Of a DNA stretch of 64,000 bases, positions 1 through 64,000 are shown piece by piece (position 1 is the first letter of the stretch; each line of letters opens with the position of its first letter). Source of the stretch: Brachyspira pilosicoli P43/6/78. GTDB taxonomy: Bacteria; Spirochaetota; Brachyspiria; Brachyspirales; Brachyspiraceae. The stretch lies in contig NC_019908.1 in the NCBI RefSeq assembly GCF_000325665.1, positions 930,001 to 994,000 of the forward strand, read 5' to 3'. The position numbers were made by a program, and so were the translations under genes. The notes under the pieces were generated by a model that worked only from the letters and a program-made list of their open reading frames with translations, was not told where the DNA came from and ran no database searches.

Positions 1-714
1 AATGATATCACTTTATTTGACAAAACTGTAGCAGAAAAAAGTATTTATACAAATGACTATCATTTAGGATATGTTACAAGAATGGAAATAGATAAAAACA
101 TAGCTGACAGAGTATTTACAAACACACAAATTACTACTAATACCCTACTCTCTCCTATCAATGTTAATGGGGTTTACTATGTTGTATTAGTTAATGATAT
201 AAGACTTCCAGAAAAATACACCGATGTTAATTCTGGAGTTTTAAGAGACAGTTATTTAAATGATAATCTTAAAGTATTAGTTGAAGCAGAAAAATCTAAA
301 CAAGTAGAAATATTGAAAAATGCTGTTGCAAATAACAATAATTTTGCAGCTTTAAATAACAATAATAATATTAAATACTACAAATCTTCAGCACCATTTT
401 ATTATTCTCAAGGTTTTATAAATTCTACTGATAAAAATGTTATACCAGATTCATCTAGCCCTATATTTAACAGCACTGTATTTTCTTTGAATGTAGGAGA
501 TAAAAGCGAGGTTATAAAATTAAACAATGGTGTCGCTGTTATAAAGGTTTTATCAGAAGAGAAAGCTGATATAAACAGATTAGCATCATTAGATACAGCT
601 CAAAAAAATGCAGCAAGAAAAGAATTATTAAATGCATCTGTTGCTAATATTTCTATAGAATGGGAAAATAGAAGTATGGAAGATGCTAAAATAAAAAGAC
701 ATAAAGTAAGATAA
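1..714 (+). CDS. Peptidyl-prolyl isomerase (PpiD/SurA-like), C-terminal part
   Basis: The frame is open from the first base, so the gene starts upstream and only the last 237 or so residues are here. The first internal Met is at 82 but need not be the start. The segment around 409-570 (SQGFINS ... FSLNVGDKSEVIKLNNGVAVIKV) has the pattern of a parvulin domain's end, where the substrate-facing strands carry 'F.L..G..S.vi....g..i.kv'. This is the family of periplasmic folding factors PpiD/SurA/PrsA. The protein ends in a basic tail (KIKRHKVR). A small gene follows 14 bases later on the same strand. Family call is moderately sure; the exact subfamily cannot be decided without the N-terminus. Confidence 0.6.
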   Translation, partial: NDITLFDKTVAEKSIYTNDYHLGYVTRMEIDKNIADRVFTNTQITTNTLLSPINVNGVYYVVLVNDIRLPEKYTDVNSGVLRDSYLNDNLKVLVEAEKSKQVEILKNAVANNNNFAALNNNNNIKYYKSSAPFYYSQGFINSTDKNVIPDSSSPIFNSTVFSLNVGDKSEVIKLNNGVAVIKVLSEEKADINRLASLDTAQKNAARKELLNASVANISIEWENRSMEDAKIKRHKVR

Positions 715-728
715 AATTAGGGGTATTT

Positions 729-1049
729 ATGTTTGATAATAACGTACATTATATAAGAAAAGAATTAGAATCTATATACAATGTTGTAGTAGAGCATTTA
801 GGTAAAGAGTTATTAAGCAAAGAGATAAAAAAGCTTGAATATGAGCCTAAATTAGACAGAATAAATATCAATGATTTTATTTTTATAAGACTTACATTTG
901 AAAACAAAGAAGACCATAAAGAATTATTTTATGAGATATATATAGAAGATGAAAACGGTAATGCCTTAGAAAACTCAATGATAAATGTAGAGCGTCCGTT
1001 CTCTAAACTTGTAGATAAAATAGATTATCTTATAAAACTAGATTATTAA
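729..1049 (+). CDS. Hypothetical protein, 106 aa
   Basis: A small soluble acidic protein with no signal peptide or membrane segment. Start ATG at 729 has a purine-rich AGGGG seven bases upstream and lies 14 bases after the preceding isomerase gene, so the two are probably cotranscribed. The sequence (MFDNNVHYIRKELESIYN ...) shows alternating helix and strand but no motif I recognise. It is followed by a long non-coding stretch containing palindromic repeats. Function unknown. Confidence 0.6.
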   Translation: MFDNNVHYIRKELESIYNVVVEHLGKELLSKEIKKLEYEPKLDRININDFIFIRLTFENKEDHKELFYEIYIEDENGNALENSMINVERPFSKLVDKIDYLIKLDY

Positions 1050-1204
1050 TTATTTTGTAGTATAGTTTTATATATACTTATCTAAAGAGTATATTAATAA
1101 ATATTTATGTTGTTTTTAGTTTAATAATTTATATTATATATAAAATAATATTATTTTCTTAATTTACACTTTGGCTAAACGTAATAGAAAAACTTAAATA
1201 TTTG

Positions 1205-1275
1205 CACTTTCGCGAAGCGTGCCTAAATGGCAAAAACTTTAACGAATTCCGCAAAGCGAATGCGGGAAAAAGTAG
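1205..1275. repeat. Palindromic intergenic repeat, module B (copy 1)
   Basis: Within the 530-base gap between 1050 and 1583 there is a GC-richer block. It contains the palindrome TTCGCGAA (about 1209-1216) and a second imperfect palindrome at 1234-1275 running from AACTTTAACGAA through CGCAAAGCGAATGCG to AAAAAGTAG. The second part closely matches 49936-49978 (ACTTTGACGAAGTCCGCAG ... AAAAAAGTAG) in the same orientation. No ORF with a ribosome binding site covers it. Seen in sequence; its class (REP- or MITE-like) is inference. Confidence 0.6.
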
Positions 1276-1328
1276 AATAAAACAAATACATATATTAATA
1301 TAAAAAAATATTTGTTTAAATTAACATT

Positions 1329-1415
1329 TGCAGGGCTTTGCCCTTAATGAAGTACACACCGTGCAGCACCCTACTTCTTTTGCTGCCGCAAAGAAGCAAA
1401 AAGGCTGCATTTTTA
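1329..1415. repeat. Palindromic intergenic repeat, module A (copy 1)
   Basis: A second GC-richer block of the same gap. It starts with a small hairpin (AGGGCTTTGCCCT, 1332-1344) and continues to a near-palindrome at 1374-1396 (CTTCTTTTGC, TGC, CGCAAAGAAG). It then runs into CAAAAAGGCTGCATTTTT. The last ~45 bases match 49808-49872 almost base for base except for a ~20-base insertion in the loop of the other copy. It is separated from module B by about 53 AT-rich bases. The rest of the gap (1050-1200, 1416-1527) is plain AT-rich DNA with nothing recognised. Confidence 0.6.
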
Positions 1416-1527
1416 TGGAATATATCTACAAACATATATTATTATTTAATATATATTCATAATCAGTAAAATTAAAACAACATAAATATTTATTAAAGCA
1501 AATAATAATATAGTTTTAAGTATGCAA

Positions 1528-1560
1528 TAAAAAAGGCTTAAGGAGTAATTCCCTAAGCCT
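1528..1560 (-). terminator. Intrinsic terminator of the lipoprotein gene
   Basis: On the minus strand, AGGCTTA and TAAGCCT (1554-1560 with 1534-1540) form a 7-bp stem extended by GG/CC. The stem is followed by six or more U residues (A-run at 1528-1534 on the plus strand). It lies 24 bases beyond the stop of the minus-strand lipoprotein gene that ends at 1584. Confidence 0.8.
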
Positions 1561-1583
1561 CTAAAACTATTTATAAAAGTAAA

Positions 1584-2285
1584 TCATTTTGCTTTTACAG
1601 ATAACACATATTTATCGCCATAAGCTCTAGGAGAGTTGTTTGCAATATCTTTTATTAATTGTTGTAACTCTCTTGATACTTCATCTCTAGTGTCACCATC
1701 AACAATATATAGAGTATCTTCATCTGCTAAATAATAAGCTTCAAATTCAGTATCTCTATCATTATCATTCATTTCTTTATTTTGAACTATACAAGCATTT
1801 CTACTTTTTTCACCTGATAAATTTGCTATACTTCCATCGTTAACAGTAATATCAGCAATCCAAGTTAATGTAGAATATTCATCTCTTCCGTCTAATACAC
1901 CATTTTCATATTCTCTTTGAACCATTTTTGAACTAGGGTCAAAGAATATAAAAGTTTCTTCTGTTTCTAATTTACCATCATCATAATCACTTTCTGATTG
2001 ATACCAAGTTGTAGAATAAAGTCTCTCTAAAACACTATAAGTTCCACTTTCAGGATTAGTATTTTCTCCTAATGTAACATCTCCAGATGCTTGAGCAGTT
2101 ACTTGAGCTGATACTGAAAGAGAAACACTACTTTGAGTATTAGGTGTTCCATCTTTTACAGATTTGTTTAAACTAGGTATATTTTTAGTAACTAAACTTT
2201 CTGTAGCTCCGCCTGCTCCATTACTATCAGCACAAGAAATTGCTGCCATTGATATAATAGATATTATTAATAAAAATTTTTTCAT
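1584..2285 (-). CDS. Exported lipoprotein, unknown function, 233 aa
   Basis: An open frame extends to 2333, but the ATG at 2285 is chosen because AAGGGGAG sits nine bases before it and translation then begins with a clean lipoprotein signal (MKKFLLIISIISMAAISC, Cys at residue 18). The mature protein begins with a Ser/Gly/Thr-rich linker. It then has a globular part with regularly placed aromatic residues (STTWYQSESDYDDGKLETEETFIFF ...) that reads like a small beta-rich, lipocalin-type fold. No family recognised. It stands alone between gyrA and a terminator. Anchoring side (periplasm or surface) cannot be told. Confidence 0.65.
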   Translation of the reverse strand: MKKFLLIISIISMAAISCADSNGAGGATESLVTKNIPSLNKSVKDGTPNTQSSVSLSVSAQVTAQASGDVTLGENTNPESGTYSVLERLYSTTWYQSESDYDDGKLETEETFIFFDPSSKMVQREYENGVLDGRDEYSTLTWIADITVNDGSIANLSGEKSRNACIVQNKEMNDNDRDTEFEAYYLADEDTLYIVDGDTRDEVSRELQQLIKDIANNSPRAYGDKYVLSVKAK

Positions 2286-2440
2286 TGGATTTTTCTCCCC
2301 TTCATTGTTGTTTATGTATATATTATAACACAAAAGAATATACTTTGTAAAGTTTTTTTTACTATTTTTTTAAAAAAATTAAGTTTTTTTTACTATTTTT
2401 TTCACAAATTTCATCTTTTTTTACTATATTTTTATATTTT

Positions 2441-5035
2441 TTACTTATTTTTACTTTTTAGAGTAATCGTAAAATATAAAAAAGCCCGTATTAAAAAATA
2501 CAGGCTTAATAATATAATTTTTTGTTTGTTTATTTTTATTTTTTCAGTATCTGCAGGTACTACAGCTAAATCGCTTACTTTAGCACCATCAGAAATATTA
2601 ACTATTTTTACACCCTTAGCGTTTCTTCCTAACTCTGGTATAGAATCAGCTTTTATCTTTATAGTCATGTCATCTGTAGTAACAACCATTATCTCATCTT
2701 TATCGCCTACAGTTTTTACGCTAACCACATTTCCTGTTTTATTATCAGGCTTAATATAAATCTGACCTTTTCCGCCTCTTCCTTTAGCATTAAACTGCTT
2801 AGAAGAAAGTCTCTTACCTATACCATTCTCAGTGATAACTATTAATGATTCGCCTTTATGTATTCCGTTTCCAGATACACAAATATCATTATCATCTAAA
2901 GTAATACCCTTAACACCAGCAGCGGCTCTTCCCATATTTCTTACTTTCTGTTCATTTATTCTCAAAGCAAGACCAGAAGCAGTAGTCATAATAAAGTCAT
3001 CACCGCTTTCAACAGCAGATACACCTATAAGCTCATCATTATTCTCTAATGTTAAAGCAAGTATACCCCTCTTCTTAGCATTCTCAAGATGTTTAAGCTC
3101 CATCTTTTTAATAGTACCCATCTTAGTAACCATTATAATAGATTGTTTAGGGTTAAAGTCAGATACAGTAAAGTAGCTTGTAATTTTTTCATCTGGTGCC
3201 AAATTAAGTATAAACTTTATACTCTTACCTTGTGAAGTTTTTGTTAGAGCAGGAATCTCATGCACCTTCATCCAGAAAGCCTTACCTCTGTCGGTAAATA
3301 TAAACAAATAATCTTTAGTAGAAGCAACGAATAAGTGTTCTATATAATGTTCGCCTTGAGATTTTCCGCCTTGTACACCTACTCCGCCCCTTCCTTGCGT
3401 ACGATAGCTTGAAGCAGGTACTCTCTTAATAAAGCCCTGAGTAGTGATAGATACTGCCACATCTTCATCATGAATCAAATCTTCTTCATCAATTTCAGTA
3501 TCATTAGTTTTACCTATTATCTCACTTCTTCTGTCATCGCCGTATTTTTCTGCTATATTTTTAAGTTCATCTTTAATAACAGCAAGTATTTTTTCTGGGT
3601 GAGCAAGTAAGTCTTCACAATAAGCAATAAACTCTCTTAATTGCTGTAATTCTTGTTCTATTTTGAGTTTTTCTAAAGCAGTCAAACGTTTAAGAGGCAT
3701 ATCGAGTATAGCTTGAGCTTGTTTTTCTGATAGCTTAAACTTACTCATTAAAGTGTTTCTTGCAGCTTCTGTGTTTTCGCTCTGCCTAATTATTCTTATA
3801 ACCTCTTCAATATTAGCCTGAGCTATTAATAAGCCCTCTAATATATGTGCTTTTGCTTTAGCTTGATTTAAATCATATTCTGTTCTTTTTGTTATTACTT
3901 CAACTCTATGATCAACAAAATATTTTATAAGCTCTTTTAAGTTTAATACTTTAGGCTCGCCATTAACCAAAGCAAGATTAATTATACCAAAAGTAATTTC
4001 TAAATCAGTATGTTTCCATAATTGATTTAAAACAATCTGAGTAGCAACACCCTTTTTAAGCTCTATTATAAGCCTAATACCAGACCTATTGCTTGACTCA
4101 TCTCTAATATCAGCAACACCCTCAATTTTACCTTGTTTAACTAACTCAGCAATCTTTTCATGCAAATTAGTCTTTACAACACCATAAGGAAGCTCTTTTA
4201 CAACAATAGCCTCTCTGTCTTTTTTTGTCTCTTCTATTTCAAGCCTAGCTCTTAATTTTATTCTTCCCTTACCAGTAGTATAAGCCTCTTTAATGCCCTC
4301 TTTACCATATATAATTCCAGCAGTAGGGAAATCAGGACCTTGTATATAACGCATTAAATCTTTAATTTCAGCATCTTGATGGTCTATATAATAAACAATA
4401 GCATTAACAACCTCTTTTAAGTTATGAGGAGGCATATTAGTAGCCATACCAATAGCAATACCCATACTTCCATTAACTAAAAGCTGAGGCACTGTTGCAG
4501 GAAGCACAGAAGGCTCTGTTCTTGAATCATCGAAGTTTGGTACAAATTTAACAGTTTCTTTTTCTATGTCATTAAGCATTTCTTCTGCGAATTTAGTCAT
4601 TCTCGCTTCAGTATAACGCATAGCAGCAGGAGGGTCATCGTCCACAGAACCAAAGTTACCCTGTCCGTCTACAAGTAAATAACGCATAGAAAAGTCTTGT
4701 GCCATTCTCACCATAGTGCCGTAAACAGCAGCATCTCCGTGCGGGTGATAGCGTGCCAACACTTCACCAACCGTAGCAGCCGACTTTTTGTATGGCTTAT
4801 CATGTGTTAAATTAGCATCATACATCGCATAAAGTATTCTTCTATGCACAGGCTTAAGTCCATCTCTTACATCTGGCAAAGCCCTTGACACTATAACACT
4901 CATAGCATAATTCAAATATGATTCTTTTAATTCATTTTCTATAGAAATATGATCAACTCTTTTTAGAATATCTTTTGTTAGTGTGGAATATTTCCTCTCT
5001 TCGGTATTATCATTATTATTCTTTTTTACAGCCAT
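2441..5035 (-). CDS. gyrA: DNA gyrase subunit A
   Basis: Type II topoisomerase subunit that breaks and rejoins DNA to introduce negative supercoils, acting with GyrB (not in this window). The 864-residue frame has the 5Y-CAP domain with the active Tyr141 in AMRYTEARM and the [14 protein letters not shown] motif at 58-71. Six beta-pinwheel repeats begin near residue 530. A degenerate GyrA box, QGRGGVG at 547-553 (usual QRRGGKG), favours gyrase over ParC. The quinolone-determining positions equivalent to E. coli Ser83 and Asp87 are Ala102 and Gly106. The last ~20 codons (after [13 protein letters not shown]) are hydrophobic, unlike the family, and run through the gene's own terminator. This suggests loss of an earlier stop. 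Single gene unit, no operon partner. Confidence 0.95.
2471..2506 (-). terminator. Intrinsic terminator of gyrA, inside the annotated frame
   Basis: AGCCTGTATT (minus strand, 2506-2497) pairs with AATACGGGCT (2492-2483) with one mismatch and an AAAA/TTTT loop. A U-rich tract covers 2482-2471. It is a convincing terminator, yet it lies upstream of the stop codon at 2441 of the gyrA reading frame. Confidence 0.8.
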
Positions 5036-5179
5036 AGAATTTTATCCTTATAGAAATATATTCAAATAATTATAACATTTACTGTAAAATTATCAATATA
5101 AAAATATAGTAAAAGCATAAGTATTTAATATGATAACAACATTATGTAAATATAATATTAAAAGATTTTTATATATCTA

Positions 5180-5208
5180 TTGACTTTTTAATTTATTTAT
5201 TATATACT
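5180..5208 (+). promoter_or_regulatory. Sigma-70 promoter for tRNA-Cys
   Basis: TTGACT at 5180-5185 and TATACT at 5203-5208 with a 17-base spacer. The predicted transcription start is only about ten bases before the tRNA at 5227. It may also transcribe the penicillin-binding protein gene that follows. Confidence 0.7.
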
Positions 5209-5226
5209 ATAACAATCAAAATATAT

Positions 5227-5298
5227 GGCGGTGTAGCCAAGTGGTAAGGCAGGAGTCTGCAAAACTCTTATTCATCGGTTCGAATCCGTTCGCCGCCT
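5227..5298 (+). tRNA. tRNA-Cys (GCA)
   Basis: Acceptor strands GGCGGTG (5227-5233) and CGCCGCC (5291-5297) pair fully with one G-U. The discriminator is U, as expected for cysteine tRNAs. The anticodon loop CTGCAAA between GGAGT and ACTCT gives anticodon GCA. The T loop TTCGAAT is present. The 3' CCA is not encoded, so it must be added by a nucleotidyltransferase. Confidence 0.95.
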
Positions 5299-5323
5299 CA
5301 TTTTTCTAATTTTTGTTAATATA

Positions 5324-7219
5324 ATGAAAAAAATATATATTTTTGCCATATTCTTCTTAGTTATCGTACTTATGCTTACTCAAAAGCTCTATGTACTAAC
5401 TATCAAAGAAAGAAAATCAACTCAAGTACTAGATGACCTATATAGACCAAGAGGAACTATTTATGACTCTAAAATGCGTCCTCTTACAATCAATATACCA
5501 GCTTACACTATATATATAGATACTCACTCTGTAGCAGAACTAGATGGTAAAGAAGGCGTTAATGTAAATGAAGGATATGATGAGATATTAAGATTACTAG
5601 GAATTACAAAAGAAAGATTTGCTGAACTATTAAAAAACAAAAGAAGAACCATAAGATTAGCACAAAATATAAGCTTAGATGTTTACAATAAAATAAAAGA
5701 AGTAAAAAACAAGTATAATATAAAAAGTATTTATGGAGATGAAAGCTATAAAAGATTTTATCCATATGGTGATATATTTGCCCATGTTATAGGATATATG
5801 AACAAATCTGAGACAGAAGGTTATGCAGGATTAGAAGCTACTTATCAAAATGTATTATCATCTGTAAATGGACAATCAAAGGATTTAGTATTAACTCTTG
5901 ACAGAGATATACAAACTATAGTAAGAAATGAAGTATTAAAAACTGTAGCAGAAAAGTCCCCTCAATCTGTTACTTTTATAGTATCTGATGTAAATACTGG
6001 TTCTATTATAGCAAATTATTCATACCCCTCTTTTGACCCTAACAACCCTTTTATATATGTGAATAATGAAAGATTAGATAGAAGTATAATGAGCACTATT
6101 TATCCAGGCTCTACAATGAAAATATTTGTAGAACTTGCTGCTTTAGAAGAGGGAGTTGTTAATAGCGATGAACTTTTTTATTGTAATGGTTATTATGATT
6201 ATAGTAAACAAACACGCATACACTGTGATTATCCACATGGAAAAATAGCTTTTAATGATATATTGAAATATAGCTGCAATTATGCTGTTGTTACTGTTGC
6301 TGAGAGAGTTGATAAAAAATTCCTATATGAATATTTAAAAAGATTTGGGTTCGGCGATGCTACAGATGTAATGGGTAAATATAAAAATGAATGGACTGGA
6401 ATATATCATGATTTAAAAGATTGGCACAGATTTTCTCGCGGTTATTTAGCAATAGGTTATGATTTGAGTGTAACACCTATGCAGATAGCTTCTTCGTATT
6501 TGCCTCTTTTAAACGGCGGATATAAAGTTCAAATGCATGTTGTAGATTCTATTTATGACGGCAAAAACAAATTAATATTAACAAACAACCTAAAAAAAGA
6601 AAGAATAATAGATGAGCAGTATTCACAAATAGCAAGACTTTTGCTTAGAAAAGGTGTTGAATCTGGTTCTACAGGAAGCAGGGCTAATTTGCTTAATATA
6701 GATGTTGTTGGTAAAACAGGTACTGCTATCACTGAAGTATATAGAGCTGGTTCTGCAGATAGAGCTGAAAAATATTATCAATCTATATTTATAGGCGGAT
6801 TTCCTTTGGAAGACCCTAAGGTTTCTATATTAGTTTTATTAGATGACCCTAAAGGTTCTGGAGGCTTAGCTGCTGGAAGAGTGGCTGCTCCGCTTTTTGC
6901 TCAGGTTGCTAATCAGATTATTCCGTATTTAGGACTTGTTGACGGAGAAATACACACTATAAACACTAATGAATTTTTATCTTTAATACCAAAAGATAAC
7001 ATTATTTATACTAATAATATTATGCCTAATATATATGGTCTTTCATTAAGAGATGCTTTAAATAATATATCTTATATAGTTTCTAATAATAATGCTAAAA
7101 TAGTTGTTCAGGGGGAAGGATATATTTATGATTATAGCCCAGAAGCCGGAAGTACAATATCGAATGAAGAGATAATACGCCTCAACCTTAAAGCTCCTAA
7201 TAGAGACACTAATAAATAA
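5324..7219 (+). CDS. Penicillin-binding protein 2 / FtsI-type transpeptidase with PASTA tail
   Basis: Class B penicillin-binding protein that cross-links peptidoglycan stem peptides in the periplasm. There is one N-terminal membrane anchor (residues 4-25). A dimerisation domain starts at RPRGTIYD (41-48). The transpeptidase domain has Ser263-Thr-Met-Lys266, Ser317-Cys-Asn319 and Lys464-Thr-Gly466, all three catalytic motifs. A single PASTA domain follows at about 570-628 (IPKDNIIYTNNIMPNIYGLS ... SPEAGS). PASTA tails are typical of division PBPs (SpoVD/FtsI group), so a septal role is likely but not proven. No mraY/mur genes are adjacent; it follows tRNA-Cys by 25 bases and precedes a sugar kinase by 22. 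The ribosome binding site is weak. Confidence 0.85.
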   Translation: MKKIYIFAIFFLVIVLMLTQKLYVLTIKERKSTQVLDDLYRPRGTIYDSKMRPLTINIPAYTIYIDTHSVAELDGKEGVNVNEGYDEILRLLGITKERFAELLKNKRRTIRLAQNISLDVYNKIKEVKNKYNIKSIYGDESYKRFYPYGDIFAHVIGYMNKSETEGYAGLEATYQNVLSSVNGQSKDLVLTLDRDIQTIVRNEVLKTVAEKSPQSVTFIVSDVNTGSIIANYSYPSFDPNNPFIYVNNERLDRSIMSTIYPGSTMKIFVELAALEEGVVNSDELFYCNGYYDYSKQTRIHCDYPHGKIAFNDILKYSCNYAVVTVAERVDKKFLYEYLKRFGFGDATDVMGKYKNEWTGIYHDLKDWHRFSRGYLAIGYDLSVTPMQIASSYLPLLNGGYKVQMHVVDSIYDGKNKLILTNNLKKERIIDEQYSQIARLLLRKGVESGSTGSRANLLNIDVVGKTGTAITEVYRAGSADRAEKYYQSIFIGGFPLEDPKVSILVLLDDPKGSGGLAAGRVAAPLFAQVANQIIPYLGLVDGEIHTINTNEFLSLIPKDNIIYTNNIMPNIYGLSLRDALNNISYIVSNNNAKIVVQGEGYIYDYSPEAGSTISNEEIIRLNLKAPNRDTNK

Positions 7220-7241
7220 TTTTTTTAAGGAGAGATATAAA

Positions 7242-8144
7242 ATGTTTAATGTACTTACATTTGGAGAACTTTTATATGATGTGTATAACGATGTATCTGT
7301 TATAGGAGGAGCACCTTTTAATTATTCAATTCAGTTATCTAGACTTTTGAATAATGATGACAAATTAAAGTTTATAACATCATTAGGTAATGATGAATTA
7401 GCTAATAATGCTATGGATTTTATAAAAAAAGAAAATATTGATTCTTCTCTAATACAAATAAACAATAATTATAATACAGGAAAAGCAACTGTATTTCTTA
7501 ATGAAAAAAAAGTTCCTGATTACATCATTCATGAAAATGCTGCTTGGGATAATATAGAATATAATGAAAAGATAGAAAATGCATTAAAAGAAAAATATGA
7601 TTTATTTTATTTCAATATTCTATCTCAAAGAAATGAATGTTCATATAATACTATAAAGAAAATATATAATAATATTAATTCTAAATACAAAATATGCGAT
7701 GTAACTTTTAGAAAAACTTATTATACAAAAGAAAAGATAAAAGAAGCATTAGAGTTTATTAATATATTAAAAATAAATGATGATGAACTTTATACTATAA
7801 AAAACATATTCTATCCGTCATTAGAAAATGATAATGAAAAGCTTTTAAAAGCAATAAACAAAGATTTCAATATTGAATATATATTTTTAACACTTGGTGC
7901 CGAGGGAGCTTCTGTACTTTATGAGGGTGAATATATATTTAGAGCATCAAATAAAGTAAAAGTAGTTGATACTGTTGGAGCTGGCGATTCGTTTGCTGCT
8001 GCTTTAAGCTACGCTATTTTAAATAATTTAGATATAAGAAAGGTACTTGATTTTGCCTCAACTGTTTCTGAACAAATGGTGCAGTTAAAGGGAGGCACTG
8101 CAAAATATAATACTCTAGAAGTAAAAAAATTATTTAATATTTAA
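7242..8144 (+). CDS. PfkB-family carbohydrate kinase (fructokinase-like)
   Basis: ATP-dependent sugar kinase of the ribokinase/PfkB family, cytoplasmic. It has the N-terminal GGAPFN substrate motif (residues 22-27). The central NTGKATVFL ... PDYIIHENAAWD segment is seen in fructokinase-like members. The C-terminal VDTVGAGDSFAAAL holds the catalytic Asp and anion hole. At 300 residues it has full family length. The start is supported by AAGGAGAG 8 bases upstream. Its stop codon overlaps by four bases the stop of the convergent minus-strand gene. The exact sugar cannot be read from the sequence. Confidence 0.85.
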   Translation: MFNVLTFGELLYDVYNDVSVIGGAPFNYSIQLSRLLNNDDKLKFITSLGNDELANNAMDFIKKENIDSSLIQINNNYNTGKATVFLNEKKVPDYIIHENAAWDNIEYNEKIENALKEKYDLFYFNILSQRNECSYNTIKKIYNNINSKYKICDVTFRKTYYTKEKIKEALEFINILKINDDELYTIKNIFYPSLENDNEKLLKAINKDFNIEYIFLTLGAEGASVLYEGEYIFRASNKVKVVDTVGAGDSFAAALSYAILNNLDIRKVLDFASTVSEQMVQLKGGTAKYNTLEVKKLFNI

Positions 8145-8636
8145 TCTTTACCTGTATAGTATTTGTATTTTGTTTTTGTTAAAAATCTTATATACTTAAA
8201 ATTGCCGGTATATATTTCTTCTTTTATAATATACTCTCTTATATTATCATAAAATGTTTGCAAATCAGTTTGCATTAATTCATCTATATAGCTAGATTTG
8301 TTTTTTGATATATAATCATAGAGTCTTTTATGAAGAAGTAAATATACATAATTTTCTGGCGGAGTACTAGATTTTATCACCCCGCTATAAACTATATCAT
8401 TAGAATTATTTTCTAAAGCTTTTTTAGCCATGTAAATATTATTGCTGTATATTGATTTACCCTCAGGCGAAAACAAATAAGAAGCATCTATATAAAAAAC
8501 ATATTCTTTATTGTCTGATGAGAGCAAATTATCAAACTTTCTTATTATTCTAAAAGTTTTATTTAGATTATAATTTTCTTGTGCGTAGAGAAAATGTATA
8601 ATTAAAAAAAACAAATAAAATAATAATTAATCTCAT
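8141..8636 (-). CDS. Exported hypothetical protein with out-of-frame signal peptide
   Basis: The uninterrupted frame runs from a TTG at 8614 with no ribosome binding site to the stop at 8141 (157 aa). A natural start ATG lies at 8636, just after the stop of the upstream gene, and encodes MRLIIILFVF before leaving frame. Between the two is a run of eight T (plus-strand A8, 8604-8611). With seven T the reading would join into one signal peptide ending ...FLIIHFLYAQ/EN. The protein is therefore probably exported but is off by one base as written. The body has no recognised domain. It is probably coupled to the transglutaminase/TPR gene in front. Phase variation, slippage or a sequencing error are all possible. 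Confidence 0.55.
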
Positions 8637-8641
8637 AATAA

Positions 8642-9805
8642 TTATTTAGGTATAGACCTAAGAAGTCTTGTAAAATCAGCGTCCTTAGGAAATATTTTTA
8701 AAGCTTCTTCTAATATAGTATTAGCATTATTATATCTTTTGCTATTATACTCAGTAACAGCATAATTATAATATGATACTTTAAGATTTCTTTTTAAAAC
8801 AGTAGTATTTTCTCCCAAGTCTTCTATGCCTTGTTTATATATATTTATAGCAGAAGGGAAATCTTTTTTATTTAAATAACCAGCACCTATAGTGTTATAA
8901 TAATGCTCTGTATTTTTTTTAGTCATAGTATTGTTAGGGTTAAACTCATATGCTTCTTTAAGATATGTGTATGACTTTTCATAATCTTTAGTTTTTAAAG
9001 CATCTAATGCTGCTCTATTATAAGCATTAACTAAGTTTTCATTATACATCTCAGTATATGGAGATAAATAATAAGCCTTTTTAGCCATAGTTAATTGCTT
9101 ATCCAAATCATTTTCAATTTTTCTTAATGAAATAGAATTAGGATATAATGTTGCTATTAAAGTGAGAATATCAGCATCATTTCTATTATTATAATTTTGT
9201 TTAGGCACAAAAGTAACTATAGTAGAAGTTCCTGTATTTCTTATTTCTTTAGTACCAGGATTAAAGCCTTTTGCTACAGTAGTTTCTACATCAATAGGAC
9301 CTTTCTCTGTATAAACGGTACAAAAAGCATGACTAGAAGTTAATACTCCTTTAACCTCATAACCAAACTCGCTATAAAGAAGATAATAAAGTATAGAAGA
9401 ACTTAAACAATTATATTCTCCTTTAGAAATCATATCCTGAAATAAAGTAGAAGTTTCAAAATATTTTTTTAATATTCCTTTATCATATATCCATAGCAAA
9501 AGTCTATTTCCAAAATCATAAGCCCCCTCATCTACGTACTGAGAAAGCTCATCTTTTGCCATCTTTCTAATATCATCTAATTTCTCTCTATAAAACTTAA
9601 ACTCATCTTCATCTGTGATTCCAGAAGCTATAATAAAACCGTCATAATATAACTCTATATCATTTGTATCGCCATTATCTATTTTTGTAAAGAACTCTTT
9701 TTCTAATGGTGTTAATTCGGTTTCATCAAATTTTATCTTATCTGAAGGCTTAGAATATACTATTAGAGAAACAATAAACAATAATATTATTACATATTTT
9801 TTCAT
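8642..9805 (-). CDS. Exported transglutaminase-like / TPR protein
   Basis: Residues 1-18 are a signal peptide (MKKYVIILLFIVSLIVYS). The middle part carries a transglutaminase-like arrangement: Cys in GEYNCLSSSILYYLL, His in SSHAFCTV and an acidic residue in IDVETT, in the usual Cys-His-Asp/Glu order. The C-terminal half (from about residue 235) consists of TPR helices (YEKSYTYLKEAYEFNPNN; YNNANTILEEALKIFPKD). Such proteins act outside the cytoplasm as cysteine proteases or scaffolds; the substrate is unknown. The downstream gene starts six bases after its stop. Confidence 0.7.
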   Translation of the reverse strand: MKKYVIILLFIVSLIVYSKPSDKIKFDETELTPLEKEFFTKIDNGDTNDIELYYDGFIIASGITDEDEFKFYREKLDDIRKMAKDELSQYVDEGAYDFGNRLLLWIYDKGILKKYFETSTLFQDMISKGEYNCLSSSILYYLLYSEFGYEVKGVLTSSHAFCTVYTEKGPIDVETTVAKGFNPGTKEIRNTGTSTIVTFVPKQNYNNRNDADILTLIATLYPNSISLRKIENDLDKQLTMAKKAYYLSPYTEMYNENLVNAYNRAALDALKTKDYEKSYTYLKEAYEFNPNNTMTKKNTEHYYNTIGAGYLNKKDFPSAINIYKQGIEDLGENTTVLKRNLKVSYYNYAVTEYNSKRYNNANTILEEALKIFPKDADFTRLLRSIPK

Positions 9806-9840
9806 TTTTTATAAACCCTATTAGCTAATAAATAATTTAA

Positions 9841-10446
9841 TTAATTAAGTTTGTCTAATTCATCTCTATATTTAGCAGCATCTTCATATCTTTCTTCTTT
9901 TATAGCCTGATCCAACAATCTCTGTATCTCTTCTTTAGTTTTGACATTATTATTATTATTATTTACAGCATTATTTTCTTCTGACTCAGAAACCTCTTCC
10001 TCATTATCAAATCTCTGATACACAAAAGGAACAGCAGAAGCCTCTTCGCCATTTTCAAGTATAATGCCAGCTTTTTCTATAACATGCTCTTCTACATAAA
10101 TAGGACATTTAAACTCTAAAGCTAATGCTATAGCATCAGAAGGTCTGGAATCTATAAAAACATTGTTCTTATCATATTCAATAACAAGTTTAGCAAAATA
10201 AGTATCCATATGTATATTGTCTATAATTACATTAACTAATTTGATATTACAAGTATTAAATATTTTATTAATAAGGTCATGAGTTAGAGGTCTTTCTTTT
10301 TTATAGCCTATAAGACTAGTCATAATAGATTGAGCTTCTAAGGTAGCTATAGATATAGGAATAACTTTTTCAGTATTTTCTGGCTTTAACATTACAACGA
10401 AATATTTATCTGTTATAGCCAAATTAAGTATTTTTGCTTCAACCAC
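9841..10446 (-). CDS. Bifunctional nuclease (DUF151) with UVR motif
   Basis: Residues 1-130 match the BFN/DUF151 domain (conserved IPISIATLEAQSI, LVNVIIDNIHMDTYFA and DSRPSDAIALALEFKCPIYV). Family members include a plant nuclease with RNase and DNase activity. After an Asn-rich linker the last 30 residues (EIQRLLDQAIKEERYEDAAKYRDELDKL) form a UVR motif like the one joining UvrB and UvrC or found in McsA. This suggests a protein-protein contact. Domain fusion of DUF151 with UVR is common in several phyla. Cytoplasmic, monocistronic. The biochemical role here is inferred only. Confidence 0.8.
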   Translation of the reverse strand: MVEAKILNLAITDKYFVVMLKPENTEKVIPISIATLEAQSIMTSLIGYKKERPLTHDLINKIFNTCNIKLVNVIIDNIHMDTYFAKLVIEYDKNNVFIDSRPSDAIALALEFKCPIYVEEHVIEKAGIILENGEEASAVPFVYQRFDNEEEVSESEENNAVNNNNNNVKTKEEIQRLLDQAIKEERYEDAAKYRDELDKLN

Positions 10447-10516
10447 TTTTAAATACCTCTCATTATAATATTAATATATATGTTTGATTTGTCAAGGACA
10501 TTTTTTTACATATTAT

Positions 10517-10750
10517 CTACTTAATTTTTAATAAAAACTCTTTAGATATAAAAATAGTAAATAAAATAAGTATTAAAGCACTAATAGCAGCACTTATATA
10601 TGGAGTAATAGCAAATAGCAATGATATAATAGCAGTAGTTACAATAGCAAGTATTATTATTATTATCTCAAACAATATAAAGAGTACAATATTCTTTTTA
10701 TTTATTTTCTTTTTTTCTTCTGGTTTTTTATACGGTATAGGTTTTCTCAT
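10517..10750 (-). CDS. Small membrane protein, 77 aa
   Basis: The N-terminus is a basic cytoplasmic stretch (RKPIPYKKPEEKKKINKK) followed by two hydrophobic segments at about 22-46 and 50-70. It starts 20 bases after the stop of birA on the same strand, so it is likely cotranscribed. No family recognised. The composition (regular hydrophobic helices, charged flanks) argues for a real protein over a chance frame. Confidence 0.55.
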   Translation of the reverse strand: MRKPIPYKKPEEKKKINKKNIVLFILFEIIIIILAIVTTAIISLLFAITPYISAAISALILILFTIFISKEFLLKIK

Positions 10751-10769
10751 AATTTACACTTCCATTTTT

Positions 10770-11552
10770 TTAATAATTAGTATCTATATCCAAAGAAGCT
10801 CTTGATATCCAAGTTTCTTCTTTTTTATTAACTTCAACTATTAAGTATCCTTCTTCAGTAATATCTTTAACTAAGGCAGTAATTTCCTCATCATCTTTTT
10901 TTGCCTTTATAACTCTGCCTATCATATTGCTGTATTCTCTAAAATATTCTGATAATTTTTTTTCGCTTGTATATACTTCCTCAAAGCATGTAATAAGTTC
11001 TTTATAAAACTCAGATAATTCTACTTTTAAATTAGTTTCCATATAAAAAGAAGTTGCCTTATGCTCTATATCTGACGGAAAATCCTCTTTTGTATGGTAT
11101 AAATTAACACCCGTTCCAATTATGCAGGCATTTCTATTTTCTATAGGAGTAACCTGAATAAGTGTTCCTGATATTTTTCTATTTTTTACCAAAACATCAT
11201 TAGGCCATTTTACATGAGCATTTACATTATATTTTTCTCTTAAGCATTTACTTAAAGCAATGCCAGGAAGAAAACTTAATGCCTCTTTTTTAAACGGAGT
11301 ATATACTAATACACTAAACCATAAACCTAAATCATTATTAGATACCCATTTATTTCCATGCGTACCTTTTCCAGCTGTTTGTTTTAAAGCAATGTATACA
11401 CTGCCCTCTTCTAACTTAATACCATTATTTAAATCTTCTATCATTTTAGTATTTGTACTTTCTAAAGATTCAAATATTTTTAAGTTTCTTCCATATATTT
11501 TTGTTTTTAAATTTTCTAAAAATATGTTAACTTCCATATTTTTATTATACAT
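10770..11552 (-). CDS. birA: Biotin--[acetyl-CoA carboxylase] ligase
   Basis: Makes biotinyl-5'-AMP and attaches biotin to the carrier lysine of biotin-dependent carboxylases. The ATP/biotin loop KQTAGKGTHGNKW corresponds to the usual GRGRxGRxW. HVKWPNDVLVKNRKISGTLIQ is the second signature, with the catalytic Lys. A C-terminal SH3-like domain (RVIKAKKDDEEITALVKDI) closes the protein. At 260 residues it lacks the N-terminal DNA-binding domain, so it is a group I ligase that does not repress transcription. The start could be Met1 or Met6 (11537); neither has a clear ribosome binding site. Confidence 0.9.
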   Translation of the reverse strand: MYNKNMEVNIFLENLKTKIYGRNLKIFESLESTNTKMIEDLNNGIKLEEGSVYIALKQTAGKGTHGNKWVSNNDLGLWFSVLVYTPFKKEALSFLPGIALSKCLREKYNVNAHVKWPNDVLVKNRKISGTLIQVTPIENRNACIIGTGVNLYHTKEDFPSDIEHKATSFYMETNLKVELSEFYKELITCFEEVYTSEKKLSEYFREYSNMIGRVIKAKKDDEEITALVKDITEEGYLIVEVNKKEETWISRASLDIDTNY

Positions 11553-11617
11553 TTAAAAATGAATATATCAATATCTTTTTTATTATTTACATAAACCGCC
11601 AAATAAAATAAATGTAC

Positions 11618-11645
11618 TTGACTTATAACAGTTATATATTATAAT
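11618..11645 (+). promoter_or_regulatory. Sigma-70 promoter for cheW
   Basis: TTGACT at 11618-11623 and a perfect TATAAT at 11640-11645 with a 16-base spacer, 27 bases before the cheW start. It is the only strong promoter before the cheW-rbfA-nrnA-rnhA run and may drive all four. Confidence 0.75.
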
Positions 11646-11672
11646 TTTGACGTACATTTTTAAGGAGTTAAT

Positions 11673-12152
11673 ATGAGCAGCGCTACATCAAATCAAATAC
11701 TTGTATTTAAAATAAATAATGAATTATATGGTATGGATATTCTTAAAGTTCAAGAGATTTTAAGTTTTATGGCTCCTACTCCAATACCTAACTCTCCTGA
11801 ATATTTTAAAGGAATTATAAATTTAAGAGGTACTATCATATTAGTAATAGATTTAAGATCTAGATTTCATTTTGATAAACCAATGGACCCAGAAAATTGC
11901 GTAATAGTTGTAGTTGCTATAGGAAATAAAAAATATGGACTCGTAGTTGATTCCGTTTCTGATGTACTTACTATCAATAATGAAAATATACAATCTGAAA
12001 TAGATATACACTCTGGAATAGACAGCAGATACATCAATGGTCTAGTAAAAGCTAATGAACAGATGATTATATTAGTGGATATAGATAAAGTATTTTTGGA
12101 AAATGAACTTGATAGTTTGACAAATAAAGTAAATAATTCAATAGTGCAGTAA
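11673..12152 (+). CDS. cheW: Chemotaxis coupling protein CheW
   Basis: Adaptor that links methyl-accepting chemoreceptors to the CheA kinase in the cytoplasmic signalling array. The 159-residue protein is a single CheW domain: QILVFKINNELYGMDILKVQEIL (N-terminal SH3 lobe), PTPIPNSPEYFKGIINLRGTIILVIDLR (receptor/kinase contact) and a final MIILVDIDKVF. Start has AAGGAG eight bases upstream. No cheA or receptor gene is next to it; rbfA follows after 5 bases, so chemotaxis and translation genes share a transcript. Confidence 0.92.
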   Translation: MSSATSNQILVFKINNELYGMDILKVQEILSFMAPTPIPNSPEYFKGIINLRGTIILVIDLRSRFHFDKPMDPENCVIVVVAIGNKKYGLVVDSVSDVLTINNENIQSEIDIHSGIDSRYINGLVKANEQMIILVDIDKVFLENELDSLTNKVNNSIVQ

Positions 12153-12157
12153 AATAT

Positions 12158-12526
12158 ATGTCATCACACAGAATACTTAGAGTTAATGAAAATATAAAAC
12201 AAATACTATCAACTATTCTTTTAAGAGAGATAGAAGACCCTCGTATAAAAAACAACTTGGTTACTATAACTCGTATTGATACAGCAAAAGACTTGAAAGA
12301 GGCTAAAGTATATTTTGTATGTTTAGACCCTAGTAAACAAAATGAGGTATTAAACGGGCTTAATAGTGCTAAGGGAGTTATATTCTCTTATTTAAGAAAA
12401 CAGCTTACTATAAGATATGTTCCTAATCTTACTTTCTATTATGATAAAACATTAATGGAAACCAATAAAGTATTAAGCGAAATAAGAAGCTTAGACATAA
12501 AAGAAGATAGTCAAGAAGAAGAATAA
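12158..12526 (+). CDS. rbfA: Ribosome-binding factor A
   Basis: Assembly factor that binds the 30S subunit and helps mature the 5' end of 16S rRNA. The 122-residue KH-like protein has the usual markers: RVNENIKQILSTILLREIEDPRI near the start, ITRIDTAKDLKEAKVYF in the middle and LRKQLTIRYVPNLTFYYDKTLM before an acidic tail. It lies between cheW and the nrnA-like gene, with 5 and 18 bases of spacing. The rbfA-nrnA pairing is common in bacteria and supports both calls. Confidence 0.92.
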   Translation: MSSHRILRVNENIKQILSTILLREIEDPRIKNNLVTITRIDTAKDLKEAKVYFVCLDPSKQNEVLNGLNSAKGVIFSYLRKQLTIRYVPNLTFYYDKTLMETNKVLSEIRSLDIKEDSQEEE

Positions 12527-12544
12527 AAAAATATCGGAGTAAAA

Positions 12545-13562
12545 ATGCCTATCAAATCCAAGACAGATAGAAAAAAAATAACAACTACAAAAAAAGATAT
12601 ATTAAAAAGAATATCAAATGCTAAAAACATAACAATTACAGGTCATAGAAATCCTGATGGGGATTGTATATGTTCAGGACTTGCCTTATCACTGCTTATA
12701 AAAAAAGTATTTAAAAAGAAATCTTATGTTGTTAATACAGATAAGATGCCTAAAGAATTAAAAAATGTACTCAATATAGATAAAGTTATTTTTGAAGTTA
12801 ATGAAAATAATTTGCCTAAAAAAGATGTGCTTATAATACTTGATTCTGGAGATATAGAAAGAATTGGTTGGATTGCCGATATCACTAGCGAATATAATGA
12901 AGTAATATTTATAGACCATCATAAAGTAAGAAATATTAATGGCGTTACCATGTTTTATGATGATATTAAAGCTGCTGCTACTTGCGAGATAATATTTGAC
13001 ATATTTTCATCATATCTTAAAAACATGGATTCTACTATAGCTACCCTACTCTATTGCGGTCTTTCAACAGATACAGGCGGGTTTGTTTTTAGCAACACTA
13101 CAGAGAGAACATTGCTTTTTGCTTCAAAGATGATGTACTAAAAAAGTTAATATAGAAAGTTTAGGTAATGTTGTAAGAAAGAGATATTCAAAAACAGATG
13201 TAGAAGCCTTAGTTTATATGTATAATGAGATGGTAATAGATGAAGATAAAAAGATTGGTTATTTATGCTTAAAAGAAGAGATTAACGGACATAATTTAAA
13301 AGATATTAGCGTAAGTGCATCTGACACTCTTATACAAATGCAAGATGTATTAATAGGTTTTATAGTACATGAAAGCGATTATAATTTCAGAGTAAGTATA
13401 AGAAGCAGATGTAAAAAAGACATAAGAGAGATAGCAGAATCATTTGGAGGCGGCGGACACCCTAAAGCTTCAGGATTTACAGTATCAAAAGAAAAATATA
13501 AAACTAAAGAAGAATTAGTAAAAGCTATAAAAGAAAAGATAGTTTCATTATTAGAATCTTAA
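12545..13562 (+). pseudogene. nrnA: DHH/DHHA1 phosphoesterase (NrnA-like), split by a frameshift
   Basis: NrnA-type enzymes degrade 2-5 nt RNA and dephosphorylate pAp. Here the DHH half (12545-13141) has GHRNPDGDCICSGLAL, ILDSGD and FIDHHK, all metal-binding motifs. It then stops after ...LLFASKMMY. The DHHA1 half continues in another frame: from about 13140 the plus-one frame reads KKVNIESLGNVVRKRYSK ... and ends with the signature GGGGHPKASGF before 13562. Removing one base near 13130-13139 (between ATGATG and CTAAAAAAG) restores a single ~338-residue protein of normal length. It lies between rbfA and rnhA. Either a true mutation, a programmed shift or a sequencing error; the A6 run sits after the stop and cannot by itself explain it. 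Confidence 0.8.
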
Positions 13563-13566
13563 ATTT

Positions 13567-14058
13567 ATGCAAAAAGACAATATCATAATCTACACAGACG
13601 GCGGCTGCAGAGGAAACCCAGGTATAGGAGCTTGGGGAGCTATATTACTTAGTGAGAAACATAATTTAAGGCTAGAAATAGGCGAAAGCGAAGAGCATAC
13701 AACAAACAATAAAATGGAGATGCAGGCTGCAATTAAGGCTCTTGAAAGACTTAAACATTCTCATAATATAAAATTATATAGTGATAGTGCTTATTTAGTT
13801 AATGGAATGAATAGCTGGATTTATTCTTGGCAAAAAAATAATTGGATTAAAAGTGATAAAAAGCCTGTTGAAAATAAAGACTATTGGCTAAAATTAATAG
13901 AACTATCAAAAAAACATAGTATTGAGTTTATAAAAGTGAAAGGACACTCATCAAACAAAGAAAACAACCGTGCCGATGAGATAGTAAATATATTGATGGA
14001 CGAACATATAAAAAACGGCAGTATATCTGAGTTTTACAACAAAACTGATATAAACTAA
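13567..14058 (+). CDS. rnhA: Ribonuclease HI
   Basis: Cleaves the RNA strand of RNA-DNA hybrids left by replication and transcription. The 163-residue protein has the four acidic catalytic residues in family positions: Asp11 (IYTDGGCRGNPG), Glu51 (NNKMEMQAA), Asp73 (LYSDSAYLVNG) and Asp137 (NRADEIV). His127 is present in KVKGHSS. Starts 4 bases after the nrnA-like frame. Full length and no abnormality. Last gene of the cheW-led run. Confidence 0.95.
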   Translation: MQKDNIIIYTDGGCRGNPGIGAWGAILLSEKHNLRLEIGESEEHTTNNKMEMQAAIKALERLKHSHNIKLYSDSAYLVNGMNSWIYSWQKNNWIKSDKKPVENKDYWLKLIELSKKHSIEFIKVKGHSSNKENNRADEIVNILMDEHIKNGSISEFYNKTDIN

Positions 14059-14227
14059 AGATTTTAAGTTTGTCAAAAATATTACTATATATAAAATAAA
14101 AAACTTATAAAATATAGCTATTTTATATATAACCAAAAATACTAAAAAATAACTTGAAAAAAGGTTTATTAGTGATAAAATTAACTTTAGTAATAAGAAA
14201 TATCCAAAATATTTTAAGGAAACAATA

Positions 14228-15235
14228 ATGCAAACAAGAGTATATAAAGCAGGGTCTATAGTATATTTTGCTGGAGATAATTCTGATAGAGTTTATATTC
14301 TAAAACAGGGTCAAGCCCAGAGTATATTTTTATCAGAAGAGACAGGGCATGAAACTAGAGAATTAATAAATGTAGGTGAGTTTTTTGGCGTAAAAAGTAT
14401 ACTAGGTACTTATCCTCAAGAAGATACTGTTCAATGTTTAACGGATTGCGTTATTATTATTTTAACATATAGCGAATTTGAAAGTTTAGTTTCAAAAAAT
14501 AAGCCAATAATCATAAAAATGCTTAAAGTATTTTCAAATCAATTAAGAAGAATAAACAGAAAAGTAGGAATATTAGTAGAAAACACAATAGATGAAGAAG
14601 GTCCTTCACCATTAGAGGGATTATATAATATTGGTGAGTTTTATTTCAAAGCTAAAAAATATAAAAATGCACTATATGCCTATAAAAGATATATACAATC
14701 TGCTGATGAGGATTCTGTATTTTATCATACTGTAGAGCAAAGAATAAAAGAATGTAAAGGCTTATTAAATATAACAGATGATAGTAATATAGCTCCATTA
14801 GAAGACAGCACAACAGAAGAACCAACTATAATAACTAAGCCAAGCACATCTATAGAAAATAGTTCTATTAACAATAAAGATTATGATAGAGCTTTAGAGT
14901 TTTATGAGAGAGGCGATTATGTGAACGCTATAAAATCATTTAATGCTCTTATAAAAAATGAAGATAAAGATGTGGCTGAAAACTCTATATTTTATATGGG
15001 GAAAGCTTATTATTATATTAATAAATATGATAATGCTTCTAAGGTTTTATTATCAGCAATAAAAACATATCCAAAATCAAAAAATGTAAAAGAGGCAATA
15101 TTATATTTAGGTAAAAGCTTTGCTAGTATTGGGGATAAAAATAAGGCAAAAGCATATTATCAAAAAGTTATGTCTATACCTCCAATGGATAGTTTATCAC
15201 AAGAGGCTAATGACAGTATACAAAAACTTAATTAA
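14228..15235 (+). CDS. Cyclic-nucleotide-binding domain / TPR protein
   Basis: Residues 1-115 form a CRP-type cyclic-nucleotide-binding (cNMP) fold: GSIVYFAGDNSDRVYILKQGQAQSIFL, then GEFFGVKSILGTYPQEDTVQCLTDC. The latter corresponds to the phosphate-binding cassette, although the usual Arg is replaced by Gln/Glu. Instead of a DNA-binding domain, the rest (150-335) is TPR-like (YNIGEFYFKAKKYKNALYAYKRYI; ALEFYERGDYVNAIKSFNALI; YLGKSFASIGDKNKAKAYY). So it is more likely a sensory scaffold than a transcription factor. It is followed after 9 bases by a second, CRP-like gene. Ligand unknown. Confidence 0.75.
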   Translation: MQTRVYKAGSIVYFAGDNSDRVYILKQGQAQSIFLSEETGHETRELINVGEFFGVKSILGTYPQEDTVQCLTDCVIIILTYSEFESLVSKNKPIIIKMLKVFSNQLRRINRKVGILVENTIDEEGPSPLEGLYNIGEFYFKAKKYKNALYAYKRYIQSADEDSVFYHTVEQRIKECKGLLNITDDSNIAPLEDSTTEEPTIITKPSTSIENSSINNKDYDRALEFYERGDYVNAIKSFNALIKNEDKDVAENSIFYMGKAYYYINKYDNASKVLLSAIKTYPKSKNVKEAILYLGKSFASIGDKNKAKAYYQKVMSIPPMDSLSQEANDSIQKLN

Positions 15236-15244
15236 GGATAAAAA

Positions 15245-15874
15245 ATGGATAATATATATTCACATACAAAAAAATATGAAGCTGATGATATAATATTTTT
15301 GGAATATGAAACAGGTAATAAATTTTACATGGTTCAAAGCGGCTCTGTAAAAATAACCAAAGTAATAAAAGATGTAGAAAAATTATTAGATATAGTTTAT
15401 CCAGGAGATTTCTTTGGAGAGATGGCTATACTTGAAGGTACAACAAGAAGTGCTTCTGCTATAGCAAATGAACCTACTACACTGCTTGAACTAACAAAAG
15501 AAAACTTCCAAACAATATTGGGAAATAATACAGCTATGGCATTAAAATTATCTAAAATGCTTGCCAAAAGAATATTTGATGCAAAGAGAAGATTATTAAT
15601 ACTTCAATTGCCTGAAACTGATTTAAGAGTTTATGATTGTCTATTATTATTAGCTGAACTTCAAAATATACCAAGAGACCATTATTATGACCCTCAAGAA
15701 TTAAATGCTACTATAGCTGATATAGCTAATTGGTGCGGTATCAATGTTAATGATGTACAGAAAGTATTAAACAACTTGATTAAATCCGGTAAAATTGATG
15801 TACATACTAATACAATAAAGGTAAGAAACTTAAAAGAAATACAAAGACAAATAGACTTAAAAAGAAAAAAATAA
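15245..15874 (+). CDS. Crp/Fnr-family transcriptional regulator
   Basis: The N-terminal cNMP-binding fold has GNKFYMVQSGSVKITK and a well-kept phosphate cassette GEMAILEGTTRSASAIANEPTT (Glu and Arg-Ser present), so it could bind a cyclic nucleotide. A long dimer helix follows (FQTILGNNTAMALKLSKMLAKRIFDAKRRL). The C-terminal ~65 residues (ELNATIADIANWCGINVNDVQKVLNNLIKSGKI) form a winged helix-turn-helix. Operon with the cNMP-TPR gene in front, which suggests a shared signal. Target genes unknown. Confidence 0.8.
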   Translation: MDNIYSHTKKYEADDIIFLEYETGNKFYMVQSGSVKITKVIKDVEKLLDIVYPGDFFGEMAILEGTTRSASAIANEPTTLLELTKENFQTILGNNTAMALKLSKMLAKRIFDAKRRLLILQLPETDLRVYDCLLLLAELQNIPRDHYYDPQELNATIADIANWCGINVNDVQKVLNNLIKSGKIDVHTNTIKVRNLKEIQRQIDLKRKK

Positions 15875-15969
15875 TTATTCTTTTATGCTATTCTGTAAAT
15901 TAGTAAAAGATTTTTTAGTATACAATAATTCTTATTTACTCTTGTATTATTTATAAAGGAAATACAGTT

Positions 15970-16914
15970 ATGCTTGAATTTGAACCTATAAGTTTAGATA
16001 AACAAAAATTATATAATAAATATTTTTCTATCACGCCAGAACAATCTGCTGATTATACTTTTATGAACCTTTTTGGTCTTAAAGATATATATATGCTAGA
16101 ATGGGCTTTTACAGAAAAACTAGTATGGATTAGACAACGCTCGCCTTATACAATATATTGGGCTCCTGTTGGAGATTGGTTTAATACTAATTTTTGTAAT
16201 GATATGAGTCCTTGTGAAATATCAAAAGAATCTATAATTAGAATACCTAAAGAGTTAGCTTTATTTTGGGATAAATATACTAAAATAAGCGTAAAAGAAG
16301 TGAGAGATGAATGGGAATATTTATATGATGTTGATGAATTAATTAATTTAAGCGGAAAAAAATTTCATAACAAAAAAAACTTATATAATCAATTTATAAA
16401 AAATGATTTTGAATATAAAAACATAGATATAGAAAATGAAGAGATGATTAAGGATATATTTGAGTTTGAAAAGAAGTGGGAAATAAATGAAATGCAAAAC
16501 AATAACGAAGAAATAAAAACAGAATGCGAAGCTTTTGATAAAAATAAATTATTAACACATGAAGTTCGTGCTGAGGCAGATATTATGATGATAAATAGTC
16601 TTATAAATAATTGGAAAAAAATTGACGGAATCACTGGAGGAGCTATATATATAAATAAAAAAATCGTAGCATACACTATAGCAGATTTTACTATGAGAGA
16701 TACTATAGTTGTGCATTCTGAAAGAGGAGATAGAGATTATAAAGGAAGTTATCAGGCTATAAACAGACTATTTTTAGAAAACAATAAAAGAGATGGATAT
16801 AAGTTTGTAAACAGAGAGCAAGATGTTGGAGATTTGGGACTTAGAAAGGCTAAATTATCTTATAATCCTGTTAAGTTTGTGGAGAAATATTCTGGATTTT
16901 GCACTGGAAAATAA
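15970..16914 (+). CDS. DUF2156 (LPG synthetase C-terminal-like, GNAT fold) protein
   Basis: The 314-residue protein opens with the DUF2156 pattern (FEPISLDKQKLYNKYF ... SADYTFMNLFGLKD). The second half, TGGAIYINKKIVAYTIADF, VVHSERGDRDYKGSYQAINRLFL and FVNREQDVGDLGLRKAKLSYNPVKFVEKY, matches its acyltransferase-like lobe. The related domain of MprF transfers lysine from Lys-tRNA to phosphatidylglycerol. Stand-alone DUF2156 proteins have no settled function and there is no flippase domain here. Start at 15970 follows AAAGGAAA. Separate unit ending at a bidirectional terminator. Confidence 0.8.
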   Translation: MLEFEPISLDKQKLYNKYFSITPEQSADYTFMNLFGLKDIYMLEWAFTEKLVWIRQRSPYTIYWAPVGDWFNTNFCNDMSPCEISKESIIRIPKELALFWDKYTKISVKEVRDEWEYLYDVDELINLSGKKFHNKKNLYNQFIKNDFEYKNIDIENEEMIKDIFEFEKKWEINEMQNNNEEIKTECEAFDKNKLLTHEVRAEADIMMINSLINNWKKIDGITGGAIYINKKIVAYTIADFTMRDTIVVHSERGDRDYKGSYQAINRLFLENNKRDGYKFVNREQDVGDLGLRKAKLSYNPVKFVEKYSGFCTGK

Positions 16915-16940
16915 ATAGTAAAAGAAAAAATAAATAAACA

Positions 16941-16982
16941 AGCCCTATAGATTTTTTTTACAATCAATCTATAGGGCTTTTA
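16941..16982. terminator. Bidirectional terminator between convergent genes
   Basis: A perfect 12-bp stem, AGCCCTATAGAT (16941-16952) with ATCTATAGGGCT (16967-16978), and a 14-base loop. It is followed by TTTTATAT on the plus strand and by an A-rich tract in front that gives U-rich RNA on the minus strand. It serves the genes ending at 16914 (+) and 16993 (-). Confidence 0.85.
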
Positions 16983-16992
16983 TATATATAAA

Positions 16993-17853
16993 TCAAACAC
17001 ATACTTTGTCTAAATAAATTTCTTTAGCTTTAGAGTAAAACTCTGAAGCTTTATCATAATTACCATTAATAAATTCAATGTTTCCTAAATGGAAATAATC
17101 GCTTGATTTTGGAGAATGTTTTATATTCTCTAAATATTCTTTTTTGCTCTTTTCTATATTAGGGTAATTATCTTCTAATTTTCTATTTCTTAAATTTTTC
17201 AAAGCTATAGTTTCAGGGCTGTCAGCAGGATACATTTCTAAAGCCTGTAAATACATGTTTTCTGCCCTCTTATAATCTTTTAGCTCATGCAAACAAACTC
17301 CATAATAATGATAATCATTATAATCTGCTAAATTATTATCAACTAAAACCTCATAAAATTTCATAGCTTCTTTGTATTTATTATTAGCAAAGAAATAATT
17401 AGCCAAAAATACCAAAGCTATTCTATCTCTATTGTCTATCTTTAATATATATTTAGCTGTATCTATTCCCTTATCTTCTTCTTTTAAAACACTACATAAA
17501 GATAAAAACTCATAATAAGGAACAAGGTCATTTCCATTATATAAAGCAACACCCTTTTTATAATGTTCAAAAGCCTCTTGTAACTTGCATTCTTTTTTGG
17601 AAATAGAGCCTAATATAAAATAAGCCTCAGCTGCCATCCAATATTCTAAGAAAGTATTTAAGAAAACTTTAGCATGTTCATAATCACCATTATTAAACAA
17701 AGTAATAGCTATCTTTAAATAAGACTTCATATCTTCGCCATTACTTAATCTAATACTTCTTTTCAATGCCTCAACTGCTTCAGTATTAATTCCTTTCTTC
17801 AATAATTCTTCGGCAAGATTACTCAACTTTGTAGCTTTAGTATTGATAGACAC
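16993..17853 (-). CDS. TPR protein, cytoplasmic
   Basis: A 286-residue protein built almost entirely of TPR helices (AVEALKRSIRLSNGED; AFEHYKKGVALYNGND; AMKFYEVLVDNNLADYNDYHYYGVCLHELKDYKRAENMYLQALEMYPAD; DYFHLGNIEFINGNYDKASEFYSKAKEIY). It has no signal peptide. The start codon is GTG at 17853, chosen because AAGGAG lies eight bases upstream. It follows the LamG/fibronectin protein gene by 23 bases and is probably cotranscribed. TPR proteins mediate protein contacts; the partner is unknown. Confidence 0.8.
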   Translation of the reverse strand: MSINTKATKLSNLAEELLKKGINTEAVEALKRSIRLSNGEDMKSYLKIAITLFNNGDYEHAKVFLNTFLEYWMAAEAYFILGSISKKECKLQEAFEHYKKGVALYNGNDLVPYYEFLSLCSVLKEEDKGIDTAKYILKIDNRDRIALVFLANYFFANNKYKEAMKFYEVLVDNNLADYNDYHYYGVCLHELKDYKRAENMYLQALEMYPADSPETIALKNLRNRKLEDNYPNIEKSKKEYLENIKHSPKSSDYFHLGNIEFINGNYDKASEFYSKAKEIYLDKVCV

Positions 17854-17876
17854 AGTATTTCTCCTTAAATTATATA

Positions 17877-19307
17877 TTAGTGAAAAGGTCTAGCATAAAC
17901 TTCACTAGAAAATTCACTTTCTATATCTCCTCCTTCACCACCTATAGTTGTTACTCTAAAGTAGTAAAGCTTTCCATATTCTAAATTATTAATAACATAC
18001 TCAGTTTGATTGCCATTAACTATAATAGGATTATAATCATTATATATTCCAGATTTAGTACCGTAATATATTTTATATCCAGTTACATTTTCATGACTTC
18101 CTTCCCAATTTAAAACTATAGAATTATTAGCAACAATAGCCTTTAAATTAGTAGGTGCCTGAGGAGTTCTTCCTTCATGATAAACTATCTCAACTTTATT
18201 TAATGAAGGAGTATATTCCATAGATGAATCACTTTCTAATAATGCCTTAACTTGAATATATTTAGTTTTAGGACTCATTATAATATTATTAGTTGAATCT
18301 AAAAGTGTCCATTCTATATTGCTGTCTTCTTCAGAAAAATATTCATTAGAAGTTCTATAATAAACATATACGCCTGTAGCATTAGTAGTTTTTGCTATAT
18401 AATTTATCTCATCTATAAAAATATTATCGCTATTAAATTGCATTACTTTGCTTAATACTTCACCGCTTGGCAAATATTTTTCCAAGTTAAAATCTCTTTT
18501 ATAATCTGGACTAAAATAAAATCCGTCCATGCCGCCTATAAAACCCTGTCCTAAATATATAGGAGCAATACTAATATTACTTATATCTAATACATATGGA
18601 GAGCCCATTCTATCTCCTGTACTAGTTAAATAAATAACTTGGTCTTCAAGCCCATCTATATATTTTACCAATTTTCCGGTTTTAGAATCAAAACTAATGC
18701 TATGATGTCTCCACTCATTTTCTTTTAAATATTCACCCTCAGACAAAGTAACATTAGTATATTTACCATTATACATAAACAAATTATTAAACTGCCAAAC
18801 TAAACGTCCGTCTATTATATTAGCTCTAATACCTGCATATTTGCTAGTATCACCATCTTGATATATAGATGTCTTTGATAAAACCTTTGAGTTCATTCTT
18901 ATCTTATAAGGATTTAGATAAAACTCTATTGTAAAACTATTTACTAAAAAATTATCAAAAAATGAATAACCTTTATTTTCTATCTTTACAAAAGATTTTA
19001 TATTTGGAAACAAAACTCCAACACCGGCATTTGCTCCTTGCATATACTTTATATCTCTGCTATAAGTTACTCCGGAATAATTAACTTTATTCATTATATC
19101 TTTTGAAAATAAGCTTGATATATCTTTTCTGCTATAAGATAAACTTCCAGAATTATTTAAACTAAAGCTATTAGTTGTATTATTAAGACTGCTAGAATAT
19201 ATATTATTAGTATCTGCAAATATATTATAAACGCTTTGGGCAGCATTAATATTTAAACTTAATGTAAAAGCCATTAAAATAGCTATATATCGCATATTTA
19301 AACCCAT
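17877..19307 (-). CDS. Exported LamG-like / fibronectin type III protein
   Basis: A signal peptide runs to about residue 22 (MRYIAILMAFTLSLNINA, starting from Met5; Met1 at 19307 is also possible). Residues 90-265 look like a LamG/concanavalin jelly roll: FTIEFYLNPYKIRMNSKVLSK, then the paired 'EWRHHSISFDSKTGKLVKYIDG' strand signature. Residues 380-475 are a fibronectin type III domain (APTNLKAIVANNSIVLNWEG ... GYKIYYGTKSG ... LEYGKLYYFRVTTI). Such combinations bind carbohydrates or proteins outside the cell. It is likely periplasmic or surface-linked. Cotranscribed with the TPR gene downstream. Confidence 0.75.
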   Translation of the reverse strand: MGLNMRYIAILMAFTLSLNINAAQSVYNIFADTNNIYSSSLNNTTNSFSLNNSGSLSYSRKDISSLFSKDIMNKVNYSGVTYSRDIKYMQGANAGVGVLFPNIKSFVKIENKGYSFFDNFLVNSFTIEFYLNPYKIRMNSKVLSKTSIYQDGDTSKYAGIRANIIDGRLVWQFNNLFMYNGKYTNVTLSEGEYLKENEWRHHSISFDSKTGKLVKYIDGLEDQVIYLTSTGDRMGSPYVLDISNISIAPIYLGQGFIGGMDGFYFSPDYKRDFNLEKYLPSGEVLSKVMQFNSDNIFIDEINYIAKTTNATGVYVYYRTSNEYFSEEDSNIEWTLLDSTNNIIMSPKTKYIQVKALLESDSSMEYTPSLNKVEIVYHEGRTPQAPTNLKAIVANNSIVLNWEGSHENVTGYKIYYGTKSGIYNDYNPIIVNGNQTEYVINNLEYGKLYYFRVTTIGGEGGDIESEFSSEVYARPFH

Positions 19308-19429
19308 ATTAAAATATTACTACATAACTATTCGGATATAATTAATTTTACATTATTAAAAAAATACTATAACAAATATAGAATTAATGTTTTTATGAGA
19401 AATTAATAAAAAAATTATATATTTTTATA

Positions 19430-20113
19430 TTAAACATCTAATACAATTAAATGATTATCATCACTATCAAAATGGTCGCACATATAAATCTTATGATTAT
19501 TTTTTTCTATAATAGTATTTACTTTTACTCTATTATGCCCTACAACCTGATTATAATCAAAACAGCCATCTTCTTTTAAATCATGAATATCTGCCCATAG
19601 TATACCAGCAAACATACTCATTCCTCCCCTTCTATATGAGGCAATATTACAATCTTCTTTGCACTTTGAATAAACCATATTAATGTTTTTGGCTATATCA
19701 GTAAAATCTTTAATATCATATTTTTTCTTTATATAATTAATCCAGCCATTTGTAATTCCAGCATGAGTAAATACATAATCTTTTAATACATAAACCACAT
19801 TAAATATATCTTTATTATCATTAAAAATTTTATTAAGTTCACAAGCATAGCTTTTTCTATATCTGCTTGCTGTAGGATATCCTACTATATATTGAAAATC
19901 ATGATTTCCTATAAGAAGCTCAACTTTGGAATTATTATCTCTTTTAAACTCTATCACATCTTTTAAATTATCAGCAATTTCTTTATCTGTAAAAGTAACC
20001 CAGCTATCATCGCTATAATCACCCAAAAAAACTATCTTATCAAAATTATTATCTTTTAATAAATGTTTCCAGCAAGGCTTACCATGCAAATCACCAATAA
20101 CGGCAACTTTCAT
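19430..20113 (-). CDS. Calcineurin-like metallophosphoesterase
   Basis: The dinuclear metal site motifs are present in order: GDLHG (residues 7-11), FLGDYSDD (28-36), LIGNHDF (about 66-72) and a later FTHAGI. The final H-x-H is less clear (VVGHNRVKV). 227 residues, no signal peptide, so cytoplasmic. The layout resembles PrpE/ApaH-type phosphoprotein or dinucleotide phosphatases. Substrate not determinable. Start at 20113 follows GGAGGTGA, a very strong ribosome binding site. Single gene unit, divergent from the membrane-protein gene at 20265. Confidence 0.85.
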   Translation of the reverse strand: MKVAVIGDLHGKPCWKHLLKDNNFDKIVFLGDYSDDSWVTFTDKEIADNLKDVIEFKRDNNSKVELLIGNHDFQYIVGYPTASRYRKSYACELNKIFNDNKDIFNVVYVLKDYVFTHAGITNGWINYIKKKYDIKDFTDIAKNINMVYSKCKEDCNIASYRRGGMSMFAGILWADIHDLKEDGCFDYNQVVGHNRVKVNTIIEKNNHKIYMCDHFDSDDNHLIVLDV

Positions 20114-20212
20114 ATTGTCACCTCCAAAACAAATTGCATAATATTTAAAGTATAATTATACAAAAATGAAAAATCAAGCATATTTTTACATAATTATTAA
20201 GTATATAATTTA

Positions 20213-20241
20213 TTGACATCGTATAATAAAAGATTTATAAT
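20213..20241 (+). promoter_or_regulatory. Consensus sigma-70 promoter
   Basis: TTGACA at 20213-20218 and TATAAT at 20236-20241 with a 17-base spacer: both hexamers are perfect. It lies 24 bases before the membrane-protein start at 20265 and probably also transcribes the outer-membrane-like gene and psuG. Confidence 0.8.
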
Positions 20242-20264
20242 CACTAATTAATTAGGAATTATTA

Positions 20265-21368
20265 ATGCAAAAAATAAATATATCAAAAAATAATATAAAA
20301 GACATTATAATAGCTATTAGTTTTATTCTAATAATTTCTATTATTTATATAGTACCATTTGTTACAATAGATATTTATAAACTTACAAATAATTTATCTA
20401 ATTTGGAAATATTTTTTAATACAGAATTTGTATTCCTATTAAAAATATTATTTTCTTCTTTAATACCTATTAGTTTTTTTATACTTAATATTTTATTTTC
20501 AATCAACAAAATATGCTTAAAATCTATAATTATAACAGCAGCAATAATATTTATAATATCAATTTATTTATATAGCTTGCCATATGAACTATTAATAAAA
20601 ACAAATATATCAAAAGAATATATAAAATTATTAATTCATATATTCTCTGCTAATATGCTTATTATTTTTGCATTGGCTCTTTCATATATTAAATATGATA
20701 TAAAACAATTATCTCATTTATACGACTTCTATACTATGATAGCTGAAATTGTTATATGGGCATTTTTATTATATTTTGTATTATTTGTTATCTTGGCATC
20801 AATATTTGCTTTACTTAAATTAAATAATCAATTAGATATAAAACGCCTTACTATATTTTTAGTACAAAACAATATGCTTAACTTAAAAATATTATATACT
20901 ATATTTATTATCTTAAACTCTTCTATAATATATTTAGCTTATCTTCTATATAATAAAATGCAAAACACTAAATTATCAATAACACTATCAAGAACTATAA
21001 GTATATTCATATCAATAAGCTCTCTATCATTAATAATACTAAACTTAAAAAACAATATATTATTATCTCATAAATTATTTTTTTATTTATATGTATTATT
21101 TTTAATTATATTTATAAAAACAATTTTCCTGTTTAGAGCAGATAAAAAGCTAGATAAATACGAATATGTTTGCTATATAATATCAAATATATTTATTATT
21201 ATATTTTCTTTATTTTTAATAATAAAAGATAATACAAAGTTATTCATTGCTATAATATTATTTAATGCAATATACAATATAATTTTATCTATAATAAAAA
21301 AAAGAGAGTTTATATTTTATTATAATTTCATTTACATAATTTTATTTATCATTTTACTATTTGCTTGA
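20265..21368 (+). CDS. Polytopic membrane protein, unknown
   Basis: 367 residues, extremely hydrophobic and Ile/Leu rich, with about nine or ten predicted membrane segments (for example residues 14-36, 52-76, 86-103, 125-141, 161-190). There are no charged signature motifs. A short helix rich in Lys separates segments. I do not recognise a family. The gene is driven by a perfect promoter and followed 42 bases later by a small outer-membrane-like gene, so the pair could be functionally linked. Confidence 0.65.
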   Translation: MQKINISKNNIKDIIIAISFILIISIIYIVPFVTIDIYKLTNNLSNLEIFFNTEFVFLLKILFSSLIPISFFILNILFSINKICLKSIIITAAIIFIISIYLYSLPYELLIKTNISKEYIKLLIHIFSANMLIIFALALSYIKYDIKQLSHLYDFYTMIAEIVIWAFLLYFVLFVILASIFALLKLNNQLDIKRLTIFLVQNNMLNLKILYTIFIILNSSIIYLAYLLYNKMQNTKLSITLSRTISIFISISSLSLIILNLKNNILLSHKLFFYLYVLFLIIFIKTIFLFRADKKLDKYEYVCYIISNIFIIIFSLFLIIKDNTKLFIAIILFNAIYNIILSIIKKREFIFYYNFIYIILFIILLFA

Positions 21369-21410
21369 CTTTTTAAATAGTTATATTACACTATTTATGG
21401 GAGATAAAGA

Positions 21411-22103
21411 ATGAAAAAAGTATTTTTATTTGTATTATTAATTGGTTCAATATCCTATTATAATCTTACTGCTGTTGATGTAAGTTTAGGTTTTGTAGGT
21501 CAATTTGCTATGAGTGGTGCTGTTGCTGATTCATCTTCAATATTACCATCAAGTTTTAGAGATTTTGATATGGGATATTCTTTTTTGGTTGGAATAAAAA
21601 ATAATATAACTGACAATACAGCAATATCAATACTTGCAGACCTTGGATATTATCATGATGGTTATGCTTTGAAATATGATATAAATGGAAGCAGAGCAAC
21701 TGAAAATTATCAATTTGATAGTTTTATGGTTGGAGGAATGTTTAAATTCCATTTCTTTTTCATGTCTTTATCAGCCGGAGGCGGTGTAAAAATACCTATT
21801 AGCGGTTCCTATCGTATAGAAGATAATTATTCTAACCCATTAGGATATAGCGGAAAATACTATCTTGACAGAGGCGACATAACTGACATTTTTGACAATG
21901 CTTTAATACCATATGTGAAAGTTTCTTTAGATTTCCATATATTAAATTATCTTCTTATAGGAGTATATGTTAATTACGATTTTGCTCTAAAGTTTAATAA
22001 TAGTGATTATTTGAGTAATGTTAGAGTAGCAAAAGAATCTATAAGTTCATTAGATATAGGATTGCAACTTGGATATTTCTTAAATATTTCTGGAAATAGA
22101 TAG
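21411..22103 (+). CDS. Outer-membrane beta-barrel-like protein
   Basis: A signal peptide (MKKVFLFVLLIGSISYYNLTA, cut near residue 22) is followed by about 205 residues with alternating polar/hydrophobic strands. There are repeated aromatic ends and Gly-rich turns (GFVGQFAMSG; FSAGGGVKIPISGSY-like; LGYFLNISGNR ending near the C-terminus). This is the pattern of a small 8-stranded barrel. It is followed after 9 bases by psuG. The barrel call is based on pattern only; ligand unknown. Confidence 0.6.
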   Translation: MKKVFLFVLLIGSISYYNLTAVDVSLGFVGQFAMSGAVADSSSILPSSFRDFDMGYSFLVGIKNNITDNTAISILADLGYYHDGYALKYDINGSRATENYQFDSFMVGGMFKFHFFFMSLSAGGGVKIPISGSYRIEDNYSNPLGYSGKYYLDRGDITDIFDNALIPYVKVSLDFHILNYLLIGVYVNYDFALKFNNSDYLSNVRVAKESISSLDIGLQLGYFLNISGNR

Positions 22104-22112
22104 GATTAAAAA

Positions 22113-23036
22113 ATGAATAGATTAAATAATTTTTTAGATATTAGTGAAGAAGTAAAAACTGCATTAGATGAAAAAAAAGCAGTAGTTGCATTAGAAAGTA
22201 CAATAATATCACATGGTATGCCTTATCCTGAAAACATAGAAAGTGCATTAAATTGCGAAAAGATAATCAGAGAAAATAATGCCGTACCTGCTACTATTGC
22301 CATAATAAAAGGCAAAATAAAAATAGGTCTAAACAAAGACGAACTTGAATATATGGGAAGTACCAAAGATATTACAAAAGCAAGCAGGAGAGATTTACCT
22401 GCAATACTTGCTTTAAAAAAAGATGGTGCTACAACCGTAACTACAACTATGATAGCTTCTTCTCTTGCTGGAATAAAAGTATTTGCCACAGGAGGAATTG
22501 GAGGAGTTCATAGATATGCACAAGATACTTTTGATATATCTGCAGATTTGCAGGAACTTGCTAAAACAAATGTTGCTGTAGTATGTGCTGGTGCTAAATC
22601 AATATTAGATTTAGGGCTTACTTTAGAATATCTTGAAACTTTTGGGGTTCCTGTACTTGGTTATAAGACTTCTAAATTCCCTAATTTTTATACAAGAGAC
22701 AGCGGTTTTGATGTGGATTATAAAATAGATACTATAGAAGATATAGCAAATATTCTTCACACAAAATGGTCTTTAGGATTAAACGGAGGGGTTGTTGTAT
22801 GTAACCCTATACCAGAAGAATATGAAATGGATAAAAGCTATATAGACAAAGTAATAGAAGATACTGTAAAAGAAGCAAAAGATAAAAATATATCTGGTAA
22901 GAAAGTAACTCCTTTTATATTGGCTAAGCTTCATAGTGTAACAGAAAACAAGAGCCTTAAAGCTAATAAAGAATTAGTTTATAATAATTGCCGTGTAGCT
23001 GCGAATATTGCTTATAGTTATTCTAAACTAAATTAA
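22113..23036 (+). CDS. psuG: Pseudouridine-5'-phosphate glycosidase
   Basis: Splits pseudouridine 5'-phosphate into uracil and ribose 5-phosphate, a nucleotide salvage step. The 307-residue protein carries the family motifs: VALESTIISHGMPYPEN (the Glu-containing substrate loop), TTVTTTMIASSLAGIKVFATGGIGGVHR (catalytic Lys region), DISADLQELA and VVCNPIPEE. Full length. No pseudouridine kinase (PsuK) gene is adjacent; the PfkB kinase at 7.2 kb looks fructokinase-like. Upstream gene ends 9 bases before. Confidence 0.93.
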   Translation: MNRLNNFLDISEEVKTALDEKKAVVALESTIISHGMPYPENIESALNCEKIIRENNAVPATIAIIKGKIKIGLNKDELEYMGSTKDITKASRRDLPAILALKKDGATTVTTTMIASSLAGIKVFATGGIGGVHRYAQDTFDISADLQELAKTNVAVVCAGAKSILDLGLTLEYLETFGVPVLGYKTSKFPNFYTRDSGFDVDYKIDTIEDIANILHTKWSLGLNGGVVVCNPIPEEYEMDKSYIDKVIEDTVKEAKDKNISGKKVTPFILAKLHSVTENKSLKANKELVYNNCRVAANIAYSYSKLN

Positions 23037-23041
23037 ATTAC

Positions 23042-23069
23042 TTGACAGATTTTTATTTTGATATATATT
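23042..23069 (+). promoter_or_regulatory. Sigma-70 promoter for the FmdB-type gene
   Basis: TTGACA at 23042-23047 and TATATT at 23064-23069, 16 bases apart. The hexamers begin just after the psuG stop and about 55 bases before the next start. Confidence 0.6.
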
Positions 23070-23122
23070 TCTTTGTTAAAATAGTTTAATTATTTTATTA
23101 AATTAATTGGAGATAAAAAATT

Positions 23123-23371
23123 ATGCCTACTTATGAATATAAATGTAAAAAATGCGGACATGAGTTTGAAGAGTTCCAGTCTATGACTGCTGAACCTAAA
23201 GCTAAATGTCCTATATGTAAGGGAACTGCTAAAAGAATAATTTCTTTAAATGCTGGTGTAATATTTAAAGGTTCTGGCTTTTATGTTAATGATTATAAAG
23301 GAAAAAATAGCACATCATCATCTTCTTCTTCAAGCAGCTCAAAACCTAGTAAACCTAAAACAAGCTGCTGA
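23123..23371 (+). CDS. FmdB-family zinc ribbon protein
   Basis: Small putative regulatory protein of 82 residues. It begins with MPTYEYKCKKCGHEFEEFQ and has the four zinc-binding Cys in two CxxC pairs (CKKC and CPIC). It continues with KRIISLNAGVIFKGSGFYVNDYK, the usual core of the FmdB/CxxC_CXXC_SSSS family, and ends in the eponymous serine run. A short terminal SxxxxKPKTSC tail closes it. The molecular role of the family is not established. Strong ribosome binding site GGAG. rlmN follows 66 bases later. Confidence 0.88.
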   Translation: MPTYEYKCKKCGHEFEEFQSMTAEPKAKCPICKGTAKRIISLNAGVIFKGSGFYVNDYKGKNSTSSSSSSSSSKPSKPKTSC

Positions 23372-23437
23372 GGAGTTTGATTAATAAGCTTATAGGTTAT
23401 AAGCTATAAAAAAATATATAATAAAAAATTAAGTTAT

Positions 23438-24466
23438 ATGCCAAAAAAAATATCTATAATGAATGTATCAGAAGAGGATTTATCTAAATTCTGTATTGAA
23501 AATAATTTTCCTAAGTTTCATGCATCTCAAATATTAAATTGGATATATAAAAAATATGCTATATCCTTTGATGAAATGAGTAATATTCCAAAAGATTTGA
23601 GAGTTTTATTAGACGAAAATTATTTTATACATAATTCTAAAATAGAATCCATAACAGAAGATGAATACGGTACAAGAAAACTATTAATATCATTATATGA
23701 TAAGAAAAAAATAGAATCTGTAATACTTGGTAAAAATGACAGAGTAACTTTTTGTTTATCATCACAAGTTGGCTGCGGATATGGTTGTGCTTTTTGTGCT
23801 ACTGGAAGTATGGGGCTATCTAGAAACCTTACTGCTGATGAAATACTTGCTGAGTTTATATTAATGCGTGCAGTTACTAAAAAAGTTAATTCTATAGTGT
23901 TTATGGGTATGGGTGAGCCTTTAGCTAATACAAAAAATTTATTCAAAGCAATAGATACTATTAATTCATATAAAGGATTTAATTTAGGTATAAGGCATAT
24001 AACAATATCCACATCTGGAGAAGTTGCGGGAATAAAACAATTAATAGAGAGAGATTTAGATTGCAGATTGGCTGTTTCTTTACACTCACTTAAAAATGAA
24101 GTACGCGACAAAATAATGCCTATAAATAAAAGATATCCAATAGAAAACCTTATCAACATACTTAAAAGATACAGTAAAAATGGAAAAAGAATGATTACTT
24201 TTGAATGGGTATTAATAAAAGATGTTAATGATTCTGTTAATGATGCTTATAGATTAGTAAACTTAAAAAAAGAGTTTCCTTTCAAAGTTAATATTATACC
24301 GATGAACCCGGTAGAACATGCACCAGAGCTTCAAAGACCAAATAAAGATATTATATTAAGATTCAAATCCATATTAAAAGATAATGGTATAGAAGTTGTT
24401 GAGAGATTTAAACAAGGTCAAGAAATTTTAGCAGGATGCGGTCAGCTTGCTGTAAAAAATCAATAA
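23438..24466 (+). CDS. rlmN: 23S rRNA (adenine-2503-C2)-methyltransferase RlmN
   Basis: Radical-SAM enzyme that methylates A2503 in 23S rRNA and A37 in some tRNAs. It has an N-terminal HhH-like accessory domain (FPKFHASQILNWIYKKYAISFDEMSNIPK). The cluster motif is in VGCGYGCAFCATG. The family box GMGEPLAN is present, and the essential methyl-carrying Cys appears in AGCGQL near the C-terminus. 342 residues is standard. It lies 66 bases downstream of the FmdB-type gene and is convergent with the PHP gene. Confidence 0.95.
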   Translation: MPKKISIMNVSEEDLSKFCIENNFPKFHASQILNWIYKKYAISFDEMSNIPKDLRVLLDENYFIHNSKIESITEDEYGTRKLLISLYDKKKIESVILGKNDRVTFCLSSQVGCGYGCAFCATGSMGLSRNLTADEILAEFILMRAVTKKVNSIVFMGMGEPLANTKNLFKAIDTINSYKGFNLGIRHITISTSGEVAGIKQLIERDLDCRLAVSLHSLKNEVRDKIMPINKRYPIENLINILKRYSKNGKRMITFEWVLIKDVNDSVNDAYRLVNLKKEFPFKVNIIPMNPVEHAPELQRPNKDIILRFKSILKDNGIEVVERFKQGQEILAGCGQLAVKNQ

Positions 24467-24482
24467 CATTACAAAATAATAT

Positions 24483-25196
24483 TTAATTTCTATTTCTACT
24501 ATTTAAATAATTCATAAGCCTATCAAAATCGGCATTTAAAATTAAATCTTCTGGAAAGTTAATATCTTCAAGCATATTCAAAGCAGCTTCATGATTGCCT
24601 ACATTATATTTTGAATGAGAATCTGATGTAACTACAATATTTAAATTATACTTCTTACATAGTAATGCCACTTCTTTGCAATTTGTATCGCTACCCTTTC
24701 TCACTTTAAAAGAAGCAGAATTAATCTCTATAAGTTTATTATAGTCTTTACAAAGTTTAATTATCTTTTCCATGTCAAATGCAAACTTAGGATTTCCTAC
24801 ATGCCCAAGACAATCAACATAACTATTCTTTATTAAACCAATATATCCATTAGTATGAGACTCTATATTTGAAGGAGTAATAGAATCCTCATGATAAGAA
24901 GCTATAACAAAATCTAAACATTCAAGAACATTTTTTCTTAAATCAATATTTCCATCATAATCTATAATATTAGCCTCAGCACCTCTAAGTACTCTAATAC
25001 CATTAACATATTCAGGTATATTATGCATAGACCTAAAATGCACAGGCTTTGCACCATCGCTAGATTTAGGACCATGATCAGTAATAGCAACAGCTAAAAA
25101 ACCTTTATCTTTAGCAGCATTTATAATCTCATCTACAGTACTAAAAGCATGCTGGCTAACTATTGTATGTGTATGCAAATCAGCTATTATTTTCAT
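24483..25196 (-). CDS. PHP-domain phosphatase (YcdX-like)
   Basis: Metal-dependent phosphoesterase of the PHP family. It opens with DLHTHTIVSQHAFSTVDEI, the YcdX-type trinuclear zinc motif. It continues with AITDHGP, GAEANIIDYDGNIDL, a SYHE motif, GHVGNP and VTSDSHSKYNVG. All expected His/Asp ligands are visible in order. 237 residues, cytoplasmic. Substrate is not known for most members. It forms a minus-strand group with the kinase, flavodoxin and lipoprotein genes upstream (spacing 15 and 6 bases). Confidence 0.85.
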   Translation of the reverse strand: MKIIADLHTHTIVSQHAFSTVDEIINAAKDKGFLAVAITDHGPKSSDGAKPVHFRSMHNIPEYVNGIRVLRGAEANIIDYDGNIDLRKNVLECLDFVIASYHEDSITPSNIESHTNGYIGLIKNSYVDCLGHVGNPKFAFDMEKIIKLCKDYNKLIEINSASFKVRKGSDTNCKEVALLCKKYNLNIVVTSDSHSKYNVGNHEAALNMLEDINFPEDLILNADFDRLMNYLNSRNRN

Positions 25197-25211
25197 TAGC
25201 AGGTAAAATCC

Positions 25212-25826
25212 TTATAGACTTTTAGCCATATCTACTATAATGTCTTCTACTTTCTCTAAGCCTATATAATCGCTATTAAAACAAGCATGATAATTTCTAG
25301 CATCGCCCCATACTCTTCCAGTGTAATAATTATAATGTTTAGCTCTTAATTTGTCTCTATCTTTAAGAATCTTCTCTACACTATTACTATCCAATTTATA
25401 TTCATTAACAGCTCTATTTATTTTACTTTGCATATCTGAATGTATAAAAATATTAATACAATTATCAAATTTCTCTAAAACATAATCAGCACATCTTCCA
25501 ACTATAACGCAAGAATGTTTACTAGCAATTTCTTTTATAACATTGCTTTGAGCAAAAAACATAGTATCCTGTAAAGACTCACCATTACCAAAAACCATAT
25601 TACCAGCATAAGAACCAGATATAGCAAAATTAAAAAGAGATGGAGAAGTTAATTTCTGCTCATTTTCTTTTATATAATCTGGAGAAAATCCAGTTTTATC
25701 AGAAGCCATTTCTATAATAGCCTTATCATAAAAGGCAATACCCAATTTTTTAGCAACATCTTCTCCTATAAATCTTCCTCCGCTTCCAAACTCTCTGCTA
25801 ATAGTAATAATAATTTTTTTATCCAT
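25212..25826 (-). CDS. Cytidylate kinase-like protein
   Basis: P-loop kinase of the cytidylate-kinase-like family. The P-loop is ISREFGSGGRFIGEDVAKKLG (the usual GxxGxGKx is changed to GSGGRFIG). It is followed by FYDKAIIEMAS and a lid region with NRAVNEYKLD ... KDRDKLRAKHYNYYTGRVWG. The open frame reaches 25841, but the start ATG at 25826 is chosen because GGAGG lies seven bases before it. 204 residues. In this family the substrate often is not CMP, so the activity is uncertain. Member of the minus-strand group with PHP and flavodoxin genes. Confidence 0.8.
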   Translation of the reverse strand: MDKKIIITISREFGSGGRFIGEDVAKKLGIAFYDKAIIEMASDKTGFSPDYIKENEQKLTSPSLFNFAISGSYAGNMVFGNGESLQDTMFFAQSNVIKEIASKHSCVIVGRCADYVLEKFDNCINIFIHSDMQSKINRAVNEYKLDSNSVEKILKDRDKLRAKHYNYYTGRVWGDARNYHACFNSDYIGLEKVEDIIVDMAKSL

Positions 25827-25847
25827 AAAGATTTCCTCCAATAATTT

Positions 25848-26279
25848 TTAATCTCTTGACAAATCAGCCCCTACTTCCTTCATTTTTAATAATATATCAT
25901 CTGTAGGTTTTTCTTTAGCTATAATAGGTTCTCTAAACAAATTAATATCATTATTTTTGGCGTCCTCAACCCAATCTCGCATCCATTTTCCATCACCCCA
26001 ACTATAAGAACCAAAGAAAAATACTCTTTTATTCTTGAGAACAGACTTTATATCATTATACATCGGTAAAAACTCACTATCCTCCAAAGTTTCAGCTCCC
26101 ATGGCAGGACAGCCTAAAGCGATTATCGAATATTCTTCAGCTTTATTTCTGTCAAAATTATAAGCCTTAAACATATCCGCTTGACATTTTTGAAGTTCTA
26201 TACCCTCTTTAAGAGCATTTGCCATAAGCCTAGTATTACCTGTTTTACTCCAGACAACTATAGCTATTTTTTTATTCAT
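25848..26279 (-). CDS. Flavodoxin
   Basis: Small FMN-binding electron carrier. VVWSKTGNTRLMANALKEGI is the phosphate-binding loop (T/S-x-T-G-N-T), ALGCPAMGAETLEDSEF the 60s isoalloxazine loop and FFGSYSWGDGKWMRDWVEDAKN the 90s loop with its aromatic residue. 143 residues, normal length. Its ATG overlaps the stop of the lipoprotein gene upstream by four bases (ATGA), so translation is coupled. Electron partners unknown. Confidence 0.88.
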   Translation of the reverse strand: MNKKIAIVVWSKTGNTRLMANALKEGIELQKCQADMFKAYNFDRNKAEEYSIIALGCPAMGAETLEDSEFLPMYNDIKSVLKNKRVFFFGSYSWGDGKWMRDWVEDAKNNDINLFREPIIAKEKPTDDILLKMKEVGADLSRD

Positions 26280-26569
26280 AAATTTACTTTTTTAAATTTT
26301 CTTTTTGCTTCTTCTATAGACTTCGATGCCTCTTCCAATGATTTGCTTAAAGTATCTTCAGCATTCTTTTTAACATCTTCTATAGTATCTTCTGCCTTAT
26401 CCAAACCATTATCTATAGCATCATTAGCAGTATTTAAGCCCTCATCTATTTTTTCATCAACATTCTCAAGCAGTTTATCAACTTGTTTTTCTATATTCTT
26501 TTTATCTTTTTCACAGGAAACAAAAAATATCAATGAAATAATAGATAATACAAAAAATATTCGCTTCAT
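26276..26569 (-). CDS. Small coiled-coil lipoprotein, 97 aa
   Basis: A lipoprotein signal (MKRIFFVLSIISLIFFVSC, Cys at 19) is followed by a highly charged amphipathic helix. Hydrophobic residues fall every 3-4 positions (VDKLLENVDEKIDEGLNTAN, then DNGLDKAEDTIEDVKKNAED). It resembles apolipoprotein- or YtxH-like coiled coils seen in many exported proteins. Overlaps the flavodoxin start by four bases. Function unknown. Confidence 0.7.
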   Translation of the reverse strand: MKRIFFVLSIISLIFFVSCEKDKKNIEKQVDKLLENVDEKIDEGLNTANDAIDNGLDKAEDTIEDVKKNAEDTLSKSLEEASKSIEEAKRKFKKVNL

Positions 26570-26637
26570 AAAAAGTCCTTATCTAAGATATTATAATTAT
26601 ATTAATAATACACTATTTGTCAAGATAATATAACTTT

Positions 26638-27255
26638 TTAATCTTTCCAAACTTGACCAGTCTGACATCCGCCTATAAACATTATAGTTATTTTATTATT
26701 AGTCATTAATTGACCTAATGCTTCTGTTTCAAAATCAAATCCATCTTTTCCTTTTAATTCAAAATCTACAGCAAACCAAATGCCTAATGTTATATCATCT
26801 ACTCTATTTTTCTTATCCATATCTAATAAATACAATTCAGGCTCTTTATTTAACTCACAACCTATATTAGCTAAAAACATATCAAATTTTGCTTTAAATG
26901 CAGTATAAACATCATTAGTAGATATTGGAGCAGTTGGTCTTTTTCTCCATTTTGATTTTACTGACATAGATAATGGTCCTGAAGGAATAGGATTAGGAAT
27001 TGACTTATACATAAAATCAGTAAATACTTCTTTAACATTAATTGGACTATTTGGAACTTCAAAAGATAAAGTAGATATTTGACTATTAATATAATTTAAA
27101 GTAATAACAATATTATTAGTTATAACATTCGTAACATAATTTGTTTCAAAAGCACCGTCTAAAACATTATTAGGGTCAAGTATATTAGGACGCTGCTGCT
27201 GACATGATGAAATAAGAATAAAAAATACAGATAAAAATAAAACTAAGCTTTTCAT
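26638..27255 (-). CDS. Lipoprotein, unknown function, 205 aa
   Basis: The signal sequence MKSLVLFLSVFFILISSC places the lipidated Cys at residue 18. The mature part begins QQQRPNILDPNN and contains beta-rich sequence with a conserved-looking FEVPNSPINVKEVFTDF and a C-terminal GGCQTGQVWKD. No family recognised. RBS AGGAG precedes the start. It is an isolated gene between the 26-kb lipoprotein and the large TPR gene. The 180-base gap upstream holds only AT-rich sequence. Confidence 0.65.
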   Translation of the reverse strand: MKSLVLFLSVFFILISSCQQQRPNILDPNNVLDGAFETNYVTNVITNNIVITLNYINSQISTLSFEVPNSPINVKEVFTDFMYKSIPNPIPSGPLSMSVKSKWRKRPTAPISTNDVYTAFKAKFDMFLANIGCELNKEPELYLLDMDKKNRVDDITLGIWFAVDFELKGKDGFDFETEALGQLMTNNKITIMFIGGCQTGQVWKD

Positions 27256-27434
27256 AGGAGTTATCCTCTTATATTTACATACTTCTTACTTAATATAAAA
27301 TCTATATTTAAATAGTATGTAAACATTTATTTAAAAAGCAATAATAAAATATATACAAAATTATTTATTTAACAAAAATAAACTATAAAAACAACAATTA
27401 CATAGAATATTTTATAATATATATCATAAAACTA

Positions 27435-29495
27435 TCAAGATATAGGAGCACTAGATACATATACATTAATTCTATATTTATTTTTTATAGTCTCTGAATT
27501 ATATATATTAGTGGCTTTGGCTAATCTATCATTATATTTCTCAACCAAAAAATCAGCATCTTTAACCTTTGGAGCAAGTATTACCTCTTTTAATGCCTTA
27601 TTATCAAATAAATATAAATAATTTTTGTAAGAACGTTTCATATTATCATCTATATGCAAAGGATTGCTTCCATATTCTAAAAGCTGTATAATACGCATCT
27701 CCTGCTCTTCTACAAATGATGAATCTTTTATTAAATATTGTATATTCATAAGAAGCTGACAAGAATATTCTAACTCTTCACTATTAAAAGACTTTATAAT
27801 ATCAAATATATTATTAAAAATATAACCTATTTTATTTTTTAACTTATCATAAAAATCATTCCCCTCATTCCAAAGAGTATGATAATTTTTATTTAAATCT
27901 ATTATAAGTGAATTGTAATCAGATTCTGAAGGGTTAAATATTATTTCATTTTTTCTATAATTATAATAAAGCACATAGTATAATGGCAAAGTATTCTCTT
28001 CATAAGACTCTATATAAGAATTATTCTCTTTATTATAAGAAAAAGAAAAAAGTATACTAGAGTTTATATTATTAAAAGAAGTATCAAAAAAAGATTTATT
28101 AAACACTAAACAACAGCCTGTTCCTTCTTTATTATCATTTTTACCATATAATCTATACATAGTGAGAGAATCTTTACATCTGCTAAAAGAAGTTTGTAAT
28201 GCAATAAAATTACTCACTTTAGAATGCTTTACATTTAAGCTATTATCTCTAAGAAGCTGCATTAAAACTTTACCCTCTTTAGGATCATTAGCATTTTTTA
28301 CACTTGTCATTCTAAACTTATTTTTCTTAAGATAGCTATTATAATTTTTTAAATTAGCCTCTTCAGTTTTATCATATCTTTTGTCAAAAGCCATCTCATC
28401 AAATACTTCTATACTAGTATAATGAGATATCTCTTCTATATTATCATAATCTTTTACTGATATTAAATATAAAAGTATATACTGAAGTATCCATAATCTC
28501 TTTAATTTATTTTTATCAGCAATATCTCTCGTAACAAAATAAAAATATTCTTCTTTTTCCTTTATCCAAAAGCTCTCTTGACTTAATATAATATTTATTA
28601 GTTTATCTATATCTATAAAATATATAAACTTTGATATAATATTAAAAATATTAACAGACTTATATTTATCTACACTTATTAAAATATCCAAAGCTTTATC
28701 ATATTCTTTTAAAGATATTAAAGAATTGGCCTTAGAAAAATAAACTCTCTCACAAATAGAATTATCATCAATATAATTATACTCAATCATATCGCTGTCA
28801 TCTATATCTGATTTATTAGTGTTTTTTATCTCTTTTGATTTTAAAATATCTATAGCCTTATCAAAATATTCTATAGCCTCTTTATATTTATTTATTCTAT
28901 TTAAACAATTTCCTTTATTTAAATAAACTATCTCTAAATATTGATTGCTCTCTATTGCCTTATCATACATTTTAAGAGCGTTATCTATCTCTCCAAGCTT
29001 CTCCAACATAATAGCAACATTTAAATAAGCATATTCATACCCTAACTTACCTGCTATATTAAAATAATCTAAAGCATCTTGATAACGTTCCAATTTTGAA
29101 TATATTATACCTATATTAAAATAAGATATTTCAGATTTATCATTTATTTCTATAGCCATATTAAAAGAAGACAAAGCATCATCATAAGCATTTAACTTAG
29201 CAAGTATTATACCCTTATTAATAAAAGCCTTTTCATATAAAGGATTTACACTTATAGCCTTATCATAAAACTCTATAGACTTTTCGTATTGATTTAAATA
29301 ATATAGAGTTAATGCCTTTTTGTAGTAAGCTCTTGCAAAATATATCTCTTTATAATTATTATCCAAATCTCCGCTGTAGGTATAAAAATACTCTATAATT
29401 TTATCATATAATCTAAGAGCGGAAGCATATTTAGTTAAGCCAAAATATAATCTAGCCTGAATAAACCAACTATCTATTTTATCTTTCACAGTCAT
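27435..29495 (-). CDS. Large TPR protein with C-terminal DUF2971-like region
   Basis: 686 residues, no signal peptide. Residues 10-300 contain about eight TPR units (for example YYKKALTLYYLNQYEKSIEFYDKAISVNP; KAFINKGIILAKLNAYDDALSSFNMAI). The C-terminal part (about 380-680) contains HYTSIEVFDEM ... KFRMTSVKNANDPKEGKVLMQLL ... FIALQTSFSRCKDSLTMYRLYG. Its 'NDP.EG' and later 'SFS..KDSL.MW/YRLYG' layout resembles DUF2971 proteins. That assignment is tentative. TPR arrays usually bind partner proteins, so a recruitment-plus-effector design is conceivable. Single gene; tRNA-Leu starts divergently beyond a short AT-rich gap. Confidence 0.7.
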   Translation of the reverse strand: MTVKDKIDSWFIQARLYFGLTKYASALRLYDKIIEYFYTYSGDLDNNYKEIYFARAYYKKALTLYYLNQYEKSIEFYDKAISVNPLYEKAFINKGIILAKLNAYDDALSSFNMAIEINDKSEISYFNIGIIYSKLERYQDALDYFNIAGKLGYEYAYLNVAIMLEKLGEIDNALKMYDKAIESNQYLEIVYLNKGNCLNRINKYKEAIEYFDKAIDILKSKEIKNTNKSDIDDSDMIEYNYIDDNSICERVYFSKANSLISLKEYDKALDILISVDKYKSVNIFNIISKFIYFIDIDKLINIILSQESFWIKEKEEYFYFVTRDIADKNKLKRLWILQYILLYLISVKDYDNIEEISHYTSIEVFDEMAFDKRYDKTEEANLKNYNSYLKKNKFRMTSVKNANDPKEGKVLMQLLRDNSLNVKHSKVSNFIALQTSFSRCKDSLTMYRLYGKNDNKEGTGCCLVFNKSFFDTSFNNINSSILFSFSYNKENNSYIESYEENTLPLYYVLYYNYRKNEIIFNPSESDYNSLIIDLNKNYHTLWNEGNDFYDKLKNKIGYIFNNIFDIIKSFNSEELEYSCQLLMNIQYLIKDSSFVEEQEMRIIQLLEYGSNPLHIDDNMKRSYKNYLYLFDNKALKEVILAPKVKDADFLVEKYNDRLAKATNIYNSETIKNKYRINVYVSSAPIS

Positions 29496-29575
29496 AATAT
29501 AAATCCTTTATTTTATATTAATACATTTTTTATTATTAGCAACATTTAAAAATAACTTATAATAAAAAATAAAAT

Positions 29576-29603
29576 TTGACAAAAAGTTATGTTATTATAT
29601 AAT
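29576..29603 (+). promoter_or_regulatory. Consensus sigma-70 promoter for tRNA-Leu
   Basis: TTGACA (29576-29581) and TATAAT (29598-29603), both perfect, 16 bases apart. It lies 18 bases before the tRNA's first base. Confidence 0.8.
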
Positions 29604-29620
29604 AGATATTAATTTTATTC

Positions 29621-29702
29621 GCTCGGGTGGTGGAATAGGTAGACACAACAGCTTGAGGTGCTGTCGGGTAACACCGTGCTGGTTCAAGTCCAGTCTCGAG
29701 CA
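29621..29702 (+). tRNA. tRNA-Leu (GAG)
   Basis: Acceptor GCTCGGG (29621-29627) pairs with CTCGAGC (29695-29701) and the discriminator is A. The anticodon arm ACAGC-TTGAGGT-GCTGT gives anticodon GAG. A long variable arm (CGGGTAACACCG) and the T loop TTCAAGT confirm a class II leucine tRNA. CCA not encoded. Confidence 0.95.
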
Positions 29703-29708
29703 ATTTTT

Positions 29709-30362
29709 TTATAAATATTTACTCGCTTCTTTTATACTCAAATTAGACATATTATCTTTATGCTTATTAATAAAATCTATAACCCATTTGGAATTAGTTT
29801 TGCTGTAATCTCTAAGTACCCAGCCTATAGCTTTATTTATAAAAAACTCATTTTGATTTAAATTATTAATTATTATCTCTTCAAGTAAATTAGTGTTTGT
29901 ATTATTTTTTCTTAGAAGCTGATGACATATAGCAATTCTTCTAAGCCAAAAATTATCATCTAAAGACCATTCTAATAATATTGAATCGACACTCTCATCT
30001 CTCAAAGCAATGTCTCCAATTATTCTATGAAAGCCATCAACACTGTCCCACCATGATTTTGTTAATATATATTCTTTTAATTTTTCAATATGGCTTTTAT
30101 TTAAATATTTTTTCTTTAAACTCAAATAATCAATAGCACAATATTGAAACTCTCTATATTTACTCTTAAAACATTTATCTGTAAAATTAAAATCAATATA
30201 TTCTGTTTTTTTGTATTCTTTAAAAATGTTGTTTTCTATATTTTTTCTGCTTTTAGAATCCACACCCAAAAACTCAAATTTGTTTTTCATGTATGCAGAC
30301 ATCTCTTTAGCTTTTTTGCTATTTTGCAATTTTGTTAATTGTTCAAATATATCATTTAGCAT
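29709..30362 (-). CDS. DNA alkylation repair protein (AlkD-like)
   Basis: HEAT-repeat DNA glycosylase family that removes alkylated purines without base flipping. Typical landmarks: MLNDIFEQLTKLQN ... AYMKNKFEFLGV near the start, FNFTDKCFKSKYREFQYCAIDYL, then WWDSVDGFHRIIGDIAL. The last contains the catalytic Trp/Asp segment of AlkD. Also FWLRRIAICHQLL and NEFFINKAIGWVLRDYSKTN. 217 residues is the usual length. It ends 7 bases before the tRNA-Leu 3' end on the opposite strand and starts 12 bases after the radical-SAM gene, suggesting one transcript. Confidence 0.85.
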   Translation of the reverse strand: MLNDIFEQLTKLQNSKKAKEMSAYMKNKFEFLGVDSKSRKNIENNIFKEYKKTEYIDFNFTDKCFKSKYREFQYCAIDYLSLKKKYLNKSHIEKLKEYILTKSWWDSVDGFHRIIGDIALRDESVDSILLEWSLDDNFWLRRIAICHQLLRKNNTNTNLLEEIIINNLNQNEFFINKAIGWVLRDYSKTNSKWVIDFINKHKDNMSNLSIKEASKYL

Positions 30363-30374
30363 AATTAAATATAT

Positions 30375-31832
30375 TTATTCAAAATCTTTTAAGTGGCCTT
30401 TTGAGACCTTTTTAAATGCTCTTAAGTAATATTTTATATCGTCTAAATCTCTAATAGACAATACTTTATGCATTAAAAACTGAGGGGTAAAACTTAAATT
30501 ATAAAGCTTTTGTATCCAAGATTTTATTTTCTCTTCGCCGACATCTGTTTTCATTATAGCAGTACGCATATCATAATCTTCCCAATTTTCTGTGGTAAGC
30601 CAATTTTCTCTTTTACATTGATTAAATAATTCTGTACCAGGATATGGAATTATAATTGTCGCCTGCATAGTTTTAGCATAACCTTTTAGAAGAAGTTTTT
30701 TAGTAAGCTCATAAGTTTTCTCAATATCTTCTTCAGTTTCCCAAGGATATCCAAGCATTACTGTGATATGAGGAGATAACCCTGCATCAGATGCTGCTTT
30801 ACAGGAAGGAAGTATCTCTTCAACTTTATTGCCTTTTATGAGTCTGTCTAATGTATTTTGACTTGCTGATTCTAAACCAAACAACAAGAATCTAAACCCT
30901 GCCTTTTTCATAAGTCTGTATTCATCTTCATTACAAGCACCGAAACGCATATTACAGTCTATATTAACTTTTTTATTTAGCTTTTTGTCTATCATAAGAT
31001 TACAAAAATCATTAAGCCATTTCTTTACAGGAAAACAACCAGTGTCGTCCATTATCTCTCTTATATTGTATTTATTGTAAAGAAAATCCACTTCATCAAC
31101 TACATTCTCAGCGGTTCTCGCACGGAAGTTTGTATATATACCAGTCCAAGAACAAAAAGTACATCTATGATGCCAGCAGTCACGCCCAGCCATTATATAA
31201 GTACCAGGAATGCGTTTGAAGTTTCCATTGTCATAAGCATACCTTTTCCACTCTGTTAAATCTCTGTCTATAAACGGTAGACTTTTTAAATCATGTCTTA
31301 ATTCAAAGAAACCTGTATTTTTTATAGTTTCATTTTCTCTATAGTATATGCCTTTTTCTAATTGTGTTTTTCCGTTTAAATATTCAATCAAGTTTAAAAG
31401 CAAAAAGTCATAATCGCCGCCTGTAAGCAAATAATCAACCTTACAGTTATTCATAGTCTCATCAGGCATAGCAGTAACATGGTCTCCTGCAATAACAACA
31501 ATCATATTTTTGTATTTTGCTTTTAAATCATCAACTATTTTCCAAGCTTTATATATAACAGGTGTCTTTACTTCAAAAAATAATAAATCAGGTGTATTAG
31601 AATCCAAATACTCATACCATTCTTTAGTAGTCATATTTCTTGCAATAGCATCAATAAAATCTACTTTATAGCCTGCATTTTTTATCATAGTTGCAGCAGT
31701 GGCAGGCACAACAGGATAAATATATGTTGGGCTTTTGAACCATTGAAATTGTCTGTTTTGTGAAAGCAATGCCACTCCCCTATCGCTTTCAAATGGAGGA
31801 TAGCCTATATATATTCTGTTTATTTTATTCAT
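30375..31832 (-). CDS. B12-binding-domain radical SAM protein
   Basis: The N-terminal domain (1-150) has a Rossmann-like cobalamin-binding fold. The usual DxHxxG is degenerate: it reads GDHVTAMPDE (116-125), and VDYLLTGGDYDFLLL follows. The radical-SAM domain has Cys219, Cys224 and Cys227 (GRDCWHHRCTFCSW), spaced CX4CX2C instead of the common CX3CX2C. It continues with GLESASQNTLDRLIKGN and PHITVMLGYPWETEEDIEKT. Such enzymes methylate or rearrange lipids, cofactors or antibiotics. Reaction unknown. AlkD-like gene follows 12 bases downstream. Confidence 0.8.
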   Translation of the reverse strand: MNKINRIYIGYPPFESDRGVALLSQNRQFQWFKSPTYIYPVVPATAATMIKNAGYKVDFIDAIARNMTTKEWYEYLDSNTPDLLFFEVKTPVIYKAWKIVDDLKAKYKNMIVVIAGDHVTAMPDETMNNCKVDYLLTGGDYDFLLLNLIEYLNGKTQLEKGIYYRENETIKNTGFFELRHDLKSLPFIDRDLTEWKRYAYDNGNFKRIPGTYIMAGRDCWHHRCTFCSWTGIYTNFRARTAENVVDEVDFLYNKYNIREIMDDTGCFPVKKWLNDFCNLMIDKKLNKKVNIDCNMRFGACNEDEYRLMKKAGFRFLLFGLESASQNTLDRLIKGNKVEEILPSCKAASDAGLSPHITVMLGYPWETEEDIEKTYELTKKLLLKGYAKTMQATIIIPYPGTELFNQCKRENWLTTENWEDYDMRTAIMKTDVGEEKIKSWIQKLYNLSFTPQFLMHKVLSIRDLDDIKYYLRAFKKVSKGHLKDFE

Positions 31833-31920
31833 ACATTAAACCTTTTCAAATTCTAAAACTATTAACATAATTATAAATTATTACTTTATTAATAGCAAAT
31901 TGCAAACAATTTAATTACTA

Positions 31921-31961
31921 TATAATAAAAAAGCATAAGGATTATAAAAAACCTCATGCTT
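31921..31961 (-). terminator. Intrinsic terminator of the cupin gene
   Basis: AAGCATAAGG (31931-31940) pairs with CCTCATGCTT (31952-31961) with one mismatch. On the minus strand the stem is followed by a U-rich tract (A-run 31927-31932). It sits 30 bases after the cupin stop. Confidence 0.7.
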
Positions 31962-31992
31962 TATATAAAAGATTATTTATTAAAAAATACCA

Positions 31993-32316
31993 TTATGGCT
32001 TCACCTGTATAACAACTACCTTAAAAGATTCTATTGCCTTTAATGAATGTTTAGCATTAGCAGGTATTAAAATAGATTCTCCCTCAGACAATACATAAGC
32101 ATCATTTTCTATAGTCATCTCAAACTTACCGTCTATAGTGATAACCAACACATCACCTGTGCTGCTATGAGTTGGTATGCTTCTATCTTTATCTACAGAA
32201 AGTATTTTTATTGCTAAATTATCTCTATCAACCAAAGTTAATGCAGAGTTAATCTCTACAGTATCTTTTAATGATAATACTTTTTTATAATCTATATTAT
32301 TAATAAAATTTGGCAT
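31993..32316 (-). CDS. Cupin-domain protein
   Basis: A compact single-domain cupin of 107 residues. Motif 1 is partly kept: IPTHSSTGDVLVITIDGKFEMTI has one His and the Gly-rich turn. Motif 2 is GESILIPANAKHSLKAIE. Two metal-binding His are visible but the usual HxHxE triad is reduced, so catalysis is doubtful and a small-molecule sensor or storage role is possible. Start has AAAAGGAT upstream. Single gene. Confidence 0.8.
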   Translation of the reverse strand: MPNFINNIDYKKVLSLKDTVEINSALTLVDRDNLAIKILSVDKDRSIPTHSSTGDVLVITIDGKFEMTIENDAYVLSEGESILIPANAKHSLKAIESFKVVVIQVKP

Positions 32317-32399
32317 CGCAATATCCTTTTAATTTTTTCAAATTATGCAATGTTTTTTTATAAAAGTCTATTGCCATAGCAACAAAGAATAAAAAAAAA

Positions 32400-33287
32400 T
32401 TATCTTTTTCTTTTCAATGTAATAATAACTACTTCAGGATAAGCAAAAAATCTAAAAGGAAGCAACACTACCCCAACCCCAGATGTAACATATATTTTTG
32501 TATTATATGCTTTCATTTTACCATATATACTCATTAAAGGATATTCTCTATTTTTGTTTATAAACTCTATCAATTTTATAGGCATAAAACTTATTTGAAA
32601 TCCATGAGTATGCCCAGCAAGAAAAAAATCTATTAACTTATTGTATCCACCTTCTCTAGCAATTTTTAATGGGAAAAGAGGTTCATGAGATAACATAATA
32701 TGGAAATTATTAGTTTCAACTCCTTTAGTTGCACTATCAAACTCAACTTTATCTGTTAAAAAATCTCCTACTCCTCCTATAGAAATATAATCTCCTGCTT
32801 CATTTGTGATAAATACTATATTATTATCTATAGTTTTAAAACCATTTTTTATTAAACAATTAGATACATCAGTAGTACTCTCCCAATTATCATGATTGCC
32901 CATAACAGAATATTTTCCAAACTTAGCATTTAAATCTTTTATTCCTTCATCGAGCTTTTGAACATTATTAGAATTATAATAATGAAACCACCTCGGAGCA
33001 CTGTAAATATAATCTCCAGCAAATAATATTAAATCAGGATTATTTTCTCTTATAATATCAGACATTTTTTTTACATGAGAAATTGGTATATAAAGCCCAG
33101 CATGCATATCTGCCGCAAATGCCACTTTTGTACCTTCAAAGCTATAAGGTAAATCATCAAACTCTAATTCAATATATCTTACCCTCAAAGACCTTGAAAA
33201 ATAAAACATATACAAACAAAAAAGTAATATTATAAATAATAAAAATATTATAACTTTTCTCTTTTTATTAAATATATTCTTTATCAT
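32400..33287 (-). CDS. Membrane-anchored metallophosphoesterase
   Basis: An N-terminal membrane segment (residues 11-32) is followed by a calcineurin-like domain with FAADMHAG, LFAGDYIYS, VMGNHDNWES, MLSHEPLF and AGHTHGFQ, all metal ligands in order. The layout resembles YkuE/YaeI, phosphodiesterases acting outside the membrane on lipids such as UDP-sugars of lipid A synthesis; the actual substrate is not known. Its ATG overlaps the stop of the permease gene by four bases, so the two are coupled. Confidence 0.85.
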   Translation of the reverse strand: MIKNIFNKKRKVIIFLLFIILLFCLYMFYFSRSLRVRYIELEFDDLPYSFEGTKVAFAADMHAGLYIPISHVKKMSDIIRENNPDLILFAGDYIYSAPRWFHYYNSNNVQKLDEGIKDLNAKFGKYSVMGNHDNWESTTDVSNCLIKNGFKTIDNNIVFITNEAGDYISIGGVGDFLTDKVEFDSATKGVETNNFHIMLSHEPLFPLKIAREGGYNKLIDFFLAGHTHGFQISFMPIKLIEFINKNREYPLMSIYGKMKAYNTKIYVTSGVGVVLLPFRFFAYPEVVIITLKRKR

Positions 33288-35127
33288 ATATCACTGCCTA
33301 ACAAAGAAATTAGAGTTAAAGCAAAAGACAAAATAAAAATTATTACTAAAAATATTATAAAATTAAATACTATATCATAAAGCAATAAAATTAATATTAA
33401 TGATAAAATAATAGCAATGATAAATGATATAGCATATTTTTTAATAGACTCATTTTTATTAATATTACTTGCTTTACAAAAAACAGATAGTAAAAAAGAA
33501 TTAAATAAAGAAACAGATATAAGAAATAAAGCCATAAATATAAAGCTAAATATTTTTATATTATTATTATCATCATATCCTTCTATATAAAGTTCATCTA
33601 AATTATTATCTTTTAACTTTTTATTTAAATAAGGATATATATTATCTTTTGATTGTATTATTATTCTTTCATTGTATGGAGATTTATCGCCGCCTCTAAG
33701 ATGCAAAAAGTCATACATTGTTTTTAAATTAGCATATATATTATAATTTTCTATATCATATATTCCAACAATCTTAAAATACATAGTATCCAAAATACCT
33801 CGTGAGTTTTTTGCTATAAGTGAAACACTATCTCCTACTTTAAGATTTAAATATCTTGCTAAATGTTTGCCTATAACAATTTCTTTGTTTTCTCCTTCAA
33901 ACATCTCTCCAGATATAAGATTATAATTAATATTTAAATTATCATAAGCATATACTCTAGACTGAATACTTCCAGTTCTAATAACAACACCAACAGGAAA
34001 TGATATAACCCTTGTAACATCATTATTAATAATATTTATATCTCCAATAGAACCATTCAATAAAAAAGTATTATCAGAAGTATTTTTTTTAGCAATACTA
34101 TATATATTATTATATGTAAATGTTTTTTTAGGTATTTCTAATAAAAAATCATAAGAAACTACAAAAGCAAAAACATACACTACAATAAAACCAAATAAAA
34201 TTAATAAATTAGAAAACTTCAAACTCTCTAAAAACATCTTTTTTATTGAATATATTTTTAATTTTGCAGACAACACAGAAATAATATTTACTAATAACAC
34301 TATTAAATATATTTTATCAAAATAAAAATTATTTTTTAATATATATTTCATTATTATAAAATAAGCAGCTAAAGAAAGTATAAATCCAATAATAGAAAAT
34401 ATCACACTGTAAAACAAATTATTATTATTTACAAATATAAAACTAAAAAATAAAATAAAGAAATAAGCTAAAATAAAATATAAATTATTATTGTTATTTG
34501 TTTTTTCATTTAAAGAATAATATACAAAATCGTCACCAAAAATTTGTTTAACTATATTATCATCTAAACTATTATCTTTTACATATATTTCACTAGCACA
34601 ACTATCAAGCTTCACAAAATTATTTAAATTATCTATATCAACTAAAGCATAATTATATTTTAATGTATCTGATATACTTAAAACCTCATATTCCTCAGCA
34701 TTATAATGACCATCTTTAGTAATTAATTTTAATATAACATTATCTCCAATTCCTACATTTAAATTCTTTGAAGTTTTTTCACTTATTATAATGCCGTTAT
34801 TTTTTTTAGAAATATTAACATTAAAAATATTATTATCTTCTACACCGTTTAATATAATCTCTTCTTCACCCAAATAAGAAATAATAAGTGCTTTATATTT
34901 TAAGATAGCAGATAAATCTTTCTCATCAAACACTTTTGAAAGATTATCTTTTTTTTGTTTGTAATTATAAATAAAATATTCAGGCGGTGCTTCATCTCTC
35001 ACAGCCATATAATTAGTATTCATAATACTTGTATAATTTGCATAAGTCTGCGGTTTATCAAGATTAAAATATAATATTAAAGAAGCAATAAATGAAATAA
35101 ATACATAAAATATAACTTTTTTTTCAT
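33284..35127 (-). CDS. FtsX/MacB-like permease with out-of-frame first helix
   Basis: The open frame runs from Met at 35023 (579 aa). It has an extracytoplasmic domain resembling MacB_PCD (GEEEIILNGV, IGKHLARYLNLKVGDSVSLIAKN), then helix groups near 175-290 and 470-579. An upstream ATG at 35127 is followed by A8 (plus-strand T8, 35117-35124). With A9 the product begins MKKKVIFYVFISFIASL and continues into the frame, giving the first membrane helix the family needs. As written that ATG leads to a short peptide. No ABC ATPase gene is adjacent, so the energising partner is unknown. Coupled to the phosphoesterase gene downstream. Confidence 0.65.
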
Positions 35128-35223
35128 AAATAATAACTCAATAAAAATGTATAAAAAATTATATACTATTAAGCGTTTTTGTAAATACTTAATGATTATA
35201 GTTAGAATTATCTAAAAAATCTA

Positions 35224-35251
35224 TTGACATTATATAAACATAATATAAAAT
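35224..35251 (+). promoter_or_regulatory. Sigma-70 promoter for metK
   Basis: TTGACA at 35224-35229 and TAAAAT at 35246-35251, 16 bases apart, about 30 bases upstream of metK, which has a GAGG ribosome binding site. The 100 bases before it contain no S-box/SAM riboswitch. Confidence 0.65.
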
Positions 35252-35281
35252 AAAACGATTATTTTAAAAAGAGGTAAAACT

Positions 35282-36469
35282 ATGGCTGAGATAAAAAATT
35301 ATCACTTCTCTTCTGAGTCGGTAACAGAAGGCCATCCTGATAAGATTTGCGATGCTGTAAGCGATGCAGTCTTAGACGAATGTTTAAAACAAGATCCTAA
35401 TTCTAGAGTTGCATGTGAAACTTTAGCAAAAACAGGAATGCTCATCATTGCTGGAGAAATCACTACAAAAGCTAGATTGGATTATCAAAAAATCGCTAGA
35501 GATACCGTAAGGCGAATAGGATACACAAGCAGCGATATGGGTTTTGACGCTGATACTTGTGCAGTAATGGAGGCTATTGCAGAACAGTCTCCTGATATAG
35601 ATATGGGTGTTAGTGCTGGTAAAGGATTATTTAATTCTGAAAGCTCAAATGTTTCTGAAGGAGCTGGCGACCAAGGTATAATGTTTGGTTATGCTATAAA
35701 TGAAACTGAAACTTTTATGCCTTTAAGCATACATTTAGCTCATAGATTAGCAGAACGTTTAACAAAGGTTAGAAAAGACAAAATTGTTGACTATTTAAGA
35801 CCAGATGGAAAGAGTCAGGTTACAATAGAATATAAAGACGGTAAAGCTGCTAGAATAGATGCTGTTGTTATATCTACTCAGCATGCTGCAGGAGTTGAGC
35901 ATAAACAAATAGAAGAAGACATAAAAAAACATGTAATAAATGAAATATGTCCTAAAAATATGCTTGATGAAAACACAAAATATTATATTAACCCAACAGG
36001 TTCATTTGTAGTTGGCGGACCTATGGGAGACTGCGGATTAACAGGAAGAAAAATCATTGTAGACAGTTACGGCGGACATGGTGCTCATGGAGGCGGTGCT
36101 TTCTCTGGTAAAGACCCTACAAAAGTAGATAGAAGTGCTTGTTATATGGCTCGTTATGTTGCTAAAAATATTGTTGCTTCTGGTATTGCTGACAGAGCTT
36201 TAGTTCAGTTTGCTTATGCTATTGGTGTTCCTGAACCTTTATCTGTATATGTTAATACTTTTGGTACTTGCAAAGTTCATGATGAGGTATTAGCTGCTAT
36301 TATTTCTAAACAAATTGACTTAACTCCAGCAGGTATAATTAAAACATTAGATTTAAGAAGACCAATATATGAAAAAACTACTGCTTATGGACACTTCGGA
36401 AGAGAGCTTCCAGAGTTCACTTGGGAAAAAACAGATATAAAACATCTATTTGCTAACCCAACAAAATAA
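35282..36469 (+). CDS. metK: S-adenosylmethionine synthase
   Basis: Makes S-adenosylmethionine from methionine and ATP. Signature stretches are all present: [55 protein letters not shown] and [22 protein letters not shown]. 395 residues is the family length. Near-consensus promoter and terminator flank it, so it is a single unit. Next genes are an FMN reductase and a lipoprotein nucleosidase that may handle SAM breakdown products. Confidence 0.97.
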
Positions 36470-36499
36470 TTTTTTAATTTAATAGATTTTAAACATTCA

Positions 36500-36536
36500 A
36501 GGCTTATCAATGAATTAATATTGGTAAGCCTTTTTA
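36500..36536 (+). terminator. Intrinsic terminator of metK
   Basis: AGGCTTATCAAT (36500-36511) pairs with ATTGGTAAGCCT (36520-36531) with one G-U, followed by a run of U ending in TTTTTATT. It is 30 bases beyond the metK stop. Confidence 0.85.
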
Positions 36537-36641
36537 TTAAAAAATCACACTAATAATCATATTTTGCAACATAATAAATACTTTACAGTATCATAACTAT
36601 ATAGTATAATTCAAACTAATAATATTAAGAGATATGCAAAA

Positions 36642-37337
36642 ATGAAAATAACAGTAATACATGGTCAAAGCCATAAGGGCTCTACTTATAATATTGCCAA
36701 AATGCTTTATGATAAATTAGAAGGCGATGTTACAGAGTTTTTTCTTCCAAGAGATTTTAGCTCTTTTTGTGTTGGGTGTAACAGCTGTTTTAAAAAGTCA
36801 GAGAAATTATGTCCTCATTATGAATCATTACAGCCTATCACTTCGGCTATAGATAATGCTGATATAATAATATTTGCAAGCCCAGTGTATGTGTATCATG
36901 TAACAGCTGCCATGAAAACATTATTAGACCATTACGGTTATAGATGGATGATACATAGACCAGAAGAGAGTATGTTTAGAAAACAAGTTGTATGTATTTC
37001 TACTGCAGCAGGAGGCGGAATGAAAGAAACAACCAAAGATATAGCTGACAGCACATTTTTTTGGGGTGTTGCTAAAACATATAGAATTGGTTTTGCTGTG
37101 AGAGAAGTAACTTGGAATGATGTAAATGAAAATATAAAAGAAAAAATAAAAAAACAAATATATTCTTTGGCTAATAAAATAAAAAAAGATTATGGCAATA
37201 TAAAGCCTTCTATAAAAACAAAGATGCTTTTTTACTTGATGAGAAAATTGCATCAAAAAAAGAAAATCACAGAAAATGATTATAACTATTGGAAAGAAAA
37301 AGGCTGGCTTGACAATAAGCGTCCTTGGATAAAATAA
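36642..37337 (+). CDS. NAD(P)H-dependent FMN reductase / flavodoxin-like
   Basis: Flavodoxin-fold oxidoreductase. The FMN phosphate loop is HGQSHKGSTYNIAKML. The region FCVGCNSCFKKSEKLCPH contains a Cys-x-x-Cys and later Cys typical of iron-sulfur flavoproteins or their relatives. ADIIIFASPVYVYHVTAAMKTLLDHYGYRW is the conserved second FMN loop. The last ~60 residues are charged. 231 residues. Substrate unknown. Own unit between the metK terminator and the nucleosidase gene. Confidence 0.8.
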   Translation: MKITVIHGQSHKGSTYNIAKMLYDKLEGDVTEFFLPRDFSSFCVGCNSCFKKSEKLCPHYESLQPITSAIDNADIIIFASPVYVYHVTAAMKTLLDHYGYRWMIHRPEESMFRKQVVCISTAAGGGMKETTKDIADSTFFWGVAKTYRIGFAVREVTWNDVNENIKEKIKKQIYSLANKIKKDYGNIKPSIKTKMLFYLMRKLHQKKKITENDYNYWKEKGWLDNKRPWIK

Positions 37338-37424
37338 CTATCAAAAAGCCCAATCATTGACTTTATAACAAATATACTTATAATGCTAACTTAAAAAAAT
37401 TAAGGATACACAAAGGATACGCAA

Positions 37425-38240
37425 ATGAAAAAAATATTCATTATGTTTTTTAGTTTGATGTTATTATTATCTTGTAATAATAATTCAAACAGCAGTGAAA
37501 ATTATAAAAACATAGTATTAGTTCAAGGGGCTATGGACATAGAAGTTGATACTATGATAGCAAGCTTAAAAGATGTAAAAGAAGAAAGATATGGTAGTTG
37601 GAGTTTTTTTGTCGGCACTTTGGAAGGAAAAAATGGATTAAATAAAGTAATAGTATCTAGAACAGAAATCGGACTTGTTAATGCTTCTGCTGCCACAACT
37701 ATAGGTATAGAAAAATATAAACCTACTGTTATTATTAATCAAGGCACATCTGGCGGTCATGACATTAATTTGCATTCTGGCGACATTGTTTTAGGTACTA
37801 ATATAATTAATATAGGAGCTTTTAGAACAGAAAAATCAGAAAATAGCATTCAGAATAATTGGATATTTTTAGATGATGTTCAAAGGCTTAGAGATGAGAA
37901 TAATAATTTTATAACAAATATGGCATTTCATAGTGATAGTGATTTAGTTAATATAGCAAAAACTATAAATTACACAAACGGCAAAGTAGTTGAAGGAACT
38001 ATAGGAAGTGCCGACCAATGGAATAGAGAATTAGAAAGAATAAATATGATTCATAATAAATACAACACTTCTGCTGAAGAGATGGAAACTGTAGCTGCTG
38101 CACAAGTAGCAAAGGCTTTCAATATACCTTTTATAGGAATAAGAATATTATCAAACACTGATTTGCATAATGAAGACTTTAATCCAGAAACTGCTATTTG
38201 GTGCAATAATTTCACTATAGATTTTATTAAATCATTATAA
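37425..38240 (+). CDS. Lipoprotein MTA/SAH nucleosidase-like (phosphorylase superfamily)
   Basis: The signal MKKIFIMFFSLMLLLSC makes Cys17 the lipidation site. The rest is a nucleosidase of the Pfs/MTAN type: VQGAMDIEVDTMIA (Glu40 equals E. coli Glu12), INQGTSGGHD and the EEMETVAAAQVAKAFNIPFIGIRILSN stretch (Glu221 equals Glu174). The position of the catalytic Asp197 is Asn244. The family cleaves methylthioadenosine and S-adenosylhomocysteine; Borrelia has a surface-exposed relative (Bgp). An exported form suggests use of host or extracellular nucleosides. Two genes downstream of metK. Function inferred from motifs. Confidence 0.75.
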   Translation: MKKIFIMFFSLMLLLSCNNNSNSSENYKNIVLVQGAMDIEVDTMIASLKDVKEERYGSWSFFVGTLEGKNGLNKVIVSRTEIGLVNASAATTIGIEKYKPTVIINQGTSGGHDINLHSGDIVLGTNIINIGAFRTEKSENSIQNNWIFLDDVQRLRDENNNFITNMAFHSDSDLVNIAKTINYTNGKVVEGTIGSADQWNRELERINMIHNKYNTSAEEMETVAAAQVAKAFNIPFIGIRILSNTDLHNEDFNPETAIWCNNFTIDFIKSL

Positions 38241-38245
38241 TAAAT

Positions 38246-38306
38246 AAAAAAATAAAAAAAATTAACAATTCAAGCATAGCTTATAAATATGTTTGAATTG
38301 TTAATT
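38246..38306 (-). terminator. Strong terminator for the aldo-keto reductase gene
   Basis: A 14-bp stem AATTAACAATTCAA (38260-38273) with TTGAATTGTTAATT (38293-38306). On the minus strand it is followed by U8 and further U-rich sequence (A-run 38246-38260). It sits 13 bases after the minus-strand gene stop at 38319 and may also stop the plus-strand nucleosidase transcript. Confidence 0.8.
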
Positions 38307-38318
38307 ATTAATATAAAA

Positions 38319-39170
38319 TTAAAAATCTATTTTATCTGGATTTAAACCTGAACCTGCAAAATATCCTATATTGTTTATAGTCTTCATATCTTCATCGCTA
38401 ATATTAAAATCAAAAACTTCACTATTTTCTTTTATTCTTGATGCTGTAATTGATTTTGGAAGAGGGAGAGTGTTGTTTTGTAAGCACCATTTTATGCAAA
38501 GCTGTGCTACGGACTTTTTATATTTACCAGCAATTTCTTTTAATAAATCATTATCAAGCATCTTACCAGTGCCAAGCGGACTCCAAGCCTCAACAAGTAT
38601 ATTATTATCTCTGCAATATTTAACAGTCTCTTCTTGCATAAAACCAACATGAAACTCTATTTGATTTACCATAGGTTTAATTTCTGTTTGCATTAAAGAT
38701 TTCAAATGATGAGGCATAAAATTAGAAACACCTATTGATTTTATTTTGCCTTTTTCATAAAGCTCTGTCATAGCTTTCCAAGTTTCCAAATTAATATTAT
38801 CCCAATCTTTAAATTGATTTTCTGATGCAGGCCAATGTATTAAATAAAGGTCAAGATAATCAAGCTCCAAATCATTAAGAGTTTTTTCAAATGCTTTTAA
38901 TGTTGTATTGTATCCTCTATCTTTGTTCCAAACTTTGCTTGTAATAAATAATTCTTTTCTGTCTATGCCGCTTTCTTTTATAGCCTTACCTACACTTTTT
39001 TCATTTCCATAGATAGCTGCTGTATCAATATGCTTATAGCCTAACTTTATAGCCTCTTTTACAGAGTTTACAGCTGTTTCTCCATCTGGTGTCTGCCAAG
39101 TACCAAATCCTATGCAAGGAATTTTATAATTATTATTTAATGTAAAAGTATTATTTAAATTAGAAAACAT
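38319..39170 (-). CDS. Aldo/keto reductase
   Basis: NADPH-dependent carbonyl reductase with a TIM barrel. The catalytic tetrad is visible: Asp in KHIDTAAIYGNE with the Tyr after it, Lys in ITSKVWNKDRGY and His in LYLIHWP. GVSNFMPHHLKSL and the C-terminal NADPH loop PLPKSITASRIKEN are present. The open frame extends to 39212, but ATG at 39170 has AAGGGGTG eight bases upstream and gives the normal N-terminus (MFSNLNNTFTLNNNYKIPCIGFGTWQ). 283 residues. Single unit. Confidence 0.92.
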   Translation of the reverse strand: MFSNLNNTFTLNNNYKIPCIGFGTWQTPDGETAVNSVKEAIKLGYKHIDTAAIYGNEKSVGKAIKESGIDRKELFITSKVWNKDRGYNTTLKAFEKTLNDLELDYLDLYLIHWPASENQFKDWDNINLETWKAMTELYEKGKIKSIGVSNFMPHHLKSLMQTEIKPMVNQIEFHVGFMQEETVKYCRDNNILVEAWSPLGTGKMLDNDLLKEIAGKYKKSVAQLCIKWCLQNNTLPLPKSITASRIKENSEVFDFNISDEDMKTINNIGYFAGSGLNPDKIDF

Positions 39171-39317
39171 ATTTACACACCCCTTTTTTGTCAAATTATA
39201 TAATATACTCATTCAAAGTCAATTATATAATAACTACATAATCATAAAACATATTTTTTATATTTATAAAATAAATAACTTGAAAAATAAAATTAATAAT
39301 ATAAAATTGCATATATC

Positions 39318-41051
39318 ATGAAAAATAAAATACTTTTTCTTTTAATTATTCTAAATCTGTTAATATCTTGTAAAAAAGTAAATCTATTAACTCCTTCTAT
39401 TATACCTCCCCCTACCGAATTTAAAAATAATGAAAAAATCCCTCAATATCCAACACCAACTCCAGTACTTCCTATACCTCCAGAAAAAACAGAAGAAAAA
39501 AATATCATTGTTACTCCAGAAATTGTGAAAGACGGAATAGTATTTGGAGGATATGGAAGAAGATTTAAATTTAATAATGAATGGCATGTATTAGCAACTA
39601 ATGAATATAAATATGACCCTAATACTAAAATATTAACTCCAACATATAAAGGTGCAATATTAAAAATAGATAATAACGGAAAAACTATAACAAAAATACA
39701 TAGTCTTTCATTAAATGATGATTTGGAAAAAACAGAATATTGGACTAATCTTAATTCAAGAAAAGTTTTAATAGAACAAGATAAGGTAAAAATTCCAACA
39801 GGCGGAACATATGAAGTTGTATACAAATATCCAGATAAAAAATATGAATATAAAAATATAAAATTCTACAGAGATAATTTTAGATATATATCAGATGTTT
39901 TATTTAATTTGAAAGGAAAGAATACTTCAGACTTGATAAATTGGATTGACTCTCCTGATACTTATAAAAGAGAATATATTTTGCCTAAATTAAATTTTGA
40001 TAATCCTAATTTCCAAGGAAGAATTGGTTCAGCCCATTGGGAGGTTAAATTATTATATTTTAAAGGTAAATTTTTATTATTTACTCATCCTACGGTATAT
40101 GACTATTACACAAATGGATTTATTCCTCCTTCTAGTGAAGATTTTTATTTAGATTCAAAATATTATTATACTATAGAGGTTGGAAAAGATACATCTGACC
40201 CTAAAAATTGGAAAACAAATGAAGCCCCTTGGGGAAGAAGAGGCGTAATTGATTATTATCGTTATGATGGAACGAAAATCTATATATCAGGAGGAAGTAC
40301 ATATAAATATCAATACAATGCTTCTGACGGATATTGGTATATTATGTCATCAGAAGTATATGCCGCTGATGTATTAGATGGAATATGGTCTACTAAAGAC
40401 GGAATTAATTGGGAAAGAGAAAAAAGTCCGAATCCTTTTAAGTCTGCTGCAGATATTATATACTTTAAAGTAAATCCTCTGCTTACATATACAGCCTCTG
40501 ATGATGGTACTCCTTTTGAACCTAAATATACAGAACTTAACGGCAAATATTACAGAACTTTCAATACAACCTATCCAATTCCTCCTGTAAAAGAAATTAT
40601 GGAGGCTGCTGAAAGGTTTGAAACTAATTTCACAGTTACAGAAGAACATGTTAAAAATTCAGGTATTTATCAAATTCAAGTATCATCTGTTCACCCTGAT
40701 ACTGCCAAAGAAACCGATTGGGTTACTATAGTTCCTAAAAACCAAATAAGCTCATCTACAGAATGGGAAAGCGGCGGAGGAGACTTATTTAATTTTAATG
40801 GCAAATTAGTACGTTTGGTAGATTATGACAGAGAGTTCAAATTAAACACTCAATATGAAGAAGCATTGAATTTATCTAAGCAATATTATAATTTACTTAT
40901 AAACTCTCCTGTATCAGAGTATAAAAAGAATTGTTATTACTTCTTATACTATAAAGCTATGGCAGATATGATTAAAATAATTAAAGATAAAAGCAATAAT
41001 TATTTCAAACCAGAGAAAGCTTTTACACATTACACATTTGAATTGAATTAA
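39318..41051 (+). CDS. Proline-linker lipoprotein (paralogue of 46919-48670)
   Basis: The signal MKNKILFLLIILNLLISC gives Cys18 as lipid anchor. It is followed by KKVNLLTPSIIPPPTEF and a proline-rich linker (IPQYPTPTPVLPIPPEKT), presumably spanning the periplasm or extending from the membrane. The globular part starts VTPEIVKDGIVFGGYGRRFKFNNEWHVLAT and has repeated Tyr/Trp-rich strand motifs ('DGINWEREKSP', 'YYRTFN') suggesting a beta-propeller. It is 577 residues and clearly homologous along its length to the lipoprotein at 46919-48670. No known family. A single gene followed by a 300-base gap holding the clpB promoter. Confidence 0.7.
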   Translation: MKNKILFLLIILNLLISCKKVNLLTPSIIPPPTEFKNNEKIPQYPTPTPVLPIPPEKTEEKNIIVTPEIVKDGIVFGGYGRRFKFNNEWHVLATNEYKYDPNTKILTPTYKGAILKIDNNGKTITKIHSLSLNDDLEKTEYWTNLNSRKVLIEQDKVKIPTGGTYEVVYKYPDKKYEYKNIKFYRDNFRYISDVLFNLKGKNTSDLINWIDSPDTYKREYILPKLNFDNPNFQGRIGSAHWEVKLLYFKGKFLLFTHPTVYDYYTNGFIPPSSEDFYLDSKYYYTIEVGKDTSDPKNWKTNEAPWGRRGVIDYYRYDGTKIYISGGSTYKYQYNASDGYWYIMSSEVYAADVLDGIWSTKDGINWEREKSPNPFKSAADIIYFKVNPLLTYTASDDGTPFEPKYTELNGKYYRTFNTTYPIPPVKEIMEAAERFETNFTVTEEHVKNSGIYQIQVSSVHPDTAKETDWVTIVPKNQISSSTEWESGGGDLFNFNGKLVRLVDYDREFKLNTQYEEALNLSKQYYNLLINSPVSEYKKNCYYFLYYKAMADMIKIIKDKSNNYFKPEKAFTHYTFELN

Positions 41052-41225
41052 AAAATAAGAATTAATATGCTATATTGATACAGAATATAAATTTATAGTA
41101 TTATTTTTATACAACATGCTTGTTTTTCTATATAAATTTTATACAATTATATTAATTGAAACATAAAAACAAATATAAAAATATAGTTACAACGTATAAA
41201 AACAACACATTTTTACATATTTGTC

Positions 41226-41241
41226 TGGCACGTTTCTTGCA
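41226..41241 (+). promoter_or_regulatory. Sigma-54 (-24/-12) promoter of clpB
   Basis: TGGCACG (41226-41232), four bases (TTTC), then TTGCA (41237-41241): an exact match to the sigma-54 consensus TGGCACG-N4-TTGCA, with the GG and GC dinucleotides ten bases apart. The predicted start is near 41252, giving a ~100-base leader to clpB. No sigma-70-like pair of comparable quality is seen. The remaining part of the 41052-41353 gap is AT-rich. Confidence 0.75.
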
Positions 41242-41311
41242 TATATATAAGCATACAGCAATTAAATGCTGAAACAAAATTATTTAATTAAAACTTAAAT
41301 AATTAATTTAT

Positions 41312-41340
41312 AAAGGAGTTAGGCGGTTTAAGAGCCGTCA
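41312..41340 (+). promoter_or_regulatory. clpB leader: Shine-Dalgarno plus hairpin far from the start
   Basis: The only strong ribosome binding site, AAAGGAG at 41312-41318, is 35 bases before the ATG at 41354. Between them GGCGG (41322-41326) pairs with CCGTC (41335-41339), extended by T-G and T-A pairs, to form a short hairpin. An in-frame stop lies at 41348, so no longer protein is possible. The hairpin could bring the site closer or regulate translation; this is inference. Confidence 0.4.
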
Positions 41341-41353
41341 ATTAAATTAGAAT

Positions 41354-43933
41354 ATGGATTATAATAAATATACAATAAAAGCCCAAGAGGCAGTAAATGA
41401 AGCTGCTAATATAGCTAATGGTGAAGACCATAATGAAATAAAAAGCGAGCATTTACTTCTTGCATTATTAAAACAAGAGGACGGACTTATTCAGCCTTTA
41501 GTAGAAAGAATAGGCGTTCCTATAAATACGTTAATAGATAAAACTCAAAGATTAGTTGATGAAAATGTAAAGGTAACAGGAGAAAATGTGCAGTTACATC
41601 TATCTACTAATGCTGGTAAAGTTTTAGCAAAAGCAGAAAAAGAAGCTAGTGCTTTAAAAGACCAATATGTATCAACAGAGCATATATTCTTAGCACTCGT
41701 TGAAGCTGACAACAAAGCAGGCGACATGCTTAGAAAAAGCGGAATAAGTAAAAAAGAAGTTTTAAGTGCATTAAAAGATTTAAGAAAAGGTCAAAGTGTA
41801 AATAGCCAAGACCCAGAAGCTAAAATGCAGGCACTTGATAAATACTGCCGTGATTTAACAGCATTAGCAGAAGCAGAAAAAATTGACCCTGTTATAGGAC
41901 GTGATGAAGAGATAAGACGTGTTATGCAGGTGTTGTCAAGAAGAACTAAAAATAACCCTGTGCTTATAGGTGAGCCTGGTGTTGGTAAGACTGCTATTGT
42001 TGAAGGACTTGCAAGAAGAATAGTTTCTCAAGATGTACCTGAGGGACTTAAAGATAAAAGGCTATTAGCTTTAGATTTAGGTGCATTAGTAGCTGGTGCA
42101 AAATTCAGAGGAGAGTTTGAAGAGAGACTAAAAGCTGTTATCACAGAGATAGAAAAATCTGAAGGAAGCATTATATTATTTATAGATGAGCTTCACACAC
42201 TTGTAGGAGCTGGTGCTACAGAGGGAGCAATGGACGCTTCTAACCTATTAAAACCTGCATTAGCAAGAGGCGAATTAAGAGCAATAGGTGCTACTACTTT
42301 AGATGAATATAGAAAATATATTGAAAAAGATAAAGCACTTGAGAGAAGATTCCAACAAGTTTATTGTAAAGAGCCTAGCGTTGAAGATACTATTTCAATA
42401 CTTAGAGGTTTGAAAGATAAATACGAAGTTCATCATGGTGTAAGAATAAAAGACGATGCATTAGTTGCTGCTGCTGTTTTATCTAACAGGTATATAACTA
42501 ATAGATTCTTACCTGATAAAGCTATTGACTTGGTAGATGAAGCTGCAAGCCAATTAAAAATAGAAATAGACAGTCAGCCTACTGAACTTGATAAAATTGA
42601 AAGAAAGATTTTACAGCTTAATATAGAAAAACAAGCTCTTTCAAAAGAAAATGATGCAGCATCTAAAGAAAGATTAGAAAAACTTGAAAAAGAATTATCT
42701 GAACTTTCTGAAGAACGTAATGCTATGAAACTTCAATGGGATAATGAAAAAGGAAGAATTGAAGAGACTAGAAAATTAAAAGAAGAACTTGAAGCTTTAA
42801 ATATAAAAGAGACTCAATATACAAGAGAAGGTAATTTAGCAAAGGCTGCTGAAATAAAATATGGTAAAATACCAGAACTTCAGAAAAAATTAGAAGAAGC
42901 AACTAAAGCTATGGAAGAAGCTAAAAACTCTGACAAGAAAGGTCTTTTAAGAGAAGAGATTTCTGAAGATGATATAGCTAGAGTAATATCTGTATGGACT
43001 GGAATACCTGTAAGTAAAATGCTTACAAGCGAAAAACAAAAATACTTACAGCTTGAAGAAGTATTACATAAGAGAGTTGTAGGACAAGATGAAGCAATCA
43101 CTTCAGTTGCTGATGCCATAAGAAGAAACAGAGCAGGACTTTCTGATGAAAACAAACCTCTTGGAAGTTTCTTATTTATAGGACCTACTGGGGTTGGTAA
43201 AACAGAGCTTGCTAAAACACTTGCTGATTTCTTGTTTAGCGATGAAAAAGCTTTAACAAGAATTGATATGAGTGAATATATGGAGAAGTTTTCTGTTACT
43301 AGACTTATAGGAGCTCCTCCAGGATATGTAGGTTATGATGAGGGAGGACAATTAACAGAAGCCGTTAGAAGAAGACCTTATTCTGTTATACTATTTGATG
43401 AGATAGAAAAAGCTCACCCTGATGTATTTAATGTTTTACTTCAGGTATTAGATGACGGAAGACTTACTGACGGACAAGGAAGAATAGTAGATTTCAAAAA
43501 TGCTATTATCATAATGACAAGTAATTTGGGTTCTGACCTTATTCTTGAAGCTAATGATACTAATGATATCAAAGAAAAAATTCAAGAGTTACTAAAAATG
43601 TCATTTAGACCAGAGTTCTTAAACAGAATAGATGAGATAATAACATTTACTAGACTTGACAAAAAATACATTGCTGAGATAGTAAGAAATCAAATAGCAA
43701 GAGTTGCTAACAGACTTAAAGATAGAAGAATAACTTTAGATGTAAGCGATGAAGCTATAGACTATATTGCTGATATTGGTTATGACCCTCAGTTTGGAGC
43801 AAGACCATTAAAAAGAGCAATACAGAATTATATAGAAAACCCACTAGCTAAAGAAATGTTAGCAGGAAAATATTTAGAAGGAGATACTATAAAGGTAAAA
43901 AAATCAGGAGACGGTTTGGTTTTTGAAAAATAA
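41354..43933 (+). CDS. clpB: ATP-dependent disaggregase ClpB
   Basis: Hexameric AAA+ chaperone that pulls aggregated proteins apart, normally with DnaK. It has an N-terminal Clp repeat domain (1-145). The first AAA+ has Walker A GEPGVGKT at 206-213, Walker B in [16 protein letters not shown] and the sensor region. A coiled-coil middle domain at about 400-525 ([26 protein letters not shown]) separates ClpB from ClpA/ClpC. The second AAA+ has GPTGVGKT and [17 protein letters not shown]. 859 residues. No dnaK or grpE nearby. Preceded by a sigma-54 promoter. Confidence 0.96.
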
Positions 43934-43950
43934 ATAAAATATATAAATAA

Positions 43951-43984
43951 AAGTAGGAGTACTGTTTTGTGCTCCTACTTTTTG
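43951..43984. terminator. Bidirectional terminator after clpB
   Basis: AAGTAGGAG (43951-43959) pairs with CTCCTACTT (43972-43980), followed by U-rich sequence on the plus strand (TTTTTGTA) and an A-rich flank in front. It ends clpB and overlaps the last codons of the convergent minus-strand gene at 43975. Confidence 0.8.
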
Positions 43985-44994
43985 TATTTATAAACATAAT
44001 TATTTATTTCTTCTATATTTTCTCTATTGACTTTTATATAATTTTCTATTTTTTTATTAATTAAATACTTCAAAAAATTATCTATTATTTTTACATTTAT
44101 TAAAGTAATACTATCATCATTATCTTTTGATAGTCCTAAATATTTATGTGATAAATTAATTGCATATTTTCTTAAATTATCTCTCATAATATATCTATTT
44201 TCTCTATTTGGAATATACCAAACTAATTTATCAAAAAAGTTATCACATGCTTCTAAAGCAACAAAATTATATATATCTTTTTTATCTCTTAAAGAATTAA
44301 GAGGAAATTTTTTATTCCCAGTTTCAAATTCTTTATAAGAAAGAATATAAAAATCATATATTTTTGAAAGTATAGAGAAAATACTTTGATCATGTCTATT
44401 TTCTATAAACATATCAGCATTTGATATTTTTGATGGAGTATCATCAGCTAAAGAAAAATCATCATAAAAAACTTGAAGCCATTTATTTACAATATTTAAA
44501 TTAAAATCATTTTTTAATAACAAAAATGATGTTGCTGCCCTTTGAAAACTATCAGTAATATTTTTATCATCAAGCACATTAAAATAATTAAACAAATCTG
44601 ACTTTGTCCATAATTTCTCAATATGTCCTAATTCAAAACATAATGCCCCATTTTCTATAACAATATCCAAATATTCATAAAATTTATTAATAGCTTCTTT
44701 ATTTAAATGACAGCCAACATCTGTATAAAGTAAAATATCATTATCATTCATAGATTCTAAAGTCTTCAGTACAATAAAAGGCTTCCAACACCAATATCCA
44801 AATCCACGACTTGGAATTAATTTTTTTCTAAGCTCTTTTTCAAACTTTTCATCATATGGTAAATTATATTCATTATATATTAAAATTTCATCAAATATAT
44901 TAAAACTTTCTGCCTGTTTTTTTAAGCGTAAAGCAGAAGGATATAAATCTAAACTTCCAAATGAACATAAATAAATCTTTTTATTTTTGTACAT
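43975..44994 (-). CDS. Glycosyltransferase-like protein
   Basis: 339 residues with the beginning of a GT-A fold: KKIYLCSFGSLDLYPSALRLKKQAESFNIFDEILIYNEYNLP. It continues with PSRGFGYWCWKPFIVLKTLESMNDNDILLYTDVGCHLN, in which TDVG could be the metal-binding DxD equivalent. Similar proteins occur in polysaccharide gene sets, but none of those surrounds it here. Start ATG at 44994 has a GGTGAT upstream. Ends inside the shared terminator of clpB. Function tentative. Confidence 0.6.
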   Translation of the reverse strand: MYKNKKIYLCSFGSLDLYPSALRLKKQAESFNIFDEILIYNEYNLPYDEKFEKELRKKLIPSRGFGYWCWKPFIVLKTLESMNDNDILLYTDVGCHLNKEAINKFYEYLDIVIENGALCFELGHIEKLWTKSDLFNYFNVLDDKNITDSFQRAATSFLLLKNDFNLNIVNKWLQVFYDDFSLADDTPSKISNADMFIENRHDQSIFSILSKIYDFYILSYKEFETGNKKFPLNSLRDKKDIYNFVALEACDNFFDKLVWYIPNRENRYIMRDNLRKYAINLSHKYLGLSKDNDDSITLINVKIIDNFLKYLINKKIENYIKVNRENIEEINNYVYKYKK

Positions 44995-45036
44995 AAAATA
45001 TCACCTATTAAAATAAAAATTCTAATAAATAGAATT

Positions 45037-45627
45037 TTAATAATTAGTATAATTAAGATAATAATTAGTATAATAATTGCTATAATAATAATTATAATTA
45101 CTTAATTGGTTTTCACATTTCAATGCCACAAAATCAACTCTTCTATTTTGAAAAGTATTAGTAGTGTATTTAGGAGCAAAATAACTATATGGATAAATTT
45201 TTACTCTTTGATGAGAAATACCAAAAGAAACTATAACATCTCTTATAACACTTGCCCTTTGAAGAGAAAGCATCATATTTAAATCTAATTTTTCCTTGCT
45301 TATCTCATCAGCATGCCCCTCTACTATTAAAATAGCATTTCTATTATTGCTCATAAAGCTAATCATTTCATTCATTACATATGTATAATCTTCAATATTA
45401 TATGCCTTTTTTGCTCCAACTTTATAATATATTTCTTTATCTGTATTAAGTAAGTATCCTCTTTCAGTTTGAATAATACTCATGTTTGTGCTTAAGACAA
45501 AATCATAATTGCATTCACTTTCAATATTTTTAGGTTTATCCCAAGAAAAATATATTCTTCTCTCTGGTATAAAACAAGCAATTAAAATAAAAGGAATTAA
45601 AACGAACAAAAATATTTTATAACTCAT
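45037..45627 (-). CDS. OmpA-family lipoprotein with Tyr/Asn-rich tail
   Basis: The lipoprotein signal MSYKIFLFVLIPFILIAC puts Cys18 at the processing site. The domain at about 75-175 is OmpA/Pal-like and binds peptidoglycan: IVEGHADEISKEKLDLNMMLSLQRASVIRDVIVSFGI ... VKIYPYSYFAPKYTTNTFQNRRVDFVAL. It keeps the HAD (usual HTD) and NRRVDF elements. The final ~24 residues are a low-complexity Tyr/Asn run. It likely tethers the outer membrane to the cell wall. AAGGAG precedes the start; the gene follows the outer-membrane-like protein gene by 16 bases. Confidence 0.75.
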   Translation of the reverse strand: MSYKIFLFVLIPFILIACFIPERRIYFSWDKPKNIESECNYDFVLSTNMSIIQTERGYLLNTDKEIYYKVGAKKAYNIEDYTYVMNEMISFMSNNRNAILIVEGHADEISKEKLDLNMMLSLQRASVIRDVIVSFGISHQRVKIYPYSYFAPKYTTNTFQNRRVDFVALKCENQLSNYNYYYSNYYTNYYLNYTNY

Positions 45628-45643
45628 ATTAACTCCTTAAACT

Positions 45644-46915
45644 TTAAAACCTTATATTAATTGGTATAAATGAAATAGCAAGCTGCTTTGTAAATATACC
45701 ATACTCTATAGAAAAAGATTGATAAAATATATCAAAATGAAAACCTATTCTCATATCATAAAGCTTATAAGACATTTTATCTTCTGAATTCGGCACATAT
45801 AAATCATTAACAGTGATATCATGGCCTACAATATTAGCGTAACTTCCTATGCCATTAACACCCACTTTTGATTCTAAACTTCCAAATACAATATCAGCCC
45901 CAACAGAAAAATAAGCATCTAAATACTGTATAACAGGAACTTTATCTCTCATCTTAAAACCAAATACTATCTTAGGACTTAAAGCAAAAGTTTTCCATTT
46001 AGATTCTAAAAATGCATTTCCATTAAATACAACACCCGTATCAGTTCCGCCATTATAACCAAGATAAAGAGGAACATATACATTTCTATTGTTGGCAGAC
46101 ATTTTTAAATTGCCTTCATCATAATTAAAATCCACTCTTAAATCACCAAATAAATATTTAGTTCTAAAAAGATAAGCCTTTAAAGAAGCTCCTATATTGT
46201 AGCCTAAAGATTCTATTTCAACATCATTTACAACTATGCCATAAATATCCTTAAAACCTAAAGACATTCCTCCCCTAACAGTAAGAGCCAAAGGTAAAGG
46301 TCCGAGATTCACTTGCAAATAAGCATTAATATGAGGAATAGGAAGAAGGTCTAAAGATTTTGATAATGATTCATAATCATTTTGTGTAGATTTTTTTATT
46401 TTTTCAGCAGAATATAAAGGCACATCACTATATAAATTAATTCCAAAACTTCCTATAGGTGTATGCATTGGTATAAGAAGACCTGTATTATTACCAGAGG
46501 CTGCATTAAAAGCTGTTTTCTTTTTTAAAGCATTAATAACTAAGGTTGCACTTCCTTGCTGCATATTTGCAAGTTCCAAAAAACCTAAAGTTGTTCCTAC
46601 TAATAATATTACAGATTCATTTGTAGTAGTATCAAGAATTTTCTCTGGATTTTGAGCTATAGTAATAAGCTCTCCAAATGTAAATGTTTTTATACCGTCA
46701 TCAAAAAGCTTATTCATCTGCTTGCTGTTTATTAATATATCTAATGCTGACTCAGGTATATCTTTGTAGATTCCTGTTGAGTTTATATATTCATTAATAA
46801 AAGTTCCATAATCAACACTAGGTATTGCAGGAGGAAAAAACTGCGAAAATAAATTAAACGAATTAAAAAAAGCTAATGTAAATATAAACAATAATCTCTT
46901 CATTAAAAAATCCAT
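45644..46915 (-). CDS. Exported, probably outer-membrane, protein of 423 aa
   Basis: A signal peptide MKRLLFIFTLAFFNSFNLFSQ (from Met5; the longer start MDFLM is also possible) is followed by FFPPAIPSVDYGTFINEYI. A C-terminal half of strand-like sequence (LTVRGGMSLGFKDIYGI; FLESKWKTFALSPKIVFGFKM; DMRIGFHFDIFYQSFSIEYG) ends in Phe, a usual outer-membrane barrel terminus. No family recognised. It lies 3 bases after the lipoprotein gene 46919-48670 and before the OmpA-type gene, so the three form one operon of envelope proteins. Confidence 0.6.
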   Translation of the reverse strand: MDFLMKRLLFIFTLAFFNSFNLFSQFFPPAIPSVDYGTFINEYINSTGIYKDIPESALDILINSKQMNKLFDDGIKTFTFGELITIAQNPEKILDTTTNESVILLVGTTLGFLELANMQQGSATLVINALKKKTAFNAASGNNTGLLIPMHTPIGSFGINLYSDVPLYSAEKIKKSTQNDYESLSKSLDLLPIPHINAYLQVNLGPLPLALTVRGGMSLGFKDIYGIVVNDVEIESLGYNIGASLKAYLFRTKYLFGDLRVDFNYDEGNLKMSANNRNVYVPLYLGYNGGTDTGVVFNGNAFLESKWKTFALSPKIVFGFKMRDKVPVIQYLDAYFSVGADIVFGSLESKVGVNGIGSYANIVGHDITVNDLYVPNSEDKMSYKLYDMRIGFHFDIFYQSFSIEYGIFTKQLAISFIPINIRF

Positions 46916-46918
46916 AAC

Positions 46919-48670
46919 TTAAAGCTCAAAAGTATAATGTGTAACAGCCTCGTCAGGATAAAAATAATTATTTCCTTTATCTTTTATCATCTTTAACATA
47001 TCAGCTATTGCTTTATAATATAAATAATAATAATTATATTGTTTATAAATCTCAATATTTTCTGCTGTTTTAAGCATATCATAATATTGCTTTGAAAGAT
47101 TTAATGATGTTTCATACTGATTATCTATTTGAAAGACTCTATCATAATCCACCAAACGAACTATTTTATTATTGAAAGTAAATAAATCAGCCCCTCCGCT
47201 CTGCCAGCCTATAACAGAGTTTATTTCATTATTTGGTATAACACTAACCCAATCAGATTCCTCTGCTTTATCAGGATTTACAGAAGAAACCTGCAATTGA
47301 TAAGCACCAGATTTTTTAATATGCTCTTCTGTAATTGTAAAATTAGTTTCTAATCTATCTGCAGCTTCTTTAATTTCTTTGATAGGCGGAATAGGATATG
47401 TAGCGTTAAAAGTTCTGTAATATCTTCCATTTAATTCTGTATATGAAGGCTCTAAAGGTGTAGCATCTGGGGAATTATATCCTCCCATAACATTTTGTGA
47501 TTTATAAGAAGCGAGAATAACATCACTTGTTAAAATTTTTAAATAATCAGAAGTTGGCTTAGTATCTTCTTTCCAATTTACTCCGTCTTCTGATGAAAAA
47601 TATTTATCTGTATACACATATTTTCCCTTTTGTTGCCATAAATTTCCATCATATTCATAAACACTATTTCCAAAATTAGCTTCACATAAATAAAGCTTAT
47701 TCTCATCAAAAGCAAAATGATTAACATAAAGAAGTTTTGTACCATTATAATCAGGAAAATAATTTGTAGTCCAATTTTTAGCATCACTCATATCTTTACC
47801 ATAATCAATAGTATAATATTCATCAGCATAAAATTCAAAAGAAGGGTCACTTGGGTCTTTATATCCATCAGGATACTCATCTAAAATATTTTTAAATCCT
47901 TTATATAAAAATATTTTTCCTTTATAATAAAACATAAAATATTCTATTACATTCAATCCATATCTTCCTAAAAAATTAGGTTCTATATGATTCGTATTAG
48001 GCATTTTATAAGTTTTTGTAGTTTCAGTTACAGTATCACGCCAATTTATCAAATCATCAGATTCCATGTATCTTTTATGTTCAATAAAATTCTTAACAAC
48101 AACAAATATATCCTTAAGGCTAAAATCTATATTTCCTTTTATAAAATTTTTATCTTCTGTATAATCAAAATCTGTAGTAGTATATGCAAGAGAGATAATT
48201 TTAACTTTATTAGCCTCTATTATTAATTGGTCTGAGATTAAAAAAAGCCAATATTGTTTTGAATCTAGTACTGTATCTTTTGGCGAAGTATATATTTTGC
48301 TTATTGTACTGCCATCATTACCTATTTTTAATAATGCACCTTTTCCTGTAGGAGTAAGTTTTTTAGTATCAGCATCATATTCATATTGATTAGTAGCTAA
48401 TACATACCATTCATTTTTATATTTAAATCTTTTAGAATATCCTCCAAATACTGTATTATCAGGAACTATTTCTGGAGTAACTTTTATTGGTTTTTCTTCT
48501 ACTTTATCTGGAGGGGTTGGAATTGGAGTTGGGATTGGATAATCTGGAACTTCACTTATATTAGGAAATGCTGTTGGAGGAGGTATATAAGCAGAACTTA
48601 ATAAATTTATTTTTTTGCAAGATACTATTAATATCAAAACAAAAAATATAACTGCTATTTTTTTTATCAT
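46919..48670 (-). CDS. Proline-linker lipoprotein (paralogue of 39318-41051)
   Basis: Signal MIKKIAVIFFVLILIVSC, lipid-bearing Cys18, then KKINLLSSAYIPPPTAFPN and a proline-rich linker (PDYPIPTPIPTPPDK). The 583-residue body matches the lipoprotein at 39 kb throughout: VTPEIV, VFGGYSKRFKYKNEWYVLATN, EPSYTELNGRYYRTFNATYPIPPIKEI and VVRLVDYDR-like segments recur in the same order. Probably a beta-propeller by its repeated aromatic strands. The ribosome binding site region contains a run of seven G (plus-strand C7, 48673-48679) three bases before the ATG. First gene of the envelope operon. Confidence 0.7.
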   Translation of the reverse strand: MIKKIAVIFFVLILIVSCKKINLLSSAYIPPPTAFPNISEVPDYPIPTPIPTPPDKVEEKPIKVTPEIVPDNTVFGGYSKRFKYKNEWYVLATNQYEYDADTKKLTPTGKGALLKIGNDGSTISKIYTSPKDTVLDSKQYWLFLISDQLIIEANKVKIISLAYTTTDFDYTEDKNFIKGNIDFSLKDIFVVVKNFIEHKRYMESDDLINWRDTVTETTKTYKMPNTNHIEPNFLGRYGLNVIEYFMFYYKGKIFLYKGFKNILDEYPDGYKDPSDPSFEFYADEYYTIDYGKDMSDAKNWTTNYFPDYNGTKLLYVNHFAFDENKLYLCEANFGNSVYEYDGNLWQQKGKYVYTDKYFSSEDGVNWKEDTKPTSDYLKILTSDVILASYKSQNVMGGYNSPDATPLEPSYTELNGRYYRTFNATYPIPPIKEIKEAADRLETNFTITEEHIKKSGAYQLQVSSVNPDKAEESDWVSVIPNNEINSVIGWQSGGADLFTFNNKIVRLVDYDRVFQIDNQYETSLNLSKQYYDMLKTAENIEIYKQYNYYYLYYKAIADMLKMIKDKGNNYFYPDEAVTHYTFEL

Positions 48671-48782
48671 ATCCCCCCCAAAAAATAAAAATGATACTAA
48701 TATAATATACTATATTAATATCATTTTCAAACTATTTTTTATTTTGATATAATTGAATATTATTTGTAACAAAAGAAAAAAA

Positions 48783-49577
48783 TTATAAACTCACTCTTTT
48801 AGAAGCATCATCAATATCAAGTTTATAAAGCTCATCAACAAAAGCAACTGCAAAACTAGCAGGAGCATCAGCTTTTTTTGAAGCTTTTTCACCAGCTGAA
48901 GCCATTATACACATAGCAGAAGCAGCAGCAATTAAAGGCTCAGCAACAGCAATCATAGCACCAGTTATAGCAGTAGATGTACAACCCATACCGGTATTAA
49001 CAGGCATTAAAGGAGACCCTCCGCTTACATATAAAACTTTGTTTCCATCTGTTATAATATCAGTCTCTCCGCTTATGCTTACAACCGTATTATATTCTTT
49101 AGCTAAATATTTTCCTGACTCTAATGCCATATTAACATTAGCACTGCTGTCTACTCCTTTAGTTTTTATACTCTCACCGGCAAGCACCATTATTTCAGAA
49201 GCATTTCCTCTCACAACTTTAGGATTATAGTTTTTTATTATATCAATAGCAGTTTTAGTTCTCAATTTTGTAGCACCTGCTCCTACTGGGTCAAGTACAA
49301 AAGGAACATTTTTTTTATTAGCTATCTCGCAAGCCTTATGCATAGCCTCAATAGAAGTTTTTGTTAAAGTTCCAATATTAACAACAAGAGATGAAGCAAT
49401 AGAAAGCATATCCTCAAACTCTTCTTTCTCAAATGTCATCACAGGAGAAGCTCCAACGGCAAGCAATGCATTAGCTGTAATTTGCATAACAACATAATTT
49501 GTAATGTTATGCACTAATGGAGATTTAGCTTTCATATCTGTGATTGCTTTAAGTATTTCATTTTGTAAAGTATTCAT
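48783..49577 (-). CDS. thiM: Hydroxyethylthiazole kinase
   Basis: Salvages the thiazole moiety of thiamine by phosphorylating 4-methyl-5-hydroxyethylthiazole. The 264-residue protein has the signatures SPLVHNITNYVVMQITANALLAVGASPVM, FVLDPVGAGATKLRTK, VVRGNASEIMVLAG and PVNTGMGCTSTAITGAMIA with the catalytic Cys. Start has AAGGAG. No ThiE/ThiD partner is adjacent. A TPP-riboswitch-controlled membrane protein lies two features upstream on the same strand, but the ~490-base gap between them makes cotranscription uncertain. Confidence 0.95.
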   Translation of the reverse strand: MNTLQNEILKAITDMKAKSPLVHNITNYVVMQITANALLAVGASPVMTFEKEEFEDMLSIASSLVVNIGTLTKTSIEAMHKACEIANKKNVPFVLDPVGAGATKLRTKTAIDIIKNYNPKVVRGNASEIMVLAGESIKTKGVDSSANVNMALESGKYLAKEYNTVVSISGETDIITDGNKVLYVSGGSPLMPVNTGMGCTSTAITGAMIAVAEPLIAAASAMCIMASAGEKASKKADAPASFAVAFVDELYKLDIDDASKRVSL

Positions 49578-49782
49578 TTTATTACTCCTTAATATTTTTA
49601 TAATAAATGTTTTAACTGCGACATAAATATTAAAGTTAACTATATATGCAGCTAATTACTCATCATTACCTAAAATAAATATTATAATTACTAATTATTA
49701 TTTATACTTTAGCAAAGCATATAAAAGTTTATTAAGTATATAACTATATTTTGTCAAAATAATTTTCTTAGTTTTATTATTT

Positions 49783-49872
49783 GTGGGGACTAGCCCCCAC
49801 ACCCCCACTTCTTTTGCGACCGAAAGGAGTACCTTTAGGTATGCCACAAAGAAGCAAAAAGACTGCATTTTT
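49783..49872. repeat. Palindromic intergenic repeat, module A (copy 2)
   Basis: Starts with a hairpin GTGGGG ... CCCCCAC (49783-49800) and continues through ACTTCTTTTGCGACCG and an inserted AAAGGAGTACCTTTAGG segment. It ends with CAAAGAAGCAAAAAGACTGC followed by ATTTTT. The outer parts match 1374-1415. Located in the 490-base gap between thiM and the YjiH-like gene. The stretch 49578-49780 is AT-rich with no recognised element. Confidence 0.6.
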
Positions 49873-49935
49873 AGGCTATATCCTATATTTAATAGGCATG
49901 TTTTTAATATAAAATTCTAGCAATTGCGTTTTTTG

Positions 49936-49978
49936 CTACTTTGACGAAGTCCGCAGAGCGTGTGCGACAAAAAAGTAG
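49936..49978. repeat. Palindromic intergenic repeat, module B (copy 2)
   Basis: CTACTTTGACGAAGTCCGC through AGAGCGTGTGCG to AAAAAAGTAG: the ends CTACTTT and AAAGTAG pair, and the interior pairs imperfectly. It matches 1234-1275 in the same orientation. It follows module A by 63 bases, whereas at the first locus B precedes A. Confidence 0.6.
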
Positions 49979-50070
49979 ATAAAATTTATATAAAGTGCAT
50001 CAGTTGACAAACTTAAAAATTTTCAGTATATACATAAAATTTTTCTTATTATTTTCCACTACGCTCTAGG

Positions 50071-51423
50071 CTATATTAAAAATAAATATGCAAAAGGCAC
50101 TGCCAATATCAAAGAAAATATTATTCTCTCTATCCATATAACTATAATATCTCTTATCCTTATTGGAATGTCGGTAGCAAGCATACAAGGAATAGGTGCA
50201 GCAAAATAAAGTATCTCAGAAACGCATACTATAGCTATTACACTTTTAGCTAATTGACTTGAATCCATGATAATGCTTGAAGAAGAAAACATCTCTACTA
50301 TTGTTATAGAGCAAGCCTTGGCTACTGTATAAGCTTCGTCTCCTAATCCTAGTAATTTTGTAAACGGTAAAAATATATAACTAACAAAATCAAATAAAGG
50401 TGTATAATTAACAATTAATAACCCTATAAAAGTTATAGCCATAAAATTAGGCATTATCGATATTGATATCAATAAACCATCTTTAAGATTCTTTAATATA
50501 TTATCCAAAAAATTATTTTGTTTGTCAGCAACCTTTACGCCTTCATCTAATGCCTTACTAAAAATATTACCTCCTGTAAATTTAGGTTCTTCAATTACAT
50601 CTCTATTCAAATAGCCTTTATCCGATTTACTTCTTAATGGATAAAGTCTTACTGTAATTGCTGTAACTATGAATGTTATAGCCAAAGTTCCCCAAAAGTA
50701 TATATTCCATTTATCTATGATGCCCAGAGTTTTAGCAACAACAACCATAAATGTAGTTGATACTGTGGAAAATCCTGTAGCTATTATGCATGCCTCTTTT
50801 GTAGAATAGTAACCCTCTTTATAAACTTTATTAGTGATGAGAAGCCCCACAGAATAACTTCCTATAAAAGAAGCTAAAGCGTCTATCGATGACATACCAG
50901 GAGTCTTCCAAATAGGACGCATTATATAACGCATAAATATTCCTACAAAAGCCATAAGACCATAATCAATAAGAAATGATAAACATACTGCACCTATTGG
51001 TATAAGAACTGCCACCTGTGTTAATAATCTATAAGAAAAAGGAAGCATATTGGGTTTATGAAAGTCAGCAGGACCTAACTTAAAATAAGCCATTATAACA
51101 AATGGTATTGCCAAAAGTTTAATAAATGAAAATACTATTTCTGTTTTATTTTTATTCCAAGTCTTACTTATAAATGGATATACTCCTCCAAACATTGTAA
51201 TTATTATACCGTAATAAGGTTCAACGAATGGTATTTTTCTTATAAGACTTACTAAATGGTCTATAGGTATTGATTTTACACCATTAATATTTATGGTGAT
51301 AAAAAACATAAAAACGCCTATAGCACTAAAAATAATAAATTTGAAATATGATGACTTACTGTATTTAATATTAGATAAATCATTATTTTGTAAAACAGTT
51401 TGTGAATTTGAAACATTATTCAT
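50071..51423 (-). CDS. YjiH-family membrane protein under TPP riboswitch control
   Basis: About 450 residues with eight or more membrane segments and the nucleoside-recognition/GATE-type core seen in YjiH proteins (conserved KTPGMSSIDALASFIGSYSVGLLITNKVYKEGYYSTKEACIIATGFS). The YjiH function is not settled. Here a TPP riboswitch with a terminator lies immediately upstream and thiM is the next gene. This suggests transport of thiamine or a precursor such as thiazole or HMP. Start at 51423 (MNNVSNSQT) is chosen because AAGGAA lies eight bases before; the frame also continues upstream from a TTG. Transport role is inference. Confidence 0.75.
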   Translation of the reverse strand: MNNVSNSQTVLQNNDLSNIKYSKSSYFKFIIFSAIGVFMFFITININGVKSIPIDHLVSLIRKIPFVEPYYGIIITMFGGVYPFISKTWNKNKTEIVFSFIKLLAIPFVIMAYFKLGPADFHKPNMLPFSYRLLTQVAVLIPIGAVCLSFLIDYGLMAFVGIFMRYIMRPIWKTPGMSSIDALASFIGSYSVGLLITNKVYKEGYYSTKEACIIATGFSTVSTTFMVVVAKTLGIIDKWNIYFWGTLAITFIVTAITVRLYPLRSKSDKGYLNRDVIEEPKFTGGNIFSKALDEGVKVADKQNNFLDNILKNLKDGLLISISIMPNFMAITFIGLLIVNYTPLFDFVSYIFLPFTKLLGLGDEAYTVAKACSITIVEMFSSSSIIMDSSQLAKSVIAIVCVSEILYFAAPIPCMLATDIPIRIRDIIVIWIERIIFSLILAVPFAYLFLI

Positions 51424-51480
51424 AAAAATTTCCTTATAAATCAATTATTTACAGAAACCTTAATGAAAAATAATGAGTGC

Positions 51481-51523
51481 ATAAAAATAAAAAAACGAGA
51501 CCAATTTAAGAAAACTGATCTCG
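51481..51523 (-). terminator. Riboswitch terminator hairpin
   Basis: On the minus strand CGAGATCAGTT (51523-51513) pairs with AATTGGTCTCG (51506-51496) with G-U pairs, followed by U7 and more U-rich sequence. It lies between the TPP aptamer and the YjiH-like start, so it can act as the expression platform, ending transcription when TPP is bound. Confidence 0.8.
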
Positions 51524-51542
51524 CATTTTTATACAAAATTAT

Positions 51543-51620
51543 TTCCCTACACTGGCATTATCCAACAGGTTATAAGGGTCTAAGTTTTTTCAACTTACTC
51601 TCAGCCTTTCAAAGCTCCCC
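51543..51620 (-). promoter_or_regulatory. TPP riboswitch (THI box)
   Basis: The minus strand carries the conserved aptamer elements in order: GGGGAGC, GGCTGAGAGT, ACCCTTATAACCTG and GGATAATGCCAGTGTAGGGAA split over the three-way junction. These are the pyrimidine- and pyrophosphate-sensing loops of the thiamine pyrophosphate aptamer. It begins 20 bases after the rubrerythrin stop codon and is followed by a terminator and the YjiH-like gene. No other function explains this conserved block. Confidence 0.95.
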
Positions 51621-51639
51621 AAATATAATCTCTATATTA

Positions 51640-52179
51640 TTAATATTTTTGGAACATTCTAGATGAACCTCCGCAAGTTTCACATGTCTCTGGGAATTTA
51701 TCAATATAAATGTTTCCGCAGTTAGGACATAAATATAAAGAGATTTCAGTATTTGTATTTAAAAACTGAGCTTTAATTAACTCAAATAATTTAGCATGTT
51801 CTACCTCTACCTTACCAAGTGAAGTAACTGTTGAGCTTACTAATTTATTTTGTTGCTCTAGCATAACCTCAGCTAATTGAGGATACAAAATAGTAGATTC
51901 GTATACTTCCCCTTTAATAGCTACTTCTAAATTACTTTTATCATCTGCAATTTCAACGTCAAGTAATTGAGGAACAAACTTAGTCATATCTAAGGAACTT
52001 CTTAATGCTAACTTTCTCATTTTTTCAGCATGTATTCGCTCTGCTAATGCTGTAGTAGAAAATACTTTTTGAACAGCCGGATTTTTAGATGCCTTAGAAA
52101 ACTGAGAATATTTATTAGCAGCATTAGATTCCCCTTGAAAAATAGAAAATAAAACTTCTTCAAGAGATTTTACAGCCAT
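51640..52179 (-). CDS. Rubrerythrin
   Basis: Non-haem diiron peroxidase that protects anaerobes from hydrogen peroxide. The four-helix domain has paired Glu residues (MAVKSLEEVLFSIFQGESNAANKY ... AERIHAEKM ... EVMLEQQNKL ... VEVEHAKLF). The C-terminus is a rubredoxin-like iron site with CPNC and CETC. The open frame reaches 52227, but the ATG at 52179 has GAAGGAG eight bases upstream. 179 residues. Its stop lies 20 bases before the TPP aptamer, with no terminator between. Confidence 0.92.
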   Translation of the reverse strand: MAVKSLEEVLFSIFQGESNAANKYSQFSKASKNPAVQKVFSTTALAERIHAEKMRKLALRSSLDMTKFVPQLLDVEIADDKSNLEVAIKGEVYESTILYPQLAEVMLEQQNKLVSSTVTSLGKVEVEHAKLFELIKAQFLNTNTEISLYLCPNCGNIYIDKFPETCETCGGSSRMFQKY

Positions 52180-52395
52180 ATAAATAACTCCTTCAAAATA
52201 GTATTTAATATTTTTTAATGTGTTCATAAAAAAATATTTCTTTATGAAATATATTACATTTAACAGAAAAAAATATCAAGTGCCTAAATAATTATAATTT
52301 TATATTATAAAAAATATATTTTAATAAAATTTGATTATTAGAATATATATAAAACATTTAATAAAATAAGAAAGAAAATAATAATTTATAATAGC

Positions 52396-52424
52396 TTGAC
52401 TTAATATTTCTTTACAGTTAAAAT
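52396..52424 (+). promoter_or_regulatory. Sigma-70 promoter for the RNase J gene
   Basis: TTGACT at 52396-52401 and TAAAAT at 52419-52424 with a 17-base spacer, 46 bases upstream of the start at 52471. It likely drives the whole rnj-sppA-membrane-protein-lptF/G run. Confidence 0.6.
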
Positions 52425-52470
52425 AAAAAAACTTTAAAAAATAACATAATAAAATAAAAGTAGTAAATAG

Positions 52471-54324
52471 ATGAACAATAATGATAAGATAAGAATCATA
52501 CCTTTAGGCGGCGTACAAGAAATTGGTATGAATATGACTGTTATAGAGTATGGAGATGAAGTATTAATAGTTGATTGCGGATTTATGTTTCCTAAATATC
52601 ATATGCTTGGTATAGATTATGTAATACCTGATACTTCATATTTGGAAGATAAAAATATAGTTGGATTAGTATTAACTCATGGACATGAAGACCATATAGG
52701 AGCTATACCTCATTTCTTAAGAAAATTTCCTGATATACAAATTTATGGTTCAAGATTAACAGCAGCATTTTTAAGAGCTAAATTAAATGACTATAAAAAT
52801 GAATATAAAGATGTTAATATTTATGAATTAGAGCCTAGAAATAAAATAAAAATAGGAATGAACTTTGATATAGAGTTTATAAGAGTTAATCATAGTATAC
52901 CTGACGGTGTTGGTGTTGCTATCACTACTCCTCTTGGTGTTATAATACATACAGGAGATTTCAAAGTTGATTTAAATCCTACTACAGATAAGTTTATAGA
53001 CCTTTATAAGTTTGCGGAATATGGTGAAAATGGTGTTTTGCTTCTTTTAGCAGATTCTACAAACTGTCATAAAAATGGTTTTTCTATGAGTGAGAGCGTT
53101 GTTCAAAACACAATGACGCCACTATTTGCATATGAAGACGGTATGATAATTGTTGCTGTTTTTGCAAGCAGTATTGAGAGAATACAGGATTTGGTAACTG
53201 CTGCTAAGATTAACAATAAATATGTTGCTTTTTCTGGAAGAAGTTTACTTAAATATACAAAGATAGCACAAGAGATGGGATATTTAAATCTATATGATAT
53301 AGTGATACCTATAGATAAATTAAACAGATACCCAAGAGAAAAAATTGTATGTATCACAACAGGAACACAGGGAGAGCCTTACTCTTCTCTTTCATTGATA
53401 GCTGCTGAGGCTCATAAGCATATAAAAGTAGAAGACGGAGATATGGTAATATTTTCTTCTAGTGTTATACCTGGTAATGAAATGTCTGTTACAAGAATGA
53501 TTAACAATCTCTATGACCTTGGAGCTAAAATGGTTGGTGAGGATAAAAAACTTCTTCATGTATCTGGGCATGCTTCAAGTGAAGATTTGAAACTTATGTA
53601 CAGACTAGTAAAACCAAAATACTTTATACCTATTCACGGAGAGAAAAGACATTTAATTAGTCATATAAAATTAGTAGAAGAGCTTAATGGGCTTAATTCT
53701 AAAGGTTTTCTGCTTTATAATGGTAATGTACTTGAAATAGATAGTTCTTTAGAAGCAAAAATCGCTGAGCCTATAGAGATAAGAAATATTTATGTTGATG
53801 GTAAGGGTGTTGGAGATTTGGAAGATAGCATATTCTTCGATAGAGAACAATTATCATTAAACGGTGTTGTTGTTGCTAATGTAGTTGCCAAAAAAAATAA
53901 AACTGGAAATTATGATATAAACATAGATATAGAAAGTAAAGGTTTTACATATAATGGAGCAGAAAAATCTTCTATAATAACTAAAAACGAAGAGCTTATT
54001 AAAGAAGGTAAAAACTCTGCAACAGAAGCAGTTAGAAAATTACTTAATAGAAATAAAAGAACACCTTCTACTATTAAATATGAAGTGCGTGAAGCTTTAA
54101 GAAAGAAGTTTATACAGATAATAGGAAGAGAGCCTGTTATATTCGTATCACTTTATATAGATAATGTTTATATAGAGGTAGAAGAAAATAATACAGAGGA
54201 GGAAATATGTACGAACAAGACAACCAAGAGCAAGAAAATAATACACAAGAAGAAAGTAAGGAATATACAAATAGCAGCAAAGAAACCGAAAAAAAAGAAA
54301 ATAAAGAAAGCAAAAGATTTATAA
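52471..54324 (+). CDS. rnj: Ribonuclease J
   Basis: Metallo-beta-lactamase-fold RNase with 5'-3' exo- and endonuclease activity, central to mRNA decay and rRNA maturation. It has H70-G-H-E-D-H75, VIHTGDFKVD, the beta-CASP part (SGRSLLKYTKIAQEMG; ITTGTQGEPYSSLSLIA; PGNEMSVTRMINNLYDLGA; VSGHASSEDLKLMYRLVKPKYFIPIHGEKRH) and a C-terminal domain. The last 38 residues are a Lys-rich tail (16 Lys) that is read in a frame overlapping the next gene by 118 bases. Without the tail it has normal length. Confidence 0.93.
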   Translation: MNNNDKIRIIPLGGVQEIGMNMTVIEYGDEVLIVDCGFMFPKYHMLGIDYVIPDTSYLEDKNIVGLVLTHGHEDHIGAIPHFLRKFPDIQIYGSRLTAAFLRAKLNDYKNEYKDVNIYELEPRNKIKIGMNFDIEFIRVNHSIPDGVGVAITTPLGVIIHTGDFKVDLNPTTDKFIDLYKFAEYGENGVLLLLADSTNCHKNGFSMSESVVQNTMTPLFAYEDGMIIVAVFASSIERIQDLVTAAKINNKYVAFSGRSLLKYTKIAQEMGYLNLYDIVIPIDKLNRYPREKIVCITTGTQGEPYSSLSLIAAEAHKHIKVEDGDMVIFSSSVIPGNEMSVTRMINNLYDLGAKMVGEDKKLLHVSGHASSEDLKLMYRLVKPKYFIPIHGEKRHLISHIKLVEELNGLNSKGFLLYNGNVLEIDSSLEAKIAEPIEIRNIYVDGKGVGDLEDSIFFDREQLSLNGVVVANVVAKKNKTGNYDINIDIESKGFTYNGAEKSSIITKNEELIKEGKNSATEAVRKLLNRNKRTPSTIKYEVREALRKKFIQIIGREPVIFVSLYIDNVYIEVEENNTEEEICTNKTTKSKKIIHKKKVRNIQIAAKKPKKKKIKKAKDL

Positions 54325-55307
54325 TATTTTCTTTATTAATACTAATTTCTATAATCATAGGTATTATTTCTGTATTCAGTAAACCTCAAAATAAAATTGC
54401 ATCTGTTATTATAAAAGGAAAAGAAGCTAATATTAATACTATACAAAATAAAGAAGGTATTGCTATTATAGATTTGGTAGGCGTAATATCGCATGTGGCA
54501 AGAAAAAATTCACTTGGAATAGAAGAAAAATCTGTAACAGAAAAATTAATTGATGACTTTGAATATTATATGAAAGATGATAATGTAAAAGCCATAGTAT
54601 TACAGGTAGACAGCCCAGGAGGAGCTTTAACTTCTTGCGAAGAGGCATTAAAATATTTACAGGAATTAAAGAAAAAATATCCAAAGCCAATAGTAGCTTC
54701 ATTTAGAAGTATGGCAGCAAGCGGAGGATATTATATTTCTATGATAGCTGATAAAATATATGCCAATGAATCAACACTCACTGGAAGCATAGGCGTAATA
54801 TCTCAGTTTGTTAATGTATCTAGCTTAATGGACAAATATGGAATAAAAATGTATACAATAAAAAGCGGAAGAAATAAAGATTCATTATCTCCGTTTAGAG
54901 AGCCTAGAGAAGATGAGCTTGCTTATTGGCAGGATATGACTTATGAGTTTGTAGCTCAGTTTACTAATGTTGTAGAGACTGCAAGAGGAGACAAAATTAA
55001 AGGCAATAGAGAAGATTTATTTGACGGAAGAGTATTTAGCGGAAAAAGAGCTTTAGAAGTAGGTTTAATTGATAATATTGGTACACTTAAAGATGCAATA
55101 AAAGATGCTGCCGAAATGGCTGAAATAAAAGATGAAGAGCCTTATATTATAAAAAGACCGGAAAATAAAAACTTTATAAACCTAATATTATCAAGCATGC
55201 CTTTTGTTTATAAACCACAGGCTTTGATACCTTATGAGGAATTAATAAATACTAAATATGTAGGTGTTCCTATGTATATTTATCTTCCTAATTATATTGG
55301 AGAGTAA
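54207..55307 (+). CDS. sppA: Signal peptide peptidase SppA, 36K type
   Basis: Membrane-anchored serine protease that degrades released signal peptides. A hydrophilic Gln/Glu/Asn-rich cytoplasmic N-terminus (35 residues) is followed by one membrane helix (about 39-58). The S49 domain carries VLQVDSPGGALTSCEEAL, the nucleophile Ser in RSMAASGGYYISMIADKIYANESTLTGSIGVISQ and the Lys region. The start at 54207 has a very strong GAGGAGGAAAT site located inside the rnj frame, so the 118-base overlap is supported. 366 residues. Confidence 0.92.
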   Translation: MYEQDNQEQENNTQEESKEYTNSSKETEKKENKESKRFIIFSLLILISIIIGIISVFSKPQNKIASVIIKGKEANINTIQNKEGIAIIDLVGVISHVARKNSLGIEEKSVTEKLIDDFEYYMKDDNVKAIVLQVDSPGGALTSCEEALKYLQELKKKYPKPIVASFRSMAASGGYYISMIADKIYANESTLTGSIGVISQFVNVSSLMDKYGIKMYTIKSGRNKDSLSPFREPREDELAYWQDMTYEFVAQFTNVVETARGDKIKGNREDLFDGRVFSGKRALEVGLIDNIGTLKDAIKDAAEMAEIKDEEPYIIKRPENKNFINLILSSMPFVYKPQALIPYEELINTKYVGVPMYIYLPNYIGE

Positions 55308-55308
55308 A

Positions 55309-55872
55309 ATGAAAATATACGAAGCTATATATTATTATTTACTATCTCCTAAAGAGGCTATAAAAAAAGATTTAAAATTAGAGTATGCTTTAATAATATA
55401 TTTAATAGCATCTATTAGTATATCAATATCAGCTTTAATAACTATTGGAACTAAAACTTCTGTATTAAAATTATTAATACTTGTTTTTGGAATATCTGCT
55501 TATATTGCAATATCAAATATACTAAAAATAGCTATTATTAATTTAACTACTACGCTTTTAAATATATCTAATGAAAACTATATCAAAAAATTCATAAAGA
55601 ATTATTTTGCTATATATGGAATATTTATTTTTATTTTACCAATAAGCTTAATTTTTATAAAAAGTTCTGCCTTATTTTTTATACAGTCTATTAGCTTTAT
55701 AATATTTCAAATATATTATTTTTTCATATCATATTATAATATAAAGGAATCTTTTAATATAAATAGCTCATCAAAAGCATTTATAATTTTACTTTCTCCT
55801 ATTATAATAGATTATTTAACATATATATCTTTAATTATATTAATATTTGGAGTTTTTATAAATAGTTTATAA
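55309..55872 (+). CDS. Membrane protein, possibly Yip1-like
   Basis: About 188 residues with five predicted hydrophobic segments. The start at 55309 (MKIYEAIYYYLLSPKEAIKK), two bases after the sppA stop, is preferred because GGAGAG precedes it; the longer frame from 55264 would begin inside sppA. The order of 'short amphipathic start, then five helices' and the SPKEAIKKD motif is like Yip1-domain proteins, but the match is weak. Part of the rnj-sppA transcript. Confidence 0.6.
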   Translation: MKIYEAIYYYLLSPKEAIKKDLKLEYALIIYLIASISISISALITIGTKTSVLKLLILVFGISAYIAISNILKIAIINLTTTLLNISNENYIKKFIKNYFAIYGIFIFILPISLIFIKSSALFFIQSISFIIFQIYYFFISYYNIKESFNINSSSKAFIILLSPIIIDYLTYISLIILIFGVFINSL

Positions 55873-55881
55873 TTTATTGTT

Positions 55882-57177
55882 ATGAAGAAGATAAAGAAAT
55901 ATATTATATTAGAAGCTATAGGTCCTTTTATAGCAGGAGTGCTTTTTTTTACATTTATATTTGTAATACAGCTTTTACCAGAATTATTTAAGCTTATATT
56001 AAACAATGGGGCACCTATATGGACTTCTTTAGAGATATTTGTTTATATGCTTCCATTTAACGTAGCAATCACTATACCAATGTCTATACTAATGGCTGGT
56101 ATTATGGGGTATGGAAGACTTTCTTCTGATAATGAAATAATAGTAATGCGTGCTTTAGGTTTTTCTCATATGAGAATATATGCACCTATTATTATACTTG
56201 GATTTTTTACTTTCTTATTTTCTTTGTTTTTTAATAATGTTGTAATGACTGAATCAAATTATAGATATAGGGCTTTATTTTCTTATATTATTAATATAAG
56301 ACCTTCTATAGCAGTTGGTAAATTAGAGTTTGCTTATATATCAGACATTAATTTATCGATTGGGGCATACTATAGTGATAATAACGGAATGTCTAATGTT
56401 GTTATTTATGATGGTAATTCTCAGGCTAGAAGAATTATTACTGCTAAAAGCGGAAAGTGGAAAAACAATGAGGCTAATTCTAAAGTTATAACATTAACTC
56501 TATATGACGGAATAGTTCAAGAGATGCCTGTATATGGATTTGTAAGCAATGACTTTACTGTCTTTGATGCTATGGATATTAATATAGTGAGGAATGTCAG
56601 TAAATTAAATGACCATGAAAGAGGACTTAGAGAAATACCAGCATGGGAGATAAGAAAAAAAATTAATAATACTTTATCTAGCTCACTTGAAACTGTAACA
56701 AATCAAATAAGCAATATGATATTAATGGCATATTCAAACTCATTTATAACTAATTTAGACGGTGCAACAAACATAATATTAACAAATGCAAATGTATCTC
56801 TTAGCTCTTTTTCAAATACATATGTAACAACAAATTATGCTGAACTGGATAGATTAATAAAAACTGCTGAAAAAGAATCTGTGCCATATTTTTATTACGT
56901 AGAGTTTCATAAATTTATATCAATACCAGCTGCTTGTTTGTTTATGGTATTTATTGGAGCTCCTTTGGGTATAGTTGGTAAAAGAAGCGGTAGAGGCTTT
57001 GGATTTGGTCTTTCTGTAATAGTAGTAGTAGTATATTATATATTAATTACTGTAGCAGAAATTATAGCAGGAAACAGAAAAGTGCCTGGATTTGTTGCTA
57101 TGTGGTTTCCAAATATAGTATTGGCCGTCATAGGAGGATTTCTTATGATACGCTCATTCTTTAGTAAAGGAAAATAA
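55882..57177 (+). CDS. LptF/LptG-family lipopolysaccharide transport permease
   Basis: YjgP/YjgQ family permease that with LptB extracts lipid A-based glycolipid from the inner membrane. The N-terminus MKKIKKYIILEAIGPFIAGVLFFTFIFVIQLLPELFKLI, the helices around 55-75 and 85-115 with DNEIIVMRALGFSHMRIYAP, a large periplasmic beta-jellyroll (about 140-330) and three final helices (FISIPAACLFMVFIGAPLGIV ...) fit the family. The LptF/G distinction cannot be made from one copy. Starts 10 bases after the previous gene. Brachyspira makes lipooligosaccharide, so the function fits. Confidence 0.85.
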   Translation: MKKIKKYIILEAIGPFIAGVLFFTFIFVIQLLPELFKLILNNGAPIWTSLEIFVYMLPFNVAITIPMSILMAGIMGYGRLSSDNEIIVMRALGFSHMRIYAPIIILGFFTFLFSLFFNNVVMTESNYRYRALFSYIINIRPSIAVGKLEFAYISDINLSIGAYYSDNNGMSNVVIYDGNSQARRIITAKSGKWKNNEANSKVITLTLYDGIVQEMPVYGFVSNDFTVFDAMDINIVRNVSKLNDHERGLREIPAWEIRKKINNTLSSSLETVTNQISNMILMAYSNSFITNLDGATNIILTNANVSLSSFSNTYVTTNYAELDRLIKTAEKESVPYFYYVEFHKFISIPAACLFMVFIGAPLGIVGKRSGRGFGFGLSVIVVVVYYILITVAEIIAGNRKVPGFVAMWFPNIVLAVIGGFLMIRSFFSKGK

Positions 57178-57343
57178 TAATATAGTTATTATAATTTCAA
57201 AATATTTAATAAATTATTTATTATAATAATAAGATTTGCTATAATAGATTCTTTGATAGATGTATATTTTTTCATTCTTATAAAAAGTAAAAGAAATTCA
57301 ATTAGTAATATTTTTTATATATTATGTGTTTTATAAAATATAT

Positions 57344-57380
57344 AAAAAAAGGAATAGATTATATATTAATCTACTCCTTT
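57344..57380 (-). terminator. Intrinsic terminator of the NHL/VWA gene
   Basis: AAAGGAATAGATTA (57348-57361) pairs with TAATCTACTCCTTT (57367-57380) with one mismatch. The minus strand then has U7 (A-run 57344-57350). It lies 19 bases beyond the stop at 57399. The rest of the 57178-57398 gap is AT-rich. Confidence 0.8.
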
Positions 57381-57398
57381 ATAATATTTATAAAACTT

Positions 57399-59502
57399 TT
57401 AAGGCAATATAAATCCAGATTCCTCTTCACCAAACATATCTCTATAATTAACTCTCACCTTTAATGACCTATACTGACCTTTTTCTAAATTATTTTTAAA
57501 GCTATTGAAATAAATAAAATATCTTCCAAAATTAATATTTTTTATATTCATAAGTTCATTAGCATAATTAATAGAATTGTCAGCATTTATACTATAGCCA
57601 TAAGTAGATTTAGTCATTAAATCATAGAAATAATTTGTTTTATTAACTCCAATATAAACTTGATTCAATGAAACAGCATTATTTTTAGCATAGTTATATA
57701 GGTCTGTAAAATCCATCATAGAAAATACAGTATCATCAGGGTCGCTTACTGAGAAGTTAATGATAGCAGTCTTCTTAAAACTATTTGCAGAAAGTCTAAT
57801 AGCCTCATAATAAGCATTATCTAAAGCTGATATACCGCCTACAAATCTAAAATTATTAGCATTTTCTAATATTCTTAAATTAGCAGCAGAATATCCGTCA
57901 GATTTATAAACCTCATCATTATAATGTATAACCATTACTTCATCATTATTAGTTAAACTCAAAGTAAAATTACTAATCTCTTCTTTTATTCTACTTTCAT
58001 AAGGTTTAGCAGCAGCACTGTCTTCAATAAGGAATATAAACCTATACTCATGAAGCTCCGGAGCATCATACATTCCAACTTTAGCGTATATATTATCATT
58101 TTCTATAACTTCAAAGTTCTCAGCAGTAAGACCAACAATAGGATTAGTAAGTCTGTCGCGTACAGTTACAGAAGCAACAACAACAGGATATTTATTTAAA
58201 TATTCTCTGTCAATAAATACATCTAAATTAGCATAATACTCTTCTTTTCTTGTATAAACATCTATTCTTCCAGATAAAAAGTCTGTAAGATAAATACTCT
58301 TATTAGCATCTTCAGTTACAGATGTAGGAGTAGCAGTATATCTCTCAGAATTATTAAACAAAGTAAAAATATCATTATTTATATCATAATAATACACCCT
58401 GCTTCCATCAGCTATAAACAAATTTCCATCAGAAGCAAAAGATAATCCTCTAGGCTCATTAAACAACTCATGCTTAATAGTAGAAATATAATTGCCATTT
58501 AAATCGAATTTCTGTACTCTCTTATTACCCATATCCGCAACATAAATATAATTATTATCAACAACTATACCCGCAGGAGAAAAGAACTCTCCATCATTCT
58601 CACCCATCTTTCCAAAACTATCTAAATAATTTCCATTAACATCAAACACTACAATTCTATTATTTCCAGTATCAGATACATATAGCCTTCCTCCATTATC
58701 AGCATATAATGAAGAAGGACCAAGAAGCTGACCATTGCTTATGCCAGTGTTTCCTATATTTGTAATATAATTTCCGTTATTATCATATTTAAATATTTTA
58801 TCTCTTTTAGTGTTTGCTATATATATATATCCGTCATTATCAATAGTGAATCCTCTAGGATTTTCTAATTTCTCATAAGGATAAACTCTTGTTACAAACT
58901 GTATAGCCTTTCTCCACCAACTATTTTGCTGCTCTTCCAATCTTTTGCCATTTGATATTTTTCTTATTAAGTTTCCGTTTACATCAAATTGCTTTAATGA
59001 AGAATCGCTATAATCTAATACATACAAAGTACCGTCTTCAGCCATTTCTATTTGTATAGGCTGATTAATATTTTTTAAGAAATTAGCATTTGTAGAGAAG
59101 TTTTTAAGATAAATAAAATTGCTTAAAGTATCTTTAGTCTCTTCGGCAACATTTGCAGTATAATATTTATTAATTTTAGAAAGTATTATAGGGTCTTGAT
59201 AACCCATTCTAGTAATATTCATCCATTCATTAATAGCAAGATTCATATATCCAGCCTTATATAAAGCTCTGCTATACCAATATCTAATAAACTTATCCAT
59301 TGGATTTGTATTAAGAGAAGTTCTAAAGCTAGCTATTGCTGCATCATAACGTTCTTGATTATAATAATGTACACCTCTGATTAATTCTCTGTAGGAGTCG
59401 TAGCTATCTGTGTTTACATAATACGGGGTTTTGTCTAAGGGGTATGAAAGCGATACAGTTAACAAAAAAAATAACCATAAACGCTAGAAGTTTTACTCTC
59501 AT
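57399..59502 (-). CDS. Exported TPR-NHL-VWA protein with out-of-frame signal peptide
   Basis: The clean frame begins at a TTG (59465), but an ATG at 59502 with AGAGGA upstream encodes a signal-peptide start (MRVKLLAFMVIF). It goes out of frame at T8 (plus-strand A8, 59464-59471). With T7 the protein reads through ...LLTVSLSYPLDKTPYY into the long frame. Residues 40-95 of the long frame are TPR (YRELIRGVHYYNQERYDAAIASFRTSLNTNP). About six NHL propeller units follow (NPRGFTIDNDGYIYIANT; GPSSLYADNGGRLYVSDTGNNRIVVFD; SPAGIVVDNNYIYVADMGNKRVQKFD). Then a linker and a VWA-like domain whose metal motif is FLIEDSAA, imperfect. Likely an exported ligand-binding protein. It is the last unit of the flagellar-side region. 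Confidence 0.7.
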
Positions 59503-59578
59503 AAATCCTCTTTTTTTTAGTTTATTTTATGGTTTTTAAATAAATTATATTATAATAATAAAATAATAATGATAACAA

Positions 59579-59651
59579 AGCCCACTATCGGGATTGAACC
59601 GATGACCCTCACCTTACCATGGTGATGCTCTACCTGCTGAGCTAAGTGGGC
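59579..59651 (-). tRNA. tRNA-Thr (GGT)
   Basis: The minus strand reads GCCCACT ... AGTGGGC for the acceptor, AGCTCAGCAGGTAGAGC for the D arm and TCACC-ATGGTAA-GGTGA for the anticodon arm. The anticodon is GGT. The T arm (TCGGTTCAATCCCGA) is complete. Discriminator is U; CCA not encoded. Confidence 0.95.
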
Positions 59652-59665
59652 ACTTTTTCATTTTT

Positions 59666-59694
59666 ATTATAAAATTACAGACTAAAAAAGTCAA
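59666..59694 (-). promoter_or_regulatory. Sigma-70 promoter for tRNA-Thr
   Basis: On the minus strand TTGACT (59694-59689) and TATAAT (59671-59666) with a 17-base spacer. The start would be some ten bases before the tRNA. It lies directly after the lytic transglycosylase gene. Confidence 0.75.
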
Positions 59695-59709
59695 GCAAAA
59701 ATAATATGT

Positions 59710-60426
59710 TTACTTTATATAGCCTATAATATTTTTAACATAATTTTTAGTTTCATCTATATTAGGTATTCTTTGTAATTTATCTACCAAAGAAGGACCC
59801 GCATTATAAGCAGATAAAGATAAATCTAATCTGCCGTCATATCTATTTAGCATTTGTGATAAATATTTAGTACCAGCCATTATATTAGTATAAGGGTCTT
59901 TAAGCATCTCTTTATCAGTTACTCCAAGACCAACTCCTGTAGAAGGCATTATCTGCATTAAACCAATAGCTCCCTTGTGGCTAACAGCATTAGGCATATA
60001 GTTTGATTCTTGCTTTATAACTGCCTTAATTAAATCTTCAGGTACAGAATATTTAGTAGAAGCTTCTTTAATGATATCATCATAAGTTGATGGGAAAGAT
60101 GCTTTTTTATAGGCATTTAAAGCTTTAGAAAAACTATTGCTGGCATCATCATATACACCAAAAGAAATTTTACCATTAAATGCTTCGTTATTACTAGTAT
60201 TTATTTTTTTATTGCTTGCTTCTACAGTTGCTGCAACATTATCAGTTTTATTTATATTATCTAATTGACTATTATTTTTTACAGAGTTTTCTGCAATAGC
60301 TTCATTTAAATGCTCAGAAAAAGGCTTTGTAGGAGGAGTTGTATTAAGCGGAGCAAAACCTAATTGATTAAATCTCTCTTGAATCTCCCCTATTCTAACA
60401 TGTATTCTTTGTACTGCCTCTATCAT
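59710..60426 (-). CDS. Lytic transglycosylase in the flagellar cluster
   Basis: Residues 115-238 are an SLT (goose-lysozyme-like) domain: DLIKAVIKQESNYMPNAVSHKGAIGLMQIMP with catalytic Glu140, then GTKYLSQMLNRY and LSAYNAGPSLV. The first 110 residues are a low-complexity Asn/Thr-rich spacer. No signal peptide is visible, so export by the flagellar type III route is possible. Placed 20 bases after fliJ, it may open peptidoglycan for periplasmic flagella, as FlgJ-type or Borrelia flagellar lytic enzymes do. 238 residues. Confidence 0.8.
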   Translation of the reverse strand: MIEAVQRIHVRIGEIQERFNQLGFAPLNTTPPTKPFSEHLNEAIAENSVKNNSQLDNINKTDNVAATVEASNKKINTSNNEAFNGKISFGVYDDASNSFSKALNAYKKASFPSTYDDIIKEASTKYSVPEDLIKAVIKQESNYMPNAVSHKGAIGLMQIMPSTGVGLGVTDKEMLKDPYTNIMAGTKYLSQMLNRYDGRLDLSLSAYNAGPSLVDKLQRIPNIDETKNYVKNIIGYIK

Positions 60427-60446
60427 AAAAAAATCCTTAAATTATT

Positions 60447-60884
60447 TTAATTGACATAATAGTCATTTTTCCATTCATCTAATTTAGACTGCTCTTCTTT
60501 ATTCATTAACTTTTTATATTCCAACAATTTTTTCTCTTTCAATATTTCAACAGCCCTTCTCTGTCTAGTAGCCTCTTGTAAAACATTCTGTCTTTTTCTA
60601 AGCTCAATTCCTATTTCAGACATCTTCCTATCATGTATTGCTATTTGAGAGTTTAAAGCAAGCATATATTCTCCCAAATAAATACTCATATTAATCATCT
60701 CGCTAGTGTCTTCAATAGAGTCTACTATTTTTATACCGTCATTTATTTTTAAAATGCAATTATCTTTACCCTCTTTTTCTTTGTTATATAAAGCAGAAAC
60801 CTCCGCAACTTCGGCCTGTTTTTTTTTCTCTATGTTTTTTCTAAGTTTATATAAAGGCTCAAGTTTAAAATCAAATCTCTTCAT
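60447..60884 (-). CDS. fliJ: Flagellar export chaperone FliJ
   Basis: A short coiled-coil protein of 145 residues. It starts MKRFDFKLEPLYKLRKNIEKKKQAEVAEV, the typical FliJ opening. It continues as an uninterrupted, heavily charged helix (QATRQRRAVEILKEKKLLEYKKLMNKEEQSKLDEW). FliJ acts as the stalk of the FliI ATPase hexamer and helps export substrates. It lies between fliI and the lytic transglycosylase. Its ATG is 19 bases after the fliI stop. Confidence 0.85.
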   Translation of the reverse strand: MKRFDFKLEPLYKLRKNIEKKKQAEVAEVSALYNKEKEGKDNCILKINDGIKIVDSIEDTSEMINMSIYLGEYMLALNSQIAIHDRKMSEIGIELRKRQNVLQEATRQRRAVEILKEKKLLEYKKLMNKEEQSKLDEWKNDYYVN

Positions 60885-60902
60885 AATCTTCTAACACTTA
60901 AA

Positions 60903-62372
60903 TTATAATATTACAACACTGTCTTCCTGTTTAACATTATCGGAAATTTCTTTATAGTCATTTGCACTTTTTACATCGCCATTATTAAGTAAATCCTCTT
61001 CTATTTCATTTTTAGAATAAAACATAGAAAGCAGATTTTCTTTACTGTCTGCAAAACTAGAAAGCTCATACATATCCTGCTGTAAATACCTATCCATCAA
61101 AGGTTTATATTCTATAGCCCTATCAACTTCAGGCATACTTCCCTTAGCATAACCGCCAATCATAATAAGCTCTTTAACTTCATTATAATCAGCACTCATT
61201 TTCAAAAACTCTCTAGCAGCTTTTTTATGCATATTAGAAACAACTTCATTCATAATCCTAGATATGCTTTTATTTATATCAATAGCAGGGAAATGTCCTC
61301 TATTAGCTAAATCTCTAGATAAAACAATGTGCCCGTCTAATATACCTCTCACAGCATCAGTAATAGGCTCGTCCAAATCATCACCTTCAACCAATACATT
61401 GTAGAAAGCTGTAATTGTGCCTTTTGAAGAAGTACCAGTTCTCTCTAATAATTGTGCTAATTCTGAAAAAACACTAGGAGTATATCCTCTTGTAGTAGGA
61501 GGCTCACCTCTAGAAAGCCCTATCTCTCTTTGAGCTAAAGCAAAACGAGTTACAGAGTCCACCATAAACATAACATCTTTGCCTTGGTCTCTAAAATATT
61601 CGGCTATTGTAGTAGCAGTATATGCAGCACGTACTCTTAAAAGCGGAGCATCATCGCTAGTAGCAACAACAACTACACTTCTTTTTAAGCCCTCTTCTCC
61701 AAGGTCTCTTTCTATAAAATCTAATACCTCTCTTCTTCTCTCACCAATTAATGCAATAACATTAACATCAGCATTAGTGTTTCTTGCTATCATAGATAAA
61801 AGCGTAGATTTACCAACACCCGTACCGCTCATTATAGCCATACGCTGACCCTTGCCAACGGTAAGAAGCCCGTCTATAGCACGTACACCTGTTTGTATAT
61901 TCTTTTTAATTCTTGGTCTATTTAATGGATTTACAGAAGTATGATTTATAGGTATAGGAGTTTCATAAAATTTATGTCCGCCGCCGCTTAAAGGCTTACC
62001 CATACCATTTAATACAGTACCTAAAATCTTCTCAGAACAAATAATAGATAAAGGCTTATCAAAAGAATAAACCATATTTCCAAAAGTAATACCGTTTACA
62101 CTTCCGTAAGTAGAAAGTAAAACATCTTGATTTCTAAACCCTATAACTTCAGCATCTATATATGTATCATCATTTTTGTATATACGGCAAATATCTCCAA
62201 GCTTTGCAAAAGGACCTTCACTCACAACAAGAGAACCTATAACCTCTTTTACCTTACCGCAAAACTTGAGCATTGCAACATCATCAACAACCTTTCTGTA
62301 TTTGTCAAAAGAGTCATGTATCTCTCTAAAAGAATGCTCTCTCTCACCCTCTATTTTTCCGCCTTCAAACAT
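60903..62372 (-). CDS. fliI: Flagellum-specific ATPase FliI
   Basis: F1-like ATPase that drives flagellar protein export. Walker A GTGVGKST at 183-190, GERRREVLDF at 210-219, DSVTRFALAQREIGLSRGEPPTTRGYTPSVFSELAQLLERTG and the conserved EGDDLDEPITDAVRGILDGHIVLSR are all present. 489 residues, slightly long because of an acidic C-terminal extension (NDYKEISDNVKQEDSVVIL). Between fliH and fliJ in the canonical order. Confidence 0.96.
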   Translation of the reverse strand: MFEGGKIEGEREHSFREIHDSFDKYRKVVDDVAMLKFCGKVKEVIGSLVVSEGPFAKLGDICRIYKNDDTYIDAEVIGFRNQDVLLSTYGSVNGITFGNMVYSFDKPLSIICSEKILGTVLNGMGKPLSGGGHKFYETPIPINHTSVNPLNRPRIKKNIQTGVRAIDGLLTVGKGQRMAIMSGTGVGKSTLLSMIARNTNADVNVIALIGERRREVLDFIERDLGEEGLKRSVVVVATSDDAPLLRVRAAYTATTIAEYFRDQGKDVMFMVDSVTRFALAQREIGLSRGEPPTTRGYTPSVFSELAQLLERTGTSSKGTITAFYNVLVEGDDLDEPITDAVRGILDGHIVLSRDLANRGHFPAIDINKSISRIMNEVVSNMHKKAAREFLKMSADYNEVKELIMIGGYAKGSMPEVDRAIEYKPLMDRYLQQDMYELSSFADSKENLLSMFYSKNEIEEDLLNNGDVKSANDYKEISDNVKQEDSVVIL

Positions 62373-62411
62373 AAATAAACCTTTTTATATATAGTAGTTT
62401 TTTCTTAATAA

Positions 62412-63311
62412 TTAAAATCCTTTTATAGGCTCTACTTCTTTTATAGCAGTTTCTATTTCATTTAATTGAGTGTTAATTCTAGCATCAATGTCGCCGAAAT
62501 CAGTTTCTATCATACAACCGCCCACATCAACATTAGGGTCTTCTAATACAGTAACACCCTCAATCTTATCAAGCATCTGATAAAACTCATCTTTATGCCT
62601 TGCAGAAATCTCTAAATCATCAATATTTACTCTTATAGTGATTTTAGTTCTTCCTTTAATTCTTCTTAATGCCTCTTGAATATTCCTTATTACTATACCC
62701 TTGTCTTTTTCTGTGAGCATTTTTACTACTCTCTTAGCAATAAGTATAGCAACTTCTATAAGCTGAGCTTCTGCTGTATCTATTATTTCATTTCTCTTAT
62801 TAATAGTTTCAGCTAATATCTTTTTTAACTTTTCATTAAGTTTAGTTAAATCATTATTGCCGTCAGCAAAAGATTTTTCAAAGCCTTCATCATAACCTTT
62901 AGCATATCCTTCTTTGTATGCAGCTTCTTTTATAGATTCAGACTCATTTTGTATTCTTTCTTTTTCAGCATTAGCATCTTGTATGATTCTTGAAGCATCT
63001 ACTTTAGCCTGTTCAGACATAATATGAACTTCATTTTGCTTAGCTTTAAAAATTTCAAAAGCCTGATTTTTAGCATCTTCTATAATTCTCTGAGCCTCAT
63101 CAGCAGCCTTTCTTCTCATGTCTTTTAAATCTTCTTCCCACTGAGCTCTAAGTCCAGCAATCTCTGCCTCAATCTCCTCTATAGAAGGACCATGATACTC
63201 TTCCTGTTCTTCAAAATCTATCTCCTCTTGAAGCTTATGATGAGGTACAGCTATATTAACTTTCTGAGTAAGTTCAACAATACTTTTAGCCTTAAAAACC
63301 TTTTCTGGCAT
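62412..63311 (-). CDS. fliH: Flagellar assembly protein FliH
   Basis: Regulator and stator-like partner of FliI. The 299-residue protein has a charged N-terminal part with a long coiled coil (EAEIAGLRAQWEEDLKDMRRKAADEAQRIIEDAKNQAFEIFKAK). A GxxxG-like stretch follows (KEGYAKGYDEGFEKSFADG) before the conserved C-terminal domain (LIEVAILIAKRVVKMLTEKD ... VGGCMIETDFGDIDARINTQLNEIETAIKEV). It starts 38 bases after the fliG stop and leads into fliI. Confidence 0.88.
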   Translation of the reverse strand: MPEKVFKAKSIVELTQKVNIAVPHHKLQEEIDFEEQEEYHGPSIEEIEAEIAGLRAQWEEDLKDMRRKAADEAQRIIEDAKNQAFEIFKAKQNEVHIMSEQAKVDASRIIQDANAEKERIQNESESIKEAAYKEGYAKGYDEGFEKSFADGNNDLTKLNEKLKKILAETINKRNEIIDTAEAQLIEVAILIAKRVVKMLTEKDKGIVIRNIQEALRRIKGRTKITIRVNIDDLEISARHKDEFYQMLDKIEGVTVLEDPNVDVGGCMIETDFGDIDARINTQLNEIETAIKEVEPIKGF

Positions 63312-63349
63312 AATTAAAACTCCTAATTAATAATCAAAATAAATACACA

Positions 63350-64000
63350 TCAAACAACCATTTCATCTTCACCAGCACGAGCCACAACAATGTCTCCCTG
63401 CTCTTCAAGCTTACGAATGATATTAACAATCTTTTGCTGAGCTTCTTCAACGTCTTTAAGACGAACAGGTCCCATAAAGTCCATATCCTCTTTAAGTAAA
63501 GCAGCAGCACGTTTAGACATGTTTCTATAAACTTTATCTTGAGCATCAGAATCAACACTCTTAAGTGCTTTAGCCAAATCACTAGAGTCAACTTCACGAA
63601 GTACTTTTTGTATAGCTCTATCATCAAGTAAAACAATATCTTCGAATACAAACATACGTTTCTTGATTTCTTCTGCAAGTTCTGGATCGTCTTCTTCCAA
63701 ACTCTCGATAATACTTTTCTCTGTAGACCTATCAACACTGTTAATAATTTCAACTATAGAATCTATACCGCCTGCAGAAGTAAAGTCTTCACTAGCAAGT
63801 GTAGAAAGTTTTCTCTCAAGTACCCTTTCAACCTCTCTTAAAACCTCTGGAGAAGTTCTGTCCATTGTAGCAATTCTCTTAGCAACATCAGGCTGTATTT
63901 CTGAAGGCAATGCTCCTAATATGCTTGCAGCTTTTGGAGCTTCCAAATATGCCAAAATAAGTGCTATAGTTTGAGGGTGCTCACCTTGTATAAAGTTAAG
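63350..64000 (-). CDS. fliG: Flagellar motor switch protein FliG, C-terminal part
   Basis: The frame is open to the window edge, so the N-terminal third is outside. The visible 216 residues include the middle domain (IQGEHPQTIALILAYLEAPKAASILGALP with its conserved EHPQTIALIL) and the C-terminal torque domain (VFEDIVLLDDRAIQKVLREVDSSDLAKALKSVD ... FMGPVRLKDVEEAQQKIVNIIRKLEEQGDIVV). The latter holds the charged residues that meet the stator. Together with fliH, fliI and fliJ this gives the usual flagellar order. Confidence 0.95.
   Translation of the reverse strand, partial: LNFIQGEHPQTIALILAYLEAPKAASILGALPSEIQPDVAKRIATMDRTSPEVLREVERVLERKLSTLASEDFTSAGGIDSIVEIINSVDRSTEKSIIESLEEDDPELAEEIKKRMFVFEDIVLLDDRAIQKVLREVDSSDLAKALKSVDSDAQDKVYRNMSKRAAALLKEDMDFMGPVRLKDVEEAQQKIVNIIRKLEEQGDIVVARAGEDEMVV

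Follow-up and report, generated by a model that had tools for sequence, protein, structure and literature searches.

In Brachyspira, a genus of gut spirochaetes including animal pathogens, a YjiH-family membrane protein is probably (at about 0.6) a TPP-repressed permease that takes up a thiamine precursor, hydroxyethylthiazole (HET) being the likeliest, and works together with ThiM. The broader proposition, that YjiH imports some B1 compound, is rated as likely. The locus lies in a window of 64,000 nucleotides, the whole stretch of DNA that was analysed, from the genome of Brachyspira pilosicoli P43/6/78 (2,555,556 bases). A sequence-only reading of this window had proposed uptake of thiamine, HET or HMP. 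Thiamine-related transport is given good support by the joint conservation of riboswitch, yjiH and thiM, by a pathway limited to salvage and by the exchange of yjiH between lineages as a cassette that stayed under the riboswitch; the three substrates did not hold up as equals, and HET is preferred.

The TPP riboswitch aptamer is a full-length match to RF00059 at 51631-51527 on the minus strand (cmscan 64.1 bits, E 2.9e-10, gathering score 54.3, model positions 1-105). The stretch 51543-51620, previously recognised as a THI-box aptamer, is the core of this match and stands above threshold in the Rfam check. The intrinsic terminator claimed with it is present as well (51485-51524, minus strand), as a 13-bp stem GCGAGATCAGTTT/AAATTGGTCTCGT at 51524-51495 with a T-run after it. 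Also downstream of the aptamer is a hairpin over the translation start of yjiH (51421-51465, minus strand), in which CAUUAAGGUUUCU pairs with AGGAAAUUUUUAUG and both the Shine-Dalgarno sequence and the AUG lie inside. The fold of the leader beats 200 of 200 shuffles (z -3.7).

The start-codon hairpin is better conserved across yjiH leaders than the terminator. Its 12 pairs are kept in 16 leaders, with 99.5% of pair cells paired, and it folds weakly in L024. The terminator stem occurs in five of the 16 leaders (the window, L015, L017, L024, and L025) and is degraded in the other 11; it is also found in the yjiH-less genome G113, and a terminator looked for in the L003 leader was not found. Covariation gives the hairpin no support because its arms are nearly invariant, and the claim made for it is one of conservation. 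The hairpin is probably a second, translational expression platform of the riboswitch. AACCU in the aptamer core could be an alternative partner for its 5' arm AAGGUU, and such pairing would tie the hairpin to TPP binding. In three yjiH-less species, the leader before thiM ends differently, and its Shine-Dalgarno sequence is covered by an AAUCC/GGAUU pairing.

The yjiH gene (50071-51423, minus strand) encodes a polytopic membrane protein of 450 aa, the most likely start being the ATG at 51423 (Shine-Dalgarno AGGA) rather than the TTG at 51444. The earlier assignment of the gene after the terminator to the YjiH type is supported by the Pfam Gate domain (PF07670, 49 bits, cut-off 29.6), the alignment and the tree, and proteins 42% identical to it (over 84%) are annotated 'YjiH family protein'; its putative membership of COG3314 is a reading of this annotation. 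The protein falls below NCBIfam NF049989 of the CD0519/CD1768 family (34.5 bits, curated cut-off 300). Structure prediction from nine Brachyspira sequences gave no usable model (pLDDT 35, pTM 0.29), and a profile search of PDB sequences with YjiH gave no match. The next gene on the strand is thiM, for hydroxyethylthiazole kinase, as had been read from the letters (48783-49577, minus strand; TIGR00694 277 bits, PRK09355 324 bits, PF02110 271 bits). A rubrerythrin gene (51640-52182, minus strand) forms the conserved left flank. The gap between yjiH and thiM is 493 nt in the window, compared with 33-170 nt in four relatives (L003-L006). This gap (49580-50070) holds a strong GTGGGGGCTAGTCCCCAC hairpin and GC-rich pieces that resemble pieces in the gaps of L004 and L005 and are perhaps a small intergenic repeat; the gap may weaken read-through into thiM.

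Full-length yjiH is carried by 16 of the 26 Brachyspira genomes, and one further genome has a fragment at a contig end. The aptamer is intact in all 16 aligned leaders of the full-length genes, an above-threshold TPP riboswitch lies about 100 nt upstream of yjiH in the contig loci with a complete gene (8/8), and thiM is downstream in every full-length locus with enough flank (15/15). In four genomes without yjiH (G058, G083, G093, and G113), thiM comes immediately after the same riboswitch. The riboswitch therefore belongs to the thiM unit, and yjiH is an optional cassette, inserted into or lost from it. Two of these four loci are syntenic, G113 in the rubrerythrin context and G058 in the methyltransferase context. 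The order in G113 (L049) is rubrerythrin, the flank by which this form of the locus without yjiH is defined, then the riboswitch with the terminator also seen in the window, thiM, and a relative of the gene at 46919-48670; the methyltransferase flank of G058 is common to the yjiH-carrying locus L009 (90.8% identical DNA).

The cassette has also been exchanged between lineages. In G151 (L025), rubrerythrin (92-93%) and thiM (91-94%) match the lineage of the window, and yjiH and phzF match another clade at 92% (L009), this yjiH being only 77% identical to that of the window. These mixed identities indicate that a yjiH-phzF cassette was exchanged by recombination and still came to lie between riboswitch and thiM. 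No other sequence evidence speaks as strongly for selection on the TPP control of yjiH as such exchange under a retained riboswitch. In the clade whose yjiH is 73% identical, the phzF gene (PF02567) separates yjiH from thiM, and it was seen inside the TPP-controlled unit at 7373-8176 of L009, 7351-8148 of L010, and in L025.

YjiH and, in that clade, the PhzF-like protein might on the other hand be passengers of unrelated function in a riboswitch operon. The optional nature of yjiH, the insertion alongside it of a gene from a family with no known role in thiamine metabolism, and a set of salvage enzymes otherwise complete without YjiH would all suit such passengers. Preservation of TPP repression in all 16 genomes and a dedicated, nearly invariant start-codon hairpin would not be expected of them, and this explanation is considered very improbable.

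The YjiH permease proposed here would serve an organism that appears to obtain B1 entirely by precursor salvage. ThiC and ThiT were each found in none of the 26 Brachyspira genomes, and ThiG had no convincing match among them; weak ThiG matches in ten genomes (21-34 bits, about 60-90 of 247 positions) were judged to be chance similarities to other barrel proteins. ThiE is present in 24 of the 26, as are ThiD and ThiL above cut-off; thiamine pyrophosphokinase (TPK) is present in two, the genome of the window not being one of them. In the latter genome, ThiE, ThiD, and ThiL are located at C1:7359, C1:1583568, and C1:1339079, respectively. From the absence of ThiC, ThiG and ThiT, the absence of TPK in 24 genomes and the presence of ThiM, ThiD, ThiE and ThiL, we infer that Brachyspira depends on HMP plus HET. 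Its gene content is that of the dual auxotroph signature 'B1; (HMP+HET)' (PMC6593275). The two divergent Brachyspira genomes G034 (L043, L079) and G147 are the opposite of the other 24 in that TPK is present and no ThiL reaches the cut-off; G034 also has a run of TPP-thiM-thiE-thiD.

That yjiH is paired with thiM speaks for HET as the substrate of YjiH. The gene order points to joint control of yjiH and thiM by TPP in a HET-dependent organism, and in the genome of the window thiD and thiE lie away from the yjiH locus, thiM being its constant partner. The TPP repression and the thiM neighbourhood would be explained equally well if YjiH imported another B1 compound (HMP, thiamine, or thiamine monophosphate) and an OppA-like protein carried HET or the remaining precursor. 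HMP is also needed, as ThiC is missing throughout, and no ThiT was found; thiM may be a mere neighbour; and as yjiH-less species keep thiM, the substrate of YjiH need not be HET. This division of labour is nevertheless unlikely, because free thiamine would need a kinase and the one looked for, TPK, is lacking in 24 of the 26 genomes, that of the window included, and because yjiH is consistently partnered by thiM and not by thiD or thiE.

The OppA-like protein belongs to the second of the two TPP riboswitches in the genome of the window, the first being that of yjiH. This second riboswitch (G000:C1:2550678-2550800; L002; L012 6679-6801, minus) scores 53.7 bits, just under gathering, and precedes a gene for an OppA-like binding protein (SBP_bac_5). 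The pair of riboswitch and OppA-like gene is present in all nine yjiH-less Brachyspira genomes examined, and the protein is an unrecognised candidate carrier of a B1 precursor. The TPP regulon holds two candidate carriers for the two needed precursors. The OppA-like gene in the genome of the window has a frameshift near its start (L012 near 6430) and is intact in relatives; if the frameshift is genuine rather than an error of sequencing, the strain may lean more on YjiH. The sister-genus genome G043 (L046) solves the uptake of B1 precursors in another way, with a TPP riboswitch ahead of an NMT1-like ABC permease and binding-protein pair.

Some of these observations count against HET as the cargo of YjiH. 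Since four genomes have the riboswitch-thiM unit without yjiH, HET salvage does not require YjiH, and HET may diffuse or use another carrier. The OppA-like protein could also carry HET instead, and no TPP link of yjiH was seen outside Brachyspira.

Homologues of YjiH in spirochaetes outside Brachyspira (Treponema-type genomes and the sister genus) are 48-51% identical. The sequence-only reading had looked to such homologues for further linkage to TPP riboswitches, which was not seen: no TPP riboswitch was found with the closest of them, and their loci contain urocanase or formiminotransferase genes instead. As far as tested, the TPP-yjiH link thus appears to be specific to Brachyspira. The gene lies beside urocanase in two of three Treponema-type genomes (L073, L074) and far from it in the third. 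The sister-genus copy (L075) is clustered with genes for formiminotransferase, formate-THF ligase, cyclodeaminase, and urocanase, and homologues from Rhizobiales and Paracoccus (40-43% identity) are in hut loci. Urocanase is present in 4/4 close non-Brachyspira spirochaete carriers compared with 20/270 non-Brachyspira genomes (hypergeometric p 2e-5, phylogeny ignored). COG3314 has been assigned to HutC regulons by prediction, with potential involvement in histidine uptake (PMC5343134, 2016), so the earlier statement that YjiH proteins are without an assigned substrate has to give way to a predicted one, histidine. A TD-1 RNA motif (RF03155) was seen directly before a Treponema-type yjiH homologue (L030 1347-1465), and L031 matches the motif partially at its edge (4216-4284).

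Retained histidine transport is the main rival outside thiamine metabolism: YjiH would still move histidine or urocanate, and its TPP control would be an accident of insertion into the riboswitch-thiM unit. The neighbourhoods of the closest homologues (urocanase, the formiminotransferase/cyclodeaminase cluster, or hut operons), the urocanase found in all close spirochaete carriers, and the HutC-regulon prediction all speak for it. However, none of the 26 Brachyspira genomes has urocanase, and histidine breakdown is therefore not the context of yjiH there; nor did the Brachyspira loci show a hut gene next to yjiH. The cassette also remains under the riboswitch after recombination, and the protein itself has diverged. 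In the tree, Brachyspira YjiH forms one clade inside the hut-linked group, on a stem of 0.79 changes per site, and 17 of the 133 columns conserved in the hut-side group are fixed differently in it. On this evidence, retained histidine transport is improbable.

Residues that are nearly universal elsewhere in the family are among those lost. Position 158 is E in 14/15 other family members, haloarchaea included, and A or S in 16/16 Brachyspira proteins; position 381 is P in 13/14 others with a residue there and S in 16/16 Brachyspira proteins. S410 of the hut clade is replaced by P, again in 16/16. Brachyspira YjiH thus does not carry the residues that mark the hut-linked subgroup (E158, P381, and S410), and the loss of E158 and P381 is in keeping with an altered substrate or coupling. 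The Brachyspira-specific substitutions are not claimed to cluster in 376-410 (Fisher p 6e-4, post hoc; p 0.09 by a scan statistic over all 35-residue windows).

With YjiH as a HET permease, the following mechanism is proposed. When TPP is scarce, the leader would be open and yjiH-thiM expressed. When TPP is plentiful, the aptamer would fold and the terminator form, and the hairpin over the Shine-Dalgarno sequence and AUG would probably shut translation of yjiH. HET would enter via YjiH and be phosphorylated by ThiM on entry; HET-P and HMP-PP would then be joined by ThiE and the product phosphorylated by ThiL. The ancestor of YjiH would have been a transporter of histidine/urocanate type that came under the riboswitch in Brachyspira and acquired a new specificity.

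The whole evolutionary course is put forward tentatively, at somewhat less than even odds: a member of the COG3314/YjiH family of histidine/urocanate type would have become a dedicated TPP-repressed HET importer in Brachyspira through the thiM riboswitch and residue loss, and would have spread between species as an exchangeable cassette always keeping the riboswitch. If true, this would give a new family of B1-precursor transporters and a traceable switch from an imidazole to a thiazole substrate. HET uptake is a recognised gap, as just 64% of the HET auxotrophs among 2,228 surveyed gut genomes could be given a HET transporter (PMC6593275), and YjiH names a candidate protein family to fill it. 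Hut-linked and thi-linked relatives at 40-50% identity would allow a change of substrate within one family to be tested, and the residues to compare are few: E158, P381, and others at 380-382 and 408-410 are those at which the thi-linked clade has become fixed in another state. Neither this class of riboswitch nor the YjiH protein family is new; YjiH/COG3314 with a TPP riboswitch or in thiamine-precursor salvage was not found in the literature searched, most subscription journals lying outside the search.

Several known systems can be compared with the Brachyspira locus. E. coli YjiH and YjiG (yjiH-yjiG-iadA locus) have the family name in common with it but are two short split proteins, very distant from Brachyspira YjiH: E. 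coli YjiH aligns with its first half, and a YjiG-type model weakly matches its second half. E. coli YjiH has R at the position of E158, and its locus is beside isoaspartyl dipeptidase. The TPP riboswitches (THI-box, RF00059) of bacterial thi operons are like that of Brachyspira in the full aptamer, the terminator, and the thiM-containing unit. They differ in that the first controlled gene in Brachyspira encodes YjiH/COG3314, absent from the B1-transporter lists compared, and in that the Brachyspira leader has both a terminator and a start-codon hairpin. ThiW/ThiU presumably constitute a protein family unrelated to YjiH. Their proposed role as candidate HET transporters (PMC6593275) is like that suggested here, namely to provide ThiM with HET under the control of thiamine. 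The COG3314/YjiH proteins of HutC regulons are the closest in sequence, with 40-50% identity over nearly the full length, the same Gate domain, and membership of one clade; in contrast to them, the Brachyspira copies lie under a TPP riboswitch with thiM, in genomes without urocanase, and have E158 and P381 replaced.
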